The notes under the pieces were generated by a model. That model was not told where the DNA came from and made no database searches. It saw nothing but the letters and a program-made list of their open reading frames with translations. This document shows, in pieces, positions 1 through 64,000 of a DNA stretch of 64,000 nucleotides (within the stretch, counting starts at the first letter, position 1; every line of letters begins with the position of its first letter). The position numbers and the translations under genes are program-made. Source of the DNA: Gaiellaceae bacterium (GTDB lineage Bacteria > Actinomycetota > Thermoleophilia > Gaiellales > Gaiellaceae); contig JAUJMY010000002.1 of the NCBI GenBank assembly GCA_030446625.1, positions 124,001 to 188,000 on the forward strand. Reading direction: 5' to 3'.

Positions 1-552
1 GAGCGCGCGCGCGAACGCGACCCCGATCAGCAGGAACGCCGTCGCGAGCCCCGCCGAGTAGACCGCGAGGAGGAGCGCGCCGCGCAGGATCGAGCCCGCA
101 TCCCCGGCGAGCACGAGGACCCCGGCGAGCACGCCTCCGATGCACGGCGCGGCGCAGACCGCGAACGCGGCGCCGAGGAGCGCGTTCGAGCCTCGCCGCC
201 GCGCGACGGTCAGGAGGCCCGGCGCGACCATGCGCTTCGGCAGCGGCAGGAGCCCGAGGAACGCGAGCCCGAAGACGACGAGCACGAAGCCGGCCACGTG
301 CTCCTGCGTCCGCGCGTCGATCCGCGTCGCGAGCGCGGCGGCCGCCGCCCCGAGCAGCACGAAGACGAGCGTGAAGCCGAGAAGGAAAGGCACGCTCGAG
401 GCCGCGACGCGGCGCGCGACCCCGCGCTCGCCGAGCCGTGTGACGTCGAGGCCCGCGACCGTGGAGAGATAGCCCGGGACGAGCGGCAGGACGCACGGTG
501 TCGCGATCGACGCGACGCCGGCGGCGAAGGCGATGGAGGCGCTCGTCAGCAC
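1..552 (-). CDS. ccdA: CcdA-type thiol:disulfide transporter, 3' end outside the window
   Basis: Integral membrane protein that passes electrons from cytoplasmic thioredoxin to extracytoplasmic thioredoxin-like proteins for cytochrome c maturation. Translating the complementary strand from a GTG at 552 gives 184 residues before the window edge. It shows the CcdA signature TPCVLPLVPGYLS near residue 19 and the second membrane cysteine motif CAAPCIGG near residue 137, with long hydrophobic stretches between. These paired TPC/APC cysteines are the redox-active ones of the family. It starts 7 bases beyond the CcmH-like gene and probably belongs to the same transcript; a CcmH/CcmG/CcdA order is usual in system II (Ccs) loci. 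The start is chosen for position; there is no strong ribosome binding site. The 3' end is missing. Confidence 0.85.
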   Translation of the reverse strand, partial: MLTSASIAFAAGVASIATPCVLPLVPGYLSTVAGLDVTRLGERGVARRVAASSVPFLLGFTLVFVLLGAAAAALATRIDARTQEHVAGFVLVVFGLAFLGLLPLPKRMVAPGLLTVARRRGSNALLGAAFAVCAAPCIGGVLAGVLVLAGDAGSILRGALLLAVYSAGLATAFLLIGVAFARAL

Positions 553-558
553 GGTCGG

Positions 559-1022
559 CTACGAGCCGAAGTGGAGCAGTTCCTCGTCGAGCCGCCGTTC
601 GAGCTCGTCGTCGAGCGGCTCGTCGTCGGGCGGGCCGCCGTCGCGCCCCCGGCTCCAGCGCCACGCCGCGGCGCCGACCACGGCCGCGGCCGCGAGGACG
701 CCGCCGATCGGGAGCAGCCACGCGAGCAGGTCGAAGCCCTCCTCGGCGGCGCCGGCTGCACGACGCGCGGGCCGAAGCGGCGCACGAGGTCGCGCTTGAT
801 CTCGCTCTTCGTGTCGCCGGCGGCGATGCGGCGGACGATGAAGCGCCGCATCCGGTCTGCGACCGGCGAGCTCGACTGGTCGAGCGTCGTGCGGCAGGTG
901 GGACAGACGACCTCGCGCTCGAGCTCGGCGAGCGTCGGGTGCCGCTCGCTCCCGGCCGCGGGTGCCGCGGCGCCGACGGCGAGCGCGACGGCGAGGGCGA
1001 GCAAGCCGAGCGCGCGCGTCAC
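559..1022 (-). CDS. CcmH/CcdC-like cytochrome c maturation protein, apparent frameshift
   Basis: Small membrane-anchored heme-ligation factor that reduces apocytochrome CXXCH cysteines. A signal segment is followed by the family motif VVCPTCRTTLDQS (residues 38-50, CPTC) and RRFIVRRIAAGDTKSEIKRD, as in CcmH. After FGPRVV the frame becomes meaningless arginine/serine-rich sequence, but another frame immediately continues EGFDLLAWLLPI, a hydrophobic segment and an acidic tail ending DEELLHFGS at 559. One base has therefore been lost or gained in the GC-rich stretch around 745-762. Its start overlaps the stop of the thioredoxin-like gene (GTGA). It is either a sequencing indel or a young pseudogene; the intact downstream frame shows the break is recent. 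Confidence 0.75.
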
Positions 1023-1563
1023 GTCGCGAGCGCCTCCTCGATCGCGCGCTCGAACCGCGCCTCGATCTGCGGGCTGCCGTCCACCGGCCCGATGATCGCG
1101 TCCCCGACGATCATGCCGCGGCGGTCGATCACGAACGTCACTGGGTAGCCACGCACGCGGTAGTCCCGCACGGTCTCCCCGGCTTCGCGCGCACGACCGG
1201 GTACGTGATCCCGTAGCGGCGCATGAACCCGCGCGCGTCCTCGTCGAAGTCCTCCGAGTCGACGCCGACGACGACGAGCCCGCGCTCCCGATACGTGCGC
1301 CACGCGGCTTCGAGCTCTTCCGCCTCCTCCTCGCACGGATCGCACCACGAGGCCCAGAAGTTCAGCACGACTGCCTTCCCGCGCAGCGACGCGAGCGAGA
1401 GCGACCCGGGCGCGTCGAGACGCGGGAGCGTGAACGCCGGCGCCCGGCCCTCGAGGTCGCCTTCCCGCTCGTTCCTGAGCAGCTGCCATGCGAGCAGCGC
1501 GAAGAGCGAGGCGACGAGCGTGACCGCGAGCGCCTGCGCGACCAGCTTCGCGCGTCCCGCCAC
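1019..1563 (-). CDS. CcmG/ResA-like membrane-anchored thioredoxin, apparent frameshift
   Basis: Extracytoplasmic thioredoxin-fold reductase for cytochrome c maturation, supplied with electrons by CcdA. An N-terminal anchor (residues about 8-27) is followed by a TlpA-like domain with the active site WASWCDPCEEE (WCxxC, residues 71-75). The first frame runs to about 1190 (YPVVR) and then derails. The next frame supplies the missing part: AGETVRDYRVRG, the cis-Pro loop YPVTFVIDRRG and the C-terminus EEALAT at 1019. The break lies in a gcgcgcg run around 1183-1194. GTG at 1563 overlaps the region just after the L,D-transpeptidase stop, so translation is probably coupled. Two neighbouring cytochrome-maturation genes are thus both frameshifted. 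Confidence 0.8.
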
Positions 1564-1564
1564 C

Positions 1565-2602
1565 TCAGGCGTTGACGATGAACACGGCTGTCCCGACGGA
1601 GACGCGCGTGAAGAGGTACTCCGCCTCCGGGATCTGCATCCGGATGCAGCCGTGCGAGACGGAGTACCCGATCGAGGCCGCGTCCGGCGTGCCGTGGATG
1701 CCGACGCCCGCGGCGGAGAGCCCCATCCACCGCGTCCCGAGCGGGTTCCCCGGCCCGGGCGGGATCGGCTTCTTCCCCTCGGCCCAGTCCGAGTCGGGCG
1801 GGTACCACCAGGGATGCTTCCACTTCACGACGATCCGGAAGCGCCCGAGCGGGGTCGGGTAGCGCGCGGCGCCGGTCGCCACGCCGAACGTCCGGCTCAG
1901 GCGCATCCCGTCGTAGAGGTAGAGCCTGTTCGAGCGACGGCGCACGACGACGACGGCGCCGAAGTCGGCGCGCGTCACGGCAGGCGCCACCGACCGCGCC
2001 GCGAGCGCGATCGGGAAGCGGCGATTCGCGACGAGCGCGGCGACGATCGCCCTGATCGTCGCCGTCTGGTCGAGGCGCCGGCCGGGCGCTCCGCGCGTGA
2101 TGAAGGGCCGCAGTCGGCGCAAGAACAGTCGCGCGTCGACCGGGTTGCGGTCGAACCGCCTCGCCACCTTCGCGGCGTACGCACGAACGCGCTGGCCGCT
2201 GACGCGGACGGGGAGCCGGACGGCCGGTCCCGGCGCCGCGCGCCGCGCCCGCTCGACGGCCGCCTGCACGCTGGCCGTGGCCCCGAGGAGGGCCGGCGAG
2301 GGCTGGAGCGTCCGTCGGCCGACGCGCAGGACGAGCGGCGCGGCGAACGCCGTGCGGACGACCGAGGCCGCCGCCTCGGGCGGGAGGCCGCCGACGCGGA
2401 CGCCGCCGATTCTGACGCCTGCAGGGATCCGCGCCGGCTCGCTGCTCGTCGTCGTCGTAGTCTTGGTCGTCGTAGTCGTGGTCGTCGTCGTCGAGGCGGT
2501 CTGGAAGACACCGGCCGGAACAGGCCCCGCGACGACGACGGCGAGGAGCGCGCCCGCGCCGGCGCCGCCGAGCGCGAGCAGGCCGAATGCAGCGCGTTTC
2601 AC
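1565..2602 (-). CDS. L,D-transpeptidase with N-terminal peptidoglycan-binding-like domain
   Basis: Predicted YkuD-fold enzyme that forms 3-3 crosslinks in peptidoglycan or attaches proteins to it. The 345 residues begin with a signal/anchor (MKRAAFGLLALGG) and a threonine linker (residues about 38-53). Next comes a VanW-associated PG_binding_4-like domain (GVRIGGVRVGGLPPEAA onward), then the catalytic domain from about residue 215. Catalytic motifs are VGIHGTPDA and SHGCIRMQI, with the essential His and Cys present. The linker and signal place the enzyme outside the membrane. It overlaps the glycerophosphodiesterase gene by 4 bases and lies in the same operon. Confidence 0.92.
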   Translation of the reverse strand: MKRAAFGLLALGGAGAGALLAVVVAGPVPAGVFQTASTTTTTTTTTKTTTTTSSEPARIPAGVRIGGVRVGGLPPEAAASVVRTAFAAPLVLRVGRRTLQPSPALLGATASVQAAVERARRAAPGPAVRLPVRVSGQRVRAYAAKVARRFDRNPVDARLFLRRLRPFITRGAPGRRLDQTATIRAIVAALVANRRFPIALAARSVAPAVTRADFGAVVVVRRRSNRLYLYDGMRLSRTFGVATGAARYPTPLGRFRIVVKWKHPWWYPPDSDWAEGKKPIPPGPGNPLGTRWMGLSAAGVGIHGTPDAASIGYSVSHGCIRMQIPEAEYLFTRVSVGTAVFIVNA

Positions 2603-3390
2603 GCGCTCAGGGTAGCCGCGCGGAAGATCCGCGGGTCATTCGTGATGATTCCGTCCGCGCCCGCCGCGACGAGGCGCGCGAGCAGCCGCGCGTCGTCGAC
2701 CGTCCAGACGAACACGGCCGCACCCCGCCGGTGGCAGCGGTCGATCACCGAGCGCGAGACGACGAGGTAGTGCAGCGTCGCCACCGTCGCCCCGGCGCGG
2801 TCGAGCAGCCCCTCGATCCGGTGCGGGAGCACGCGGCGGAGCGCGGCCGCGGTCGCGAGGACCGCCGGCGCGAGCGGCCGCCACGCGGAGAGGCCGCGGC
2901 GGTCGAGCGGGTACGAGACGCCGAGGCGGAGCTTCGGCTCGAGCGTCCCCACCGTCGCGAGGCTGCCGGCGAAGAACGAGCTCACGAGCGCCCGCTCGAC
3001 GGCGCCGTGCCTCCTCAGCGCGTCGACGACGCGCGCCTCGTACCCGACGGCCTTCAGGTCGACATGGAGACCCACGCCGGGCGCCTCGGCCGCGAGGTAC
3101 GCGAGCGCTTCGTCGAGCGTCGGCAGCTGCGGCGCGACCCGGCGAAGCTCCGCCAGCGAGCGGCCGCCGACGCGGCCGGACGCGCGGCCGTGCGTCAGCT
3201 CGCGCAGATCGTCCGAGTGCGCGAGCACGAGCGCGCCGTCCGCGAGCGCCAGCACGTCGAACTCGACGAAGTCGACCCCCTCCTCGAGCGCGCGGGCGAA
3301 GCTCGGCAGCGTGTTCTCGGGGGCGAGCGCCGCCGCGCCGCGGTGGCCGACGCGCCACGCGCGTCCGTCTCGCCGCAGCACGTCGATCAC
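2599..3390 (-). CDS. Glycerophosphodiester phosphodiesterase
   Basis: Hydrolyses glycerophosphodiesters to glycerol-3-phosphate and an alcohol, in phospholipid turnover. The 263-residue TIM-barrel protein carries the family motifs: HRGAAALAPENTLPSF near the N-terminus (catalytic His and metal-binding Glu), DFVEFDVLALADG, then LVLAHSDDLRELT (second catalytic His), and HVDLK in the middle. The C-terminal VFVWTVDD and GADGIITNDP are also typical. GTG at 3390 overlaps the TGA of the upstream gene, so it is translationally coupled. No signal peptide is seen, so it is probably cytoplasmic. Confidence 0.92.
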   Translation of the reverse strand: MIDVLRRDGRAWRVGHRGAAALAPENTLPSFARALEEGVDFVEFDVLALADGALVLAHSDDLRELTHGRASGRVGGRSLAELRRVAPQLPTLDEALAYLAAEAPGVGLHVDLKAVGYEARVVDALRRHGAVERALVSSFFAGSLATVGTLEPKLRLGVSYPLDRRGLSAWRPLAPAVLATAAALRRVLPHRIEGLLDRAGATVATLHYLVVSRSVIDRCHRRGAAVFVWTVDDARLLARLVAAGADGIITNDPRIFRAATLSA

Positions 3391-4937
3391 GGCGCCGTCG
3401 GCAGCAGCGTCTCGTCGAGCTCGCCGCCGCGCGCCGCGTAGCTGACGATCATCCGGTCGGTCGTCCACTCGACGGGGGCGTGGTCGTCCGTCCACGGATC
3501 TGCGGCACGGGCGACTCGCGGCCCGAGTTGCCGCTGCAACAGCGACTCGAGGGGGAGCAGCTGCGGGTTCGGCCGCACGCGGCGCGTCGGCGGCACCGGC
3601 CGCGTGAGACCGACGACGATGTGGTTGAACGTCAGCACCGGCCAGATGCGCACCTCCGGGAACACGGTCGCGAGCGTCCCCGCGAGCGCCGCGACGAGCC
3701 GCCGGTCGCGCGGAACCGTCGCCACGTTCAGCGCGACGATCCCGCCCGGCCGGAGCCGCTCGCGTACGAGCTCGAAGAACTCGCGCGTCGCGAGGTAGAA
3801 GGGCACGTACGGCTGGTGGTACGCGTCGACGTACACGAGGTCGTACCTCTCCCGGGTGCGTCGCAGGTACGGGCGCGCGTCGGCGTCGTGCGTGCGCAGG
3901 CGCGAATTGTCCGCGAGCCCGAGGAAGCGCCGCCCGGCGTCGGTGACCGCGGGATCGATCTCGACGCCGTCGATCTCGACGCCCGGGTAGAAGACGCCGA
4001 ACGCCCGCGCGATCGTCCCGCCCGCGTTCCCGAGCACCGCGAGCGAGCGCGGCTCGTGGTCGAGGAGCAGCGGGACCGCGAGGAACGCGTCCCACACGCC
4101 GCCGGTGAGGACGGTGTCGCGCCGCCACACCGAGTGCACCGCGATCCCCTCGTTCAGGTACAGCCGCCGCGCGCCGTCCTCCTCGCGCACCTGGACGAAC
4201 TGGTACCGCGACTCGTGTTCGTACAGCACCCCCGACGCCGCGCGCACCGTCCCCGGCGGCACGGCGAGCAGCGCCGCGAGGGCGAGCCCGAGCAGGACCC
4301 AGCGCCGGCCGAGCAGGATCGAGCCGCTGAGCGCGAGCACCGCCGCCGAGGCCAGCAGCGTGCGCTGCGTGCCGATGAGCGGGATCGTGACGAGCGCGGA
4401 GACGAACGTCCCGAGCAGGCTGCCGACGGTCGAGACCGCGTACAGACGGCCCGCGACCGCGCCGGCCGAGCCAACGTCGTCGAGCGCGAGCCGGATCGCA
4501 AACGGCGACACCATGCCGAGCACGGTGACCGGCGGCGCGAAGAGGAGCAGCGTCGCGAAGAACGAGCCGATCACCGCGCCGGCGGACAGCTCGTCGAGCC
4601 CCCGCGCGGTCACGGAGAGGAACGGGCGCGTCACGAACGGGATCGCCGCCACCAGCACCGCCGCGCCGACGACCAGCTTCCCGAGCAGCCGTGGGTCCGG
4701 TCGCCGGTCGGCAAGCCGTCCGCCGAGCCAGTACCCGAGCGAGAGCGACGCGAGCACGAGGCCGATCAGGTTCGCCCACACGATCGTCGACGAGCCGTAG
4801 TACGGCGCGAGCAGGCGCGACGCGCAGATCTCGGTCGCCAGCGTCCCCGTCCCCGCGCCGAAGACGAGCAGCGAGAGCGCGGCGGTCGAACGCGCCGCGG
4901 TCGAGACCGCGGCGGGCGCCTCGGCGGACGCGCTCAC
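3387..4937 (-). CDS. Membrane protein with C-terminal spermidine-synthase-like domain
   Basis: 516 residues. The N-terminal half has six or more membrane segments (LLVFGAGTGTLATEICASRL, then IGLVLASLSLGYWLGGRLAD and onward). The C-terminal half is an aminopropyltransferase/Rossmann methyltransferase-like domain: LAVLGNAGGTIARAF (nucleotide loop), GVEIDGVEIDP, YDLVYVDAYHQPYVPFYL and LRPGGIVALNVA. Such fused proteins are common in actinobacteria and their substrate is generally unknown. The conserved aspartates of true spermidine synthases are only partly matched (VDAYHQPY), so polyamine synthesis is doubtful. It lies between a SpoIIE phosphatase and a glycerophosphodiesterase with 4-base overlaps. 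Confidence 0.85.
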   Translation of the reverse strand: MSASAEAPAAVSTAARSTAALSLLVFGAGTGTLATEICASRLLAPYYGSSTIVWANLIGLVLASLSLGYWLGGRLADRRPDPRLLGKLVVGAAVLVAAIPFVTRPFLSVTARGLDELSAGAVIGSFFATLLLFAPPVTVLGMVSPFAIRLALDDVGSAGAVAGRLYAVSTVGSLLGTFVSALVTIPLIGTQRTLLASAAVLALSGSILLGRRWVLLGLALAALLAVPPGTVRAASGVLYEHESRYQFVQVREEDGARRLYLNEGIAVHSVWRRDTVLTGGVWDAFLAVPLLLDHEPRSLAVLGNAGGTIARAFGVFYPGVEIDGVEIDPAVTDAGRRFLGLADNSRLRTHDADARPYLRRTRERYDLVYVDAYHQPYVPFYLATREFFELVRERLRPGGIVALNVATVPRDRRLVAALAGTLATVFPEVRIWPVLTFNHIVVGLTRPVPPTRRVRPNPQLLPLESLLQRQLGPRVARAADPWTDDHAPVEWTTDRMIVSYAARGGELDETLLPTAP

Positions 4938-7681
4938 TAGGTGGCCGTCCGCTTGATCGCGACGATCGCGCAGTCGTCGGAGAGCTCGCCGCCGGCGAAG
5001 CTCCGGCAGTCGGCGAGCGCGGCCACGACGAGCTCGGGCGGGCGCAACGCGCGCCGCTCCCCGAGGAAGCGATCGAGCCGCGCGTGACCGTAGAAGTCGC
5101 CGCCGCGCCGCGCCTCGAGCAGGCCGTCCGTGTAGAGGACGACGCTCGTCCCCGGCTCGAGCGACTCGCGCGTCTCCGCGTACGTCTGGCTGCGGTCGAT
5201 GCCGAGCGCGAGACCGCGCACCGATAGCGGCCGGACGTCGCCCGCCGCCGGGACGAGGCGCGGATCCGGGTGCCCCGCACCCGCGCAGACGATCTCGCCG
5301 CTGTGCGGATCGAGCGTCAGGTAGAGCATCGTGATGAACTTGCCGGAGGCGATCTCGCCGCAGACGACCTCGTTCGCGGCGGCGAGGAAGTCACCGGGCT
5401 CGGGGTGCTCCCGGGCGAGCGAGCGGAAGACGAACTTCGCCATCGCCATGTCGGCCGCGGCCTCGATCCCGTGCCCGGTCACGTCGCCGAGCACCACCGC
5501 CAGGCGCCCGTCCGCGAGCGTCATGAAGTCGTAGACGTCGCCCCCGACGTCGACGCGCGACGACGGCGCGTAGGCGTCGCCGAGCTCCAGCCCGGGTAGC
5601 TCCGGCTGCGAGCGCGGCAACAGCGAGCGCTGCATCGTGTCGGCGAACTCCTTCTGCTGCTGGTAGAGGCGCGCGTTGTCGATCGCGAGCGCGGCCTGCG
5701 CGGCGACCGAGAGGCCGATGTCGCTCGTCTCCCCGGTGATCGGGCGATCCGGGTCGAGCGAGAGCAACGTGAGCGTCCCGAGTAGCTCGGACGGCGTCGC
5801 AATCGGCAGCACGACCGCGGTCGACCCCGTCTCGAGGAACGGGACGAGCAGCTGGTGCGCGTCCATCCGCGCCGCCGCGCGCGAGTCGAGCACGAGCGCG
5901 CGGTTCGTGCGCAGGAGGCGCCGGCCCGGGAGCTTCTCCATCGCCTGCGGCCGCCCGAGGACGGGCCGGATCGCGTCTTCCAGACGCGCGTCCGTCACGT
6001 GCACCGCGCACGGGACGAGGTAGTCGCCGCGCGCGTCGGGCATCCGGATCACTGCCGCGTCCACGTCGAGGAGTTGGACGACCGTGCGCGCGACGGCGTC
6101 GAGCGTCGTCTCGAGCGAGAGGCTCTGCGCGAACGAGCGCGAGATCTCGTAGAGCGCGCCGAGCCGGCGCGCGGCATGCCGCTCCGCGGAGAGCACGCTG
6201 CGCAGCTCCGCGCCGAGCTGTGTCGCCTGCTCGTGCAGGCGCGCGTTCTGCACCGAGACCGCGAGCTGCGCCGCGAGCGCCCCGAGGAGCGCCCACTCGT
6301 TCTTCGACGCCTCCCGCCCGCGCGGAAAGTAGACGGCGAGCAATCCCGTCACGTCGTCCTGCACGACGAGCGGCGCCGCGACGGCGGCCTGGATCGCCGC
6401 GGCCGCGACCTCCGCCTCCAGGCCCGCGAGCCGCGGGTCGTTCGCCGCGTCCTCGACGAGCAGCATCCCGCGAGCCCGGAACGGCCCGAGCGCGAGCTCG
6501 AGCAGGCGCTGCGCGACAACGGTGTGCGGGCCGGAGAGGGCGCGGCCGGCCGCCGGGACGAGCCGTCCGTCCTCCCGGAGGTAGACCGCGACGCGCTCGG
6601 CGTCGAGGAGGTCCGCGATCTGCGCGACGGCGGTCTCGAGCGTGTGCGACAGCGAGAGCTGGGCGCTCGCCTGCGCGACGACGCCGAGGAGGACGCGGCT
6701 GCGCTCGACCTCGAGCTCCAGCGTCGCTGCGCGCTCGCTCGAGCGGAGCGCGTGCGCGGCGCGCACGGCGAACGTCGCCAGCCGCGCCATCGCGTCGTCG
6801 CCCGGCGGCTCGGCGAAGAGGAGCTGCAGCGCCGCGAGCGGTGGCTGTCCGAGCTGGAGCGTGACGACGCTAGCGCGGCCGTCGGGCCCCGGGTCGACCG
6901 CGACCGGACGCGCGCGCGCCAGCGCCCGCCGCGCGATCCCCTCGGCCGCGGCGGTCGGAAGACGCGCCGTCTCGCCCCGCGACGCGACGAGCTCGACGCC
7001 GCCGTCCGGGCCGCGATCGCGCCAGAGGCGGCACGCCGCAGCCCCGCTCGCCGCCGTCGCCAGACGCACGATCTCCGGCGCGATGCGCCCGCCGTCGCTC
7101 GTCGCCGCGCCCAGCGCCTCGGCCGCGAGCTCGAGCACCCGTTGGTCGCCGCCGTCGCGCGCCCCGTCTCGTTCGCCGAGCGCGCGGATCGCCGCCGCGA
7201 CGTGGTCGGCGGCGACGCGTAGGAGCAGGCGCTCCCGATCGTCGAGCTCCCCGGCCGCGCGCAGGACCTCGAGGCTGCCGACGACGCGTCCGCCGATCCG
7301 CGCGGGGACGAGGCACGCCGCCCGCGCTCCGATTCGCGCCGCGACGGCGCGAACGAGCGCGGGCAGCTCCGCCGCGGCGCCCATCTCGGCCACGCGGGCG
7401 AGCGAGGCGACGCGGAGCCGCGACCCCTCGAGCTCCGCGGCGACGGCGTGCGAGCGTGAGCGGATCGCACGCGCGGAGACGTAGCCGCCGCCGGCGTCGA
7501 GAGCGCGCGCGACGACGACGTCGGCGCGTAGGGCAACCCCGACGGCCTCGACGACGCGCGTCAGCGCGGCCGCGAGCGTCGGCTCCTCGGCGACCGCGCG
7601 GCTCGCCGCAGCGAGCGCGGAGACGACGTCGCCGTTGCCGGCGACCGTGCGCTGCTCCCGACTCACCTCACCCGACGCCAT
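4937..7681 (-). CDS. Multi-GAF sensor with C-terminal SpoIIE/PP2C phosphatase
   Basis: 914-residue cytoplasmic signalling phosphatase. Successive GAF-like domains occupy roughly residues 15-170, 185-320, 330-485 and 510-680, each following the GAF pattern of a helix, LALDNARLY-type ending and linker. A coiled linker (IDNARLYQQQKEFADTMQRSLLP) leads into the SpoIIE domain (about 690-910). That domain has VGGDVYDFM, VVLGDVTGHGIEAAADMAM, VVLYTDGLLEARR and SDDCAIVAIKR, covering the Asp residues that bind Mn/Mg. Such proteins usually dephosphorylate anti-sigma-factor antagonists; no STAS or RsbW-like partner is in the window. It is the first gene of the minus-strand operon that runs to ccdA, with an ATG at 7681. 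Confidence 0.92.
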   Translation of the reverse strand: MASGEVSREQRTVAGNGDVVSALAAASRAVAEEPTLAAALTRVVEAVGVALRADVVVARALDAGGGYVSARAIRSRSHAVAAELEGSRLRVASLARVAEMGAAAELPALVRAVAARIGARAACLVPARIGGRVVGSLEVLRAAGELDDRERLLLRVAADHVAAAIRALGERDGARDGGDQRVLELAAEALGAATSDGGRIAPEIVRLATAASGAAACRLWRDRGPDGGVELVASRGETARLPTAAAEGIARRALARARPVAVDPGPDGRASVVTLQLGQPPLAALQLLFAEPPGDDAMARLATFAVRAAHALRSSERAATLELEVERSRVLLGVVAQASAQLSLSHTLETAVAQIADLLDAERVAVYLREDGRLVPAAGRALSGPHTVVAQRLLELALGPFRARGMLLVEDAANDPRLAGLEAEVAAAAIQAAVAAPLVVQDDVTGLLAVYFPRGREASKNEWALLGALAAQLAVSVQNARLHEQATQLGAELRSVLSAERHAARRLGALYEISRSFAQSLSLETTLDAVARTVVQLLDVDAAVIRMPDARGDYLVPCAVHVTDARLEDAIRPVLGRPQAMEKLPGRRLLRTNRALVLDSRAAARMDAHQLLVPFLETGSTAVVLPIATPSELLGTLTLLSLDPDRPITGETSDIGLSVAAQAALAIDNARLYQQQKEFADTMQRSLLPRSQPELPGLELGDAYAPSSRVDVGGDVYDFMTLADGRLAVVLGDVTGHGIEAAADMAMAKFVFRSLAREHPEPGDFLAAANEVVCGEIASGKFITMLYLTLDPHSGEIVCAGAGHPDPRLVPAAGDVRPLSVRGLALGIDRSQTYAETRESLEPGTSVVLYTDGLLEARRGGDFYGHARLDRFLGERRALRPPELVVAALADCRSFAGGELSDDCAIVAIKRTAT

Positions 7682-7773
7682 CCGTCACCCGCCCGCTCAG
7701 TATGGCCGATGCGCCGACGCGAGCCTGCTCCGCGCCGCGACAGCACGGAAACTCGGCTCTAGACTGCGGCGGG

Positions 7774-8010
7774 ATGGCCCGAGCAGCAAGCCGCGCCGAG
7801 CCCGCGGAAGACGCTCCGCCCGTCGATCCGCACGCCGTCGAGCGCGCGTACCGGCGCGAGCGTGCGAAGCGGCGCGCGCGGGTGGAGCGCGCGCGGGAGC
7901 GGCGCCGGGCCGCGATCCGCTTCTTCGCCTTCCTCCTCGGCCTCGTCGCCCTCAGCGTATTCCTGGTCGTCACGATCTGGAACCAGATCCAGCGGCTTTT
8001 CGGCTTGTAG
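7774..8010 (+). CDS. Small basic single-pass membrane protein
   Basis: 78 residues of unknown function. The N-terminal two-thirds are highly charged and probably helical (HAVERAYRRERAKRRARVERAR), followed by one membrane segment (FFAFLLGLVALSVFLVVTIW) and a short tail IQRLFGL. The cytoplasmic side is strongly Arg-rich, so a membrane-tethered nucleic-acid or lipid interaction is possible but not shown. It is transcribed divergently from the SpoIIE phosphatase, 92 bases away. A hairpin follows the stop directly. Confidence 0.7.
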   Translation: MARAASRAEPAEDAPPVDPHAVERAYRRERAKRRARVERARERRRAAIRFFAFLLGLVALSVFLVVTIWNQIQRLFGL

Positions 8011-8016
8011 CGCCGC

Positions 8017-8034
8017 GAAGTCCTGACGGACTTC
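8017..8034. terminator. Hairpin after the small membrane-protein gene
   Basis: Perfect inverted repeat GAAGTCC / GGACTTC with loop TGAC, 6 bases after the stop codon at 8010. No T-run follows, as is usual for terminators in very GC-rich genomes. Confidence 0.5.
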
Positions 8035-8083
8035 AGTGCGAAGGGCTCGCAGGCGAAGCCGGCTTTCAGCTTAGACTCCCGCG

Positions 8084-8545
8084 ATGCAGCCGATTCAGCG
8101 GACGTTCGGGCGACAAGCGGGCGACGCCGGCACGGCCGGAGCCGATCGGCTGTGGGGGCTCGGGGATCGCGTGGCGCCCGTCGCCGGCCTCGTGCTCGCG
8201 GTGTCGGCGTTCACGGGGTGGTACGTCGGATCCGGCGACCTGACCCTGAGCGTCACCGGCTGGAACACCGGCGTCCTCGGCAAGCTCGTCTTCTTCGTCG
8301 GCCTGGCCGTGGTGGCGCTCGTCGCCCTCCGTTCTGCAGGCATCGACCTGCCGGCGATGGTGCCGGAGAGTCTCGTCGTGATCGCGCTCGGCGCGCTCGC
8401 CACGATCTTCGTCCTGATCCGCCTGATCGACATCCCGGAACGCTTCCTGCCCGCAGACGGCCGCGGGATCGGGATCTGGATCAGCCTCCTGGCCGCGCTC
8501 GCGGTGATCGTTGCAGGGCTGCTGCAAGCCGGCGAAGAGCTGTAG
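8084..8545 (+). CDS. Four-segment membrane protein of unknown function
   Basis: 153 residues with about four hydrophobic segments: VAPVAGLVLAVSAFTGWYVG, LGKLVFFVGLAVVALVAL, LVVIALGALATIFVLIRLI, and IWISLLAALAVIVAGLLQ. The short loop between segments 1 and 2 (GDLTLSVTGWNTG) is predicted to be extracytoplasmic. Similar four-helix proteins are common in Thermoleophilia, with no assigned role. Its 3' end overlaps that of the convergent PAP2 gene by about 65 bases, so one of the two tails may be longer than the biological protein. Confidence 0.75.
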   Translation: MQPIQRTFGRQAGDAGTAGADRLWGLGDRVAPVAGLVLAVSAFTGWYVGSGDLTLSVTGWNTGVLGKLVFFVGLAVVALVALRSAGIDLPAMVPESLVVIALGALATIFVLIRLIDIPERFLPADGRGIGIWISLLAALAVIVAGLLQAGEEL

Positions 8546-9026
8546 CGACCAGCACGCCGAGGACCGCGCCCGCCAGCACGTCGGAGGGGTAGTGGACGCC
8601 GACGTACACGCGAGACCACGCGATGGCGATCGCGAGGACGAACAGCGGCACCGCGGCCGTGCGCTCGTACCGGGACAGCACCGCGGCGGCGGCGAAGCTC
8701 GTCGCAGCGTGGCCCGACGGGAACGACAGGTCGAGCGGCGTTCGCACGAGCGCCTCCGGCTCGTCATACGTCACCGACGGCCGAGGGCGGGCGGTCAGCT
8801 GCTTGAGCCCGAGCGCGACCAGGTCCGCCGTCAGCACCGCGACGAGCACGTACGCGAGTGCGTACGGCCGGCGCCAGAGGAACGCGGCGAGCAGCGCGAG
8901 CACGATCCAGATGAAGCCTGTCGTGCCGAGCCGTGAGAGCCCGACGAAGAGCGGGTCGAGCGCGTCCACGCGGTGGTGGACGACCCACCGCTCGAGCCGG
9001 TGGTCGAGCCCGAGAACGCGATCCAC
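8481..9026 (-). CDS. PAP2-family membrane phosphatase
   Basis: 181-residue membrane phosphatase of the phosphatidic acid phosphatase type 2 superfamily, likely acting on lipid (poly)phosphates on the outer membrane face. The three active-site blocks are present: KQLTARPRPS (KxxxxxxRP), FPSGHAATS (PSGH) and SRVYVGVHYPSDVL (SRxxxxxHxxxD). It has five or six hydrophobic segments. GTG at 9026 is the assigned start. The substrate cannot be told from the sequence; undecaprenyl pyrophosphate, phosphatidylglycerophosphate and phosphatidate are all possible. Confidence 0.9.
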   Translation of the reverse strand: MDRVLGLDHRLERWVVHHRVDALDPLFVGLSRLGTTGFIWIVLALLAAFLWRRPYALAYVLVAVLTADLVALGLKQLTARPRPSVTYDEPEALVRTPLDLSFPSGHAATSFAAAAVLSRYERTAAVPLFVLAIAIAWSRVYVGVHYPSDVLAGAVLGVLVATALRRLAAALQRSPRARPGG

Positions 9027-9066
9027 GACGAGGCTCGTGCCGCCGGGGCCGACTAAGGAACGAGTT

Positions 9067-9666
9067 CTATGACGCCGGCAGCATCTGCTTCGCAGACTCG
9101 ATCAGCTGCTGCGGATCGAACGGCTTCCCGATGAAGCCCTGCGCGCCGCGGGCCGTCGCTTCGTTTGCGGAGCGGTCGTCGACCTTGCCGCTGAACATGA
9201 GGACGGGGATCGAGCCGACGCCGTGGCGCTCCTGCACCCGGCGCAGCATCTCCCAGCCGTCCACCTTCGGCATCATCACGTCGAGGAGGATCAGGTCGGG
9301 CGGCTCCTCGTCTAGGACGGCGAGGCCCTCCTCGGCGCTCCCCGCCTCGCGCACGGAGTAGCCCTCGAACTCGAGGCTCGCCCGGACGAACGCGCGCAGG
9401 CCGGCGTCGTCGTCGACGATCAGCACGACGGGCCCCTGCTTCGTCTTGCCGCCCGGACCGGAGCGTTCGAGGAACGCATCGAGGTCGGCGCGCTTGTACC
9501 GCCGGTGACCGCCCGGCGTGTAGAACGCGGGCAGGCGGCCGAGATCCGACCACTTCCTGATCGTGCTCTGCGCCACGCCCAGGTATTTCGCGGCCTGGCC
9601 GAGCGTGAGCCAGTCAGGCTCCGACGCAGGCGCGCGGCGCCCGCCCATTCCCTCGCGGAAGATCAC
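9067..9666 (-). CDS. MerR/excisionase-type HTH fused to C-terminal receiver domain
   Basis: 199-residue regulator with an unusual domain order. Residues about 18-65 are a BldC/excisionase-like winged helix (WLTLGQAAKYLGVAQSTIRKW, then PGGHRRYKRADL). A short linker leads to a response-regulator receiver domain from residue about 78: VVLIVDDDAGLR (acidic pocket), LILLDVMMPKVDG (phospho-acceptor Asp), VLMFSGK (Ser at the usual Thr/Ser position) and FIGKPFD (Lys). All phosphorylation residues are intact. No kinase gene is adjacent. Most response regulators have the receiver first. Start taken at GTG 9666; an ATG at 9648 is an alternative but has its purine-rich stretch too close. Confidence 0.88.
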   Translation of the reverse strand: MIFREGMGGRRAPASEPDWLTLGQAAKYLGVAQSTIRKWSDLGRLPAFYTPGGHRRYKRADLDAFLERSGPGGKTKQGPVVLIVDDDAGLRAFVRASLEFEGYSVREAGSAEEGLAVLDEEPPDLILLDVMMPKVDGWEMLRRVQERHGVGSIPVLMFSGKVDDRSANEATARGAQGFIGKPFDPQQLIESAKQMLPAS

Positions 9667-9709
9667 CCCGCGTGGGAATCTATCAAAACTTCACGATTCC
9701 TGCGCCTGC

Positions 9710-9940
9710 TCATCGCGTCACCGTGACCGTCACCGTCGTCCGGCTCGCGGGCGGGAGCGGGAGCGGGTCGAGCGTCCGCACCTGCGTGCGCACGTCGCGC
9801 CGCACGTCGTTCTCGGCGAGCGCGCGCCCGAGCCCGAGCCCGAGCAGGAAGATCAGCGCGCCTCCGAGCCCGAGGAGCAAGGCGTTGCGCAGCGGACGCC
9901 GCCTGCGCGCGCGTCCGCGCGACCGCCGCGGCGTGCTCAA
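9710..9940 (-). CDS. Small single-pass membrane protein
   Basis: 76 residues if started at TTG 9940, which overlaps the stop of the upstream gene (TTGA). An Arg-rich head (STPRRSRGRARRRRPLR) is followed by one membrane segment (NALLLGLGGALIFLLGLGLG) and a soluble tail ending in threonine/valine alternation. Function unknown. The overlap suggests translational coupling to the 104-residue protein before it. Confidence 0.55.
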   Translation of the reverse strand: MSTPRRSRGRARRRRPLRNALLLGLGGALIFLLGLGLGRALAENDVRRDVRTQVRTLDPLPLPPASRTTVTVTVTR

Positions 9941-10251
9941 GGGGCGTAGTCGCTCGCGCCGCGCGCGTAGAGATGGAAGGCGGCGCCCTCGACGAGCGCG
10001 AGCGTGCGCGGCCACCACGGCGGCGGCTCGCTCGCCGCGACGGCCTCGCGAGCCCACCGGTCGGCGTCGGCGTACACGCGCGCGAGCTCGTCCAGCGTGA
10101 ACGTCTGGCCGATCCGGCGCCGGAGCTCCGCGCTCACGATCTCGACCTGCTGGAGAAGGCGGTCGTAACGGAGCGGGTCACGCGCCTCGTCCTGGAGCCG
10201 GCGATGGCTCTCCTCCCACTCCTGGCGCGCGTTCTCGACGGCGACGGACAC
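9937..10251 (-). CDS. Conserved hypothetical helical protein
   Basis: 104 residues, no membrane segment, mainly alpha-helical and charged (EWEESHRRLQDEARDPLRYDRL, then VEIVSAELRRRIGQTFTLDELARVYADADRW). I recognise no characterised family. It lies just downstream of the DUF501 gene in the same direction, in the position often taken by ppx in other actinobacteria, and is followed by a small membrane protein whose start overlaps its stop. Confidence 0.6.
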   Translation of the reverse strand: MSVAVENARQEWEESHRRLQDEARDPLRYDRLLQQVEIVSAELRRRIGQTFTLDELARVYADADRWAREAVAASEPPPWWPRTLALVEGAAFHLYARGASDYAP

Positions 10252-10261
10252 GACGCCGATG

Positions 10262-10759
10262 CTAACGACGCGTCGTACAGCAGACCGCGGGCCAGAGCTC
10301 GCCGAGCTCGCGCGCGATGCGCTCTCCGAGCTCGTACCCCGGGCGGGCCAGCGCGAACGCGACGTGCGCGTGCAGGCACTTCAGCGAGGCGCCCCCGCGG
10401 GAGCCGCCGACGCCGAGCTCGAGCGACGCGCCTCCGTCGTGCCCGGTCACCCCCGCAGCGAGCTCGCGGCGGACGCGGCGCTGCTCCTCGTTCGCGGCCG
10501 CGAGGCTCGCGGCGAGTGTCGGATCGTCCCGCGCCGCGTTGCTCCACCGCTCGACGCCGCCTGCCGCCTCGAGCCGCGCGACGGCTCCGACCAGGTGCGG
10601 GCACGTCAGGTAGTACGTCGTCGGAAACGGCTCGCCCGCCGCGTCGTAGGGGGCCTGCTCCGTAACCGCGGGAAGCCCGAAGGGGCAGCGACGGACGACG
10701 CGCACGAAGGCGCGCGGCGGACGCCCGAGCTGCTGCTCCACGGCCGCTCGATCGTCCAC
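10262..10759 (-). CDS. DUF501 family protein
   Basis: 165-residue cytoplasmic protein of the DUF501 family, function unknown. Typical features are QLGRPPRAFVRVVRRCPFGLPAV at the start, FPTTYYLTCPHLVGAVARLEAAGG, and the C-terminal GGASLKCLHAHVAFALA and PGYELGERI. Conserved cysteines and histidines (TCPH, CLHAH) suggest metal or redox chemistry. In mycobacteria the same family sits immediately after the DivIC/FtsB-like gene near eno, and the order is kept here. Confidence 0.85.
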   Translation of the reverse strand: MDDRAAVEQQLGRPPRAFVRVVRRCPFGLPAVTEQAPYDAAGEPFPTTYYLTCPHLVGAVARLEAAGGVERWSNAARDDPTLAASLAAANEEQRRVRRELAAGVTGHDGGASLELGVGGSRGGASLKCLHAHVAFALARPGYELGERIARELGELWPAVCCTTRR

Positions 10760-10784
10760 TCCCGCGCGATGCTAGCCGCGTCTA

Positions 10785-11174
10785 CTAGCCGCCGTGGCGG
10801 TCGCTCCGCTGCTTCTGCGCGTGCAGCCAGGCCGGGATCCCCTTGACGATGAAGAGGCGTTCTCCGGCCCTCACGTACCCGAGTCGCCGCGCCTCGCGCA
10901 CGAGCGACTCCCGGCTCGTCTTCTCCGCGAGCCGGCGCTCGAGCGTCCGCTTCTGGTGCTCGAGCGCGCGCACCTCGGCGCTCCGCTCGCCGAGCGCCTC
11001 CCGCGCCTCGAAGTAGCTGCGGAGCGGCTGGTAGTAGAGGAACGCGACGAGCACGAGCGCGCCCACGCCGAGCCAGCGGCGCAGGAGCGTCGTGACCGGG
11101 GGCCGGCGCGAGCGCGGGCGCGAGCGCGGGCGCGAGCGCGAGCGAGCACGAGATCGTGCGGCGAGGGCAGCCAC
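10785..11174 (-). CDS. FtsB/DivIC-like septum formation initiator
   Basis: Bitopic cell-division protein that helps assemble the divisome with FtsL/FtsQ-type partners. A basic head (RSRPRSRPRSRR, made of short repeats) precedes a single membrane segment (LGVGALVLVAFLYYQ), then a coiled coil (FEAREALGERSAEVRALEHQKRTLERRLAEKTS) and the family's conserved block SLVREARRLGYVRAGERLFIV. The 129-residue length suits the family. The repetitive Arg/Ser/Pro head is encoded by a near-tandem cgcgagcgcgggcg repeat, so an internal GTG just before the membrane segment (residue 27) may be the true start. It lies downstream of pyk and eno, as is usual. Confidence 0.88.
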   Translation of the reverse strand: MAALAARSRARSRSRPRSRPRSRRPPVTTLLRRWLGVGALVLVAFLYYQPLRSYFEAREALGERSAEVRALEHQKRTLERRLAEKTSRESLVREARRLGYVRAGERLFIVKGIPAWLHAQKQRSDRHGG

Positions 11175-11241
11175 AGCGGTGAGGTTGCGCGCAGGGGTCG
11201 GAACTCCTGCCCGCGACAGCCGCAGAGCGCGCCGCGGCGCG

Positions 11242-12657
11242 TCAGGCGATGTCGACCTTGATCACGTTCGTCGAGCCGGGGATGTTCACCGCGGTCCCCG
11301 CCGTGATCACGACGCGGTCGCCGGGCGCGACGAGGCCGCTCTCGCGCGAGGCTCGCAGCGACGTCGCCCAGAGGTCCTCGACGTCGCGGCACTCCGGGAT
11401 CTCGATCGGCGTCACCCCCCACTCGAGCGCCATGTGCTGGAGGGAGTGCCGGTGGTGCGTCAGCCCGATGATCGGCCGCCTCGGCCGCAGCCGCGCGACG
11501 GCCGACGCCGTCCGTCCCGTGAACGTCGGCACGAGCATCGCCCGTGCGCCGAGCGCCTCGGCCAGGTCGCACGCCGCGTTCGACATCGCGCGCCCGATCG
11601 TCGGCTCCTCGGCGGCCTGCGGGATCTGGTGGCGGTAGTCGAGGCTCGGCTCCACCGCGCGCGCGATCCGGTCCATGTAGGCGACGGCCTCGACGGGGTA
11701 CTCGCCGACGGCGGTCTCGCCCGAGAGCATGATCGCGGACGAGCCGTCGAGGATCGCGTTGGCGACGTCGCTCGCCTCGGCCCGCGTCGGCTCCGCGTTG
11801 TGGATCATCGACTCGAGCATCTGCGTCGCCGTGATCACCGGGACGCCGCGCTGGAGCGACCGCTGGATGATCCGCTTCTGGAGCAGGGGGACCGACGCCG
11901 GGCCGATCTCGACGCCGAGGTCGCCGCGCGCGACCATCACCGCGTCCGTCTCCTCGAGGACCTCGTCGAGCACGTCGACGGCCTCGGCCTTCTCGATCTT
12001 GGCGATCACGTTCGCCGTGGATCCGGCCTCGTCCAGCAGACGGCGCAGGTCGCGGACGTCGGCCGCGGACCGGACGAACGAGAGCGCGATGAAGTCGATG
12101 CCGAGCTCGAGCGCGAGATCGAGGTCGTCGAGGTCCTTGCGCGTGAGCGACGGGATCGGCACCGGCACCCCCGGCAGGTTCACGCCCTTGTTCGAGCGGA
12201 CGACGCCGCCGACGAGCACGGCGCAGCGCGCGCGACCGCGCTCGACGTCGCTGACGCGCAGCCGGACGAGCCCGTCGTCGATCAGCACCTCGTGGCCCGG
12301 CTGAAGGACGTCGCCGATCACGGACGGCGCGACGGGCAGCTCGCCGTCGCGGCGCGCGTCCTCGCCGGCGACGACGACGTCGTCGCCCGTCGCCAGCGTC
12401 ACCGGCTCGTCGAGATCGCCGACGCGGAGCTTCGGGCCCTGCAGGTCCGCGATCACGGCGAGCGTCTCTCCCGTGTCGCGCTGCACCTCCCGGACGAGCC
12501 GCGCCCAGTGGGCGTGCTGCTCGTGCGTGCCGTGCGAGAAGTTGAGCCGGAACGCGTTCACGCCGGCGCCGACGAGCGCCGTGAGCCGGTCGCGTTCGCT
12601 CGAAGCGGGGCCGATCGTGGCGACGATCTTCGTCCTGCGCGGCTCCGGCGTGGGCAT
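11242..12657 (-). CDS. pyk: Pyruvate kinase
   Basis: Glycolytic enzyme converting phosphoenolpyruvate and ADP to pyruvate and ATP. The 471 residues match the standard family length with no extra C-terminal PEP-utilising domain. Motifs are TKIVATIGPASSE, the N-terminal FRLNFSHG, the active-site AKIEKAEAVDVLDE (catalytic Lys and Glu), VMVARGDLGVEI, ATQMLESM and ILDGSSAIMLSGETAVGEYPVEAV. The C-terminal regulatory domain ends with VVITAGTAVNIPGSTNVIKV. It is transcribed after eno with an 83-base gap. Confidence 0.97.
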   Translation of the reverse strand: MPTPEPRRTKIVATIGPASSERDRLTALVGAGVNAFRLNFSHGTHEQHAHWARLVREVQRDTGETLAVIADLQGPKLRVGDLDEPVTLATGDDVVVAGEDARRDGELPVAPSVIGDVLQPGHEVLIDDGLVRLRVSDVERGRARCAVLVGGVVRSNKGVNLPGVPVPIPSLTRKDLDDLDLALELGIDFIALSFVRSAADVRDLRRLLDEAGSTANVIAKIEKAEAVDVLDEVLEETDAVMVARGDLGVEIGPASVPLLQKRIIQRSLQRGVPVITATQMLESMIHNAEPTRAEASDVANAILDGSSAIMLSGETAVGEYPVEAVAYMDRIARAVEPSLDYRHQIPQAAEEPTIGRAMSNAACDLAEALGARAMLVPTFTGRTASAVARLRPRRPIIGLTHHRHSLQHMALEWGVTPIEIPECRDVEDLWATSLRASRESGLVAPGDRVVITAGTAVNIPGSTNVIKVDIA

Positions 12658-12740
12658 GACCCTCTACGGTAGCGACGCCCGCAAGCGAGGCCAGGGACGC
12701 GGCTGGAGGTGGTCGTCGGGCTTCGGGACGACGGTGCGGA

Positions 12741-14822
<2,082 letters not shown>

Positions 14823-15836
14823 TTACCGGTCGCTCGTCGTGCCCGTCGTGGACTTCGTGGCCGGCGGCTTGAAGCCGACCTGGTACGTCGTGTCGCCCTC
14901 GAAATCCTTCTTCGTGTCCTCGACCCACTCCGTCATCGCCTCGTTCTTCTTCGTCTGGAGCAGCTGCTGCTTGATCTGCGCCTTGACGTCCTTGAGCGGG
15001 GTCGTCTTCGCCGGCTTCACCGCCGACAGCGGCTCGATGATGTGGAAGCCGTACTGCGTCTTCACAGGGGGTGAGACCTGGCCCTTCTTCAGCCGAAACG
15101 CGGTCCGGTCGAACGCGGGCACCGTCTGGCCGCGCGCGATCGTCAGCTTCCCGCCCTGGTTCTTCGAGCCAGGGTCCTTCGAGAACTTCTTCGCGAGCGC
15201 GGCGAAGTCGGCGCCCCGCTGCAGCTGCGCGTGGATCCGGTCGGCTTGGCGCTTCGTCGGCACGAGGATGTGCCGCACGTCGCGTGACGCCGGCTGGCCG
15301 TACTGGCTCTTGTTCTTCTCGTAGTACGCCTCGATGTCCTCGTCCGTCACCTCGACGTCCTCGGTGACCTTCTCGAAGAGCTTCTCCTGGATGAGCTGCG
15401 CCGTGACGTCGTCGCGCACGCGCTCCTCGGTCAGGCCCGTCTGCTTCAGCTGCTGGCGGTAGCGCTGCTCGTTGCCGCCGAAGTACTGCTGGATGATCTG
15501 CTTCAGCCGCGCGTCCACTTCCTCGTCGCCCACCTCCACGTCGAGCTCCTCGGCCTTCTGCTCGAACTGAGCGCGCTGCACGAGGTAGAGCACGGCCTGG
15601 TTCTTGACGCTCTCGTGCTCCGGCGTGCCGGCCTTCGGGAACGGCTTCTTCGACGTCCTGTACGAGCGCTTCGCCTGGTCGACGAGCGCGTCGTAGTCGC
15701 GCTTCGGGATCTCCTCGTCGCCGACGACGGCGATCGCGTCGGACGGAACGTCGTCGTCGCCACCGCCGCAGCCCACGACGAGGAGCGCGAGTGCGAGGAG
15801 CAGCGCGAACGGGAGGAAGATGCGGAGCAGTTTCAT
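14823..15836 (-). CDS. SurA/PrsA-like peptidylprolyl isomerase lipoprotein
   Basis: Extracytoplasmic folding chaperone with parvulin-type proline isomerase activity, tethered by a lipid. The 337 residues begin with a signal peptide ending in the lipobox LVVGC (acylated Cys at residue 23). A SurA_N-like domain follows (AIAVVGDEEIPKRDYDALVDQAK). The parvulin domain runs from about 195 to 290: RDVRHILVPTKRQADRI, GADFAALAKKFSKDPGS and YGFHIIEPL. ATG at 15836 is preceded by a purine-poor leader; another lipoprotein occupies the same spot (between mazG and mfd) in mycobacteria. It lies 29 bases after mfd. Confidence 0.93.
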   Translation of the reverse strand: MKLLRIFLPFALLLALALLVVGCGGGDDDVPSDAIAVVGDEEIPKRDYDALVDQAKRSYRTSKKPFPKAGTPEHESVKNQAVLYLVQRAQFEQKAEELDVEVGDEEVDARLKQIIQQYFGGNEQRYRQQLKQTGLTEERVRDDVTAQLIQEKLFEKVTEDVEVTDEDIEAYYEKNKSQYGQPASRDVRHILVPTKRQADRIHAQLQRGADFAALAKKFSKDPGSKNQGGKLTIARGQTVPAFDRTAFRLKKGQVSPPVKTQYGFHIIEPLSAVKPAKTTPLKDVKAQIKQQLLQTKKNEAMTEWVEDTKKDFEGDTTYQVGFKPPATKSTTGTTSDR

Positions 15837-15865
15837 GAAAAGAGCGCTGTTTGCAGCGGGTTTCG

Positions 15866-18800
15866 TCACGCCGCCCGGCGCAGGTCGAGTATAGCATCGA
15901 CCAGGCGCAGCGCTCCCGCGAATACATCGTCCCTTAACGAAACCTCGCGCTTCGCCGTCGTGTAGACGGCCGTGTCGACCCGCCCGCGCAGCGCGCGCAG
16001 CTCGCCGGAGCCGAGCACGAGCGGCCCGACGGTCGCGCGCCCGCCGCGGAAGACGAGGTAGTCGGCGCCCGCGCGGGCGAGCTTGAGCTTCGCCTCCTGG
16101 ATCGCGAACAGGTTCTCGACGGGCTCCGGGAGCGGCCCGAAGCGATCGTCCGTCGCGGCCTCCAGCTCGCGCAGCTCGTCCTCGTCCTCGGCGAGCGCGA
16201 GCCGGCGGTGCAGGTCGATCTTGAGCGGCTCGGACGCGATGTAGCTCGACGGCACGAAGGCGTCGACGCGTGCGTCCACGCGGACCGGGCGCGCGACGAC
16301 GCGCCGCTGGCCGGAGAGCTCCGCCACCGCCTCGGCGAGCATCTCGACGTAGAGCTCGAAGCCGAGCGCCGCGACGTGCCCGGACTGCTCCGCGCCGAGG
16401 AGGTTGCCGGCGCCGCGGATCTCGAGGTCTCGCATCGCGATCGAGAAGCCGGCGCCGAGCTCGGTGTGGTCCGCGAGCGTCGCGAGCCGCGCGCGCGCCT
16501 CCGGCGAGAGCTCGCTCGCCGCCGGGTAGAAGAGGTACGCGTGGGCGACCTGATCCGAGCGGCCGACGCGGCCGCGGATCTGGTAGAGCTGCGCGAGCCC
16601 GAGCGCGTCCGCGCGCTCGACGACGAGCGTGTTCGCCTGCGGGATGTCGAGGCCGGACTCGATGATCGTCGTAGAGACGAGGACGTCCGCGTCGCCGCGC
16701 AGGAACGCGTGCATCTTGTCCTCGAGCTCGCGCTCGCGCATCTTCCCGTGCGCGACGAGGAACCGCAGGCCCGGACAGAGCTGCTGGAGCTTCGCCGCCG
16801 CCTCCTCGATCGTCTCCACGCGGTTGTGCAGGTAGAACGCTTGCCCGCCGCGCGCGTGCTCGCGCTCGAGCGCGGTCTTGATCGTCTCCTCGTCGTACTC
16901 GCCCACGGTCGTCCGGATCGGACGCCGCCCCTGCGGAGGCGTCTCGATGATCGAGATGTCCCGCAGGCCCGCGAGCGACATGTGCAGCGTGCGCGGGATC
17001 GGCGTCGCCGACAGCGTCAGCACGTCCACCTCGAGGCGCAGCGAGCGCAGGAGCTCCTTCTGTGCGACCCCGTAGCGCTGCTCCTCGTCGAGGATCACGA
17101 GGCCGAGCTGCTTCGGGATCACGTCCCGGGAGAGGATCCGGTGCGTCCCGATCAGGACGTCCACCTTGCCCTCGGCGAAGTCGCGCAGCACCGCCTTCGC
17201 CTCGGCGGGCTTGCGGAAGCGCGAGATCATCTCGACGTTGATCGGGAAGTCGCGGTAGCGCTCGCGGAAGGTGTGCCAGTGCTGCTCCGCGAGAATCGTC
17301 GTCGGCACGAGCATCAGCGTCTGCTTGCCGTTGACCGCGACGGCGAAGGCCGCGCGCACCGCGACCTCGGTCTTGCCGAAGCCGACGTCGCCGCAGACGA
17401 GCCGGTCCATCGGCCGCGGAGCCTCGAGGTCCTCCTTCACGGCCTCGATCGCGCGCTGCTGATCCTCGGTCTCGCGGTACGGGAACTCCGCCTCCAGGCG
17501 CTCGAGCCACTCGTGCGACAGGTCGAAGGCGACGCCCTCGGCGCGCTGGCGCTGCGCGTAGAGCGCGAGCAGCTCGCCGGCGAGCTCGCGCACCGACTCC
17601 CGCGCGCGGCTCTTGAGCAGCTGCCACGCCTTGCCGCCGAGCTTCGAGAGCGCCGGCGCCGTCGCGTCGGCGCCGATGTAGCGCGAGACCTTGCCGAGCT
17701 GCTCGTGCGGCACGAACAGCCGGTCCTCGCCGCGGAACGCGAGCAGCAGGTAGTCCCGCGTGACCCCTGCGACCTCCTTCGTCTCGAAGCCGAGCAGCCG
17801 CCCGACCCCGTGGTCCTCGTGGACGACGTAGTCGCCCGTGCGCAGGTCGGCGAAGGACTGGAGCGCGCGCCCGAGCCGCGCGTCCGCGCGCGGCGGGCGC
17901 TTGCGGAAGACCTGCGTGTCCGGGAGCAGGACGAGGCCGAGCTCGCGCCAGACGAAGCCGCGCCGCGCGGGTGCGACCGCGAACAGCAGCTCCGCGTCGC
18001 CCGGCAGCTCCTCGCCTGGCTCGAGCAGGCGCGCTCGCACCCGGCGGAGCAGGTTCTGCGTCCGGAGCGCGTCGCCGCGGTGCGGGAAGGCGACGACGAC
18101 GCGCTGTCCCGAGCGGACGAAACCGGCGAGCTCGTTCTCCGCCTCCGCGAGCCCGCGCGCCGCGAGCGCGGGCCGCTGCGCCTCGAACGAGAACGGCTGC
18201 CCGCGCGGGAACGGGTCGAGCTCGGCGACGCCGCCGAGCGAGACCGGCGGAAGCTGCTCCTCCTCCCAGACGCGCCGCACCTCCTCCGGCTGCCACACGA
18301 GGTCCGGCGCGTTCGCGAGCGGCGGGACGAGGTCGTCGGGCACGCGCGGCGGCTCGTCGTCGTCGCCAAGTAACACGTTGTTACTTGGGTCGACGAGGTC
18401 GAGGCGCCGTTCGGCGGCGGGATACACGACGGCCTCCTGGACCGGGTGCAGCGCGCGCTGCGTGAACGGCGAGAACGCGCGCATCGCCTCGACCTCGTCG
18501 CCGAAGAACTCGATCCGGAGCGGCTCGCGCCCGGTCGTCGGGAAGACGTCGACGAGCCCGCCGCGGACCGCGAACTGGCCGCGATCGTCCGCCCGCTCCA
18601 CACGCGCGTAGCCGGCGAGCGCGAGCGCCTCGGACAACGCCTCGATGCTCGGCTCGTCGCCGATCCGCAGGCGGAGCGGCTCGGGGCGCGCCCGGACGGG
18701 CGGCATCCCCTCCGCGAGCGCGGCCGCGGACGCGCAGACGAGCCCACCGCGGGCGAGGACGTCGCGCGCGCGCGCGCGGTCGCCCTCGAGGTGCGGCGGC

Positions 18801-19087
18801 GGCTCGAGGCCCGAGCCCCAGAGCTCGCCGCGGCTCGGGAGTAGGGCGACGCCGTCGTCGCCGAGCAGCCCGGCGGCGGCCTCGGCGACGTCGCGCGCGT
18901 CGCCGTCCTCCGGCACGAGCAGGACGAGCGGCGTAGCCTCACCGCGAAGCTCGTGCAGCGCCGCGACGACGAGCGGAAGCGCGGGCTCCGACACACGCGC
19001 GCGGGCCGGGAGCGCGTCGGCGAAGACGCGCAGGCGCTCGCTTTCGGCGAGCTCGCGGACGAGCGGGTGCAGAACGGGACGGTCCAC
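15866..19087 (-). CDS. mfd: Transcription-repair coupling factor Mfd
   Basis: ATP-dependent translocase that removes stalled RNA polymerase and recruits UvrA. The 1073 residues hold the UvrB-homology module (about 1-350), the CarD-like RNA-polymerase-interaction domain (about 370-440: LRTGDYVVHEDHGVGRLLGFE), the RecG-like translocase (Walker A GDVGFGKTEVAVRAAF near 566; DEEQ box LVILDEEQRYG near 667; SATPIPRTLHMS; TTIIESGLDIPQANTLVV) and the C-terminal TRCF domain. GTG at 19087 is the start. A short AT-richer insertion near residues 235-242 (PSNNVLLGDDD) is encoded by a perfect palindrome with codons rare here (AGT, TTA, CTT); see the repeat at 18366. Confidence 0.97.
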   Translation of the reverse strand: MDRPVLHPLVRELAESERLRVFADALPARARVSEPALPLVVAALHELRGEATPLVLLVPEDGDARDVAEAAAGLLGDDGVALLPSRGELWGSGLEPPPHLEGDRARARDVLARGGLVCASAAALAEGMPPVRARPEPLRLRIGDEPSIEALSEALALAGYARVERADDRGQFAVRGGLVDVFPTTGREPLRIEFFGDEVEAMRAFSPFTQRALHPVQEAVVYPAAERRLDLVDPSNNVLLGDDDEPPRVPDDLVPPLANAPDLVWQPEEVRRVWEEEQLPPVSLGGVAELDPFPRGQPFSFEAQRPALAARGLAEAENELAGFVRSGQRVVVAFPHRGDALRTQNLLRRVRARLLEPGEELPGDAELLFAVAPARRGFVWRELGLVLLPDTQVFRKRPPRADARLGRALQSFADLRTGDYVVHEDHGVGRLLGFETKEVAGVTRDYLLLAFRGEDRLFVPHEQLGKVSRYIGADATAPALSKLGGKAWQLLKSRARESVRELAGELLALYAQRQRAEGVAFDLSHEWLERLEAEFPYRETEDQQRAIEAVKEDLEAPRPMDRLVCGDVGFGKTEVAVRAAFAVAVNGKQTLMLVPTTILAEQHWHTFRERYRDFPINVEMISRFRKPAEAKAVLRDFAEGKVDVLIGTHRILSRDVIPKQLGLVILDEEQRYGVAQKELLRSLRLEVDVLTLSATPIPRTLHMSLAGLRDISIIETPPQGRRPIRTTVGEYDEETIKTALEREHARGGQAFYLHNRVETIEEAAAKLQQLCPGLRFLVAHGKMRERELEDKMHAFLRGDADVLVSTTIIESGLDIPQANTLVVERADALGLAQLYQIRGRVGRSDQVAHAYLFYPAASELSPEARARLATLADHTELGAGFSIAMRDLEIRGAGNLLGAEQSGHVAALGFELYVEMLAEAVAELSGQRRVVARPVRVDARVDAFVPSSYIASEPLKIDLHRRLALAEDEDELRELEAATDDRFGPLPEPVENLFAIQEAKLKLARAGADYLVFRGGRATVGPLVLGSGELRALRGRVDTAVYTTAKREVSLRDDVFAGALRLVDAILDLRRAA
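18366..18388. repeat. Perfect 23-bp palindrome inside mfd
   Basis: Arms CCAAGTAACA and TGTTACTTGG flank a 3-base centre CGT. It is much more AT-rich than the surrounding coding sequence and forces rare codons, including a TTA leucine, in a non-conserved loop of Mfd. I did not find a second copy in the window. Confidence 0.8.
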
Positions 19088-19095
19088 AGCGACTG

Positions 19096-19113
19096 GCGAG
19101 ACTTGTGTCTCGC
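19096..19113. promoter_or_regulatory. Inverted repeat in the mfd / LuxR divergent intergenic region
   Basis: GCGAGAC and GTCTCGC with loop TTGT, 9 bases from the mfd start and 30 bases from the LuxR-type regulator start. Further on, CGATC and GATCG flank AGTGTA. Position between two divergent genes suits an operator; a leader hairpin for mfd is the alternative. Confidence 0.4.
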
Positions 19114-19142
19114 GGACGATCAGTGTAGATCGGCGGTGATAG

Positions 19143-21881
19143 GTGACGGTGAGCGCGGGCTTCGTAGGGCGAGATCACGAGCTGGCGACGCTGCGTCAGC
19201 TCGCGGCGGACGGGTCGGAAGGCCCACGCGTCGGCGTGGTCGTCGGCGATCCCGGCTCGGGTAAGACGCGTCTCCTGGGCGAGGCGGCCGCGGGCGTCAC
19301 GATCGAGCGGCGCTTCGAGCTCGTCGGCTACGAGCCGGAGCGGCGGGTCCCGCTCGCGGCGGCGGCCCCGATGCTGCGGCGGCTCGAGCAGGAGCCGGAG
19401 GGCAGAGCGCTGCGCCGCCTGCTCGTGGAGGGCAGCGGCGCGCTCGAGCCGATCCGGGTCTTCGAGGCCGCGCTGCGCGCGTTCGCGCGCGAGACGCCGA
19501 CGCTCGTCGTCGTCGACGACGTGCAGTGGCTCGACGAGCTCTCCCTGGCTCTCTGCCACTACCTCGTGCGCGGCGCCGCAGCGGAGCGGTGCCCGCTCGT
19601 CCTCGTCGCCGCCGCACGCCCGTCACGGCACGGCCACATGCTCGTCGAGTCGCTGGCAGCCGTCCTCGGCCCCGAACGCGTCACGCGCCTCGAGCTCGGG
19701 CCGCTGGACGCGGACGCCGCCGACGAGCTCCTCCGCTCGCTCGCTCCGGGCCTCGCCGCCTCCGACGTCGAGCTCCGGCGGGAACGCGCCGGCGGCTCCC
19801 CTTTCTGGCTCGAGGCCCTCGCGCGCGCGGACGACGTGGCTGCCGACGCACAGCGCCTCGTTACCGCGCGCCTCCGCGGAGCCGGCGCGGACGTCGTCGA
19901 GGTGCTCTCGCTGCTCGTCGTTGCGGCGCGACCCGTCACGACGAACGAAGCGGCGAACGTCCTCGGGGTGCCGGACGCCGCGGTCGATGCGGCAGCCGAC
20001 GACCTCGTCGCACGCGGCATCGCGCTCCGCCACGGTCCGCTCCTCCACCCGGCGCACGACCTGATCCGAGAGGCCGTGTCGCGCGAGCTCCCCGCCCGCA
20101 AGCGCCGCGAGCTCCACGCGAGGCTCGCGGATCACCTCGAGGCGCGCGCAGACGGCGACCTGCGGCTCCTCCGGGAGGCGCTCGACCACCGGGGCGCTTC
20201 CGGCGCGCCGGCGATCGAGCTCGCGGAACGGGTGGCGACGTCACCGCAACGCGCGCTGCTCGGGACAGACGGCCTGGCGACGCTCGCCGAGATATTCGAG
20301 CGCGAGGGGCGCGCCGCGGGCCCTCTCGGCCTAGAGCTCGCACGGATGGCGCTCGAGCTGGTCGCTCTCGCCGACGCCGAGCGGCTGGGCTGCGCGGCCG
20401 CGACTCGGCTGACCGGCGTCGAGCGCGCGCAGGCGCTACTCGTCGCGACGTGGGCGGCGTTCGAGCAGCAAGAGCGCGAACGCGCGCACGAACTGCTGGG
20501 GCGGGCACGAGCGGCCGGGGGCTCGGATCCCGCGATCGCGCTCGAGGCCGATGCGCTCGAGGCGTCGACGTACCTGTGGGTCGAGGGGCGCCAGGAAGAG
20601 GGGCAGCGGCTCGCGGAGGGCGTCGTGCGGCGTGCGCGGAAGGTCGTCGCCGCCGGCGTCGAGAACCTCTCGGAGGCGGAGCGTCGCGCGTGCTTTCGCG
20701 CGTTCGAGGCGGCCGCCGGCGCGGCGATGCAGGCCGACCGACCCGACCTCCTGCTCCGGCTCATCGACGAGCAGGAAGCGCTCAGCGATCCGCTGGACGT
20801 CGCAGTGATCTTCCACCGCACCTTCGGCCTGCGGCACAGCGGCCGCTTTGCCGAGGCAGCCGACGCCGCGCGTGCAGCGTGGATCGACGCGAACCGGCGC
20901 GTACTCCCGCACGCGGCCCTGGAGGCCGGCCACGTGCTCGGCCAGACGCTGCTCGACCTCGGTCGGCTGGACGAGGCGCAGCGCGTCGCCGACGAGGTGG
21001 CGCCGCTCGGAGTGCGCGTGCGAGCTTCGTACCGCGTGCCGGCCGTCGCGCGACTCCAGGCGGAGCTCGAGGTCGTCCGGGGAGACTGGAGAAGCGCGAT
21101 CGCGAAGCTCGCCGCACACACGGACGAGACGCCGGACCCGCATTTCCGTCTCGGCGGGCACCAGGTCATTGCGCGGACGCTCGTTCGGATCGGCACGGCC
21201 GAAGAGCGATCTGCGGCGTCGGGCAGGCTCGAGAAGGCGTTCGTGGACGCCGAGCGCGCTGCGTGCCCGAGGTGCTTCACCGAGCTGCGGTGGGTCGCGG
21301 CGTACGCGCTCGCGAAGCTCGACCGAGTAGACGAAGCGCGCGACGTCTACGCCGAAGTGGCGGGCCGCGGCGGTGGGAACGGCGGTCGCGTTTCCTACAG
21401 CGCCCTCCGCGCGCTCGGCGCGATCCGGAGCGCCGCAGGCGACGCCCGGGCGGCCGACAGCGTCCGCGCCGCGCGCGAAGAGGCTGAGCGGCTCGAGCTT
21501 CGCGTGGAAGCGCTGTGGCAGAGGCTGGACGAGTCGGAGCTCCTCGAACGCGACGCCGCGGTCGCCGTCCTCCGCGAGGGTGCCGCGATCGCCGAAGAGA
21601 TCGGCGCGACGACGCTTCTCGAAGCCATGCGGCAGCGTCTGCGCAGCCGCGGCGTCAGGACGTGGAAGCGCCCCCGGGCGGACGACGCCATGCTGACGAG
21701 CCGCGAGCGCGAGGTGGCGCAGCTCGTCGCCGCGGGCGCGACGAACCCGGAGATCGCCGCGAGCCTCTTCCTCTCGCGAAAGACCGTCGAGCGGCACGTC
21801 TCGAACGTCCTCCGGAAGGTCGGCGCGCGGAATCGCACCGAGCTGGCGGCGCGCCTCGAAGATGCGGGAGCTCCCCGATGA
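19143..21881 (+). CDS. Large LuxR-family regulator with N-terminal AAA/STAND ATPase
   Basis: 912-residue MalT-like signal-transduction ATPase. The N-terminal region carries a STAND/AAA_16 module: FVGRDHELATLRQL, Walker A VVGDPGSGKTRLL near residue 38, Walker B-like LVVVDDVQWLDELS near 123, and the later PFWLEAL block. The centre (about 390-800) is helical and repeat-rich, resembling tetratricopeptide arrays. A C-terminal LuxR HTH follows (LTSREREVAQLVAAGATNPEIAASL, SRKTVERHVSNVLRKV). No inducer can be deduced. GTG at 19143 is the start, 55 bases from the divergent mfd. It may control the two small genes downstream. Confidence 0.9.
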   Translation: MTVSAGFVGRDHELATLRQLAADGSEGPRVGVVVGDPGSGKTRLLGEAAAGVTIERRFELVGYEPERRVPLAAAAPMLRRLEQEPEGRALRRLLVEGSGALEPIRVFEAALRAFARETPTLVVVDDVQWLDELSLALCHYLVRGAAAERCPLVLVAAARPSRHGHMLVESLAAVLGPERVTRLELGPLDADAADELLRSLAPGLAASDVELRRERAGGSPFWLEALARADDVAADAQRLVTARLRGAGADVVEVLSLLVVAARPVTTNEAANVLGVPDAAVDAAADDLVARGIALRHGPLLHPAHDLIREAVSRELPARKRRELHARLADHLEARADGDLRLLREALDHRGASGAPAIELAERVATSPQRALLGTDGLATLAEIFEREGRAAGPLGLELARMALELVALADAERLGCAAATRLTGVERAQALLVATWAAFEQQERERAHELLGRARAAGGSDPAIALEADALEASTYLWVEGRQEEGQRLAEGVVRRARKVVAAGVENLSEAERRACFRAFEAAAGAAMQADRPDLLLRLIDEQEALSDPLDVAVIFHRTFGLRHSGRFAEAADAARAAWIDANRRVLPHAALEAGHVLGQTLLDLGRLDEAQRVADEVAPLGVRVRASYRVPAVARLQAELEVVRGDWRSAIAKLAAHTDETPDPHFRLGGHQVIARTLVRIGTAEERSAASGRLEKAFVDAERAACPRCFTELRWVAAYALAKLDRVDEARDVYAEVAGRGGGNGGRVSYSALRALGAIRSAAGDARAADSVRAAREEAERLELRVEALWQRLDESELLERDAAVAVLREGAAIAEEIGATTLLEAMRQRLRSRGVRTWKRPRADDAMLTSREREVAQLVAAGATNPEIAASLFLSRKTVERHVSNVLRKVGARNRTELAARLEDAGAPR

Positions 21882-21917
21882 TCGGAGTGCCGTTCCGGTC
21901 GTAGCGTCGCCGGCAGG

Positions 21918-22190
21918 ATGGGATTGACCGTTCTGCTGGTTCCAGGGCGTGAGGAGGTGGCGCTGACCGCTGCCGCCCTCGAGCGCCTCCGCGCGCTCGG
22001 CGTGACGAACGTCGCCGTGGTGCGCGACCAGCAGAGCGTCGGCCTCGTCCTCGAGGGGTGGGCGTTCGACCCCGCACGCTCGGCCGGAGACGCGCTCACC
22101 GCCGTCTCCGCCGACGGCGAGGCGCGGACGCTCTACCCGGTCGTCGAGATGGCGGTTTCGGCCGCCCCGAACGGAGGAGGTACGACATGA
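21918..22190 (+). CDS. Small hypothetical protein following the LuxR regulator
   Basis: 90 residues, no membrane segment, not recognised. It begins MGLTVLLVPGREEVALTAAA and has an alpha/beta look (TVLLVPG, VTNVAVVRDQQSVGLVLEGWAFD). The stop overlaps the start of the next gene (ATGA) with a strong GGAGGAGG just before it, so the two are probably co-translated. A role linked to the upstream regulator is possible. Confidence 0.55.
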   Translation: MGLTVLLVPGREEVALTAAALERLRALGVTNVAVVRDQQSVGLVLEGWAFDPARSAGDALTAVSADGEARTLYPVVEMAVSAAPNGGGTT

Positions 22191-22489
22191 AGAAGCAGCT
22201 CAGCGCACTCGCGGCCGGATGCGCCGCACTCGCGATCGCCGGGCCGGCCGCCGCGCATCCCCACGTGGTCTCCGTCGCGCACCAGGGCGACGGGCAGGTG
22301 CTCGCGAACGGCCAGAACCACGGGCCGTTCGTGGCGGGCGTCTCGTGCGGCGGCGATCCCGCCGCTTACGGTCTCGAGACCGCCCACCACGGCCCCGACG
22401 CCGGCACGCCGGGCAAGGCCGACGGCTGCTACCAGACGACGAACCGCGTCCCGCCGGGGCAGGACGTCGCGAACCCGGTCATCCGGTAG
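22187..22489 (+). CDS. Small secreted histidine-rich protein
   Basis: 100 residues with a clear Sec signal peptide (MKKQLSALAAGCAALAIAG, cleavage near PAAA-HPH). The mature part is rich in His (HPHVVSVAHQGDG, NGQNHGPF, TAHHGPDAG) and has two cysteines (SCGGDP, DGCYQT) that could form a disulfide. A metal-binding role is suggested by composition only. The ribosome binding site GGAGGAGG at 22173-22180 and the 4-base overlap with the preceding gene fix the start. Confidence 0.7.
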   Translation: MKKQLSALAAGCAALAIAGPAAAHPHVVSVAHQGDGQVLANGQNHGPFVAGVSCGGDPAAYGLETAHHGPDAGTPGKADGCYQTTNRVPPGQDVANPVIR

Positions 22490-22490
22490 C

Positions 22491-23084
22491 TCAGTTGAAG
22501 CGCTGCTGCGCGGCCTCGAGGCCCTCTGCGACGAGGGCCTCGGCCGCGTCCGCGGCGCGGGCGACGAGCGAGTCGACGTCGTCGTGCGGGTCGAACGGGG
22601 AGAGCACGAAGTCCGCGAGCGGGCGCGGATCGCCACGCTCCGGCCGGCCGACGCCCACGCGCAGGCGCAGGAAGTCCTGCGTCTTCAGGTGGGCGGCGAT
22701 CGAGCGGAGCCCGTTGTGGCCGGCGAGGCCGCCGCCGAGCCGGATCTGGAGGCGCCCGACGTCGAAGTCGCCCTCGTCGTGGACGACGAGGATCCGGTCC
22801 GGCTCGAGCTTGAAGAAGCGCGCCGCGGCCGCGACGGAGCGCCCCGACTCGTTCATGTACGTCTCGGGCTTCAGGAGCGCGAGCCGTCGCCCGTCGAGGC
22901 GGGCGTCGGCGAGCTGTCCCGAGAACTTCCCGCGCCAGCCGGCGGAGTGCCGCCGCGCGAGCTCGTCGGCGACCATCCAGCCGACGTTGTGCCGGTGACG
23001 CGCGTACTCGCGGCCGGGGTTCCCGAGCCCGACGACGAGCAGGTCGAGCGACGACAACGCGTCGCCTCGCCCGAAGAGGCGCAT
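22491..23084 (-). CDS. pth: Peptidyl-tRNA hydrolase
   Basis: Releases tRNA from peptidyl-tRNAs that drop off the ribosome. 197 residues with the family motifs LLVVGLGNPGREYARHRHNVGW (catalytic His), LKPETYMNESGRSV (conserved Asn), LVVHDEGDFDVG and GLAGHNGLRSI (Asn). The C-terminal FVLSPFDPHD is also typical. Start at 23084 gives a short extension before LDLLVVGLG; an internal start is possible. It lies 12 bases after rplY, the usual pairing. Confidence 0.96.
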   Translation of the reverse strand: MRLFGRGDALSSLDLLVVGLGNPGREYARHRHNVGWMVADELARRHSAGWRGKFSGQLADARLDGRRLALLKPETYMNESGRSVAAAARFFKLEPDRILVVHDEGDFDVGRLQIRLGGGLAGHNGLRSIAAHLKTQDFLRLRVGVGRPERGDPRPLADFVLSPFDPHDDVDSLVARAADAAEALVAEGLEAAQQRFN

Positions 23085-23096
23085 CCGGAGCCGGCG

Positions 23097-23804
23097 CTAG
23101 CCGGGAACGGTGCCTTCGCCGCCGGCCGCATCCGCGTCCGGTTCGAGCGGCGCGTCGGCGCCGCCCTCGGGAGCCTCGTCGCCCGTCGGCACGCCCACGC
23201 CCTCCTCGTCGTCGAGCGTCTCCTCCGGCTCCTCGACGCGCGTCGGCTGCGTGACCGTCGCGAGCACCGTCTCGTCCGGATCGTCGAGGTACGTCACGCC
23301 CTCGACCGGCGGCAGGTCCGCGACGCGCAGCGAGTCGCCGATCGCGAGGCCGCTCACGTCGAGCTCGAGATGCTCGGGGATCTCCATCGGCAGCGCCTCG
23401 ACGTTCACCTCGCGCGTCACCTGCGAGAGGACGCCGCCCTCGGTCGCGCCGACGGGCTCGCCGAGGAGCTGGACGGTCACCTGCGCCTGGATCGGCTGGT
23501 CGAGCCGCACCTCGTGGAGGTCGACGTGGGTGAGCGTCCCGCGCAGCGGGTCGCGCTGGTACTCCTTGAGGATCGACGGGTGCGTCGTCTTCTGCCCCTC
23601 GAGGACGACGTCGAGGATCGCGTGCAGACCGCCGGGGCCCGTGAGGACGCGGCGGAGGTCGCGCTCCGGGATGCAGATCGCGTGCGGCTTGCTCCGCCCG
23701 TAGAGGACGCCGGGGATGAGCCCGTCCCGGCGCAGGCGCCGCGCGTCGGCCGACCCACGCCGTTCGCGCTCGGAGACCTGGAGCTTCACCCGTTCGCCCG
23801 TCAT
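23097..23804 (-). CDS. rplY: Ribosomal protein bL25, long Ctc form
   Basis: 5S rRNA-binding protein of the large subunit, Ctc/TL5 type with an added C-terminal beta domain. 235 residues: the N-terminal L25 domain has RRGSADARRLRRDGLIPGVLYG and RVLTGPGGLHAILDV; the second domain runs from about residue 95 (HVDLHEVRLDQPI) to 185 and ends in an acidic tail. ATG at 23804 is chosen because the protein then starts at the family's MTGERVKLQVSERE; the frame stays open further upstream but without conserved sequence. It is followed by pth, as in most actinobacteria. Confidence 0.95.
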   Translation of the reverse strand: MTGERVKLQVSERERRGSADARRLRRDGLIPGVLYGRSKPHAICIPERDLRRVLTGPGGLHAILDVVLEGQKTTHPSILKEYQRDPLRGTLTHVDLHEVRLDQPIQAQVTVQLLGEPVGATEGGVLSQVTREVNVEALPMEIPEHLELDVSGLAIGDSLRVADLPPVEGVTYLDDPDETVLATVTQPTRVEEPEETLDDEEGVGVPTGDEAPEGGADAPLEPDADAAGGEGTVPG

Positions 23805-24043
23805 CGGCGCGGAAGTGTAGCTAGATGGGTGGTGCCATGAGATCGCCGGTTCCGGGGCGCGGACTGCCCGCTCTGGGGCGCGGCGGCAGGCCGTCGCCGA
23901 TGCTCCCGGCATCGGTGATGGACTGGCGGCGCGAAGCGGACGGCGCGAGGGGAGCGCCGCGTGCGGCGATCGGCTCGTGCCCGGAGCGGCCCAGACGCGG
24001 CAGATTGCGCAGCCGGACGCGCGAGACCGTGGCAGCACCCATC

Positions 24044-24217
24044 TCAGGGCCTGATGTGCAGGTCGATCCCGAGCAGCAGGAGCGGCCACAGGAGCACGGC
24101 GAGGAGCGCGGACGCGATCCGCCGGATCGTCTCCAGGTTCTCGAGGTAGTCCTTCGAGGCCGCGACCGCGATGCCGACGCCGAGGTACACCAGCCCGAGG
24201 AGGCCCGGCCCGCGCAC
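24044..24217 (-). CDS. Short membrane protein between prs and rplY
   Basis: 57 residues from GTG 24217, two bases after the prs stop. It starts RGPGLLGLVYLGVGIAVAAS, continues with a charged loop (KDYLENLETIRRIAS) and ends in a second hydrophobic segment (ALLAVLLWPLLLLGIDLHI). Two membrane segments around a conserved-looking acidic/aromatic loop resemble a small protein often found in Thermoleophilia, function unknown. Confidence 0.6.
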   Translation of the reverse strand: MRGPGLLGLVYLGVGIAVAASKDYLENLETIRRIASALLAVLLWPLLLLGIDLHIRP

Positions 24218-24219
24218 GG

Positions 24220-25275
24220 CTAGAAGAGCTGGTTCTCGCCGCCGAAGATCGCCGACACGGACTCGTCCGCGAACGCGTTCATGATCGTCTCGGCGAGCAG
24301 GCGCGAGACCGTCAGCACCGTGACGTTCTCGGGCTTGCGCACGGGATCGAGCGGCACCGTGTCCGTCACGACGAGCCCGGTGATGTCCGAGGACGCGACA
24401 CGCTCGAGCACGTCGGCGTCGAGCAGCGAGTGGGTGACGAACATCCAGACTTCGGTCGCGCCGTGCTCCCTGAGCACCCTGGCGCCGGCGATCTGCGTCC
24501 CACCGGTGGTCGTGACGTCGTCGCCGACGATCGCGATCTTCCCGCGCACGCGCCCGGTGATCTCGGTCATCGCGACCTCGTCGTGAGCCGGCCTCGTCTT
24601 GTGCATGATCGCGAAGTCGGCGCCGATCATCTCGGCGAAGCGGAGCGCCAGCCTCGCCCGGCCCGCATCCGGAGCGACGGAGACGACGCCGTCGCCGGCG
24701 AGCCCGAGGTCGCGAAAGTGGGCGGCGAAGAGCGGCATCGCGGTCATGTGGTCGACGGGAATCGTGAAGAAGCCCTGGATCTGTCCCGCGTGGAGGTCCA
24801 TCGTGAGGACGCGGTCTGCCCCGGCGAGCTGGAGCATGTCTGCGATCAGTCGCCCGGAGATCGGCTCGCGCGGCTTCGCCTTGCGGTCCTGCCGCGAGTA
24901 CGGGAACCACGGGATCACGGCGGTGATCCGCTTCGCCGACGCCAGCTTCGCCGCCTGGATCATCAGGAGCAGCTCCATCAGGTTCTGGTCGACGGGCGGC
25001 GCCCCCGTCTGCACGATGAAGACGTCGTTGCCGCGGATCGACTCGCGGTAGCGGCAGTACGTCTCGTCGTTCGCGAACGTCTTCAGCTCGACGTCGCCGA
25101 GCTCGACGCCGAGGTTCTCGGCGATGCGGCGAGCGAGCTCCAGGTGCGAGCGGCCGGAGAAGACCATCAGCCGCTTCTGCGGGCCGCGCTCGATCCAGTG
25201 GCTGGGTTCCGGCTGCGTCGTCATGCCGGCCGTCTCCAGGCCGGGCAGCGCGAGCTCAGTCGTTGCGCTTTCCAC
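24220..25275 (-). CDS. prs: Ribose-phosphate pyrophosphokinase (PRPP synthetase)
   Basis: Makes PRPP from ribose-5-phosphate and ATP for nucleotide, His and Trp synthesis. 351 residues with KTFANDETYCRYRESIRG, WFPYSRQDRKAKPREPISG, the signature VLTMDLHAGQIQGFF and the PRPP loop IVGDDVTTTGGT. GTG 25275 overlaps glmU by 20 bases; an internal ATG 17 codons in (MTTQPEPSHW) would place it just after glmU and is as likely. The prs-glmU pairing is usual in actinobacteria. Confidence 0.96.
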   Translation of the reverse strand: MESATTELALPGLETAGMTTQPEPSHWIERGPQKRLMVFSGRSHLELARRIAENLGVELGDVELKTFANDETYCRYRESIRGNDVFIVQTGAPPVDQNLMELLLMIQAAKLASAKRITAVIPWFPYSRQDRKAKPREPISGRLIADMLQLAGADRVLTMDLHAGQIQGFFTIPVDHMTAMPLFAAHFRDLGLAGDGVVSVAPDAGRARLALRFAEMIGADFAIMHKTRPAHDEVAMTEITGRVRGKIAIVGDDVTTTGGTQIAGARVLREHGATEVWMFVTHSLLDADVLERVASSDITGLVVTDTVPLDPVRKPENVTVLTVSRLLAETIMNAFADESVSAIFGGENQLF

Positions 25276-26575
25276 GCAGATAGCCCTCCTTCGTCACCTG
25301 TCTCGGGGGGAAGCCTGCCAACGACTCGGAGGGGACGTCTTCGGTTATGACCGATCCCGGCGCAATCCAAGCGTCGTCGCCGATCTCGACGGGAGCCACG
25401 AACGAATTGTGGATGCCGGTCCTGACGTTGCGCCCGAACGTCGTCCGCTGCTTCGGCCCCGGCTTGTGCCGGACGTTTGCCGTGATGTTCCCCGCGGCGA
25501 TGTTCGCGCCGGCGCCGACGTTCGCGTCGCCGATGTACGAGAGGTGCGGGACCTTCGCGCCTTCGCCGACGTGCGCGTTCTTGAGCTCGACGAACGTGCC
25601 GGCCTTCGCGCCGTCCTCGAGCACGGTGCCGGGGCGCAGGTAGCAGAACGGGCCTACGACGGCGTCCGCGCCGATCACGGCGTCGATCGCAACCGCGTGC
25701 GGCCCGACGTCGGCGCGCGGACCGACTCGCGTGCGGCCGCGCAGCAGCGTGAACGGGTGGACGACGGCGTCGGGCGCGAGCTCCACCTCGGGCTCGATCC
25801 ACGTCGAGTCCGGATCCACGATCGTCACCCCGGCCCGCATGTGAGCGTCGTTGATCCGCTCGCGCAGCACGGCCGCGGAGAGGGCCAGCTCCGAGCGCGT
25901 GTTGACCCCGATCGGAGCAGCCGCGTCGGGAGAGATGAAGACCGCCGCGCGACTCCCGCGTGAGACGATGCTCTCGATCGTGTCGGTGAGGTAGAGCTCG
26001 CCCTGCGCGTTGTTCGCGTCGAGCGTGCGCAGCGCAGGCCACAGCAGCGGCGCGCGGAAGACGTAGATCGACGCGTTCAGCTCCCGCACTGCGAGCTCTT
26101 CGTCCGTCGCGTCCCGCTCCTCGCGGATCGCGCGCAGCGCGCCCGACGCGTCGCGCAGGATCCGCCCGTAGGGCAGCGGCGCGGCGGGCTCGAACGAGAG
26201 CAGCGTCACGCCCGCCTCGCCGCCACGGTGCTCGTCGACGAGCGCCCGCAGGAGCTCCGCCGTGAGCAGCGGCGAGTCTCCCGCGACGACGAGCACGTCC
26301 CCGTCGAAGCCGGTGAGCGTCGGCTCCGCCGCGGCGACCGCGTCTCCCGTCCCCCGTGGCTCCGCCTGCACCGCAACCTCGACGCCGTCGAAGGCGTCCA
26401 CGGCGTCGGGCGACGTGACGACGACGAGCCGGTCGGGGTCGAGCGCGCGCGCGACGTCGATCACCCAGTCGACCATCCGCCGCCCGAGAATCGGGTGGAG
26501 GTGCTTCGCGATCTGCGAGCGCATCCGCGTCCCGCGCCCTGCGGCCATGACGACGACTGCGAGCTGTGAGGTCAC
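25256..26575 (-). CDS. glmU: Bifunctional GlmU: GlcN-1-P acetyltransferase / GlcNAc-1-P uridyltransferase
   Basis: Makes UDP-GlcNAc for peptidoglycan. 439 residues: an N-terminal uridyltransferase with VVMAAGRGTRMRSQIAKHLHP (LxxGxGTxM-K signature), followed by a left-handed beta-helix acetyltransferase of hexapeptide repeats from about residue 245 (VGPHAVAIDAVIGADAVVGPF). The acetyltransferase active site is seen in HLSYIGDANVGAGANIAAG, with PGPKQRTTFGRNVRTG. It precedes prs and follows the tRNA-Gln gene. Confidence 0.95.
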   Translation of the reverse strand: MTSQLAVVVMAAGRGTRMRSQIAKHLHPILGRRMVDWVIDVARALDPDRLVVVTSPDAVDAFDGVEVAVQAEPRGTGDAVAAAEPTLTGFDGDVLVVAGDSPLLTAELLRALVDEHRGGEAGVTLLSFEPAAPLPYGRILRDASGALRAIREERDATDEELAVRELNASIYVFRAPLLWPALRTLDANNAQGELYLTDTIESIVSRGSRAAVFISPDAAAPIGVNTRSELALSAAVLRERINDAHMRAGVTIVDPDSTWIEPEVELAPDAVVHPFTLLRGRTRVGPRADVGPHAVAIDAVIGADAVVGPFCYLRPGTVLEDGAKAGTFVELKNAHVGEGAKVPHLSYIGDANVGAGANIAAGNITANVRHKPGPKQRTTFGRNVRTGIHNSFVAPVEIGDDAWIAPGSVITEDVPSESLAGFPPRQVTKEGYLRGKRND

Positions 26576-26589
26576 GAGGTGCGCGGAGG

Positions 26590-26663
26590 TGGCTGGGGCG
26601 CCAGGATTCGAACCTGGGATCGCGGGACCAAAACCCGCTGCCTTACCACTTGGCTACGCCCCA
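26590..26663 (-). tRNA. tRNA-Gln (anticodon TTG)
   Basis: Full cloverleaf on the minus strand: acceptor TGGGGCG / CGCCCCA, D arm GCCAAGTGGTAAGGC, anticodon stem GCGGG / CCCGC with loop TTTTGGT (anticodon TTG), and T arm with GGTTCGAATCC. The discriminator is G and CCA is encoded. Confidence 0.97.
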
Positions 26664-26700
26664 CAGTTCGACGCGAAGCATAGGGGCAGCGACGGGCGCG

Positions 26701-27057
26701 CTACCGCCTGTCAGCGAGCAGAGCGAAGAGCGCGAGCGCCGCCAGGACGGCGAGCGCGAAGAGCGCGAGCGCGCCGACGACGAAGACGAGCGCCGGGATC
26801 AGCGCGACGAGGATCTGCGAGAGCGCCGCGGCCCAGCTGAGGTCGCGCAGCGGCTTCCGGAGGTTCCGGCCGACGAGCGCGTAGAACGCGACGACGACCG
26901 CCGCAATGGCGAGCGCCGCCCATCCCGAGAGCACGTCGAAGACGACGAGCGCGCCCTCCGCGACCGCTATCCAGAGCGCGAGCCTGACGCGGTGGACCCG
27001 GAACCACCGTCCGCCGCGCGTCGTCCCGTGCTCGAGCGCGGGCTGCCGGAGCTCCAC
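26701..27057 (-). CDS. Small membrane protein between ispE and tRNA-Gln
   Basis: 118 residues of unknown function. A basic head (LRQPALEHGTTRGGRWFRVHRVRLAL) is followed by two membrane segments in the middle (WIAVAEGALVVFDVLSGWAAL, IAAVVVAFYALVG), a loop (RNLRKPLRDLSWAA), and two more at the C-terminus (LVALIPALVFVVGALALFAL). It starts 3 bases after the ispE stop and so is probably in the ispE transcript. Confidence 0.7.
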   Translation of the reverse strand: MELRQPALEHGTTRGGRWFRVHRVRLALWIAVAEGALVVFDVLSGWAALAIAAVVVAFYALVGRNLRKPLRDLSWAAALSQILVALIPALVFVVGALALFALAVLAALALFALLADRR

Positions 27058-27060
27058 GGA

Positions 27061-27879
27061 TCAACCGTACCACGCAGGCACCGTGACCCACGTTCGCGCG
27101 CGCGGGGCGAAGGCGCGGCGCGCGCGCTCGGCGTCGCCGCGGCGGTGGAAGAGCGCGTAGGCGGCCGGCCCGGCGCCCGTCACGTCCGCGCGGAACGCGC
27201 CCGCGTCGCGGAGGTCCTGCGCGAGCGGCGAGCTCGCCAGGTCGTTGGGCGGCAGCGCCGCGAGATCGCGAGGCCTTCGCACCCGCGCGAGAGCGTCGAG
27301 GAGGGCGGCGCGCCGCCCGTCGAAGCCTTCGCCGCCGCCGCGCGCGTCGAAGGCGGCGTAGACGGACGCGGTCGACTCCTTCGCGGCGCCGTGCGGGAGG
27401 AGGACGAGGACCCAGAAGTCCTGCGGCAGCTCGACCGGCGTGAGCGCTTCGCCCGCGCCGGCTGCGATCTGCGGCCCGTCGACGAGGAAGAACGGGACGT
27501 CGGCGCCGAGCGCGGCGGCGAGCTCGTGCAGGCGCTCCGGGGACAACGGCCGCGCGAGGGTCGCGTTCGCGAGCCTCAGCGCCGTCGCGGCGTCGGAGCT
27601 CCCGCCGCCGAGCCCGGCGGCGACCGCGAGGCGCTTCGAGATCGTCACGCGCCAGCGCGGCTCGACTCCTGCCTCCCCCGCGAGGAGCTCGAGCGCTCGC
27701 CCGACGAGCGTGTCGTCTGCGAACCCGCACACGTCGGCGCGCTCGGCGGGCTCGACCGCGATTCGATCCGCCAGCCCGACTCGCTGCAGCACGGTCGCGA
27801 CCTCGTGCTTGCCGTCCGCGCGCGGCGGGCCGACGACGAGGGCGAGGTTGATCTTCGCCGGCGCGGACGCGCGCGTCAC
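27061..27879 (-). CDS. ispE: 4-(cytidine 5'-diphospho)-2-C-methyl-D-erythritol kinase
   Basis: GHMP kinase of the non-mevalonate isoprenoid pathway. 272 residues from GTG 27879: the N-terminus APAKINLALVVG, the ATP loop VAAGLGGGSSDAATAL (GHMP motif) near residue 88, the substrate loop ALGADVPFFLVDG and the C-terminal VTGAGPAAYALF. The GTG overlaps the stop of rsmA (GTGA), the actinobacterial arrangement. It is slightly shorter than the E. coli enzyme but not truncated. Confidence 0.95.
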   Translation of the reverse strand: MTRASAPAKINLALVVGPPRADGKHEVATVLQRVGLADRIAVEPAERADVCGFADDTLVGRALELLAGEAGVEPRWRVTISKRLAVAAGLGGGSSDAATALRLANATLARPLSPERLHELAAALGADVPFFLVDGPQIAAGAGEALTPVELPQDFWVLVLLPHGAAKESTASVYAAFDARGGGEGFDGRRAALLDALARVRRPRDLAALPPNDLASSPLAQDLRDAGAFRADVTGAGPAAYALFHRRGDAERARRAFAPRARTWVTVPAWYG

Positions 27880-28649
27880 TCGAGCGCCTGCGCGAGCGCG
27901 ACGAAGTCCGCCGGCGCGAGCTCCTCCCCCCGCGCGGAAGGAGAGCGGCCGAGGGAGCCGAGCGCAGCCGCACCGCGGGCGCGGTCGGCGATGCCCGCGA
28001 GCTCGAGCGAGTTCGGCAGCGTCTTGCGCCGGTGCGCGAACGAGCCCTCGACGACGCGCTTCACCCACGGGTAGTTCGCCGGCAGCGCGCCGCGCCGGAA
28101 GGCGACGAGCGCGGACTCCACGTTCGGCGGCGGCCTGAAGACCGTCCGCGACACCGGGTGGAACCCCGTCCGCCGCGTGGCGAGCTGGAGGAGCACCGAG
28201 ACCGCGCCGTAGGCCTTCGTCGACGGCGCCGCGAAGAAGCGGTCCGCCACCTCGCGCTGCACCATCACGCACCAGAGCTCGAGAGACGGGATGCCGTCGA
28301 GGCTCTCGACGATGAGCGGGGTCGCGACGTTGTACGGCAGGTTCGCGACGAGCTTGCGCGGCCGCGGGTCGAGCGCTCCCAGGTCGAGCGCGAGCGCGTC
28401 GCCGAAGTGCAGCTCGACGCTCGGCCGGTCGACGAAGCGTTCGCGCAGGTGCGCGTCGAGAGCGGCGTCGAGCTCGACCGCGTGCACGTGCGCGACTCGG
28501 TCGGCGAGGTACGCGGTGAGGACGCCGAGGCCAGGGCCGATCTCGAGCACGGCGTCCGCGGGCTCGAGTTGGGCAAGGCGCCCGATCACGCCGAGCAGGT
28601 TCTCGTCCGCGAGGAAGTGCTGGCCGAGCGCCTTCTTCGGGACGATCAC
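27876..28649 (-). CDS. rsmA: 16S rRNA adenine-N6,N6-dimethyltransferase
   Basis: RsmA/KsgA dimethylates two adjacent adenines near the 3' end of 16S rRNA. 257 residues with the starting block KKALGQHFLADENLL, the SAM loop LEIGPGLGVLTAYLA and the catalytic motif IV NLPYNVATPL. The C-terminal helical domain has RRKTLPNSLELA. GATC-type ATG overlap with tatD upstream and GTGA overlap with ispE downstream show a tight operon. Confidence 0.96.
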   Translation of the reverse strand: MIVPKKALGQHFLADENLLGVIGRLAQLEPADAVLEIGPGLGVLTAYLADRVAHVHAVELDAALDAHLRERFVDRPSVELHFGDALALDLGALDPRPRKLVANLPYNVATPLIVESLDGIPSLELWCVMVQREVADRFFAAPSTKAYGAVSVLLQLATRRTGFHPVSRTVFRPPPNVESALVAFRRGALPANYPWVKRVVEGSFAHRRKTLPNSLELAGIADRARGAAALGSLGRSPSARGEELAPADFVALAQALE

Positions 28650-29386
28650 GGCAGGGCGAACGCGGCGGCCGCATTCGCTTCGATCTGCCGCTCCAGCTCT
28701 GCCGGGTCGTCGCCGCGTGCCGCCGCGAGGACGGCCAGCGTCTCCATCACGTATGCGGGCTCGTTCGGCTGCCCGCGCTTCGGCTGGGGCGCGAGGTACG
28801 GCGCGTCCGTCTCCGCGAGCAGACGGTCCGGCGGCACGCGTGCGGCGGCCTCGCGGAGCTCCGCCGCCTTCGGATACGTGACGTTGCCCGCGAAGGAGAC
28901 GTAGTACCCGCGCTCGAGCGCGTCGGGCAGGAGGCCGGGCTGCGAGAAGCAGTGGAGGACGACGGTGCCGCCGAAGCGGGCGAGCGCCGCCGCGGTGTCG
29001 TCGTCGGCGTCGCGCGTGTGCACGACGACGGGCTTCCCGAGCTCCTCCGCGAGCTCGAGCTGCGCCGCGAACACGGCACGCTGGCGCTCAGGCGACGCCG
29101 CGCGGTGGAAGTAGTCGAGGCCGGTCTCGCCGACCGCGACAACCCGGTCGTCCTCGAGCACCGGCCGCAGCTCGTCGAGCCGTGCGCCGTCGGCGTGCGC
29201 CTGGTGCGGGTCGACGCCGACCGCGGCGAAGACGCCCTCGTGCGTGCGCGCCAGGTCGCGCGCGTGCCGCGCGGACTCGATCCCGGTGCCGATCGTGAGG
29301 ACGCGCGCGACTCCCGCCGCCCGCGCGCGGGCGAGGGTCGACTCGACCTCGCCGCACGCGTCGAGGTGCGCGTGCGTGTCGATCAC
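28646..29386 (-). CDS. tatD: TatD-family metal-dependent hydrolase
   Basis: Predicted Mg-dependent 3'-5' DNase of the TatD TIM-barrel family, implicated in DNA repair or D-aminoacyl-tRNA-type processing. 246 residues with IDTHAHLDACG (first His pair), AVGETGLDYFHRA (metal Glu), VVHTRDADDDTAA, VLHCFSQPG and the C-terminal LLAETDAPYLAPQPKRGQPNEP. GTG at 29386 overlaps the metG stop. In many actinobacteria an rpf gene lies between tatD and rsmA; here the two genes overlap by 4 bases. Confidence 0.93.
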   Translation of the reverse strand: MIDTHAHLDACGEVESTLARARAAGVARVLTIGTGIESARHARDLARTHEGVFAAVGVDPHQAHADGARLDELRPVLEDDRVVAVGETGLDYFHRAASPERQRAVFAAQLELAEELGKPVVVHTRDADDDTAAALARFGGTVVLHCFSQPGLLPDALERGYYVSFAGNVTYPKAAELREAAARVPPDRLLAETDAPYLAPQPKRGQPNEPAYVMETLAVLAAARGDDPAELERQIEANAAAAFALP

Positions 29387-30897
29387 GCCGCGGCGGTCGG
29401 CGTCTCGATGCGGGGGAAGAGCGGGTCGGCGGCGGCGATGTTCGTTCCGGGCGTCGTGCGCCCCGGCGCCACGTTCTCCCACGCGAGCGAGTCCGGCTGC
29501 CCGAGCGCCGCGAGGATCTCCGGCGCCGTCCGCGGCAGATATGCCGCCAGCGCGATCGCGAGCGCGCGGAGGCCGTCGCCGAGGGTGTAGAGCGTCCGGT
29601 CCAGGTCGTCGCTCCGCGCCGGATCCTTGGCCAGCGCCCACGGCCGCGTCTGCTCGACGTACCTGTTCAGCGACCGCACGACGCTCCAGATCTCCTCGAG
29701 CGCGCCCGTGATGTCGTACGCGTCGACGCGCGCGGCCACCGAATCCGCCAGCCGCCGGATCTCCTCCCCGAGCTCGTTCTGCGACTCCGGGAGCACGCCG
29801 CCGCGGTAGCGGGCGATCATCGCGGTCGTTCGCGAGACGAGGTTGCCGAGATCGTTGCCGAGCTCGCGCTCGTAGCGCTCGGCGATCGAGTCCAGGGCGA
29901 CGGCGCCGTCCTGCCCGAACGAGATCGAGCGTGCGGCCCAGAAGCGGACGGCGTCTGCGCCGTAGACGTCGATCAGCTCGAGCGGGTCGACGGCGTTACC
30001 CGCCGACTTCGAGATCTTGCGGTCGCCGAGGAGCAGCCAGCCGTGGACGAAGAGCTGCTTCGGCACGTCGTAGCCGGCGGAGAGGAGGAGCGCGGGCCAG
30101 TAGACGCAGTGGAAGCGGAGGATGTCCTTGCCGAGCAGGTGGCGCGCCTCCGGCCACAGCGTCGGCCTCAGATCCTCGCCGTCACGCGCGTACGTGAGCG
30201 CGCTGAGGTAGTTCGGGAGCGCGTCGACCCACACGTAGGCGACCTGGCTCTCGTCCCACGGCAGCGGGATGCCCCAAGGCTGCCCCGCGCGGCTGATGCT
30301 GAAGTCCTTGAGCCCGCCGGCGATGAAGCTCCGCGCCTCGTTGTACCGGAACGCCGGGAGCACGAAGTCGGGGCGGTCGTCGTAGAGCTGAAGCAGCCGA
30401 TCCTGGTAGGCCGAGAGCCGGAAGAAGTAGTTCTTCTCCTCGATCCACTCGGGCGCCACGTCGTCGATCGGGCAGTTGCCGTCCACAAGCTCCTCATCGG
30501 CGTAGAACGCCTCGCAGCGGACGCAGTAGTGGCCGGCGTACACGTCCTCGTACACGTCCCCGTTGTCGTAGATCCGCTGCACGAAGTCGCGCACGAACGC
30601 CTTGTGGCCGTCGTCGCTCGTGCGGATGAAGAAGTCGGGGCGTGCATCGAGGCGCTCAGGAAGCTCTCTCCACGGCACGACGATCTGGTCGAGGTACTCG
30701 TACGGATCGAGCCCCTGCTCTTCCGCAGCCCGGTAGACCTTCGACGCGTGCTCGTCGACGCCCGTCAGCAGGAACGTCTCCTCTCCCCTCTGCCGCTGAT
30801 GGCGCACGAGGATGTCCGCCGCGATCGTCGTGTACGCGTGGCCAATGTGCGGCGTCGAGTTGACGTAGTAGATCGGGGTCGTGACGTAGAAGCTCAT
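29383..30897 (-). CDS. metG: Methionyl-tRNA synthetase
   Basis: Class I aminoacyl-tRNA synthetase, 504 residues, the short form without the C-terminal EMAP-like domain. Motifs: YVTTPIYYVNSTPHIGHAYTTI (HIGH), the zinc knuckle YCVRCEAFYADEEL with CPIDD, and KISKSAGNAVDPLEL (KMSKS). The second zinc knuckle reads CPID where many MetG1 enzymes have CPxH or CPxC, so the fourth ligand may be Asp or be missing. ATG 30897 is preceded by the poorly conserved end of the M23 gene. Confidence 0.95.
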   Translation of the reverse strand: MSFYVTTPIYYVNSTPHIGHAYTTIAADILVRHQRQRGEETFLLTGVDEHASKVYRAAEEQGLDPYEYLDQIVVPWRELPERLDARPDFFIRTSDDGHKAFVRDFVQRIYDNGDVYEDVYAGHYCVRCEAFYADEELVDGNCPIDDVAPEWIEEKNYFFRLSAYQDRLLQLYDDRPDFVLPAFRYNEARSFIAGGLKDFSISRAGQPWGIPLPWDESQVAYVWVDALPNYLSALTYARDGEDLRPTLWPEARHLLGKDILRFHCVYWPALLLSAGYDVPKQLFVHGWLLLGDRKISKSAGNAVDPLELIDVYGADAVRFWAARSISFGQDGAVALDSIAERYERELGNDLGNLVSRTTAMIARYRGGVLPESQNELGEEIRRLADSVAARVDAYDITGALEEIWSVVRSLNRYVEQTRPWALAKDPARSDDLDRTLYTLGDGLRALAIALAAYLPRTAPEILAALGQPDSLAWENVAPGRTTPGTNIAAADPLFPRIETPTAAA

Positions 30898-30902
30898 CGT
30901 CG

Positions 30903-32411
30903 TCAATTGTAGGGAGCGCCCCGAGCGGTTCCCGGCGCCGCAGCCGGAGGCCGAGCGCGGTCGCAACCACAGCCACTGCGGCGAGCGCGAGCGCCACGAG
31001 CGGCGAGGAGCCTTCGCCTCGGCCGGAGCTCCGGCGTGCCGTCGGGCGGTCGCGCACCGCCGCGGCGGCGACGGGCGGCGCCGGCTCCGCACGCTGCTCT
31101 GTCACGCGAGCGCGCGTCCCCGCGGCGCCTGACGAGGCGGCCGCGCGGTCGGCGCGACCGAGTCCACGGGGGCGCGACGCTGCGCCGCGCGCTGCGGCGT
31201 CGCGACACGGTCGCGACCCGCGGCGCCTGCGCGCGCGACGCGTGCGCCGTGGACGCAGGCGCCCGCGTCGTTGCGTCGGGAACTCGGATCACGCGCGCGC
31301 CGATCGTCGGACCGGTCGTCGCCGCCGGGCGGTCGTCCGCCGCGACGGCGGCTGACGCGGCGTCTGCGGAGCCCGCGCCCGGCTCCGGCGCCGCCGGAGC
31401 GGCGGGTGTCGCGGCGGCGGGCACGGGCTCCTCGACGGGTGACGGCGCGAGTGCACTCGCGGCGGCCGGAGTCGCAGCTTCGGGCGCAGGCGGCGCCGGT
31501 GCTACGACATCCGCGGGCGCGGACACTGGCGGCGCGGGTGCAGCGACCGGCGCGATGGGGGCAGCCACGGGCGCGGGCGGCGCCGCGGGCGGCGCGGGTG
31601 CGGAGACCGGCGGCGGTGCGGAGCCCCGCGGCGGTGCGCTGACGGGCGGTGCGCTGACGGGCGGTGCGGAGACCGGCGGCGCGGGTGCGGAGACGGGCGG
31701 CGGTGCGGAGCCCGGCGCGGGTGCGCCCGGCGGCGGTGCGGAGACCGGCGGCGCGGGTGCGCTGACGGGCGGCGGTGCGGCCACTGGCGGCGCCGGTGTC
31801 GCGACCGGTGGAGCCGGTGCGGGCGCGGGCGCGGCGGGCGGCGGTGCAGGAGGTGGGGGCGCCGGCTCGGCGACCGGCGGCGCGGGCGTGACGGGCGGCG
31901 CTGCGGGCGGCGCCGGTGGGGCGACCGGCGGCGCGGGGACCGGCACGGGCGCCACGCCGCGCGCGGGTAGGAGCGTCAGCGGATCGACGTACGCGTTCTC
32001 GTCGCTCGCGAGCCGGATCCCGAGGTGCACGTGCGGCGCCGTCGTGACCGCGTCGCCGCTCGGGCCGACGGTTCCGATCACTGCGCCCTCGTCGATGACC
32101 GCGCCGCGCGTCGCCGAGATCGACCCGAGCTGGAGCGTCGTGACGACGTAGCCGTCCTCGGTTCGGATCGTGACCGTCTTGCCGCCGGAGGGAACGCTCC
32201 CCGCGAACGACACGATCCCCGACGCGGCGGCGCGAACGGGCGCGTCGAGCTCGCCGCCGACGTCGACGCCGCGGTGCTGACCGCCGGCGTACGGGTTGTC
32301 GCCGAGGACGAATGGCCGGAGCACGGGACCGTCCACCGGCCACGTCCACGCCTGAGCGGCGGGGACACCTGCCGACAAGGCGGCGACCATCGCCGCGAGC
32401 ACTACGCGCAT
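30903..32411 (-). CDS. Secreted M23-family peptidase-like protein with long Pro/Ala repeat tail
   Basis: Signal peptide (MRVVLAAMVAALSAGVPAAQA) then an M23/LytM domain (residues about 22-150): GGQHRGVDVGG, VRAAASGIVSFAGS and TTAPHVHLGIRL, with the His/Asp ligands visible. About 200 residues of near-repeats follow (SAPAPPV, APPVSAP, TPAPPVA), a wall-spanning or cell-surface linker. Near residue 390-400 the sequence turns into Arg-rich text; another frame gives TEQRAEP, a membrane segment (SPLVALALAAVAVVATALGL) and RLRRREP. A one-base shift around 31100-31260 is therefore likely, and the true C-terminus is uncertain. ATG 32411 has AGGAGG five bases upstream. Confidence 0.8.
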   Translation of the reverse strand: MRVVLAAMVAALSAGVPAAQAWTWPVDGPVLRPFVLGDNPYAGGQHRGVDVGGELDAPVRAAASGIVSFAGSVPSGGKTVTIRTEDGYVVTTLQLGSISATRGAVIDEGAVIGTVGPSGDAVTTAPHVHLGIRLASDENAYVDPLTLLPARGVAPVPVPAPPVAPPAPPAAPPVTPAPPVAEPAPPPPAPPPAAPAPAPAPPVATPAPPVAAPPPVSAPAPPVSAPPPGAPAPGSAPPPVSAPAPPVSAPPVSAPPVSAPPRGSAPPPVSAPAPPAAPPAPVAAPIAPVAAPAPPVSAPADVVAPAPPAPEAATPAAASALAPSPVEEPVPAAATPAAPAAPEPGAGSADAASAAVAADDRPAATTGPTIGARVIRVPDATTRAPASTAHASRAQAPRVATVSRRRSARRSVAPPWTRSRRPRGRLVRRRGDARSRDRAACGAGAARRRRGGARPPDGTPELRPRRRLLAARGARARRSGCGCDRARPPAAAPGTARGAPYN

Positions 32412-32452
32412 CTGCGCCTCCTGTTTTCTAATTTGACAACAACGCGACCGCA

Positions 32453-32481
32453 ACGGTAGCGACGGCGTCCGTCGTTGTCAA
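32453..32481 (-). promoter_or_regulatory. Candidate promoter and inverted repeat upstream of the M23 gene
   Basis: On the minus strand a perfect -35 hexamer TTGACA (32481-32476) is followed after 17 bases by TACCGT (32458-32453). The -35 box is one arm of a 12-base inverted repeat: TTGACAACGACG here, and TTGACAACAACG on the other strand at 32433-32444 (one mismatch). Confidence 0.45.
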
Positions 32482-32487
32482 GTCAGG

Positions 32488-33297
32488 CTACAGAGAGGCG
32501 CGGTAGAGCCGGTTCGCGCGCACGCCCGTCAGGCGCGACACCAGCTCCGCAGCCTGCCGCCGAGGCAATCCGGCCGCTGCGAGCTCGACGACGACGGCGA
32601 GCGCGTCCTCCTCGGCCGCGGCCGGCATCGCCGCGGGTGCGGCCCCGAGGACGAGCGTGATCTCACCCTTCGGCGGCTCCGTGAACCGCTCCGCGAGGTC
32701 GCGTGGAGATCCGCGCACGACCTCCTCGAACTGCTTCGTCAGCTCGCGGCACACCGCCGCCGGCCGATCCGGAAGCGCACCCGCGAGGCTCGCGAGCGTC
32801 GCAGGCAGCCGGCGTGGCGACTCGAACGCCACGACGGGGTACGGCCAGCGCGCCAGCTCCTCCCACACGGCTGCCAGCGCCCGCTCGCCGCGCGGCAGGT
32901 ACCCGGCGAACTGGTAGCGCTCGCCGACGAGGCCGCTCGCGACGAGCGCCGTCTCCACCGCCGACGCGCCAGGGAGCACCGTGACGGGAACGCCTGCGTC
33001 GAGAGCGGCAGCGACGAGCCGCGCTCCGGGGTCGTTGATCCCCGGCATCCCCGCATCGCTCACGACGGCGATCCGCTCCCCCGCCTCGAGTCGCGGAAGG
33101 AACTCCTCCACACGCCGCGCCTCGTTGTGCTCGTGGTAGCTGACGAGACGCGCGTCGACCCCGTGGCGCTCGAGCAGCACGCGAGTCCGCCGCGTGTCCT
33201 CCACGAGCACGACCGCAGCCTCGGCGAGCTCGCGCAGTACGCGCAGCGTGACGTCCTCGAGATTCCCGATCGGCGTCGCGCAAACGGAGAGCGGCAC
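32488..33297 (-). CDS. rsmI: 16S rRNA 2'-O-ribose C1402 methyltransferase
   Basis: RsmI methylates the ribose of C1402 in the 16S decoding centre. 269 residues with SVCATPIGNLEDVTLRVL, VVLVEDTRRTRVLL (tetrapyrrole-methylase fold), YHEHNEARR, VSDAGMPGINDPG (SAM pocket) and PGASAVETALVASGL. GTG 33297 overlaps the ROK kinase stop. The C-terminal extension (LPRRQAAELVSRLTGVRANRLY) matches the helical RsmI tail. Confidence 0.94.
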   Translation of the reverse strand: MPLSVCATPIGNLEDVTLRVLRELAEAAVVLVEDTRRTRVLLERHGVDARLVSYHEHNEARRVEEFLPRLEAGERIAVVSDAGMPGINDPGARLVAAALDAGVPVTVLPGASAVETALVASGLVGERYQFAGYLPRGERALAAVWEELARWPYPVVAFESPRRLPATLASLAGALPDRPAAVCRELTKQFEEVVRGSPRDLAERFTEPPKGEITLVLGAAPAAMPAAAEEDALAVVVELAAAGLPRRQAAELVSRLTGVRANRLYRASL

Positions 33298-34205
33298 TAG
33301 CGATCCACGGCTTCGAAGCCGACGAGCGCCGCGCCGACGAGGCCGGCGGCGGTGCCGAGCTCGGCGCGGACGACGCGCACGAGCTCGCGCGCCGGCGACA
33401 GCGCCTCGCGCGCGAGGACCTCCCGGGCCGGCGCCAGGACGAGGTCGCCCGCCGCCGCGAACCCCCCGCCGATCACGACCAGCTCCGGGTTGAACACGTT
33501 CACGAGCGTCGCGATCCCCGAGCCGAGCCGGCGGCCGAGGCGCTCGAGGATCGCCCGCGCGCGCGTGTCGCCCTCGGACGCGAGCCGGACGAGCCGGTGC
33601 GCGTCCGCCGCGGGACCGAACGCCGCGCGCGCCTCGGCGCCGGCGCGATTCCCGGACGCGAGCGTCTCGAGGTGGCCGCGGCCCGTGCAGGTGCCCTGGC
33701 ACGGGTCGCCGTCGTGCTCGATCACGATGTGCCCGAGCTCCGCCGCGGCGCCGACGGCGCCGCGGTACGGCCGCCCGTCGAGGATGAGCCCGCCGCCGAT
33801 CCCGGTTCCCAGCGTGAGCATCACCATGTGGCGCGTGCCCCGCCCGGCGCCGAACGCCCACTCGCCGATCGCGGCCGCGTTGGCGTCGTTGTCGACGCCG
33901 ACCGGCAGGCCGAGGCGCTCGCTCATCCGCGCCCGCAGGTCGACGTCCGCGAGCGGCACGTTCACCGAGGACACGGCGCGCCCGGCGCGCTGGTCGATCG
34001 TCGAAGGAACGCCGAAGCCGACGCCCGCGACGCCGTCGTCGCGTAGCTCGACGACCGCCGCCTCGAGCTCCAGCAGCAGCTCGTCCTGGGACGACGTCGG
34101 CGTCGGCCGCTCGTGGCGCCGCTCGATCGTTCCGTGACGGTCGACGACTCCCGCGAGGATCTTCGTGCCGCCGAGGTCGACGCCGATGACGCGATCGGCA
34201 GCCAC
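33297..34205 (-). CDS. ROK-family sugar kinase, probably glucokinase
   Basis: 302 residues with the phosphate motif IGVDLGGTKILAGVVD, the substrate-binding GVDNDANAAAIGEWAFG, LGTGIGGGLILDG and the ROK zinc site GHIVIEHDGDPCQGTCTGRGHLETLA. In the usual CxCGxxGCxE motif the third cysteine appears as His (CTGRGHLE), a substitution seen in some ROK proteins. The sequence best matches glucokinases but fructokinase or ManNAc kinase cannot be ruled out. GTG 34205 lies only 24 bases from the start of the divergent LCP gene. Confidence 0.88.
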   Translation of the reverse strand: MAADRVIGVDLGGTKILAGVVDRHGTIERRHERPTPTSSQDELLLELEAAVVELRDDGVAGVGFGVPSTIDQRAGRAVSSVNVPLADVDLRARMSERLGLPVGVDNDANAAAIGEWAFGAGRGTRHMVMLTLGTGIGGGLILDGRPYRGAVGAAAELGHIVIEHDGDPCQGTCTGRGHLETLASGNRAGAEARAAFGPAADAHRLVRLASEGDTRARAILERLGRRLGSGIATLVNVFNPELVVIGGGFAAAGDLVLAPAREVLAREALSPARELVRVVRAELGTAAGLVGAALVGFEAVDR

Positions 34206-34229
34206 GCGGTGGCTACGATAACGCGCCGG

Positions 34230-35387
34230 ATGGCCCGCGGAGACAAGCCGTACCGCGTCTATCGCGGCGGACGGGCCCGCGGGAAGGTGCCGACGTTGCC
34301 GCGTCCGGAACGGCGGGGCAGGCGGCAGGACCGGCGCGGCTACGAGGTCGCTCCCGCGGCTCCGACGCGGCGACGTCGACTCGGCCGGACCCGCCGGGTC
34401 GGGCTCGCGCTGTTCCTCCTCCTCCTGCTCGCGATCGCATGGGGCATCGCCAGCTATCTCTCCTTCCGCGACGGCGTCCGCGACGCGAACTCGCGGCTCG
34501 ACGCGGGGACGCGCGCCGCGCTCGCGCCGCAGAACGGCCTGCTCCTCGGGCAGCCGACGGTCATCCTCCTCCTCGGCACCGACCACGCGAACCGGCAGGA
34601 CCGCGAGACGGCGCGGCGCTCCGACTCGATCCTGCTGATGCGGACCGACCCGGCGCGCGGCCGGCTCGCCCTCCTGTCGGTGCCGCGCGACCTGCGCGTC
34701 GACGTTCCCGGCCACGGCCGGATGAAGATCAACGCGGCGTTCCAGCTCGGCGGGCCGGAGCTCGCGCTGCGGACGGTGCGCGCCTACACCGGGCTGCCGA
34801 TCAACCACGTCGCGACGGTCGACTTCGGCAGCTTCGAGGAGCTGATCGACGCGGTCGGCGGGGTCACCGTCGACGTGCCGGCGCCGATCCGCTCGAAGTT
34901 CGAGTGCCCGTACGGGAGCGCGAGCGAGTGCGCGCGCTGGGAAGGGTGGCGGTTCGGCAGGGGCGAGCAGACCATGGACGGCCACCGTGCGCTCATCTAC
35001 GCGCGCGTCCGCAAGAACGAGCTCGACCCCGGCGACACCGATCTCAGCCGCGGCACGCGTCAGCAGGAGGTACTGCAGGCGCTGGCCGCGAAGATGACGA
35101 GCCCCCGCACCCTCCTCCGCATGCCGGTGATCGGGGACGAGATGGCGCGTCCGCTGACGACCGACCTCAGCGCGTGGGAACTGACGCAGCTCGGGTGGGT
35201 CCACTTCCGGAGCGGGCGCACGCTCCGCTGCCGGTTCGGCGGTGACCCGTCCGCGTACGCCGGCGAGTCCTTCATCGACCCGAGCGAGGAGAACCGAAAC
35301 GTGCTGCTGATGTTCCTGGGGAGAGCCGCGCCGCAGCCCCCTTACCCGCGCTCGAATCCCTTCGCGCCCGGGTGCTTCTCCCGCTGA
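34230..35387 (+). CDS. LytR-CpsA-Psr (LCP) family cell-wall ligase
   Basis: Transfers teichoic-acid or arabinogalactan-type glycans from lipid carriers to peptidoglycan. 385 residues: a basic cytoplasmic head, a membrane anchor near residue 55-75 (VGLALFLLLLLAIAWGIASY), then the LCP domain. Conserved motifs are VILLLGTDHANRQ, RRSDSILLMRTDP, LLSVPRDLRVDVPGHG (Arg pair binding pyrophosphate), and TMDGHRALIYARVR near 250. It is divergent from the ROK kinase and convergent with the FmdB gene. Confidence 0.93.
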   Translation: MARGDKPYRVYRGGRARGKVPTLPRPERRGRRQDRRGYEVAPAAPTRRRRLGRTRRVGLALFLLLLLAIAWGIASYLSFRDGVRDANSRLDAGTRAALAPQNGLLLGQPTVILLLGTDHANRQDRETARRSDSILLMRTDPARGRLALLSVPRDLRVDVPGHGRMKINAAFQLGGPELALRTVRAYTGLPINHVATVDFGSFEELIDAVGGVTVDVPAPIRSKFECPYGSASECARWEGWRFGRGEQTMDGHRALIYARVRKNELDPGDTDLSRGTRQQEVLQALAAKMTSPRTLLRMPVIGDEMARPLTTDLSAWELTQLGWVHFRSGRTLRCRFGGDPSAYAGESFIDPSEENRNVLLMFLGRAAPQPPYPRSNPFAPGCFSR

Positions 35388-35390
35388 GGC

Positions 35391-35702
35391 CTACGCCTCG
35401 GCGGCTTTCTTCTCGACCGGCTTCTCGCCGCCGCCCGAGTCGGACGAGCCGGATGAGTCCGACCCGCCGTCCTTGCTGCTCCCGCCGCCGGCCTCCGCTC
35501 CGTCCTTCGCGGGCTTGCGGGAGCCCTTGCCGTAGTCCGTCGAGTAGAAGCCCGAGCCCTTGAAGTGCACCGCGACCGGGTAGAGCACGCGCTCGACGGG
35601 GCGTGCACCGCACGTCTCGCACGCGTCGATAGCTGGATCGGTCATCCGCTGAAAGAGCTCGAACACGTGCCGGTTCGGGCATCTGTACTCGTAGATCGGC
35701 AC
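35391..35702 (-). CDS. FmdB-family zinc-ribbon protein
   Basis: 103 residues: an N-terminal zinc ribbon of the FmdB/CxxC_CxxC regulatory family (MPIYEYRCPNRHVFELFQRM, then DACETCGARPVERVLYPVAVHFKG) and a long Gly/Ser/Lys-rich, probably disordered tail. The first knuckle reads CPNRH in place of CxxC, as in many actinobacterial members. Role poorly known (putative regulator). Head-to-head with the following glycosyltransferase gene (70-base gap). Confidence 0.9.
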   Translation of the reverse strand: MPIYEYRCPNRHVFELFQRMTDPAIDACETCGARPVERVLYPVAVHFKGSGFYSTDYGKGSRKPAKDGAEAGGGSSKDGGSDSSGSSDSGGGEKPVEKKAAEA

Positions 35703-35772
35703 GGGCGCCGAAGGCTACCAGCGGGCCCCGGCGGCACCGGCCGGGCGCGCGCGCGGCGGTAGCGTTGCCACC

Positions 35773-37380
35773 TTGGGCGAACTCGGGGAGCGGGCGTTCC
35801 GCCGCGGCGTCGGCGCATGCGTGGCCGGCGTGGCCGCGTTCCTCGCTTTGCGCCTGACGGCGTGGCCTCCGCACGAGGACGAGATCCTCGCGCTCTACGT
35901 CGGGCGCGGGAGCCTCGCGAGCCTCGCGGACACCGTCGTGACGGAGCGCGGAGGAGCGCCGCTGCACTTCCTGCTCGCGTGGCTCGTCGCGCACGTCGGC
36001 GGCGGGCTCGGCGCGCTACGCGCGCTCTCCGCGGTGTTCACGGTCGCAGCCGTCCCGCTCGTCGCTGCGCTCGCGGCGCGCCTCGCGGGGCACGCGACCG
36101 CGCTCGCCGCGACGCTGCTCGCGAGCGCGAGCTGGATCCTCCTCTTCCACGGGATCTACGCGCGGATGTACAGCCTGTTCCTGTTCACGAGCGCGCTCGC
36201 GTACCTCGCGCTGCTGCGGGCGCTCGAGACCGGGGGCCGGAGGGCGTGGTCGCTGTGGGGCGGCGCGATCCTCGTCTGCGTGGCTGCCCACCCCTACGGC
36301 GCGCTCGTGCTGGCGTCGCAGGGGCTGTTCGTGCTGCTCGTCCGCCACCGGCTGCGCGAGGCACTCGCCGCGTTCGCCGTCGTCGGCGTCGTCGGAACGC
36401 CGTTCTGGATCGCGGACGTCGTGCTCGCCGGCCGGTTCGACGTCGGCCTCGGCGGACGCGGCGAGAAGCTCGGCGCGCCGCTCCCCGTCCTCGCGTACCT
36501 CGCCGACGTCGCCGGCGACTTCTCGGTCGGCTGGACGTTCCTGCTCCCGCTGACGCTCGGGCTCGCCGCGGTCGGCGCGTGGCGGCTCGCGCAGGCGAAC
36601 CGCCACGGGTCGCTGCTCGTCCTCGCGGTGTTCGCGACGCCGACCCTCGCGTTCCTCGTCGCGCGGCTCGGCAGCGGCACGGCGCCCGAGACGCGGCACC
36701 TGATCTTCGCGCTCCCGTTCTTCGCGACGCTGCTCGCCGCGGGCGTGCTCGGGCTCACAGCGCGGAGCGCGCGCCGGGCGCGACCGCTCGCGGCCGCGGC
36801 GCTCGCGGCGCTCGTCGTCGGCGAGCTTGCGTGGGCCTGGCAGAAGACGCCGCCGCTCTTCACGGGTGACGCCGCCGGACGCGCCGCCGCGCGCGACGCC
36901 GCAGCCGACTGGCTCGCCCGCACCGGCCGCGGCGACGACGTCCTGCTCGGGTTCGACCCGATCTACCTCGGCGCGTGGGAGCGGAACGGCGAGTTCTCGC
37001 GGCTCGTGCTGCCCCGCGCCGACCCGAAGCTCGCGGCGCGCGACCTGCAGGACGCGCCGAAGCCGCTCGGCCGCGGCGTGTGGATCTTCGACGCCTACGA
37101 CACGAACAACGTCGTCCAGCGCCTGTCGATCCCGCTGCGCCTCCCGCGCCCCGCAGCCGCATTCGAGGCGCGCGCGTTCGGGCCGTACCTCGTCGTGCGG
37201 ACGAGAGCGGCGACGCGAACCACGCGCCGCTACCTGGCGCGCGCGGCGGCGGCGCTGATCGTGGGGCGCACGCTCGACATCGGAGACGCCGACGTCAACT
37301 TCGTCACGGTTGACCGGGCTGCGGCGCTCGTCGGCTACGACGCCTCGGCGTCGTCCGCACGCTCGACGATCTCCCGGTAG
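35773..37380 (+). CDS. GT39-like polytopic membrane glycosyltransferase
   Basis: 535 residues with about nine membrane segments. The N-terminal loop RLTAWPPHEDEILALYVG (HEDE) and AVFTVAAVPLV, and later YARMYSLFLF, resemble the dolichyl-phosphate-mannose-protein mannosyltransferase / ArnT class, where an acidic pair in the first loop is catalytic. It probably transfers a sugar from a polyprenyl-phosphate carrier to an extracytoplasmic acceptor. The C-terminal soluble part (WIFDAYDTNNVVQRLSIPL) is on the outside. No partner gene is adjacent. Confidence 0.8.
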   Translation: MGELGERAFRRGVGACVAGVAAFLALRLTAWPPHEDEILALYVGRGSLASLADTVVTERGGAPLHFLLAWLVAHVGGGLGALRALSAVFTVAAVPLVAALAARLAGHATALAATLLASASWILLFHGIYARMYSLFLFTSALAYLALLRALETGGRRAWSLWGGAILVCVAAHPYGALVLASQGLFVLLVRHRLREALAAFAVVGVVGTPFWIADVVLAGRFDVGLGGRGEKLGAPLPVLAYLADVAGDFSVGWTFLLPLTLGLAAVGAWRLAQANRHGSLLVLAVFATPTLAFLVARLGSGTAPETRHLIFALPFFATLLAAGVLGLTARSARRARPLAAAALAALVVGELAWAWQKTPPLFTGDAAGRAAARDAAADWLARTGRGDDVLLGFDPIYLGAWERNGEFSRLVLPRADPKLAARDLQDAPKPLGRGVWIFDAYDTNNVVQRLSIPLRLPRPAAAFEARAFGPYLVVRTRAATRTTRRYLARAAAALIVGRTLDIGDADVNFVTVDRAAALVGYDASASSARSTISR

Positions 37381-37535
37381 CACGGAGCGCCCTCGAACGC
37401 GGCGAGCCCCGCCGGTGTCTGCCTCCGACGCCCCCGCGGTCGCCTGTGCCTGCCCGCCGCGACCGCCGCGGACGCGCCGACGAGGCCGCCGAGGACGAAC
37501 GAGCGCAGCCTGTCGCGCTTTCGCTCCTCCTCCAT
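37335..37535 (-). CDS. Small protein with one short hydrophobic segment
   Basis: 66 residues: a charged start (MEEERKRDRLRSF), a glycine-rich hydrophobic segment (VLGGLVGASAAVAAG), a basic stretch and an acidic end. It resembles small anchor-tag proteins found in Thermoleophilia; function unknown. The 3' end overlaps the tail of the glycosyltransferase gene by 46 bases on the opposite strand, and its start lies 15 bases from the divergent psuK start. Confidence 0.5.
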   Translation of the reverse strand: MEEERKRDRLRSFVLGGLVGASAAVAAGRHRRPRGRRRQTPAGLAAFEGAPCYREIVERADDAEAS

Positions 37536-37550
37536 GACAGCATCTTAGGC

Positions 37551-38351
37551 GTGCTCGTCTGCGCTCTCGGCGATCTGCTCCTGGACGTCGTCGTGAGGCT
37601 CGACGAGCCGGTGGCGGAGGACACGGACGCGTACGGGCGGACGCGCGTCGGCGCCGGCGGGCAGGCCGCGAACGTCGCCGCCTGGGTCGCTGCGCTCGGC
37701 GGCAGCGCGCGCTTCGTCGGCAAGCGAGCGGCGGATCCGGCGGGCCGGGTCGTGGCGGCGGAGCTCGAGCGTCGCGGCGTCGTGCTCGCGGGGCCCGTCG
37801 GCGCGGAGGGGACGGGCACCGTCGTCGCGATCAGCACCCCCGACGGGCGCCGCGCGATGCTGAGCGACCGCGGCGTCGCCGTCGAGCTCGAGCCCGAGGA
37901 CCTCGCGCCGGAATGGCTCGACGACGCGGACTGGCTGCACGTGCCCGGCTACAGCCTCGTCCGGTCCCCGCTCGCGGACGCGGCTTGCGCGGCCGCCGCG
38001 CGCGCGCAGCGCGTCAGCGTCGACGTCTCCTCGACCGCCGCGGTCAGGTCGCTCGGCGTCGAGTGCTTCCGCGCCCGGGTCGCGGCGCTGCGGCCGGAGG
38101 TCGTGTTCGCGACGGAAGAGGAGGCCGCGCTCGTGGAGCCCGCGGCGGCGACCGTCGTCGTGAAGCGCGGTGCGCGCGGCTGCGTCGTCCACCGCGGCGC
38201 CGCCGCCAAGGAGTACGACGCACGCCCGGCGAAGCTCGTCGACGCGACGGGTGCGGGCGACGCGTTCGCGGCCGGCTTCCTGCTCGGCGGCGCGGAGCTG
38301 GCGCTCGACGCCGCCGCGCGCTGCGTCGCGACGATCGGGGCCATGCCGTGA
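37551..38351 (+). CDS. psuK: PfkB-family carbohydrate kinase, probable pseudouridine kinase
   Basis: 266 residues of the ribokinase/PfkB fold: ALGDLLLDVVV at the N-terminus, GAGGQAANVAAWVAALGG, VVVKRGARGCVV and the C-terminal signature DATGAGDAFAAGFLLGG (catalytic Asp). Its stop overlaps the start of a PsuG homologue (GTGA), and pseudouridine kinase is the usual partner of PsuG, so pseudouridine is the inferred substrate; other nucleosides are possible. GTG at 37551 follows the very short divergent gap. Confidence 0.8.
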   Translation: MLVCALGDLLLDVVVRLDEPVAEDTDAYGRTRVGAGGQAANVAAWVAALGGSARFVGKRAADPAGRVVAAELERRGVVLAGPVGAEGTGTVVAISTPDGRRAMLSDRGVAVELEPEDLAPEWLDDADWLHVPGYSLVRSPLADAACAAAARAQRVSVDVSSTAAVRSLGVECFRARVAALRPEVVFATEEEAALVEPAAATVVVKRGARGCVVHRGAAAKEYDARPAKLVDATGAGDAFAAGFLLGGAELALDAAARCVATIGAMP

Positions 38352-39217
38352 TCGTCGTCTCGGAAGAGGTCGCGGGGGCGCAGGCCGTCGTGGCGCTCGA
38401 GACGACGCTCGTCGCGCACGGGTTCCCGGCGGGAGAGGGCGTCGAGGTCGGACTCGAGTCGGAGAAGCGAGTTCGCGCGGCGGGCGCGGTCCCCGCGACG
38501 ATCGGCGCACTGGACGGCGCGATCCGCGTCGGGCTCTCGCCCGAGGAGCTCGAGCGCTTCGGCCCGGACGCGCGGAAGGTCGGGCCGCGCGACCTCGCCG
38601 CCGCCGTCGTCCAGGGAGCGGTCGGGGCGACGACCGTCGGCGGGACGCTCGCCGTCTGCCGCGCGGCCGGAATCACGGTGATGGGCACGGGCGGCCTCGG
38701 AGGCGTCCACCGCGGGTTCCCGCATCCGCCGGACGTCTCGGCCGACCTCACGGAGTTGGCGCGGACGCAGGTCGTCGTCGTCTCCGCGGGAGTGAAGTCG
38801 CTGCTCGACGTGCCCGCGACGGCCGAAGCGCTCGAGACGCTCGGCGTGCCCGTGCTCGGTTACCGCACGGACGAGTTGCCGCTCTTCTACACCGCCCGCG
38901 GCGGTCCGCCGGTTTCGGCGCGCGTGGAGTCGGCGGAGGACGCGGCGCGCGTGGCGTCCGCGCACTGGGCGCTCGGCGGCGGCGGACTCCTCCTCGGGCG
39001 GCCGCCCGACCAGAGCCTCGACGACGTGGAGCCGCTGATCGAGCGCGCGCTCGCCGACGCGGAGCGGAAGGGAGTTACGGGGCAGCGGATGACGCCGTTC
39101 GTGCTCGCGTACCTCCACCGGGAGAGTGGCGGCCGGACGCTCGCCGCCAACAGGCGCCTGATCGCCGACAACGCGGCGCTCGCGGCAGAGGTCGCGGTGG
39201 CACTGACGCGTCCCTGA
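38348..39217 (+). CDS. psuG: Pseudouridine-5'-phosphate glycosidase
   Basis: Cleaves pseudouridine 5'-phosphate to uracil and ribose-5-phosphate, a scavenging pathway for modified RNA nucleosides. 289 residues of the IndA/PsuG family: VVALETTLVAHGFPAGEGVEV, ATIGALDGAIRVGLS, GATTVGGTLAVCRAAG, MGTGGLGGVHRG and SAGVKSLLDVPATAEALETLGVP. The end has GQRMTPFVLAYLHRESGGRTLAANRRL. All conserved blocks are present, and start is coupled to psuK. It converges on the next minus-strand genes. Confidence 0.94.
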   Translation: MIVVSEEVAGAQAVVALETTLVAHGFPAGEGVEVGLESEKRVRAAGAVPATIGALDGAIRVGLSPEELERFGPDARKVGPRDLAAAVVQGAVGATTVGGTLAVCRAAGITVMGTGGLGGVHRGFPHPPDVSADLTELARTQVVVVSAGVKSLLDVPATAEALETLGVPVLGYRTDELPLFYTARGGPPVSARVESAEDAARVASAHWALGGGGLLLGRPPDQSLDDVEPLIERALADAERKGVTGQRMTPFVLAYLHRESGGRTLAANRRLIADNAALAAEVAVALTRP

Positions 39218-39223
39218 CGCAGG

Positions 39224-39415
39224 TCAGCGCCGGCTGCGCAGCCAGTGCCGGAAGAGGTACACCGGCACGACGAACGGCCCGACGAGGAACGTCGCGACGC
39301 CCCAGCGCGTCGCGTTCGGGTTGCCGCTCCGGTCGGCGTGGCGGAAGACAAGCGTCGCCGCGACCGCCCAGAAGACGAGCGCGGCGAAGAACTGGCCGGG
39401 TCCGGGCAGCTCCAC
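39224..39415 (-). CDS. Small two-pass membrane protein
   Basis: 63 residues from GTG 39415, six bases after the GYD gene stop. It starts with ELPGPGQFFAALVFWAVAAT, then HADRSGNPNATRWG and a second hydrophobic stretch (VATFLVGPFVVPVYLF). It recalls the N-terminal region of cardiolipin-synthase-like small proteins (PLDc_N) but lacks clear motifs. Function unknown. Confidence 0.55.
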   Translation of the reverse strand: MELPGPGQFFAALVFWAVAATLVFRHADRSGNPNATRWGVATFLVGPFVVPVYLFRHWLRSRR

Positions 39416-39420
39416 CGCGT

Positions 39421-39705
39421 CTACTCGAGCGCGGCCAGGAACTCGTCGATCGAGAGCGCCGTCACCGTCTGCAGCTTCGCGCTCCCGCGCGCGCCGAGGG
39501 CCACGGAGACCTTGGAGATCGTCGCCTCGTCCGGCGCCTCGACGACGTTCAGGAAGTCGAACGGCCCGAGCGTCGCCCACTGGTGGAGGACGCGCGCGCC
39601 GAGCTCCTCGACGTCCTTGTTCACCTCCCGCAGGCGGGCGGGGTTCGACTTCAGCGTCTGGACGCCCTGCGCCGTCAGCGTCGTCAGGAGGATGTAGGTC
39701 GGCAT
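39421..39705 (-). CDS. GYD-domain protein
   Basis: 94 residues of the GYD family (dimeric alpha-beta barrel-like fold). It starts MPTYILLTTLTAQGVQTLK and contains ARVLHQWATLGPFDFLNVVEAPDEATISK, with the eponymous G-[FY]-D equivalent at GPFDFL. Function is not established; it is often found near stress or metabolic genes. It precedes the small membrane protein in the same direction. Confidence 0.85.
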   Translation of the reverse strand: MPTYILLTTLTAQGVQTLKSNPARLREVNKDVEELGARVLHQWATLGPFDFLNVVEAPDEATISKVSVALGARGSAKLQTVTALSIDEFLAALE

Positions 39706-39738
39706 GCCGGCTCCTTCGCTCGCGGGACCCGCCGGAGC

Positions 39739-40434
39739 CTAACGCCCCGCGACGCGCGGGCCGGGTCGCCGCGCCCGCGCGCGCGCCTCCTGGTCGTAGT
39801 AGAGGAGCGCGGCGCCGAGCAGGAAGATCGGCGAGAGGACGAGCAGTGAGAGGAACGCGCCGACGCGGATCCCCGCTTCGCCGAAGCCCTGGAGCAGGAA
39901 GAAGAGGACGAGTCCCGTCAGGAACGTCGTGATGACGAGCGTCGCGAGCGATCCGAGCACGTGGACGGCATCGGCGCGCGCCAGCGCCACGCCGCGCCGA
40001 AGCGACGCGACGAGCCCCCGTTCCTCCACGAGCGCGACCGGAACCGCGAGGCCGACGAAGGTGAACGCGACGAGGCCGAGGAGGGCGAAGCCGGCGAGCT
40101 GGAACAGCCGCGGGACGAGGAACGGCACGAACGCGAGCACCCCAGCCGCGAGTGCGACCGCCAGCGCGCGGCGCGACGGCTGCGTTCGCGTCGCGATCCG
40201 CGCGGCGGCGACGTACGAGCCCGCCCAGAGCAGCACGCCCAGCGTCGGGATCACCACCAGCTGCGCGTCGAACGGCAGCTCCGCGAACGCGATCCCGACG
40301 GCGGCCGGGCCGACGCCGAGCGCGACGGATGGCCAGAAGCGCCGCCCGTACAGCCGCAGCGTCTCCGCGACGAGCTGGCCGACAGTGCGCGTCTCCGGCG
40401 GCAGCGGCGGCGGCAGGGGCTGCTTGTTCGCCAC
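39739..40434 (-). CDS. Multi-pass membrane protein of unknown function
   Basis: 231 residues with a proline-rich start (QPLPPPLPPETRTVGQL) and six or so membrane segments: FWPSVALGVGPAAVGIAFAE, LVVIPTLGVLLWAG, AVALAAGVLAFVPFLVPRLF, LALLGLVAFTFVGLAVPVAL, LATLVITTFLTGLVLFFLL and VGAFLSLLVLSPIFLLGAALLYYD. It resembles actinobacterial YciC/DUF-type glycerophosphoryl-diester-associated membrane proteins, with no catalytic residue visible. Confidence 0.7.
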   Translation of the reverse strand: MANKQPLPPPLPPETRTVGQLVAETLRLYGRRFWPSVALGVGPAAVGIAFAELPFDAQLVVIPTLGVLLWAGSYVAAARIATRTQPSRRALAVALAAGVLAFVPFLVPRLFQLAGFALLGLVAFTFVGLAVPVALVEERGLVASLRRGVALARADAVHVLGSLATLVITTFLTGLVLFFLLQGFGEAGIRVGAFLSLLVLSPIFLLGAALLYYDQEARARARRPGPRVAGR

Positions 40435-40449
40435 GGCGAGCCGAATCTA

Positions 40450-41004
40450 TTAGCGGAGCTCCGCGAGCACCCGCGGGAGCGCGTCCGCGAGCGCGGCGAG
40501 AGCGACGTCGAAGCGCCAGCGCGAGCGATCCGGCTCCTCGATCTCGTTCGACAGCGCGCGCAGCTCGAGCGCCGGCACGCCCGCGAGCTCGGCCGCGCGC
40601 AGCACGGCGAACCCCTCCATCGCCTCGACGTCCGTCCCCGCGGTCCCGTCGACCGAGGCGCTCGTCCCGATCGCCAGCACCCGCGCCGCGGGAAGGGCGC
40701 GGAGCGCGGCCGCCACGAGCGCGGCGTCCGCCGCCACGCGGCTCGGCACGAGCCCGGTTCGCGCGTCGCAGTAGACGGCCTCCGAGCCGACGACGAGCTC
40801 GCCGACCTGGAGACCCCGGCCGCGCCGGCAGCCGGCGATGCCCACGTGGAGCAGCGCGTCCGGCCGCTCGCGCGCGAGTGCCGCTGCCGTCGCCGCGGCC
40901 GCCTCGACCGGGCCGATCCCGCACGCGAGCGTGAGCGCTCCCGCCGCGCCCGCCAGCTCCGCCTCCGTCGCCGCCACCACGAGCACGCGCTGCACGCGCG
41001 GCAC
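40450..41004 (-). CDS. Futalosine-hydrolase-like nucleosidase
   Basis: 184-residue nucleoside-phosphorylase-fold protein. It has VLVVAATEAEL at the start, LTLACGIGPVEAAAATAAAL, LHVGIAGCRRGRGLQVGELVVGSEAVYCD, the active-site DVEAMEGFAV (Glu) and LRALSNEIEEPDRSRWRF. The EMEGF and SN...RW combination matches futalosine hydrolase (MqnB) in the alternative menaquinone pathway more than MTA/SAH nucleosidase. It is somewhat short for the family (about 220). No other mqn gene is in the window, so the pathway assignment is inference. Confidence 0.75.
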   Translation of the reverse strand: MPRVQRVLVVAATEAELAGAAGALTLACGIGPVEAAAATAAALARERPDALLHVGIAGCRRGRGLQVGELVVGSEAVYCDARTGLVPSRVAADAALVAAALRALPAARVLAIGTSASVDGTAGTDVEAMEGFAVLRAAELAGVPALELRALSNEIEEPDRSRWRFDVALAALADALPRVLAELR

Positions 41005-41230
41005 CGTAGCTTTAGATGCTCGCTGCCACGATTTCGCGTGGCCGGACGCGCCGTCTGAGGCACCTGCGCCGCTCCCGCACCACCGGTCCGGCCTGCGGCC
41101 GGCCCGCCGGCGCGTCCGCTTCGCGCCCGCGCCCGCTCACCGCTGCCACCAGCAGCGCCGAGCGACCGCCGCCGCGCCCCAGGCACCCCAGCCGACGCTC
41201 CGGCGCAGGCGATCTCGTGCCACCAATCAT

Positions 41231-41596
41231 CTACCCCGTCTGGTGCTCCTCGCGGAGCTCGTGGAACTCCTGCTCGATCTGGTCGAGCTCGTCGTCGGTC
41301 ATGTGCTCGAGCCGCACGAGGTGCGTGCGGGCGTCGCCGAGGCCGCGGATCAGCTCGTCGAGCTTGAGCTGGATCGCGCGCGTGTCGCGGTTCTGGCTGT
41401 ACTGGAGCAGGAGCACGAGCAGGAACGCGCCGATCGACGTCGCCGTGGCGGGGACGAGGATCCAGTTGTCCGACCAGCGGAAGAGCGGGCCCGAGACGAG
41501 CCACAGCACCGTGAGCGCGACCGCGCCGACGAACGCCCACGGCGACCCGACGAGCGTCGGCGTCCGCGCGGCGAGCCGGCACAGCGTCCTCAACAT
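41231..41596 (-). CDS. Low-affinity iron permease family membrane protein
   Basis: 121 residues with two membrane segments (SPWAFVGAVALTVLWLVSGPL and DNWILVPATATSIGAFLLVLLL), followed by QYSQNRDTRAIQLKLDELIRGL, the family's most conserved block (N-x2-D-x2-A-I-Q-x-K-L-D-E-L). The C-terminal end is charged (HMTDDELDQIEQEFHELREEHQ). In bacteria such proteins are rarely shown to move iron, and some are simply small membrane regulators. Start ATG 41596. Confidence 0.85.
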   Translation of the reverse strand: MLRTLCRLAARTPTLVGSPWAFVGAVALTVLWLVSGPLFRWSDNWILVPATATSIGAFLLVLLLQYSQNRDTRAIQLKLDELIRGLGDARTHLVRLEHMTDDELDQIEQEFHELREEHQTG

Positions 41597-41649
41597 CCTC
41601 GAAGGGTAGCCCGCTGCAGCTCCCTCAAACGCTGCCGGCCGGCCCGCGA

Positions 41650-44121
<2,472 letters not shown>

Positions 44122-44124
44122 CTC

Positions 44125-44499
44125 TTACGTCCTCACTGTCCGTCGAACGGGCAGGCGCGGCTCCTCGTAGAGGACGAGGTCGCGCCGGTAGGTCTTGTGC
44201 ACGTTCCGAATCTCTTCCTTCATCTCGCGCTCGAGCCGGTCGAGCCGCCCCTGCATGCGCTGGAGCTGGTCCTCGAGGCGGAGCACGTGCTCGACGCCGG
44301 CGAGGTTGAGTCCGAGCTCCGTCGTCAGCTGCTGGATCAGCCGCAGCCGCTCGATGTCGCGCTCCGAGTAGAGGCGCGTGTTGCCGGCGGTGCGCTTGGG
44401 GCGGACGAGTCCCTTGTTCTCGTAGATGCGCAGCGTCTGCGGGTGCATCCCGACGAGATCGGCGGCGACGCTGATCATGTACCGCGGCCGGTCGTCCAT
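44125..44499 (-). CDS. hspR: HspR heat-shock repressor (MerR family)
   Basis: Represses the dnaK operon by binding HAIR sites with DnaK as corepressor. 124 residues from ATG 44499, whose A is shared with the TAA of the preceding micropeptide (TAATG), suggesting coupled translation; an upstream ATG at 44520 in the same frame is the alternative. Helix-turn-helix [27 protein letters not shown], wing [22 protein letters not shown], then a coiled coil ([25 protein letters not shown]). The dnaK-grpE-dnaJ-hspR-clpB order is typical of actinobacteria. Confidence 0.95.
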
Positions 44500-44600
44500 T
44501 AGCGCCTCGGTGCCCGCCATCGCCCGTATCCCTCGAACGCGATCAGGATCACGGGAATCAGCAGGACGACAACGCCGATCGCTAGCGGGTTCTGAGTCAT
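44499..44600 (-). CDS. Unannotated 33-residue membrane micropeptide in the dnaK operon
   Basis: A 102-base open frame lies in the only gap of the heat-shock operon, between dnaJ (stop 44620) and hspR. It starts MTQNPLAIG, continues with a clear membrane segment ([18 protein letters not shown]) and ends in a basic tail (RWRAPRR). A purine-rich GAGGTG lies about five bases before the ATG, and its TAA overlaps the hspR ATG as TAATG. I know of no described member of this family. The hydrophobic run, ribosome binding site and coupling are seen; expression is not shown. Confidence 0.6.
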
Positions 44601-44619
44601 CGCTGGCACCTCACGACCG

Positions 44620-45741
44620 TCATCGTGAGAAGGCCTCCGCGCGCGGGTTCTCGCGCGACGCCTTCTGGAGCGCCTCGAGCGCCTCGCGCTCGGCCTTCGT
44701 CAGCTTCTGCGGCACGGTCACCCGCACCCGCGCGAGCAGGTCGCCCTTCCCGCCGCCGCTGAGCTTCGGCGCGCCCCGGCCGCGCACGCGCAGGAGCTTC
44801 CCGTCATGCGACCCCGCCGGCACCTTGAGCGAGATGCGGTCTCCGTAGGGCGTCGGCACCTCGACGGTGGCGCCGAGCGCGGCCTCGGGATAGGTCACCG
44901 GCACGTCGACGATCAGGTTCGAGCCGCGGCGCTCGAAGAGCGGCGAGTCGGCGACGTGCGTCACCACGTGCAGGTCGCCCGGCTGCCCGCCCGCGGACCC
45001 CGGCTCGCCCTTCCCCTTCAGCCGGATGCGCGTCCCGTCGCGGACGCCGGCGGGGATCTTGACGGTGTAGCGCTTGGTCCGGCGCTCGCGGCCGCTCCCC
45101 TGGCACTTCGCGCACGGCTTCTCGATCACCGTGCCGTTGCCGCGACAGCGCGGGCACGGCTGGGAGAGCGCGAAGAGGCCCTGGCTCTCGGCCTTGACCC
45201 CGCGCCCGTTGCACTCGGGGCAGATCTTCGGCGCCGTCCCCGGCTGGGCGCCGGATCCGCCGCACTCGCGACACGCCGTCTCGACGTCGACCGGGATGCG
45301 CGTCTCGACGCCCCGCAGCGAGTCCTCGAACGAGACGTTCACGTGCGCCTCGAGGTCGCGCCCGCGCTCGGGAGCGGTGCGTCGCCTTGCGCCCGTCCCG
45401 GGGCCTCCGCTGCTCGCGCCGCCGCCGCCGAAGAGGCCGCCGAAGAGGTCGCCGAGGTCGCCGACGTCGAAGTTCCCGAAGTCGACGTTGAAGCCCTCCG
45501 CGCCGCGCGGCGGCGCGGCGCGCCCGTTGCGCGAGCCGAACGTGTCGTACTGCTTGCGCTTCTCCGGGTCGGAGAGGACGTCGTACGCGCCCTGCACCTC
45601 CTTGAAGCGCGCCTCGGCGGCCGCGTCTCCCGGGTTGCGGTCCGGGTGGTTCTGGCCGGCGAGCTTGCGGTACGCCTTCTTGATCTCGTCCGCCGAAGCG
45701 CCCTTCGCGACGCCGAGGGTGTCGTACAGCGACTTCGCCAC
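44620..45741 (-). CDS. dnaJ: DnaJ co-chaperone (type I)
   Basis: J-domain co-chaperone that stimulates DnaK ATPase. 373 residues: J domain with [24 protein letters not shown] and the HPD motif (NHPDRNPGD), Gly-rich region ([15 protein letters not shown]), then four zinc repeats [24 protein letters not shown] and CAKCQGSG, and C-terminal substrate-binding domains. It starts 3 bases after grpE. The zinc repeats make this a DnaJ and not a CbpA. Confidence 0.96.
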
Positions 45742-45744
45742 GAG

Positions 45745-46281
45745 CTACCCCTCCGGAGCCTCCGGTGCGGCCGCGACGACCACGCGCGCGGGCCGCAGCA
45801 CGCGATCGCCGAGCCGGTAGCCCTTCTGGAGGACCTGCACCACCGAGCCCTCCTCCGCCTCCGATGGCTGCGAGAGGAGCGCCTCGTGCACGTGCGGGTC
45901 GAAGCGACCGTCCGTCTCGATCTCGGTCAGCCCCTCCTTCGTCAGCGCGTCGCCGAGGGCGCGGTGCACGAGCCGTACGCCCTCCTCGAGCGTCGCCTCC
46001 TCGTGCTCGTTCGCCGCCTCCAGCGCCCGCTCCAGGTCGTCGAGCACCGGCAGGAGAGCCTTCACGAGCCGCTCGTTCGCGCGAGTGACGATGTCCGCCT
46101 GCTCACGCGCGGCGCGCTTGCGGTAGTTGTCGAACTCCGCGGCCAGGCGCTGGAGCCGCTCGAGGTACTCGTCGCGCTCGGCCGTCAGGGCCTCGAGCTG
46201 CTGCTCGAGACCCTGCTCGGCCTCGACCGCGCCCCCCGGCGCCGTCTCTACGGCCTCCTGCGTCGTCGTCTCGTCGGTCAT
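45745..46281 (-). CDS. grpE: GrpE nucleotide-exchange factor
   Basis: Exchanges ADP on DnaK. 178 residues with a long N-terminal acidic coiled coil ([43 protein letters not shown]), the central [22 protein letters not shown] and the C-terminal [31 protein letters not shown] signature. The ATGA overlap with dnaK upstream and a 3-base gap to dnaJ downstream place it firmly in the operon. Confidence 0.95.
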
Positions 46282-48194
46282 GACGTCGTCCGCGCCTCTT
46301 CCTCGTCGATGACCTCGTAGTCGGCCTCCTCGACGACTTCGTCGTCGGACCCCGCACCGTCACCTGACGCGGCACCCGCCCCAGCCTGCTGCGCCGACGC
46401 CTGCGCGTACATCGCCTCGGCGAGCTTCAGCGAGGCCTGCTCGAGCGCCTCCGTCTTCGCGCGGATCTCGCCGACGTCAGCGCTCTCGAGCACGCCGCGA
46501 AGCTCCATGATCCGGCCCTCGATCGTCGCCGCGTCGCTCTCCTCGAGCTTCGCGCGGTGCTCCTTGAGCGTGCGCTCGGTCTGGTACGCAAGCGTCTCCG
46601 CGCGGTTGCGCGCGTCGGCGAGCTCGCGCATCCGCCGCGCCTCGTCGCCGTGCGCCTCCGCCTCGCGGATCATCCGCTGCACCTCGTCCTCGTTCAGACC
46701 CGAGCCCCCCTCGATCCGGATCTGCTGCTGGTTGCCCGTGCCGAGGTCCTTCGCGGAGACGTTGATGATCCCGTTCGCGTCGATGTCGAACGAGACCTCG
46801 ATCTGCGGCATGCCGCGCGGCGCGGGCGGGATGTTCATCAGCTGGAACTTCCCGAGCGTCTTGTTGTAGAGCACCATCTCCGACTCGCCCTGGAGGACGT
46901 GCACCTCGACCGACGGCTGGTTGTCGTCCGCGGTCGTGAACGTCTCGGACTTCTTGGTCGGAATGGTCGTGTTGCGCTCGATCAGCTTCGTGAAGACGCC
47001 GCCCTTCGTCTCGATCCCGAGCGAGAGGGGTGTGACGTCGAGGAGCAGGATGTCCTTGACGTCGCCGCGCAGGACGCCGCCCTGGATCGCGGCGCCGACG
47101 GCCACGACCTCGTCCGGGTTCACGCCCTTGTGCGGGTCCTTGCCGATCAGCTCCTTGACCTTCTCCTGGACGGCCGGCATGCGCGTCATGCCGCCGACGA
47201 GGACGACGTGGTCGATGCCGCTCGCGTCGATGCCCGCGTCCGCGAGCGCCTGCTTCGTCGGCCCGACCGTGCGGTCGAGCAGCGCCGCCGTCAGCTCGTT
47301 CAGCTTCGCGCGCGTGAGCTGGAGGTCGAGGTGCTTCGGCCCCTCGGGCGTCGCGGTCACGAACGGCAGGTTGATCTGCGTCGTCATCGTCGACGACAGC
47401 TCGATCTTCGCCTTCTCGGCGGCCTCGTAGAGCCGCTGGAGCGCCATCTTGTCGGCGGCGAGGTCGATGCCCTGGTCGCGCTTGAACTCGGAGACCATCC
47501 AGTCGACGATCGCCTTGTCGAAGTTGTCGCCGCCGAGGTGGTTGTCGCCGTTCGTGGCCTTCACCTCGAAGACGCCCTCGGCGAGCTCGAGGACGGAGAC
47601 GTCGAACGTGCCGCCGCCGAGGTCGAAGACGAGGATCGTCTGGTCGGCCTCCTTGTCGAGCCCGTAAGCCAGCGAGGCGGCGGTGGGCTCGTTGATGATC
47701 CGCTTGACGTCGAGGCCGGCGATCTTGCCGGCGTCCTTCGTCGCCTGACGCTGGTCGTCGTTGAAGTAGGCGGGAACGGTGATCACCGCGCTGTCGACGG
47801 TGTCGCCGAGGTACGCCTCCGCGTCGGCCTTCAGCTTCTGGAGGATCATCGCGCTGATCTCCGGCGGCGCGTACTCCTTGCCGTCCGCCTTGACGCGCGC
47901 GTCGCCGTTCGGCCCCTGCGCGACCTCGTACGGGACGATCGTCATCTCCTCGGAGACCTCGTCCCACTTGCGCCCCATGAAGCGCTTGATCGAGAAGATC
48001 GTGTTCTGCGAGTTCGTGACCTGCTGGCGTCGCGCGGGCGAGCCGACGAGCCGCTGCCCGTCCTTCGTGAACGCGACGACCGACGGGGTGGTGCGTCCGC
48101 CCTCGGCGTTCGGGATGACGGTCGGCTCGCCGCCCTCGAGGATCGCCATGCAGCTGTTGGTCGTCCCGAGGTCGATTCCGATGGTCTTCGCCAT
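46278..48194 (-). CDS. dnaK: Hsp70 chaperone DnaK
   Basis: 638 residues: ATPase domain with [49 protein letters not shown] and GAAIQGGVL, and the linker [21 protein letters not shown]. The substrate-binding domain follows, and the lid ends in an acidic tail ([12 protein letters not shown]). First gene of the operon grpE-dnaJ-micropeptide-hspR-clpB, with ATG at 48194. An AT-rich leader with an inverted repeat precedes it. Confidence 0.98.
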
Positions 48195-48218
48195 GTCTTC
48201 GTGCTCCTTCAGTTCCGA

Positions 48219-48244
48219 TTAGAGAAAATCTAAGCGGATTTATA
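48219..48244 (-). promoter_or_regulatory. dnaK promoter region with AT-rich inverted repeat
   Basis: A TATAAA -10-like hexamer (48244-48239, minus strand) is followed 5 bases later by an inverted repeat TTAGA / TCTAA with spacer TTTTC (48233-48219), just before the dnaK start at 48194. It covers the expected transcription start, an operator position. It only loosely resembles the CTTGAGT / ACTCAAG HAIR consensus of HspR. No clear -35 is seen. Confidence 0.45.
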
Positions 48245-48288
48245 GCAGATTTGCTGGGCGGTCGGACAGCTGAGGAGAGTGGTCGACG

Positions 48289-48610
48289 ATGAGCGAAGCG
48301 GCGGGTCGCAGCGACGAGCTCAGGCGGCGACCGAGGCTCGCCGCGAGCTCGGTTCCGCTGGAGCCGCAGCTCGTGGAGTCGTTCGTGGAGCGGATCGAGC
48401 GCCGTCTCAAGGAGCGCGCAGCCCGGCGCGCGCCCGCGCCGGCGGGCCGCGACCCCGCTGATCGGGATCGCCGGCGGGATCGCGGGCCTTCCCGTCATCG
48501 TCGCGGTGTGCGCGGCGCTCGTGCTCGTGAACGTCGTCGCGCCGCTAGCAGTAGCTCATCGGCACCCCGCAGGTCCGGCGCGCCTCGTCTTCCCGTCGCG
48601 ACACGGGTAG
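48289..48610 (+). CDS. Small membrane protein, apparent frameshift
   Basis: A charged head (MSEAAGRSDELRRRPRL, LVESFVERIERRLKERAAR) reads well to about 48450. There the frame goes astray, while the next frame continues ATPLIGIAGGIAGLPVIV and AVCAALVLVNVVAP, a membrane segment, and ends RLVFPSRHG at 48610. A single-base indel in the run of G and C around 48431-48455 would restore a protein of about 107 residues. The 3' end overlaps the convergent anti-sigma gene by about 55 bases. Divergent from dnaK; function unknown. Confidence 0.6.
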
Positions 48611-49812
48611 ATCCCGACAGCCGAGGGGATTGTCTTGCGCGTGATCTCGGAGCCTTCTACGTCGTAGCCGACGATGGTGTGGAGACGCCGCCGTGCCGGG
48701 TGGTGCTTCTCGGGGATCTCCACGAGGACGAATCCGGCTGCGGGTAGCAGTCGGTTTCGGCTGCCGTCACGGAAGCGCAGTTCGATATTCGCGATGTCGC
48801 CGCCGGTCGTCCCGAATAGCAGTACGGCGGTGCCGGTATTCTGGATGCCGAGGTCGAGCGCGGAACCGGTCCGTCGCCGCTCGACGCACCCGCTGCCTGC
48901 GCGGTAGGCGTAACAGATACGCCCGTCCGTGGCGGGCGCGACCACGAGCGTCCGCCGTGTGCCACTGCTGCCGTGCGCGTCGATGACGGTGCGGATCTGG
49001 CTTCGGTCGGCGGCTCGAGGGAGACCATCGGCAGCGGTCTCGAGCGCCGGATCTGAGTTCGCGAAGCGGTGCTCTGCGACAGGTTCGCCGGCGGCGTCGT
49101 AGGCCGTGAGCAGAGCAGCACGATGACCCTGCACTAGATGCTCTTGCGGGACTTCGACGACGAAGAGGCCTGCGCTGATCGGTGCTGACACCCACGCGAT
49201 CGGAACCTCGGCTTCGTCTCCGTCCTCGTATCGCAGCTGGAGGCGTTCCGTCGCTCGATCGAGTACGTGGCCGCCGATCAGCCCGGAGTCGCCTGGTGTT
49301 TCGACGCTCCTAACTGCAACGGGCGCGTCGCGACGCGAGCAGGCGGAAAGGAGGTCCGGCAATGCCCAGCAGAAGCCTCCGTTCTTCGTCGGTGCCGCCC
49401 ACAGAGTCAGCTCGCGGCCCTGCAACTTCGCCTCAATCACCTTCCGAGCTTGACTCGGGAGCGCCACTGGCGCGCCCGCGCCCGTTGGGCCTGCAGCCAG
49501 CTGCCCGAACTCCAGCTGAACAGGTGCGGGCGCAAGATCTGCCATAAGGAAGTCGACGATGTGGCGCTGGAGCCCGACGGCAGGCGCCGCGACCGCCACC
49601 GTGACAAGACAGACCATTGCCAGAGCAAGCGCGCGGCCCCGCCGCGACGGACGGGAGCGCCGCGCTGGAGAAGGCTTCGGTTCGCGAGCCTCCGTCGCTG
49701 TGATCGAGGTCAGCACGCCGGCATGCCAATCCTCGGGGACGACATCGCGAACAGCCTCGTCCGGCACCGGATTCGCTGCGGCGAGTTGCATCAGCGTCGG
49801 CTGCCTCGCCAC
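48556..49812 (-). CDS. Putative membrane anti-sigma factor with large extracytoplasmic domain
   Basis: 418 residues; its GTG overlaps the stop of the ECF sigma gene (TAGTG), the usual sign of a cognate pair. Cytoplasmic head of about 55 residues, one membrane segment near 60-80 (ALALAMVCLVTVAVAAPAVGL), then about 330 extracytoplasmic residues. The outer part has two similar modules, the second with CYAYRAGSGC and AVLLFGTTGGDIANIELRF, ending GFVLVEIPEKH. The classical ZAS zinc motif (HxxxCxxC) is not seen. The second module resembles the secreted protein encoded at 51099. Confidence 0.7.
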   Translation of the reverse strand: MARQPTLMQLAAANPVPDEAVRDVVPEDWHAGVLTSITATEAREPKPSPARRSRPSRRGRALALAMVCLVTVAVAAPAVGLQRHIVDFLMADLAPAPVQLEFGQLAAGPTGAGAPVALPSQARKVIEAKLQGRELTLWAAPTKNGGFCWALPDLLSACSRRDAPVAVRSVETPGDSGLIGGHVLDRATERLQLRYEDGDEAEVPIAWVSAPISAGLFVVEVPQEHLVQGHRAALLTAYDAAGEPVAEHRFANSDPALETAADGLPRAADRSQIRTVIDAHGSSGTRRTLVVAPATDGRICYAYRAGSGCVERRRTGSALDLGIQNTGTAVLLFGTTGGDIANIELRFRDGSRNRLLPAAGFVLVEIPEKHHPARRRLHTIVGYDVEGSEITRKTIPSAVGIYPCRDGKTRRAGPAGCR

Positions 49813-50408
49813 TAGCGCGCCTCCTTCGCTGCAGTCTCGAGCTGCTCCGGGTGCGTGAAACCAACCCCCTCCGGCTGGATGTCCGCGAGCTCACGCCGGA
49901 AGCGGCGGCGGGCGCGGTGGAGCCGGACGCGGAATGCCACCGCCGAACAGCCAAGTACCTGCGCAGCCTGCGCGGGCGTCAGCCCCTCCCAGGCGATGAG
50001 CTTCAACGCCTCCTGGTCGTCTGGCGCGAGCGCGCCGAGTGCCTCAGCGACGACTCCGCCGCCGCCTGCGCTTGCGCCTCCGGTTGGTTGCGGCGCCGCC
50101 TCGTCCGCCAGCCGCGCCACGAGCCTTAGATGACGCACTGCTGAGCGGCGCTGGTTCGCCAGCGTTCGGCGCGTCGTCAACAGGAGCCAGGGGAGTGGAT
50201 CTGCGGGTAACTCGTCGAAGCGCCGCCAGGCGGCGAGAAAAGTCTCCGCGACTGCGTCCTTCGCCAGCTCGATGGGAGCCCGGCGAAGGGCATAGGCGAG
50301 CACCCGCTGTTCGTGCTGCCGGTACATCCTCTCGAAATTCGAGCGCTTCTCGATCCGCAACCTTTCGTGCTCGGCGCTACCTAGCGTCCGTCTCTCATGT
50401 TCGGCCAC
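49812..50408 (-). CDS. ECF sigma-70 family RNA polymerase sigma factor
   Basis: 198 residues from GTG 50408. Region 2: FERMYRQHEQRVLAYALRRAPIELAKDAVAETFLAAWRRFDELPADPLPWLLL. Region 4: LGALAPDDQEALKLIAWEGLTPAQAAQVLGCSAVAFRVRLHRARRRFRREL, with the HTH. The core starts about 24 residues in, so a TTG further down is an alternative start. It is followed by a coupled membrane protein, so is probably held inactive until an outside signal arrives. Divergent from two secreted-protein genes, likely part of its regulon. Confidence 0.88.
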   Translation of the reverse strand: MAEHERRTLGSAEHERLRIEKRSNFERMYRQHEQRVLAYALRRAPIELAKDAVAETFLAAWRRFDELPADPLPWLLLTTRRTLANQRRSAVRHLRLVARLADEAAPQPTGGASAGGGGVVAEALGALAPDDQEALKLIAWEGLTPAQAAQVLGCSAVAFRVRLHRARRRFRRELADIQPEGVGFTHPEQLETAAKEAR

Positions 50409-50688
50409 GCCGCGATCGTTACATCGTTCGCGTCGTGCCGCCACGGTCTTCGGCCCGCACGACCCGACCCGCTGTAACGCGCGGACCGTACCTGGACATC
50501 GTCGGCGTAGCGATGTTCTTCGGAAGGAGGTACGCGACCACGAGATACTCGCTGCGGCAGTTGTGCCTGGCTGCATCGCGGGACGCATCAGGTCGGCAGC
50601 AGCGCGCTGTCGGCGCGTCCAAACCGAACAGGCAGTGCTGCGAACCCGAATGTGCTCGAGGTTTCCGTGCTGCAAGAGAGGACCCGTT

Positions 50689-51075
50689 GTGAATGCCGTT
50701 CTTCATCCAGCGCGTCGGTCGGCGCGACTATCGGTGCTCGTCGGTCTCGTTGCGCTGATTTTCGCCGGCGTCGCCGCAGCGGAGATCTTCCGCTACAGCT
50801 CAACCAGCGTCGTGGCACCGGGGGCGACGTTCCGCACGGACGGACATACGTGGCGTGAACACAACCGCGTCTGTCGCGCCGACAACTCCGGTCTCGCGCG
50901 GGCACGCTACTACGCACCCGGCGGCACGACCGTCATCTCGGATACAGGCGTCCTCTGGACGAACTGCCAAACCGGAGCGCTGGCCGCGCTCGAAAACAAC
51001 GGCGACTACATCTCCTGGTGCAGGCACGAAGGCACCGTCAGCTGGGAGATCGTCTGCCAAACGACCCGACCGTGA
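50689..51075 (+). CDS. Secreted small protein divergent from the ECF sigma gene
   Basis: 128 residues with a signal peptide (RLSVLVGLVALIFAGVAAAE) and a mature domain of about 100 residues containing four cysteines (NRVCRADN, WTNCQTG, ISWCRHEG, EIVCQTT), which could form two disulfides. Unknown family. GTG 50689 has GAGAGGAC seven bases upstream. It lies next to a second secreted protein and may be controlled by the ECF sigma factor on the other strand. Confidence 0.7.
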   Translation: MNAVLHPARRSARLSVLVGLVALIFAGVAAAEIFRYSSTSVVAPGATFRTDGHTWREHNRVCRADNSGLARARYYAPGGTTVISDTGVLWTNCQTGALAALENNGDYISWCRHEGTVSWEIVCQTTRP

Positions 51076-51098
51076 ACACCAGCCGAAAGGAGCCGGTG

Positions 51099-51737
51099 AT
51101 GCGATCTACGAAGAAAGCATTCTCCGCTGCCGCCATGGTGAGCGCGGTGGCGCTCGCAGGCGGTGTCTACGCGACGGCAAGCGGTGCCGGTCAACGCGTC
51201 GTTCCATCCGTCGTTCCGAACATGAGCGTCTTCGCAGACGAGCGGCAGCCGGGCACGACGGAGCCTCAACTCGCGGCGACGTTCGTCTCCCCACACGACA
51301 CGGCCGACATGGAACGGACGCGAGTCCTCGCGCAGGCTCTCGGTCGGCACCACTCCCGCCTCGTCGCCTTCCCGAGCGCAACCGGAGCGTCGGTCTGCTA
51401 TGCCCTGCTCGGGCGCACGACGCGAGATCCCGCAATGAGCTACTGCTACCAGCCTCTCGCCGCGGACGCACCCGGCCCGCTCGCAGGGCAACACTTCCAC
51501 GCCGCCGCCCTCTACTCGAACATCGACGGGCACGCCGGAGTACAGCTGTTTGGGATCGCGTTCGACGACGTCGACTCGATTCGGGTCCAGATCAACGGCA
51601 CGTATCGAATGGTGCCCGTACGCAACAACGGTTTCTACCTCGACCTGCCGAACACCGCCCACGAAGCCGTCGGCCTCGTCGAGGCAACGCTCACCGACGG
51701 AACGATCCAGCAGCACGACATCCAGGCCGGCGGCTGA
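51099..51737 (+). CDS. Secreted protein sharing a module with the anti-sigma ectodomain
   Basis: 212 residues with a signal peptide (KKAFSAAAMVSAVALAGGVYATASGAG). The C-terminal half contains ASVCYALLGRTTRDPAMSYC, VQLFGIAFDDVDSIRVQINGTYRMVPVRNNGFYLDLP. The same pattern of CY...C, (V/A)xLFG..D(D/I)xxIxxx and GFxxxxIP occurs in the anti-sigma ectodomain. AAAGGAG nine bases upstream marks ATG 51099 as the start. Possible roles are a ligand, a decoy or a paralogue; this is inference. Confidence 0.65.
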   Translation: MRSTKKAFSAAAMVSAVALAGGVYATASGAGQRVVPSVVPNMSVFADERQPGTTEPQLAATFVSPHDTADMERTRVLAQALGRHHSRLVAFPSATGASVCYALLGRTTRDPAMSYCYQPLAADAPGPLAGQHFHAAALYSNIDGHAGVQLFGIAFDDVDSIRVQINGTYRMVPVRNNGFYLDLPNTAHEAVGLVEATLTDGTIQQHDIQAGG

Positions 51738-52089
51738 CAAGGCCGCCGCGCGAAGCTCGACAGCCCGCTCGCCGGGGCTCCCGCAGGAGCCTCGCGAGCG
51801 CGTTGGCCGACGCGGATCGTCCACGTCCCACACACGCCGCTTCGGGCGTGCGCAGTAATGCGGACCCGGTTCATGCCCCACGGCGACGCGCCCTGTTCCG
51901 TGGCGCGGTTCATTTGTGCGCGTGTTTCTTGATCGGCGGGTCGGCTAACTAAGCGCGTTTGCGGCGGGCAAATCACGTGCTTGTGGTTCGCCGCGTTCGT
52001 CTGTGTGGTCCGTGCTCACGGGTTTCAGTCAGCCGTCTCCGTGCGCGGCTTGAACAGGCGGAATTCGATCAAGTCACAAGGCGAAACCA
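51738..52089. other. Non-coding gap
   Basis: About 350 bases between the secreted-protein gene and the end of the DMT transporter gene. Apart from the hairpin at 51776, I see no convincing gene, RNA or repeat. Composition is slightly less GC-rich from 51900 on (for example cgtgtttcttgatcggcgg), which fits a non-coding or decaying stretch. Confidence 0.5.
51776..51791. terminator. Hairpin after the secreted-protein gene
   Basis: Perfect GGCTCC / GGAGCC stem with loop CGCA, 38 bases after the stop at 51737, within GC-rich flanks. No T-run. Confidence 0.4.
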
Positions 52090-53010
52090 TCAACTCCTGC
52101 GGACCTGTCCCGCGGCGGCACGCGCACCCGTAAGCCGTCGCAGCGTCCGTGCGGCGGCAGGCTCGGCCACAGCGATCCCGCCCATGATCAGGCCGGCGCC
52201 CGCCCACGCGATCCAGCCCAGGCGGTCACCCGCGAGCGTGTAGCCGAAGAGCGCAGCGAAGACGGGCTCCATCGCAAACGCGAGCGCCGTGCGGGTCGCG
52301 CTCGTCCGGCGCTGCGCCCACGTCTGGATGAGGAAGGCGAGCGCGCTCGCGAAGACGCCGGTGACGAGCAGCGCGCCCCAGACCGTCCACCCGCGCGGGA
52401 GCTCGATCTGCCGGAGCGCGAGCGCGACGAGCGCGAAGCCGCCGAACGCCGCGAGCATCTCCGCCTGCGTGAACGCGAGCGCGTCGTAGCGAGGCGCGTA
52501 GCGCTCCATCAGCACGATCTGGAGCGAGTACGCGGCGGAGCCCGCGAGCACCAGCGCGTCGCCGCCGAGCGACCCCGCCGCGAAGCCGGAGAGGAGCGCG
52601 AGCCCGACGGTCGCGAGCCCGACGCCCGACCAGACGGCGCGGCCGGCGCGGACGCGAAAGAGCGCGAGCGCGAGGAGCGGCGTGAAGACGACGTAGAGGC
52701 CGGTGATGAAGCCCGCGCTGGACACCGTCGTCCGCTCGAGCCCCGCCGTCTGAAGCGCGTAGCCGGCCGCGAGCAGCAGCCCGAGCACGGCACCTGTGGC
52801 GGCTCCGCGCCGCCCGAGCGTGCGCAGGCGGGGCGCGGCGGGGATCGCGAGCGTCGCGCTCGCGATCGCGAAGCGCAGCGCCAGGAACGCGAACAGCGGG
52901 TAGACCGCAACCGCGTCCTTGACCTGGACGAACGTGACGCCCCAGACCGCCGTGACCGCGATCAGCGCGAGCAGCGCGCCGCGCGAGCTCCACGCGTGCC
53001 GGTCGGTCAT
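52090..53010 (-). CDS. EamA/DMT-superfamily transporter
   Basis: 306 residues with ten predicted membrane segments and the two EamA repeats. The first starts GALLALIAVTAVWGVTFVQVKDA; the second starts about residue 155 (SLGGDALVLAGSAAYSLQIVLMERYAP), ending with ALAFAMEPVFAALFGYTLAGDRLGW, the DMT signature. Exporters of metabolites or amino acids are the usual role; substrate unknown. ATG 53010 overlaps the stop of a short fragment that copies its own N-terminus. Confidence 0.88.
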   Translation of the reverse strand: MTDRHAWSSRGALLALIAVTAVWGVTFVQVKDAVAVYPLFAFLALRFAIASATLAIPAAPRLRTLGRRGAATGAVLGLLLAAGYALQTAGLERTTVSSAGFITGLYVVFTPLLALALFRVRAGRAVWSGVGLATVGLALLSGFAAGSLGGDALVLAGSAAYSLQIVLMERYAPRYDALAFTQAEMLAAFGGFALVALALRQIELPRGWTVWGALLVTGVFASALAFLIQTWAQRRTSATRTALAFAMEPVFAALFGYTLAGDRLGWIAWAGAGLIMGGIAVAEPAAARTLRRLTGARAAAGQVRRS

Positions 53011-53135
53011 CGCAGACGGGCGGACGGGCGCGGCCCGCCCGCCCTGAATGCCGGCAGCGCAAGCGCCGCCGACGCCTGGACGAACGTGACGCCCCAGATC
53101 GCCGTGACCGCGATCAGCGCGACGAGGGCGAGCAC
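53007..53135 (-). pseudogene. 5' fragment of a second EamA transporter gene
   Basis: 42 codons from GTG 53135 translate as VLALVALIAVTAIWGVTFVQ followed by unrelated alanine-rich sequence, ending at a TGA that overlaps the intact gene's ATG. The DNA of 53080-53146 and 52922-52988 is nearly identical for about 50 bases. Only the first membrane segment of a tandem paralogue remains, presumably after deletion between copies. Confidence 0.7.
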
Positions 53136-53198
53136 CGCGCGAGCTTACGGTCACCGGCCTCGCCGACGGCGGCGCGGCGCGTTCGGGCTTCGGCGCCG

Positions 53199-53396
53199 CT
53201 AGGAGTCCGCGATCACCTGCCCGGTGTCGTCGTCCCACGCGCCGATCCCTTCGCCCGCGCGCTGCGCGGCCTCGTCGGGATCGACGTCGGCAGGCCCGAC
53301 GTCCTTCCAGACCGTGCCTTCCTCCGCCACGCGCTGCTGCGTCGCGTTGCGACCTTCCTCGTCGACGGCTTCCTCGCCGCGGAACTGCTCATCCAT
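53199..53396 (-). CDS. Small acidic protein of unknown function
   Basis: 65 residues, highly acidic and without hydrophobic segments: MDEQFRGEEAVDEEGRNATQ, EEGTVWKDVGPADVDPDEAAQR and an end of AWDDDTGQVIADS. GGAGG lies six bases before ATG 53396. Its composition is like small hydrophilic stress proteins; CsbD and Gly/Glu-rich proteins are encoded nearby. No known family. Confidence 0.6.
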   Translation of the reverse strand: MDEQFRGEEAVDEEGRNATQQRVAEEGTVWKDVGPADVDPDEAAQRAGEGIGAWDDDTGQVIADS

Positions 53397-53466
53397 CTGC
53401 GCCTCCTCCGGACCGTGTGCGCCGGTTGTCGTCACGAGAGACGCGCGCCAAACGTACGCTCCCTTC

Positions 53467-54747
53467 GTGGCCGTCGACGCCTTCACGTCGGAGATCGCGC
53501 GCGAGACGGCGCCCGACGCGCTGGAGCGCTTCCTGCGCTACGTCCGGATCGACACGCAGTCCGCCTCCGAGTCGGACACGTACCCGAGCACGTCGAAGCA
53601 GCTCGACCTGAGCCGCGTCCTCGTCGAGGAGCTGCGCGAGCTCGGTCTCGACGACGCGCACCTCGACGAGCACGGCTACGTGTTCGCGACGATCCCCGCG
53701 ACGACGGAGCGGAACGTGCCGACGATCGGCTTCGTCGCGCACGTGGACACGAGCCCCGACGTGAGCGGCGCCGGCGTCGAGCCGCAGGTCGTGCGCTACG
53801 ACGGGAGCGACCTGGCGCTTCCCGGCGACCCTGACCAGGTGCTCCGTCCGCAGGACATGCCCGAGCTCGCGAACCACGTCGGCCACGAGATCGTCACGAG
53901 CGACGGCACGACGCTGCTCGGCGCCGACGACAAGGGCGGCGTCGCGGAGATCATGGCCGCCGCGGCGTACCTCGTCCGGCACCCCGAGCTCGAGCACGGG
54001 CCGATCCGGGTCGCGTTCACGCCCGACGAGGAGGTGGGCGCGGGGACCGACTACTTCGACATCGAGCGCTTCGGAGCGCGCGTCGCCTACACGCTCGACG
54101 GCTCGATCGCCGGCGAGCTCCAGGAGGAGACGTTCGCGGCGCTCGGGGCGCGGGTCGACTTCTACGGGCGGAGCGTCCACCCCGGGACGGCGAAGGGCAT
54201 CCTCGTGAACGCGATCAAGCTCGCAGCCGACTTCGTCGGGCGGCTGCCCGTGGACAAGCTCTCGCCGGAGACGACCGAGGAGCGGCAGGGATTCGTCCAT
54301 CCGGTGCGCATCGAGGGCGGCGTCGAGCAGGCGACCGTGACCCTAATCCTGCGCGACTTCGACGAGGGCGAGCTGGCGCGCCACGAGCAGCTCGTGCGCC
54401 GGCTGGCGCAGGAGGCGGTCGAGGGCAAGGTGAACGCGCGCGCGGAGGTGTCGGTCCGGCGCCAGTACCGGAACATGATCGAGTACCTACGGCGGGAGCC
54501 GCGCGCCGTCGCGGCCGCGGAGGAGGCGATCCGCCGAGCGGGGCTCGAGCCGAAGAAGACGCTCGTGCGCGGCGGCACCGACGGCTCGAGGCTGTCGGAG
54601 AAAGGCCTGCCGACGCCGAACATCTTCACGGGCGGCCACGAGTACCACAGCCGCCGCGAGTGGATCTGCGTCCAGGACATGGGCGCCGCCGTCGCGACCA
54701 TCGTGCACCTCGCCGGAATCTGGGCCGAAAGCGGCGGGGACACGTAG
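53467..54747 (+). CDS. pepT: Peptidase T (tripeptidase), M20B family
   Basis: Zn-dependent aminotripeptidase, 426 residues. The dinuclear zinc site is in IGFVAHVDTSPDVSG (His, catalytic Asp), TLLGADDKGGVAEIMAAA (bridging Asp), RVAFTPDEEVGAGTDYFDIE (general-base Glu and metal Glu), and the C-terminal FTGGHEYHSRREWICVQDM (His). The dimerisation domain (DFYGRSVHPGTAKGILVNA) is typical. GTG 53467 is the assigned start, giving VAVDAFTSEIARE ahead of the LERFLRYVRIDTQS block. Confidence 0.95.
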   Translation: MAVDAFTSEIARETAPDALERFLRYVRIDTQSASESDTYPSTSKQLDLSRVLVEELRELGLDDAHLDEHGYVFATIPATTERNVPTIGFVAHVDTSPDVSGAGVEPQVVRYDGSDLALPGDPDQVLRPQDMPELANHVGHEIVTSDGTTLLGADDKGGVAEIMAAAAYLVRHPELEHGPIRVAFTPDEEVGAGTDYFDIERFGARVAYTLDGSIAGELQEETFAALGARVDFYGRSVHPGTAKGILVNAIKLAADFVGRLPVDKLSPETTEERQGFVHPVRIEGGVEQATVTLILRDFDEGELARHEQLVRRLAQEAVEGKVNARAEVSVRRQYRNMIEYLRREPRAVAAAEEAIRRAGLEPKKTLVRGGTDGSRLSEKGLPTPNIFTGGHEYHSRREWICVQDMGAAVATIVHLAGIWAESGGDT

Positions 54748-54803
54748 GTTGCCCCGCGGCCCTTGCGCGCCAGAGACGCGGCGGCGCGCAGGAGCACGTC
54801 GCG

Positions 54804-54831
54804 ACGGCCGGAAGCGATCGCTTCCGGCCGT
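54804..54831. terminator. Perfect 28-bp palindrome between convergent pepT and csbD
   Basis: ACGGCCGGAAGCGA followed directly by its exact complement, 56 bases after the pepT stop and 29 after the csbD stop. A two-way terminator hairpin is likely. Confidence 0.65.
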
Positions 54832-54859
54832 GCGAACGTAGCTGGGGAAGGACCGCCGC

Positions 54860-55039
54860 CTAGTCGCGGTCTCGAATGTCGTCGACGACGTCTTCGGCGC
54901 GGTCCTTGACGTCGCCGGCGGCGTCCTTCGTGTCGCCCCAGGCGCCCTGCACCTCGCCCTCGCGCTCGAGCGACTCGTCGCCTGTCGCGTCGCCGAGCTT
55001 GTCCTTCACGTCCCCTTCGACCTGATCCCAGTCGGCCAC
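54860..55039 (-). CDS. CsbD-family stress-response protein
   Basis: 59 residues from GTG 55039, with AGGAG nine bases upstream. It starts MADWDQVEGDVKDKLGDATG, goes on with SLEREGEVQGAWGDTKDAAG and ends in alternating Asp/Val/Arg. The two Gx(V/A)K-D repeats match the CsbD fold, a small general-stress protein usually under sigma-B control. The encoded protein is highly hydrophilic. It lies near other small acidic proteins. Confidence 0.85.
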   Translation of the reverse strand: MADWDQVEGDVKDKLGDATGDESLEREGEVQGAWGDTKDAAGDVKDRAEDVVDDIRDRD

Positions 55040-55131
55040 GGTGGCTCCTTTCGTCGGGAGAGCGTGTCTGTCCGCTACTTCCGCTTCGCAAACGAAAGCG
55101 GCGCGACGCGAGCACGGCTAGGTCGGACGGG

Positions 55132-55149
55132 CGGAAGCGATGGCTTCCG
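55132..55149. terminator. Hairpin after the Gly/Glu-repeat gene
   Basis: CGGAAGC / GCTTCCG with loop GATG, 60 bases past the stop at 55209 on the minus strand. Its core GGAAGCGATGGCTTCC differs from the palindrome at 54804 by one base, so the two terminators are related. Confidence 0.5.
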
Positions 55150-55208
55150 GGCGTTGCGCCGCGAGCGCGCAGAAAGGGGTGCGGGGGAACCTGGGTTCCC
55201 CCGCCCTA

Positions 55209-55478
55209 CTAGATACCGCCGGACGACCCGCCCATGTCGTCGTCCTCCATGCCGCCGCCCGTGCCGCCGCCGAGGCCGCCTTCCTCGCCGCCCGTGCCGC
55301 CACCGAGGCCGCCTTCCTCGCCCATGCCGCCGCCGAGGCCGCCTTCCTCGCCCATGCCGCCGCCGAGGCCGCCTTCCTCGCCGCCCATGCCGCCGCCGAT
55401 CTCGTCGTCTTCCATGCCGCCGCCCAGACCGCCTTCGGTGCCGCCCTGCTGACCGCCCTCCTGTTCCCAATCGGACAT
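55209..55478 (-). CDS. Gly/Glu repeat protein
   Basis: 89 residues made almost wholly of near-repeats of GGLGGGMGEE and relatives, ending MEDDDMGGSSGGI. It is acidic, disordered by composition and has no hydrophobic segment. The start is fixed by MSDWEQEGGQQGG with GGAGGAG ten bases upstream. The DNA repeats are imperfect units (about 24-36 bases) between 55257 and 55400. Similar tiny repeat proteins occur in desiccation- and stress-tolerant actinobacteria; no function is known. Expansion or contraction of repeats is possible. Confidence 0.65.
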   Translation of the reverse strand: MSDWEQEGGQQGGTEGGLGGGMEDDEIGGGMGGEEGGLGGGMGEEGGLGGGMGEEGGLGGGTGGEEGGLGGGTGGGMEDDDMGGSSGGI

Positions 55479-55564
55479 CTCGAGTCTCCTCCTTCGGAAG
55501 GGTTGCGGTGCGCGCACGATGTTCCGCACGCCGCGAGCGTAAAACGTGGGGCTACGCTCTGTCT

Positions 55565-56557
55565 ATGGCGCCGCTCGTGGACGGCTGGGGCCGTGAGATC
55601 GGCTCCGTCCGCGTCTCGGTCACCGACAAGTGCAACTTTCGCTGCCGCTACTGCATGCCGGCGGACGGGCTCGAGTGGCTTCCGCACGCGGAGCTGCTGA
55701 CGTTCGAGGAGATCGCGCGGCTCGTGCGCGTGCTGGCGGCGATGGGCGTCGGGGAAGTCCGCCTCACCGGGGGCGAGCCGCTGGCGCGCCGCGGCCTTCC
55801 GGAGCTGGTCGCGCTCCTCTCCACGGTCGACGGCGTCCACGACCTCTCGCTGACGACGAACGGCGTCCTGCTCGACCGGCTCGCGGCGCCGCTCGTGCGC
55901 GCGGGTCTCACGCGCCTGAACGTCTCGCTCGACTCGCTCAACCACGTCCGCTTCGCGCAGATGACTCGCCGCGACGCGCTCGACCGTGTCCTCGCGGGGC
56001 TCGAGGAGGCGGAGCGCCACCCGCAGCTGCGCCCGATCAAGGTCAACTGCGTCGCGGTGCGCGGCTTCACGGAGATCGAGGTCCCCGCCCTCGCCGAGCT
56101 CGCGCGCCGGAAGCCGTACGTCGTGCGCTTCATCGAGTTCATGCCGCTCGACGCCGACGAGGCGTGGCGCGGGGACGAGGTGCTGAGCGGCGCCGAGATC
56201 CGCGCGCTCGTCGAGGCGCGGTGGGGGCCGCTCGTCGAGCTCCCCACGAAGGCGTCGTCGACGGCGCGCAGGTTCCGCTTCGCGGACGGCATCGGCGAGC
56301 TCGGCTTCGTCAGCCCGGTTTCCGAGCCCTTCTGCTCCGCCTGCGACCGAATCCGCGTGACTGCCGACGGGCAGCTGCGCACGTGCCTCTTCTCACGGCG
56401 GGAGTGGGATCTGAAGGGGCCGCTGCGCGCCGGCGCGTCGGACGCCGAGCTCGAGCAGTTGATCCGGCACGCCGTCCGACACAAGGAGCTCAAGCACCGG
56501 ATCAACGACGCGGGCTTCGTCCGCGCGAGCCGGTCGATGTCGCAGATCGGCGGATGA
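55565..56557 (+). CDS. moaA: GTP 3',8-cyclase MoaA
   Basis: Radical-SAM enzyme of the first step of molybdenum-cofactor synthesis. 330 residues: N-terminal cluster motif TDKCNFRCRYCMPADG (CxxxCxxC), RLTGGEPLARRGLPELV, LTTNGVLL, LNVSLDSL and C-terminal cluster binding EPFCSACDRIRVTADGQLRTC (CxxC...C). ATG 55565 is taken since the protein then starts MAPLVDGWGREIGSVRVSVTDKCN. No other moa gene is adjacent; MoaC and others must be elsewhere. Confidence 0.95.
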   Translation: MAPLVDGWGREIGSVRVSVTDKCNFRCRYCMPADGLEWLPHAELLTFEEIARLVRVLAAMGVGEVRLTGGEPLARRGLPELVALLSTVDGVHDLSLTTNGVLLDRLAAPLVRAGLTRLNVSLDSLNHVRFAQMTRRDALDRVLAGLEEAERHPQLRPIKVNCVAVRGFTEIEVPALAELARRKPYVVRFIEFMPLDADEAWRGDEVLSGAEIRALVEARWGPLVELPTKASSTARRFRFADGIGELGFVSPVSEPFCSACDRIRVTADGQLRTCLFSRREWDLKGPLRAGASDAELEQLIRHAVRHKELKHRINDAGFVRASRSMSQIGG

Positions 56558-56572
56558 GCTTCTAAGAAGCTC
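56556..56572. repeat. Palindrome at the end of moaA
   Basis: GAGCTTCT / AGAAGCTC around a central A, overlapping the moaA stop. A related palindrome (GAGCTT / AAGCTC) at 56717-56730 lies just before the next gene; both share GAGCTTCTAAG. The reverse-complement pair AGCTCTAACG and CGTTAGAGCT also links the two. Confidence 0.55.
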
Positions 56573-56735
56573 TAACGAAACGAAGGACAGGCCGCCGTCG
56601 CGTGCTCGCCGGCACGATGCTGCGTCCTCAGTCGCGCCAAGCGCTGCTATTGCCGCTCCCTGCGTCCTTGCCTCGCACTCGGCGGTCACGCGCGTCGACG
56701 CGTCATCATTCCGTTAGAGCTTCTAAGCTCGGCGG

Positions 56736-57120
56736 GTGCTGCGCGAAGGCCCGATCCCGGCGTTCGCCCACGGCCTGATCGGCTACGCGTTCGGGATCCT
56801 GCTGATCGCGGCGCCGTTCCTGTTCGCGTTCGAGTCGAGCGCCGCGACCGCCGTGGCGATCGTCGCCGGCGTCACGACGCTCCTCGTCGAGGCCGCGAGC
56901 GACCTGCCGACGGGGCTTGCAAAGGTGATCCCCGTGGGAGTGCACGTCGTGCTCGACTTCGTGATCGCGGGGGCTTTGATCGGGCGCCCCGTTCCTGTTC
57001 GGCTTCTCCGATGAGTCCACGCCGACCGCGCTCTTCATCGCACTCGGCGTGCTCGGCCTGCTCGTCCCGATCGGGACGCGGTTCCTGCCGCCGCGCGCAC
57101 CGCAGCACGCCCGCGGGTAG
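56736..57120 (+). CDS. SPW-like membrane protein with duplicated module, apparent frameshift
   Basis: Reads well from 56736 (MLREGPIPAFAHGLIGYAFG; IAAPFLFAFESSAATAVAIV) to about 56970. The frame then leaves for a few codons while the next frame repeats the motif (APFLFGFSDESTPTALFIALG) and ends at a TAG at 57120. With one base restored in the gggcgccccg region (56965-56990), a protein of about 127 residues with two SPW-like repeats of two membrane segments each would result. Function unknown. Confidence 0.6.
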
Positions 57121-57152
57121 GCCCGACCGGAGCCGCGTCGTAGAATGAGGGG

Positions 57153-57899
57153 ATGAGCGAGGTGCTCTCAGCCGGCCGCCGGGCGCTCCCGCGCGGCTAT
57201 CGCGACCTCGCGCGGCAGCTCGCGATCTGGTTCGGCTTCCTGCTCGCGTACCAGGTCGCGCGCGGCGTCGCGGACCGCGACGCCGCGACGGCGTTCGCAA
57301 ACGGCCTGAAGGTGATCGACCTCGAGCAACGGCTCGGCGCGCTGTTCGAGCTGTGGCTCCAGGGCGTCACGCAGTCGTCGCAACTGCTGATCGCGCTCAC
57401 GTCGTGGACGTACTGGCTGTCGCAGTTCGCGGTCCTCGGCGCGGCGCTGCTTTGGGTCTACCTGCGGCGGAACGACTCGTTCATCCGGTTCCGGAACTCG
57501 ATCCTCGTCGCGAACGTGCTCGGCCTCGTCGGCTACATCGCGGTGCCGACGGCTCCGCCGCGGATGTTCCCGGAGCTCGGCTTCGTCGACACGCTCGCCG
57601 GCCTCGCCGCGCTCAACCACGGGAGCGCCGTGATCGAGATCGCCTCGAACCCGTACGCGGCGATGCCAAGCCTCCACGCCGCAGACTCGCTCCTCGTCGG
57701 CGTGACGATGGCGCTGATCGTCCGCGGTCGCGCCTGGAAGGCGCTCTGGGTCGCGTGGCCGGCGTGGGTGTGGTTGTGCGTGATGGCGACCGGGAATCAC
57801 TTCTGGCTGGACATCGCAGCCGGGATCGGCGTCGCCGGCGTCGCCGCCGCTCTCGTGTACGGGCTTCCGGTGCGGAGGCCGCGCGCGCGGCACGCGTGA
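57153..57899 (+). CDS. PAP2-family phosphatase (AUR1-like), lipid-linked
   Basis: 248 residues with six membrane segments. Active-site blocks are AMPSLHAADSLLVG (SLH in place of PSGH) and CVMATGNHFWLDIAAG (H...D), as in PAP2_3/inositol-phosphorylceramide-synthase-like proteins. It overlaps by 4 bases with a CDP-alcohol phosphatidyltransferase, and Ino1 is close by. A role in dephosphorylating phosphatidylinositol phosphate to phosphatidylinositol is therefore attractive but unproven. Confidence 0.82.
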   Translation: MSEVLSAGRRALPRGYRDLARQLAIWFGFLLAYQVARGVADRDAATAFANGLKVIDLEQRLGALFELWLQGVTQSSQLLIALTSWTYWLSQFAVLGAALLWVYLRRNDSFIRFRNSILVANVLGLVGYIAVPTAPPRMFPELGFVDTLAGLAALNHGSAVIEIASNPYAAMPSLHAADSLLVGVTMALIVRGRAWKALWVAWPAWVWLCVMATGNHFWLDIAAGIGVAGVAAALVYGLPVRRPRARHA

Positions 57900-58525
57900 G
57901 CCGCGCCGCGGCGATCAAGAACAGCTACACGAGCGGAGCGCGCCGCGTCGCCTCGCGCTCGGTCGCGGGGCTCGCGCGGACGCGCCTGAGCCCGGACGCG
58001 CTCACGGCGGGAGGCGTCCTGCTGTGCACAATCGCCGCGGCGCTGATCTACCTCGAGCAACGGAACGAGCTCCTGTACTTCTGGCTCGGCGCCGCGGCCT
58101 TCGTCGCCGGGTCGCTGCTCGACATCCTCGACGGCGCGCTCGCGCGACAGACAGGCAAGGGATCGCCGTTCGGCGCGTTCCTCGACTCGACGACCGACCG
58201 CGTCAGCGAGGGGCTCGTCCTCGCGGCGATCGCGCTCGTCTTCTCGCGTGACGGCAACGAGGTCGCGCTCGCGGTCGCGATCGCCGCGATCGCCGGGTCG
58301 TTCCTCGTCAGCTACACACGGGCGCGCGCGGAGGCGCTCGGCCTGAAGGGCGACGTCGGCATCGGCAGTCGCGCGGAGCGCGTCGTGGTGATCACAGCGG
58401 GACTCCTGCTCGCCCCGTGGGGCTTCCTGCCGTGGGCGATCTACGTCCTGGCCGCAACCGCCTGGTTCACGGTCGCGCAGCGAGTGCTGTCAGTCCGCGC
58501 CCAACTGCACACCCGGGGCGACTAG
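57896..58525 (+). CDS. CDP-alcohol phosphatidyltransferase, probable PIP synthase
   Basis: 209-residue membrane enzyme that joins CDP-diacylglycerol to an alcohol phosphate. The catalytic motif reads DILDGALARQTGKGSPFGAFLDSTTD (DxxDGxxAR...GxxxDxxxD, residues about 79-105). SRAERVVVI near 162 matches the region that positions inositol 1-phosphate in actinobacterial PIP synthases. Its stop at 58525 overlaps the tail of the convergent regulator gene. Together with the PAP2 protein and Ino1 it likely makes phosphatidylinositol. Confidence 0.86.
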   Translation: MSRAAAIKNSYTSGARRVASRSVAGLARTRLSPDALTAGGVLLCTIAAALIYLEQRNELLYFWLGAAAFVAGSLLDILDGALARQTGKGSPFGAFLDSTTDRVSEGLVLAAIALVFSRDGNEVALAVAIAAIAGSFLVSYTRARAEALGLKGDVGIGSRAERVVVITAGLLLAPWGFLPWAIYVLAATAWFTVAQRVLSVRAQLHTRGD

Positions 58526-59159
58526 GCCGCTCTCGTAGGCGAACATCACCGCCTGCACGCGGTCGGGAGGCGGAGCTTCCCGAGCACGTTGCTGACGTGC
58601 GTCTTCGCGGTCGCCTCGCTGACGACGAGAGCCGCTGCGATCTCGGCGTTCGACGCTCCCGTCGCGAGTAGTCGCAACACCTCCGTCTCGCGGTCGGTGA
58701 GCGTGTCGAGCAGCGCCTCGAGGATCCGATCGGACACGGGCCGGCGCGCGAACTCGTCGATGACGCGCCGCGTCACGGCGGGCGCGAGCAGGGCATCGCC
58801 GACCGCGAGCACGCGGATCGCCGCCACGAGCTCCTCGGCGGGCGCGTCCTTCAGCAGGAAGCCGCTGGCGCCGGCTCGGAGGGCGTCGAAGACGTACTCG
58901 TCGAGTCGAATGTCGTGAGCACGAGGATCCGCGTCTCCGTCCGCAGCTCGACGAGCCGTCGCGTCGCCGCGATTCCGTCCAGCTCCGGCATGCGGATGTC
59001 CATCAACGCAACGTCGGGACGGTGCCGCTGCACGGCGGCGACCGCCTCCACGCCGTTCGCGGCCTCCGCTACGACGCGAAGCTCTCGCTCGTCCTCGAGC
59101 AACGACCGCAGTCCCGCGCGCACCATCCCCTGGTCGTCGGCGATGACGACGTCGATCAC
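58490..59159 (-). pseudogene. NarL/LuxR-type response regulator with two frameshifts
   Basis: Receiver domain intact: [39 protein letters not shown] (phospho-acceptor Asp). At about 58905 the frame breaks after LVLTTFD; the next frame continues [21 protein letters not shown] and the [29 protein letters not shown] second break at about 58566 again shifts the C-terminus ([13 protein letters not shown]) to a third frame. Overlaps by 4 bases with its kinase. Two breaks plus a truncated kinase suggest decay. Confidence 0.75.
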
Positions 59160-59851
59160 GGCGCTGCCCCGAGCGGAAGGCGTGCACGCACGCGGAACCC
59201 GCCGCCGTCGCGCGGGCCGGTGGACAGCGTCCCGCCGTACAGCGTGACGCGCTCGTGCATCCCGACCAGCCCGTGCCCTGCATGCCCGTTCCGGCTTGGA
59301 CCCGCGCCGTCGTCCTCGACCTCGACCTCGAGCGCTTCGCCGCCGAACCGCAGCCGGACGGTCGCCCTCGTCGCCCGCGCGTGCCGCCGCACGTTCGTCA
59401 GCGCCTCCTGCACGACGCGGTACGCAGCGAGGTCGACTCCGGGCGTGAGCGGCACGGGCTCGCCGTCCACCTCGAGCTCGACGCGGAGACCCGCGCCGCG
59501 TGTCCGATCGAGCAGCCGACCGAGCTCGCCGAGCCCGGGCTGCGGTGCGAGCGACGGCTCCTCGCCGTCCGCGCGCAGGACGCCGAACAGCCGCCGCAGC
59601 TCGGCCATCGCCTCGCGCGCGGCGGCCTCGACCGCTCGCAGGTCGTCCGCCTCGCGCTCGTGATCGGGCCCGAGGCGGCGGCGCACCGCCTGCGTCTGCA
59701 CGGTGACGACGCTGATCGCGTGCGAGACGATGTCGTGCAGCTCGCGAGCGACCCGCGCGCGCTCGTCGGCGGCCGCCTTCGATGTCTGCCGCTCGCGCTC
59801 GCGCTCCGCCAGCGCGACCAGCTGACCGGCCTGCTCCACGCGCTCGTGCAC
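59156..59851 (-). CDS. Sensor histidine kinase, N-terminally truncated
   Basis: 231 residues from GTG 59851: coiled linker, HisKA_3 box [21 protein letters not shown] (phospho-His), conserved [18 protein letters not shown], and HATPase with [13 protein letters not shown] (N box) and [22 protein letters not shown] (G boxes). The frame stays open upstream to 59953, reading a partial membrane segment (DLVAYAVFYVGPWFVG), then meets a TGA. The usual four to six membrane segments are missing, replaced by the RHH promoter region. Probably a 5'-truncated remnant. Confidence 0.75.
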
Positions 59852-60001
59852 CAGGCGTCCGACGAACCACGGCCCGACGTAGAAGACGGCGTACGCGACG
59901 AGGTCACTCGGGCCGCCCCCTTGGGACGCGAGGAACCCGAACGGACCGAGCGCTCACGTCAGCGTGCTATCACTGCGGCCGCAAACACAAGTCCATGACG
60001 C

Positions 60002-60033
60002 TATAGTGCTATCAGCTCATGGCTGATAGCACT
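60002..60033. promoter_or_regulatory. Promoter and perfect 12-bp-arm palindrome over the RHH-Ino1 start
   Basis: A TATAGT (60002-60007) -10-like box overlaps an inverted repeat AGTGCTATCAGC (60005-60016) / GCTGATAGCACT (60022-60033) with the ATG (60019) in the 5-base spacer. A further half-site GTGCTATCA lies at 59965-59973. Position over the promoter and start codon of a gene beginning with a DNA-binding domain is a classic autoregulatory layout. Confidence 0.7.
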
Positions 60034-61578
60034 GGGAGGAAGACGGTCATCGTGCGCATGCCCCCGCCGCTCAAGCGGCGGGTTGCGCACGAGGTCGAGC
60101 GGCGCGCGAGTGGAATGAACGACGTCCTGCTCTCGATCCTCGCCGAGCGGTTCGGCGTCCCCTTCGCGCCGAGCGGCCGCAGGGGCACGGCGCCCGGCGA
60201 CGGAGGGGTCGTGCTGCTCCGGATGCCGGCCGAGCTGAAGCAGCGTGTCCAGCGCGCCGCGGTCGAGCGCGGCGAGAACGTCAACCGCGTCGTCGTCGCC
60301 GAGCTCGCCGACCACCTCGGCGTCCGGCTCGACCCGCCGCGATCCCAGCAGATCCTCAGAAGGGCCGCGCCGGCAAAGTCGGGACGGCCCCTTGCAACGG
60401 CGTCGCGCGCGACGCCTCGGCGAAAGGAACCTATGGCTTCCAAGAACGGCTCCCGCAACGGCAAGGCCCGCTCGGACGAGCGCGTCCGCGTCGCCGTCAT
60501 CGGCGTCGGCAACTGCGCGAACTCGCTTCTCCAGGGCGTCGAGTACTACAAGGACGCGCCCGACGACCAGTTCGTCCCCGGTCTGATGCACGTGAACCTC
60601 GGCGGCTATCACATCCGCGACATCGAGTTCACCGCCGCGTTCGATGTCACGACGGACAAGGTCGGCAAGGACCTCTCCGAGGCGATCTGGGCGCACCCGA
60701 ACGACACGATCAAGTTCGCGGACGTGAAGAAGACCGGCATCAAGGTCTCGCGCGGGATGACGCACGACGGGATCGGCAAGTACCTCTCCGAGGTCGTCGA
60801 GAAGGCGCCCGGCGAGACGGACGACGTCGTCGGGATCCTCAAGGAGACCGGCACCGACGTCGTCGTCAACTACCTGCCGGTCGGCTCCGAGGCCGCGACG
60901 AAGTGGTACGCGGAGCAGATCCTCGAGGCCGGGTGCGCGATGGTGAACTGCATGCCCGTCTTCATCGCCCGCGAGAACTACTGGCAGAAGCGCTTCGAGG
61001 AGCGCGGCCTGCCGATCATCGGCGACGACATCAAGTCGCAGGTCGGCGCGACGATCACGCACCGCGTCCTGACGAGCCTCTTCCGCGAGCGCGGAGTCAA
61101 GCTCGACCGGACGATGCAGCTGAACGTCGGCGGCAACTCGGACTTCCTGAACATGCTCGAGCGCGAGCGCCTCGAGTCGAAGAAGATCTCGAAGACGAAC
61201 GCGGTCACGTCGATGCTCGACTACGACATGGGCGCGCAGAACGTCCACGTCGGGCCATCGGACCACGTGCCGTGGCTGACCGACCGCAAGTGGGCGTACA
61301 TCCGGCTCGAGGGCTCGTCCTTCGGCGACGTGCCGCTGAACGTCGAACTCAAGCTCGAGGTGTGGGACTCGCCGAACTCGGCCGGGATCGTGATCGACGC
61401 CGTCCGGATGGCGAAGCTGGCACTGAACAACGGAGTCGCGGGCGCCCTCGAGGGCCCGAGCGCGTACCTGATGAAGTCGCCGCCGACGCAGATCGTCGAC
61501 GACGAGGCCTACGAGGCCGTCGAGCGCTTCATCGAGCAGAACGAGCGGAAGCGGGCGAAGGCGGGCGCAGCGGCGTAG
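60019..61578 (+). CDS. ino1: Tandem ribbon-helix-helix domains fused to myo-inositol-1-phosphate synthase
   Basis: 519 residues in one uninterrupted frame. Residues 1-105 hold two RHH-type DNA-binding repeats: [20 protein letters not shown] and [20 protein letters not shown], each followed by an N-x-V/L-L helix. From about residue 139 comes a full actinobacterial Ino1 (NAD motif [17 protein letters not shown], then [58 protein letters not shown]). ATG 60433 (residue 139), preceded by AAAGGAA, could also start Ino1 alone, so two products are possible. Confidence 0.85.
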
Positions 61579-61584
61579 CTCGCC

Positions 61585-62694
61585 TCACCCCCGGGCGCAC
61601 GTCGCGCGCCCGGGGGCGCTCCCCGGGCGCCACACGGGGCGCGCGTACCACGTGTCGAGCGCGGGATCGAGCGCGACGGTGGCCAAGCACGTCCCGTCGC
61701 GGTTGACGACCAGGACGCCCGTGCCCTCGGCATTGTCGAACTGCCGACCACGGTGGAACGCGATCCGCTTGCCGTCGCCCGACCACGACGGCGAGCGCTC
61801 GTTCAGATCCCTCGTCCACGTGAGGCGGCGCGCGTCGGTCCCATCGGCATTCATGACGTAGAGCTCGTTCGCGGCCCTGAGGACGTCTCCATAGGTGAGC
61901 TCGCCATTGCGGTCGCGCTCGGTGACGAACGCGATGTGGCGCCCATCCGGCGACCACGTCGGCTCGTCCCCGTTGTCCGTCAGCTTTCGGAGCCCCGACC
62001 CGTCGGCGCGCACGACGTACAGGGCGGGGCCGCTCGTCCGGCGCCCACGCTCGAAGCGCGTGCGGGAGAAAGCGAGGAGCGAGCCGTCCGGTGACCACTC
62101 GCCCGGTACGTCGAAGTGGCCGTCGTTGTCGTCCATGACCGCGCGTTGGTCGTGTCCATGGCGGTCCATCAGCCAGAGCGCCGACGTGAACCCCCCGTCG
62201 GGCCGGTCGTACGTGCGCCGCGCGAAGGCGATCGTGCGGCCGTCGGGCGACCACACAGGCTCGACTCCGTCACCGAGATTCGTCAGTCGGCGGAGCGAGC
62301 GGCCATCCGAGTCCGCGACGTAGATGTCGGTCTGGTTCCGGATGCTCGCAGGATCACGGCCGTGCTCGACGGCGAACGCCAGCTTACGACCGTCCGGCGA
62401 CCACGTCGCGCGGCCGAACAGGACGGCGCGCGAAACCGGGGGCAGCGACCGTGTGACGATCCGGAGCCGAGACGCGTCGACGCCGCTGATGACGATGTCG
62501 TACCGGGGAGTCGGCGACGAGCTCGCGTTCGGCGGTGGCCCACTCGTCACCCGCGCCATCGCGAGCAGCGGCGCGTGCGTGGCCGGAGTCGCGACCGCGG
62601 TCGCCGAGTCGCGCTCATCGGCGGCGTCGCCGCCCGCGCAGGCGCTGAGCGCCGCGGCGAGCGCAAGGATGCCGCCGAGCACCTGCACCCGCAC
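61585..62694 (-). CDS. TolB/WD40-like beta-propeller lipoprotein
   Basis: 369 residues from GTG 62694 with a lipobox (LAAALSAC, Cys near residue 19). The rest is a run of PD40/TolB-type repeats: ATWSPDGRKLAFA, PVWSPDGRTIAFARR, GEWSPDGSLLAFSRT, PTWSPDGRHIAFV, PSWSGDGKRIAFHRG. Five to six blades with the SPDG motif form a propeller for protein or ligand binding outside the membrane. TAGTG overlap with the CDGSH gene. Confidence 0.9.
   Translation of the reverse strand: MRVQVLGGILALAAALSACAGGDAADERDSATAVATPATHAPLLAMARVTSGPPPNASSSPTPRYDIVISGVDASRLRIVTRSLPPVSRAVLFGRATWSPDGRKLAFAVEHGRDPASIRNQTDIYVADSDGRSLRRLTNLGDGVEPVWSPDGRTIAFARRTYDRPDGGFTSALWLMDRHGHDQRAVMDDNDGHFDVPGEWSPDGSLLAFSRTRFERGRRTSGPALYVVRADGSGLRKLTDNGDEPTWSPDGRHIAFVTERDRNGELTYGDVLRAANELYVMNADGTDARRLTWTRDLNERSPSWSGDGKRIAFHRGRQFDNAEGTGVLVVNRDGTCLATVALDPALDTWYARPVWRPGSAPGRATCARG
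61588..61616. terminator. Bidirectional hairpin between ino1 and the TolB-like gene
   Basis: Eleven-base-pair stem CCCCCGGGCGC / GCGCCCGGGGG with a seven-base loop, just after the ino1 stop and overlapping the 3' end of the converging gene. Confidence 0.6.
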
Positions 62695-62963
62695 TAGTGC
62701 TGCGGAGGGGGCGGGCTCGCCGGCTCGGCGTCCGCCTCCTTCCCGCCCTCGAGCCGCGCCACGGCGCGCTCGGCGGCGTCGAACCCCTTCCGCGAGTGCG
62801 TGCCGTCGCAGAACGGCTTCGTCGTCGAGCCGCCGCAGCGGCAGAGCGCGACGACCTTGCGGTCGCCGACGTCGTAGACCGTCCCGTCCGCGTCGACGAT
62901 CGTCACGGCCCCACTCACGAGGTAGGGCCCGTTCTCCTGCACCTTGATCGTCACGTCGGTCAT
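62694..62963 (-). CDS. CDGSH iron-sulfur domain protein
   Basis: 89 residues with VTIKVQENGPYLVSGAVTIVD (a domain found with such proteins) and the CDGSH 2Fe-2S motif ALCRCGGSTTKPFCDGTHSRKGF (three Cys and one His ligand, CxC-x9-PxCDGxH). Small redox or iron-sulfur storage protein. The acidic/proline-rich tail is unconserved. Start ATG 62963, GAGAAACGCC upstream. Confidence 0.93.
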   Translation of the reverse strand: MTDVTIKVQENGPYLVSGAVTIVDADGTVYDVGDRKVVALCRCGGSTTKPFCDGTHSRKGFDAAERAVARLEGGKEADAEPASPPPPQH

Positions 62964-62985
62964 CGGCGTTTCTCCTGCGGCGCTC

Positions 62986-63049
62986 CCCTTTCGAGGGATC
63001 GGCGCGCGCGTTCCCGCTGCCGATCGTCGGTCTGTCCCTCGTTCGAGGG
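62986..63049. promoter_or_regulatory. Paired palindromes between divergent CDGSH and M23 genes
   Basis: CCCT-TTCG-AGGG at 62986-62997 and CCCTCG-TT-CGAGGG at 63036-63049 share TTCGAGGG, 50 bases apart in a 100-base divergent gap. A shared operator or two promoter-proximal sites is likely. Confidence 0.4.
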
Positions 63050-63063
63050 GGCCAAACGAAACC

Positions 63064-63915
63064 ATGTGCCGCCGACTCGCCGCCACGATCGCCGTCACGC
63101 TCGCCGCCGCGTCTCCGGCGTTCGCCGCCGGGAGCGCCGAGGTCGCAGCGCTCCAGGTGGGCCTGCGCGCCCACGGCCTCTACGCCGGGCCCGTCGACGG
63201 CGTCGCGGGCGAGGGGACGACGAGCGCAGTGCGCGCGCTGCAGCGGAAGGCGCGGCTGCCCGTCGACGGCGTCGTCGGTCCGCAGACGCGGAAGGCGCTC
63301 GGGCGCTTCGCGCGACCGACGCTCGGGAGCCGCGTGCTCGCGGTCGGCATGACCGGCTGGGACGTCGCAGAGCTCCAGTTCGAGCTCGCGTGGCGCGGGT
63401 TCCCCTCGGGCGCCTTCGACGGGAGCTACGGGTCGCGGACCGACGCGGCGCTCCGTCGCTTCCAGCACTGGGCCGCTCTCGCCGCCGACGGCCGCCTCGG
63501 CCTCGCCACGCTCGCCGCGCTCCGCGGGCCCGTCCCGCGGTCGCCGCTCGCCCTGCGCCACCCGGTCGCAGTCGCGGTCACCGAGCGCTTCGGACCGCGC
63601 GATGGCCGCTTCCACACCGGCATCGACTACCCCGCGCCGCCCGGCACGCCGGTCGCCGCCGCCGGAGGCGGACGGGTCGCGTACGCGGGTTGGCATCCCG
63701 GTGGATGGGGCTACCTCGTCGCGATCGCCCACGGCGGCGGGCTCCGGAGCATGTACGCGCACCTCTCGCGCGTCGACGTGCGGCTCGGACAGCACCTGCG
63801 CGCGGGGACGCAGATCGGGCTCGTCGGCTCCACGGGGCGCTCCAGCGGGGCGCACCTGCACCTCGAGCTCCGCCTCCGCGGCGCGGCTATCGACCCGCTG
63901 ACGGCGCTCCGCTAG
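63064..63915 (+). CDS. Secreted M23 endopeptidase with two peptidoglycan-binding domains
   Basis: 283 residues: signal peptide (MCRRLAATIAVTLAAASPAFA), two PG_binding_1 repeats (VAALQVGLRAHGLYAGPVDGVAG, and VAELQFELAWRGFPSGAFDGSYG) and a C-terminal M23 domain with zinc ligands in HTGIDYPAPPGTPV (H..xxxD), GGRVAYAGW, SMYAHLSRVDV and GAHLHLELRL (HxH). The enzyme cleaves peptidoglycan crossbridges. Start ATG 63064. Confidence 0.93.
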   Translation: MCRRLAATIAVTLAAASPAFAAGSAEVAALQVGLRAHGLYAGPVDGVAGEGTTSAVRALQRKARLPVDGVVGPQTRKALGRFARPTLGSRVLAVGMTGWDVAELQFELAWRGFPSGAFDGSYGSRTDAALRRFQHWAALAADGRLGLATLAALRGPVPRSPLALRHPVAVAVTERFGPRDGRFHTGIDYPAPPGTPVAAAGGGRVAYAGWHPGGWGYLVAIAHGGGLRSMYAHLSRVDVRLGQHLRAGTQIGLVGSTGRSSGAHLHLELRLRGAAIDPLTALR

Positions 63916-63945
63916 CCGCGCCCGAGAGGGCTACAGTGGAGGCCG

Positions 63946-64000
63946 ATGGACCTCCGGATCTGCCTCGTCACGCCGTTCGCGTGGTCGCAGCCGCACGACG
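63946..64000 (+). CDS. Start of a GT4-type glycosyltransferase, probably PimA-like
   Basis: Runs off the window edge. The 18 visible residues MDLRICLVTPFAWSQPHD match the beginning of phosphatidyl-inositol mannosyltransferases (MRIALVSPYAW). GGAGG lies 3 bases upstream. The nearby PI-synthesis genes support this, but only the start is seen. Confidence 0.5.
   Translation, partial: MDLRICLVTPFAWSQPHD

Follow-up and report, generated by a model that had tools for sequence, protein, structure and literature searches.

Few bacterial operons have been studied as much as the dnaK operon, which in Thermus carries a small accessory gene after dnaJ, namely dafA, whose product is the DnaK-DnaJ assembly factor, a soluble subunit of the complex. 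To our knowledge, no peptide has been described between dnaJ and hspR in the operon of Streptomyces. With regard to its core gene content and its operon-borne repressor HspR, the operon analysed here resembles the Streptomyces dnaK-grpE-dnaJ-hspR operon (PMC2687793), while clpB, which in S. coelicolor stands in a separate operon (PMC2687793), here directly follows hspR. In E. coli, on the other hand, a class of small membrane proteins is associated with stress responses, for example YohP with 27 residues and an N-out/C-in topology, and YkgR with 33 residues (PMC7549839). Herein we describe a micropeptide gene that is like these two in the size and the single predicted membrane helix of its product, and the topology of YohP is also the one predicted here from the basic C-terminal tail; unlike yohP and ykgR, the gene is part of a chaperone operon, where it is coupled to both dnaJ and hspR and stands in a slot that has different occupants in different genera. 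As a small accessory gene after dnaJ in a dnaK operon it is also comparable with dafA, but the occupants of the slot in Gaiellaceae are predicted to be membrane proteins, unlike DafA.

In the window, that is the whole stretch of 64,000 nucleotides from a Gaiellaceae bacterium, the minus strand carries the order dnaK-grpE-dnaJ-X-hspR-clpB, where X is the micropeptide gene. The genes dnaK (46278-48194, an open frame whose N-terminus is matched in 13 relatives) and grpE (45745-46281, assigned from its open frame and operon position) overlap by 4 nt, dnaJ (44620-45741, with the Pfam DnaJ, DnaJ_C and central domains) follows grpE after 3 nt, and 3 nt also separate hspR (44125-44499, a MerR-family heat-shock repressor, Pfam MerR_1 4.9e-20) from clpB (41650-44121, an open frame that stands 3' of hspR in relatives too). 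Directly 3' of clpB, at 41231-41596 of the same strand, there is a low-affinity iron permease family protein (PF04120, E 8e-37). The micropeptide gene itself occupies 44499-44600, from an ATG at 44600 to a TAA at 44501-44499, and a GAGGTG ribosome-binding site (44612-44607) precedes the ATG by 6 nt; an alternative in-frame GTG start at 44609 would yield 36 residues. Its TAA overlaps the hspR ATG in the sequence TAATG (44497-44501), and although a longer in-frame hspR start exists at 44520, the conserved HspR sequence begins only with MDDRPRYM at the 44499 ATG. All these features bear out the earlier note, made from the sequence alone, which had described a 33-codon frame with a single membrane segment and a basic tail between dnaJ and hspR, its ribosome site, its TAATG overlap, and an operon whose other genes overlap or lie 3-4 bases apart. 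Moreover, an 8-codon leader frame, MTVVRCQR* (44597-44623, minus strand), shares an ATGA with the dnaJ stop and another ATGA with the micropeptide start. The micropeptide is thus coupled to the dnaJ stop through this leader, and from dnaJ over the leader and the micropeptide to hspR there is a stop-start overlap at each step (ATGA, ATGA, TAATG), which gives the gene a co-directional and overlapping placement in the heat-shock operon.

Several properties indicate that the frame is very probably a real gene. A codon model based on 91 long genes in stretches of its own genome amounting to 449 kb gives the micropeptide frame a log-odds of +8.6, while the other five frames score from -0.5 to -24; the codon-position GC contents of its 36-codon version (0.69/0.47/0.78) are similar to those of the other occupants described below. 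The 33 codons, well within the 50 residues that bound small membrane proteins, reach a KD17 of 3.2, and AlphaFold2 run on the single sequence gives one helix at residues 5-29 with a mean pLDDT of 86. Coupling at both ends, hydrophobicity and coding bias are found together in this one frame. In the same 449 kb, 26 of 140 small frames are equally hydrophobic, and among the 11 small frames flanked by co-directional neighbours the micropeptide is the smallest and one of only two that are hydrophobic.

To see how the junction behaves in relatives, 75 distinct dnaJ-hspR junctions were gathered from Gaiellaceae, a family of soil actinobacteria that contains records such as KatS3mg012 and Candidatus Gaiellasilicea (a listed 76th, L202, belongs to another lineage). 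A cultured isolate of the family, Gaiella occulta F2-233T, grows at 35-37 C (PMC6741124). The spacing between dnaJ and hspR is -25 to +45 nt in 37 of them and 91 to 840 nt in the other 38, and in 35 of these 38 gaps there is a hydrophobic frame whose maximum KD17 lies between 1.9 and 3.2 and whose end coincides with the hspR start or falls a few nt from it. Almost every one of the 35 frames begins at the dnaJ stop, the window doing so through its leader and L057 through a leader of 23 codons; the products comprise 31-133 residues and one to three helices, the last of which is followed in most of them by a basic tail. Of the three remaining gaps, those of L021 and L061 are repeat-like and non-coding, and L046 has a frame of 281 residues to which Pfam gives no match; L021, L061 and also L028 have weakly hydrophobic frames, which were not counted as occupants, as they lie in repeat-like DNA and their coding periodicity is not clear. 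The gap of L046 (genus g10) is the one of 840 nt, and its occupant is not of the small membrane type. Outside the family, eight other families, of which six belong to the class and two to the order, supplied 60 junctions; their gaps measure at most 95 nt and hold no insert, and further junctions of the order family f3 lack one too, while the family f2 locus L028 has a repeat-like gap of 168 nt; families f4, f6 and f9 stood outside this survey. In Thermus and most other distant HspR loci no dnaJ is recognisable beside hspR, and the rest have no informative insert. The Thermaceae (L185-L201, Thermus and related) encode HspR-like MerR proteins about 60-70% identical to the HspR of the window, and no dnaJ is recognisable in the flanks examined at these loci. 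As a control, 62 of 67 grpE-dnaJ junctions have a spacing between -8 and +16 nt, and the long hspR-clpB gaps examined, which contain GTGTCGGACAC-type repeats or other sequence, hold no frame with a KD17 above 0.7. No sign of a membrane segment fused to DnaJ or HspR was seen at the junctions read. It is thus well supported that a slot of swappable membrane proteins is limited to Gaiellaceae among the families tested.

The earlier note had raised the conservation of the micropeptide in close relatives as a check, and the outcome is divided. Hydrophobicity, operon position and stop-start coupling do recur in related genera, but the sequence is not conserved: in the nearest genus L002, with 79% identity in DnaJ and HspR, has a 77-residue two-helix protein instead, and the insert is absent in about half of Gaiellaceae, so that its function is dispensable or replaceable. 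The note had also proposed, as possible roles, tethering, the sensing of membrane stress or a coupling of hspR translation. In 103 Gaiellaceae genomes the 33-residue peptide has no homologue beyond chance, the best match (E 0.004) being inside a longer frame elsewhere; nucleotide and protein alignment with the occupants of other genera gives nothing significant when the number of comparisons is allowed for, and no family of Pfam, NCBIfam or PHROG matches it.

Our preferred reading, to which we give a probability of about 0.6, is that the window carries a real gene for a single-span membrane protein, which is the local occupant of a Gaiellaceae-specific dnaJ-hspR slot with high turnover and coupled translation, and which serves as a stress accessory. 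The micropeptide would be translated from the dnaK-operon mRNA by a stop-start relay from dnaJ, and reinitiation at TAATG would pass the ribosomes on to hspR; since this mRNA carries it, the product is expected whenever the heat-shock operon is derepressed. The predicted orientation is N-out/C-in with a basic cytoplasmic tail. Over time the position would have been filled, emptied and refilled many times by small membrane proteins that share an architecture, i.e. one to three helices and usually a basic C-tail, rather than a sequence, and their most likely job would be that of stress-induced membrane accessories which tolerate sequence divergence, for instance as membrane anchors of DnaK/DnaJ or HspR or as buffers of the membrane in heat stress. 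The expression, membrane insertion, heat induction and function of the occupants are our inference, as distinct from their gene order, coupling sites, coding bias, recurrence, hydrophobicity and turnover and the purifying selection on recurrent ones, all of which are shown. An anchoring role seems plausible because the basic tails lie on the predicted cytoplasmic side and the adjoining genes encode chaperones, among them, in the window, a DnaK with a strongly acidic C-terminus; however, the positive-inside rule alone predicts basic tails, which makes them weak evidence for anchoring. A bolder form, which we put forward only tentatively, regards the junction as a kind of docking site: about 15 times, small membrane proteins of unrelated origin would have been recruited to it or born in it, stop-start direct repeats would have allowed clean swaps, and all would do the same job of a basic-tailed membrane anchor for DnaK/DnaJ/HspR, with the function kept by architecture and position and not by sequence. 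As far as could be found, a lineage-specific swappable membrane component of the dnaK operon is undescribed. If the occupants share a job, they would offer a natural experiment on the origin and replacement of membrane micropeptides whose function is set by where they stand and how they are built. Genes of this kind escape homology searches, and synteny and coupling expose them where sequence fails.

Clustering by BLASTP divides the hydrophobic occupants in Gaiellaceae into 15 mutually unalignable groups, and altogether 15 of the 18 insert groups are hydrophobic as compared with the 26 of 140 small frames in the window's own genome; taking the groups as independent, the binomial probability is about 5e-9, or 4e-6 with a background of 30%, though the groups so counted may go back to one ancestral gene whose descendants have become too different to be recognised. 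The tested occupants have only sub-threshold matches in Pfam, NCBIfam and PHROG, and AlphaFold2 models the 91-residue group at low confidence (pLDDT 60). A holin or phage origin was rejected, the best PHROGs match having an E of 0.06. Occupant L008 has some likeness to Rv2743c/PspM, a mycobacterial envelope-stress membrane protein (E 0.0034), but its 17 bits are far under the curated cutoff of 80 and the operon is a different one, so it was not taken as a member; the window peptide has no match to Rv2743c/PspM. Among the 103 family genomes, the two largest groups (A1 and A2) have confident matches only at the dnaJ-hspR junction and in one genus each, and for these two no relocation elsewhere in genomes with an empty slot was found.

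Selection was measured by pairwise comparison in each of the six groups that have several members. In all six, pN/pS is 0.20-0.61 in the gene frame against 0.98-2.64 in shifted frames. Values of dN/dS are 0.14-0.16 in the 91-residue group, 0.37-0.53 in the 62-64-residue group, 0.40 in the 99-residue group, 0.34 for L005/L041, and mostly 0.3-0.8 in the 91-98-residue group, rising to about 1.2 where one of the pair is the shortened L051; in the 37-40-residue group they range over 0.06-0.92, with the smallest values in the most closely related pairs. Of all these, the 37-residue one-helix group most resembles the window peptide, and its closest pair has a pN of 0.03 and a pS of 0.39. This shows that the six recurrent groups are under purifying selection.

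Such results bear on the alternative that survives best, according to which genes are born de novo in a permissive slot: non-coding or repeat DNA at the junction would be read by coupled ribosomes, and membrane-helix frames that are tolerated or mildly useful would survive with no common function. The orphan and mostly genus-restricted nature of the groups, without membership in any of the three databases, agrees with it, as do the patchy distribution and the non-coding repeat-like DNA in three gaps (L021, L061 and L028). Coding periodicity and purifying selection, however, show that it is the protein for which established occupants are retained, and no such membrane frames were seen at the neighbouring junctions. 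We regard de novo birth as a real but minority possibility.

The turnover of the slot in closely related genomes is relevant to a second alternative, namely one ancient orthologous gene with many losses and a divergence too fast for sequence comparison. On the DnaJ+HspR tree the presence or absence of an insert changes at least 15 times, an approximate count given a quick tree with many weakly supported forks. In genus g10 alone, L016/L017 (99-100 residues), L040 (97 residues), the 281-residue frame of L046 and the empty junction of L043 coexist, and L040 cannot be aligned to L016/L017 at about 91% identity in DnaJ and HspR, while the identity between the occupants of L016 and L017 is 80%. This is difficult to reconcile with a single gene, and so is the helix number varying from 1 to 3; the sameness of position, strand, coupling and membrane nature speaks for it, as does the weak similarity between some two-helix groups (L005-L024, E 0.001; L008-L055, E 0.004). 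On the whole we consider common ancestry of all the occupants rather unlikely.

The overlapping stop-start codons (TGATG/ATGA) at both ends of the insert form short direct repeats, between which an occupant could be cleanly lost with the flanking genes intact. Such a clean loss was seen in one comparison: L074 lacks the insert that is present in its close relatives L066, L067, L069 and L070, where the junction starts with TGATGGA or TGATGAA after dnaJ and ends with TGATGGAG/A before hspR, while the whole junction of L074 is TGATGGAG. The TGATGGA direct repeats thus bracket the insert in the relatives and one copy is left in L074, and deletion between the two stop-start repeats would explain why both flanks are undamaged. 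In genus g19, moreover, L009 and L034 keep a frame of 12 codons (MSTFLSSEGRPR and MSALLSPEGRPC) at the place that a membrane frame of 32 residues takes in L033, with the coupling sites unchanged, and this short frame may be an occupant that has lost its helix.

The coupling itself suggests a third alternative, a translational spacer, in which a short frame adds a termination-reinitiation step that lowers or retimes HspR synthesis and the peptide is irrelevant. The stop-start overlaps at both ends and the extra leaders (8 codons in the window, 23 in L057) would fit it, and the occupant sequence is indeed not conserved between genera. Nevertheless, a pure spacer is disfavoured because the recurrent occupants are under purifying selection, amino-acid changes being selected against within genera; 15 of the 18 groups are hydrophobic, a spacer would not need as many as 133 residues, and since dnaJ directly overlaps hspR in many relatives, the coupling of hspR cannot need the peptide itself. 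We judge this explanation improbable. Finally, that the window has a chance open frame without product is very unlikely: the sequence is without homologue and a frame that ends at hspR and has 30 codons or more does appear in 6.3% of 20,000 dinucleotide shuffles of the GC-rich 120-nt gap, but the additional demand of hydrophobicity (KD17 of at least 2) reduces this to 0.005%, with none at a KD17 of at least 3, and the codon bias, the ribosome site and the same arrangement recurring in relatives all argue against it.

As regards the control of the operon, a CTTAGATTTTCT element lies at 48223-48234 on the minus strand, 28 nt before the dnaK ATG, and no match to the Streptomyces-type HspR operator TTGAGY-N7-ACTCAA, with up to 3-4 mismatches, occurs in the stretch searched before dnaK in the window. 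A CTTAGATTTTCT-like element within about 100 nt ahead of dnaK is found in the window and in all 13 Gaiellaceae relatives read; of eight genomes tested, seven have a single copy of the exact 12-mer and one has two, the dnaK site always included. Judged by its sequence and position, the element is a candidate for a lineage-specific heat-shock operator unlike the HspR site of Streptomyces, and our guess would be that HspR binds it. Short inverted-repeat elements of the GTGTCGGACAC and GGGGTCAGACCCC types are located in the hspR-clpB gaps of L011, L013, L042 and L005, and in the dnaJ-hspR gaps of L021, L028 and L061.

Follow-up and report, generated by a model that had tools for sequence, protein, structure and literature searches.

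In the window, a 64,000-nt stretch of DNA from a Gaiellaceae bacterium, a single gene encodes two tandem ribbon-helix-helix (RHH) repeats and the inositol-phosphate synthase Ino1. One chain joins a DNA-binding-type domain with a metabolic enzyme, which is the architecture of a trigger enzyme, and the same single frame is present in 35 genomes. Very probably, this gene encodes an inositol-1(3)-phosphate synthase that regulates itself as PutA does; its regulon would consist of a single promoter, and free enzyme would come from an internal start. The gene has the following features:

60019-61578, + strand: RHH-RHH-Ino1 fusion gene, 519 amino acids, an open frame without internal stop
60019, + strand: upstream start ATG of the fusion gene, without a Shine-Dalgarno sequence and 12 nt past the -10-like hexamer
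60043-60153, + strand: first RHH repeat, residues 9-45 (strand, helix, helix), from the AlphaFold2 model and an alignment of 23 relatives
60208-60318, + strand: second RHH repeat, residues 64-100, Arc/HicB-like, from the alignment, Pfam and PDB profile matches and the AlphaFold2 model
60337-60432, + strand: linker coding region, low-confidence residues 107-138 of the model (disorder to residue 151), of differing length among relatives with the frame kept
60424-60428, + strand: internal Shine-Dalgarno sequence AAGGA, 4 nt before the internal start codon at 60433-60435
60433-61578, + strand: internal start ATG and Ino1 coding part, 381 amino acids, the predicted free enzyme; equals the ino1 start of unfused relatives

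The fusion protein and its RHH repeats

The initial annotation had read tandem RHH repeats and a complete Ino1 from one frame. This reading holds, with an open reading frame of 519 amino acids without a stop and with support from profiles and the structural model. The Ino1 part matched the Pfam family PF01658 (Inos-1-P_synth) at 3e-36, with 124 bits and a gathering cut-off of 27, and aligned over its whole length with the Mycobacterium tuberculosis Ino1 structure 1gr0 (9.6e-149). By homology, it is a complete inositol-phosphate synthase. It is not called as the mycothiol INO1 equivalog TIGR03450: the whole model was covered, with 551 bits for the window protein and a curated cut-off of 638. 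The PRODH and P5CDH domains that characterise the PutA family were not found in the window protein by Pfam and NCBIfam searches, which detected only Ino1 domains.

The N-terminal part of the window protein gave only sub-threshold matches in Pfam and NCBIfam (Arc 0.055, below the cut-off). Because this copy alone scores below the threshold, the RHH assignment is based on the relatives, the profile and the model. Among 23 relatives, searched with E-values up to 1, the Pfam profile HicB matched 22, Arc 16 and RHH_1 12, with best E-values of 5.2e-11 for HicB and 8.8e-10 for Arc. In the PDB, the second repeat was closest in sequence to AmrZ, Arc and Mnt. AlphaFold2 placed two strand-helix-helix units at residues 9-45 and 64-100 and modelled the RHH pair with a pTM of 0.73. 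The best Foldseek matches of the pair were F-plasmid relaxosome chains, followed by AvtR and a permuted single-chain Arc, all with E-values above 0.001. Such values are usual for a fold as small as RHH. We take the relaxosome chains to be TraY, which has two RHH units per chain. An arginine and a proline are invariant in both strands among the 23 relatives (R9, P11, R64 and P66 of the aligned block). They presumably fall at the DNA-contacting Arg13 and Pro15 of Arc.

Profiles and model place the N-terminal part in the RHH superfamily (Arc/HicB/CopG-like), with sequence-specific DNA binding as a predicted function, to which the joint occurrence of domain and promoter boxes points indirectly. 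Since each chain has two RHH units with arginine and proline at the DNA-contact positions of Arc, one chain can, by analogy, form one RHH pseudo-dimer per near-palindromic 8-bp box. A similar arrangement is the MetJ dimer, of which one binds per met box.

Distribution and history of the fusion

In-frame RHH-RHH-Ino1 genes were found in 35 Gaiellaceae genomes of 23 genera, including the single-contig genome G017. A six-frame search with a tandem-RHH profile in 299 genomes of the class yielded matches with E<1e-30 in this family alone, and every strong match either continued into Ino1 or was truncated where a contig ended. The same profile gave no further strong matches over 397 genomes of the phylum. 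Other genera of the family lack the fusion, as do those ino1 loci that were read from the order's remaining families. Among named records, the closest are Candidatus Gaiellasilicea maunaloa (L034) with a fused gene and an uncultured Gaiellaceae bacterium (L035) with an unfused gene.

Relatives were checked for a stop codon or frameshift between the RHH and Ino1 parts, and none was located between the two. The distance between the parts takes 17 length values in the 35 genomes, all in frame and without a stop; these lengths are multiples of three by construction of the measure, and the real test is the six-frame search for the RHH part only. The openness of the linker was rejected as evidence, as other frames are also open in 28-29 of the 35 cases in this high-GC DNA. 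Many linker indels, all of them frame-keeping, suggest that selection maintains a fused product. In the five-contig genome G135 (L124, G135:C1:2946300-2948800), the frame breaks inside Ino1, past the join. Either the assembly is wrong here or the gene is broken.

In the Ino1 tree, fused genes are distributed across the family's deep branches, whereas the unfused ones form about five separate groups; the outgroup is unfused. The six changes between fused and unfused states fit one gain and about five losses, with transfer of the fused gene as an alternative. A separate open reading frame of about 155 amino acids recurs in many genomes of the family (e.g., G000:C23:32302-32430) and has one RHH-like stretch resembling the second repeat. 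It is a possible source of the fused domain.

Putative operator boxes and neighbouring genes

The promoter of the fusion gene carries short repeated boxes:

59965-59972, + strand: upstream putative operator box TGCTATCA, an exact TGMTAKCA; its 9-mer is found genome-wide only here, at this promoter
60002-60007, + strand: -10-like hexamer TATAGT, touching the first proximal box; contact between TAnnnT and a box is common in relatives
60007-60014, + strand: proximal putative operator box 1, TGCTATCA, a TGMTAKCA match inside the left palindrome arm (60005-60016)
60024-60031, + strand: proximal putative operator box 2, TGATAGCA, a TGMTAKCA match inside the right arm (60022-60033), over codons 2-5

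A palindrome with 12-base arms over the -10-like TATAGT and the start codon had been described earlier and is present in the window. The arms AGTGCTATCAGC (60005-60016) and GCTGATAGCACT (60022-60033) form a perfect inverted repeat, with ATG 60019 in the 5-nt spacer, and the palindrome takes in the second half of the hexamer TATAGT (60002-60007). The half-site that had been placed about 40 bases upstream is GTGCTATCA at 59964-59972, 42 bp ahead of the next copy. In the whole 2.71-Mb genome, GTGCTATCA occurs at three places only (two forward, one reverse), all at the ino1 promoter; the reversed control gave 0. As this 9-mer is absent elsewhere in the 2.71 Mb, its restriction to the ino1 promoter lies far beyond chance.

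Conservation of the palindrome among relatives was confirmed in part. A motif is kept at the promoter and tracks the RHH part, but the kept unit is the 8-bp TGMTAKCA in at least two copies and not the long palindrome. At least two exact TGMTAKCA boxes within 200 nt before the gene are present at 31 of the 35 fused loci, compared with one box in 61,617 control bases. The exceptions are G003 without an exact box and G015, G027 and G183 with one box each. The start-to-start spacing of the boxes is mostly 14-18 bp. In 27 of the 35 fused genomes, the first box and a TAnnnT hexamer share one base, the last of the hexamer and the first of the box (background 0.06% per position); from there to the start codon, the distance is usually 9-13 nt. 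With a first box that begins on TAnnnT and a start codon 9-13 nt on, the boxes would thus span the end of the -10 element, the presumed start of transcription and the beginning of the coding sequence. Where the boxes form groups of the TGATAGCAC-GTGCTATCA type, no obvious -10 element is adjacent. Such a pair accompanies the fused gene of G302 (L126, genus g19), a genome whose other sampled genus members have no fused copy; within-genus loss, transfer and a misplaced contig are the alternatives. In a large subgroup (L007/L119 of G017, L006/L114 of G029 and relatives), the apparent start is a TTG between two boxes, and the second putative operator box doubles as codons for Ala-Ala-Ser-like residues.

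Of 18 fused genomes, 16 have exactly one copy of the pair TGCTAGCA-N(5-10)-TGCTAGCA, in each case at the fused ino1. The pair occurred in none of the eight unfused genomes of the same family, and reversed-pattern controls were 0. A sister box-pair pattern was found once each in five more genomes, again at ino1. A trigger enzyme acts on an operator at its own gene. The boxes occur solely at the own promoter, and their operator function is a prediction. Five independent pairs of fused and unfused loci on starred branches were compared: on average, boxes and RHH part change in the same direction in 4.6 of the 5 pairs, and no pair shows the opposite, with a sign test of p = 0.0625, where five pairs cannot reach 0.05. 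In summary, the RHH domain and the boxes appear to have been lost jointly several times. This co-loss marks the RHH part, and not another regulator, as the partner of the boxes.

Two features lie upstream of the promoter:

57893-58525, + strand: CDP-alcohol phosphatidyltransferase, a probable phosphatidylinositol-phosphate synthase (PF01066, 2.7e-17)
58546-59870, - strand: two-component pair (NarL/LuxR-type response regulator and HisKA_3 sensor kinase) that separates the phosphatidyltransferase gene from ino1

In most fused and unfused relatives, tblastn located the phosphatidyltransferase gene directly upstream of ino1. The two genes are close together in nearly all relatives, unlike the interrupted order in the window. 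The actinobacterial phosphatidylinositol-phosphate synthase uses inositol-1-phosphate. By known pathway logic, the pair would make phosphatidylinositol precursors. The start of the kinase gene faces the ino1 promoter, so that the upstream box at 59965 could overlap the promoters of both genes.

Predicted autoregulation and known systems

In the proposed mechanism, the two RHH repeats of one chain would fold as a single-chain pseudo-dimer, comparable to TraY or single-chain Arc, and this tandem-RHH head would recognise the 8-bp box TGMTAKCA. At least two boxes would overlap the -10 region, the presumed start of transcription and the initial codons of the gene itself, where the bound fused enzyme would block the RNA polymerase. 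A rising enzyme level, or a changed state of substrate, cofactor or product, would lower the transcription of ino1. From the same mRNA, a second ribosome-binding site, strong and located where Ino1 originally began, would provide mostly free enzyme, and Ino1 oligomers may contain fused subunits alongside free ones. We infer DNA binding, repression, mixed oligomers and a metabolic signal (NAD, glucose-6-phosphate or inositol state). Repression is read solely from the operator position, as the boxes coincide with the -10 element or follow it.

A coupling of enzyme and DNA is plausible by analogy, because PutA exerts autogenous control of its own gene and switches between repressor and enzyme (PMC5293562), and because myo-inositol is the effector of IpsA, an activator of ino1 (PMC3899939). 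In its fullest form, fused and free subunits, translated from two starts on one mRNA, might form mixed oligomers that bind the promoter via two tandem-RHH heads, the NAD, glucose-6-phosphate or inositol-phosphate state might set the affinity, and no other regulator would be needed. This proposal is tentative. If true, Ino1 gauges its own pathway.

A serious possibility, if short of probable, is a simpler case of the same self-regulation, in which feedback is by dosage, no metabolite is sensed and the enzyme part serves as passenger or oligomerisation scaffold. The predicted regulon of one promoter is consistent with it. The linker is long and disordered, so the enzyme state may be coupled to DNA binding through dosage alone, and the very variable linker length argues against a fixed allosteric coupling. 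For dosage feedback, however, a small separate repressor gene would suffice, yet the single frame survives many indels in 23 genera.

The self-regulating synthase would be accompanied by free enzyme. A second ATG with AAAGGAA at the Ino1 start had been reported for the window and was confirmed: AAAGGAA is located at 60423-60429, 3 nt ahead of the internal ATG at 60433-60435. The internal ATG is kept in 34 of the 35 fused genomes, all 34 with at least four and 32 with at least five Shine-Dalgarno bases. The exception, G274, has a TTG at this position. Control methionine codons inside Ino1 have at least four such bases in 34 of 308 cases and at least five in 2 of 308. At the upstream RHH start, a Shine-Dalgarno sequence was found in none of the 35 fused genomes. 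The protein signature [RG]K[ED]xM at the join is evidently the Shine-Dalgarno sequence read as protein. Because the internal site has a strong Shine-Dalgarno sequence and the RHH start has none, we infer much free enzyme from the internal start and little fused protein from the leaderless or near-leaderless upstream start. The internal ATG corresponds to the ino1 start of unfused relatives, as would be the case if the fused protein alone was made and ATG and Shine-Dalgarno sequence were relics of an unfused ancestor. This is unlikely: both elements are kept in 34 of 35 genomes although the surrounding linker changes in length and sequence, and the upstream start is without a Shine-Dalgarno sequence in every fused genome.

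Even less probable is that the RHH part activates instead of repressing, or that the boxes serve a different regulator. The boxes occupy a repressor position, at the -10 element or past it, and they are confined to genomes with the fused RHH part and vanish with it. Activation would agree with the third box about 42 bp upstream in the window and with the known actinobacterial regulator of ino1, IpsA. The initial annotation rightly named IpsA as a separate regulator of ino1, with the amendment that it is an activator (PMC3899939). A chance in-frame neighbour or an assembly artefact, conceivable in high-GC DNA that leaves other linker frames open in 28-29 of 35 cases, is refuted by the genome comparison, with 35 genomes of 23 genera, including the single-contig G017, and 17 linker lengths, every one in frame.

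Few enzymes carry a repressor domain of their own, and the standard example with RHH is PutA. A literature search found nothing that joins RHH and inositol-(1-)phosphate synthase, and a wider search found nothing relevant. The RHH-autoregulated design is not known for Ino1 and would be new for this enzyme; the PutA-like design itself is already known. The fusion would represent a second, unrelated enzyme with the PutA design, with a single-target operator that is legible from the sequence and a built-in second start that separates the regulator from the plain enzyme. Gaiellaceae are common soil bacteria that are hardly cultured. With a single purified protein and a short DNA fragment, the control of their inositol lipid synthesis becomes directly testable. 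The repeated disappearance of domain and operator together would be a natural experiment on how feedback control is gained and lost.

To our knowledge, Arabidopsis MIPS has no dedicated DNA-binding domain. A gene-regulatory, nuclear moonlighting role has been proposed for this member of the same enzyme class (PMC13210883), in a plant nuclear context and with an unrelated mechanism. IpsA of Corynebacteriales shares with the window system a dedicated transcriptional control of ino1, here predicted, but is a separate LacI-type activator with several targets. Actinobacterial Ino1 (M. tuberculosis, 1gr0; TIGR03450) is homologous across the full Ino1 domain. Unlike the window protein, the M. tuberculosis-type enzyme has no RHH part, and the window protein is not called a mycothiol-type equivalog. 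TraY of the F plasmid, AvtR and single-chain Arc, the best structural matches, also have two RHH units per chain. They have no enzyme domain and function in conjugation, in viral regulation and as an engineered repressor. The trifunctional PutA of the E. coli type shares the N-terminal RHH part fused to a metabolic enzyme and the autogenous control, predicted for Ino1. Ino1 is an unrelated biosynthetic NAD-dependent isomerase, whereas PutA combines proline dehydrogenase and P5C dehydrogenase, without a sequence relation between the enzymes. The window protein has two RHH repeats per chain and PutA one, and, unlike PutA, the window gene has a single predicted target promoter and a conserved internal start for free enzyme. 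By analogy, the fusion would be PutA style by function, not PutA by family.
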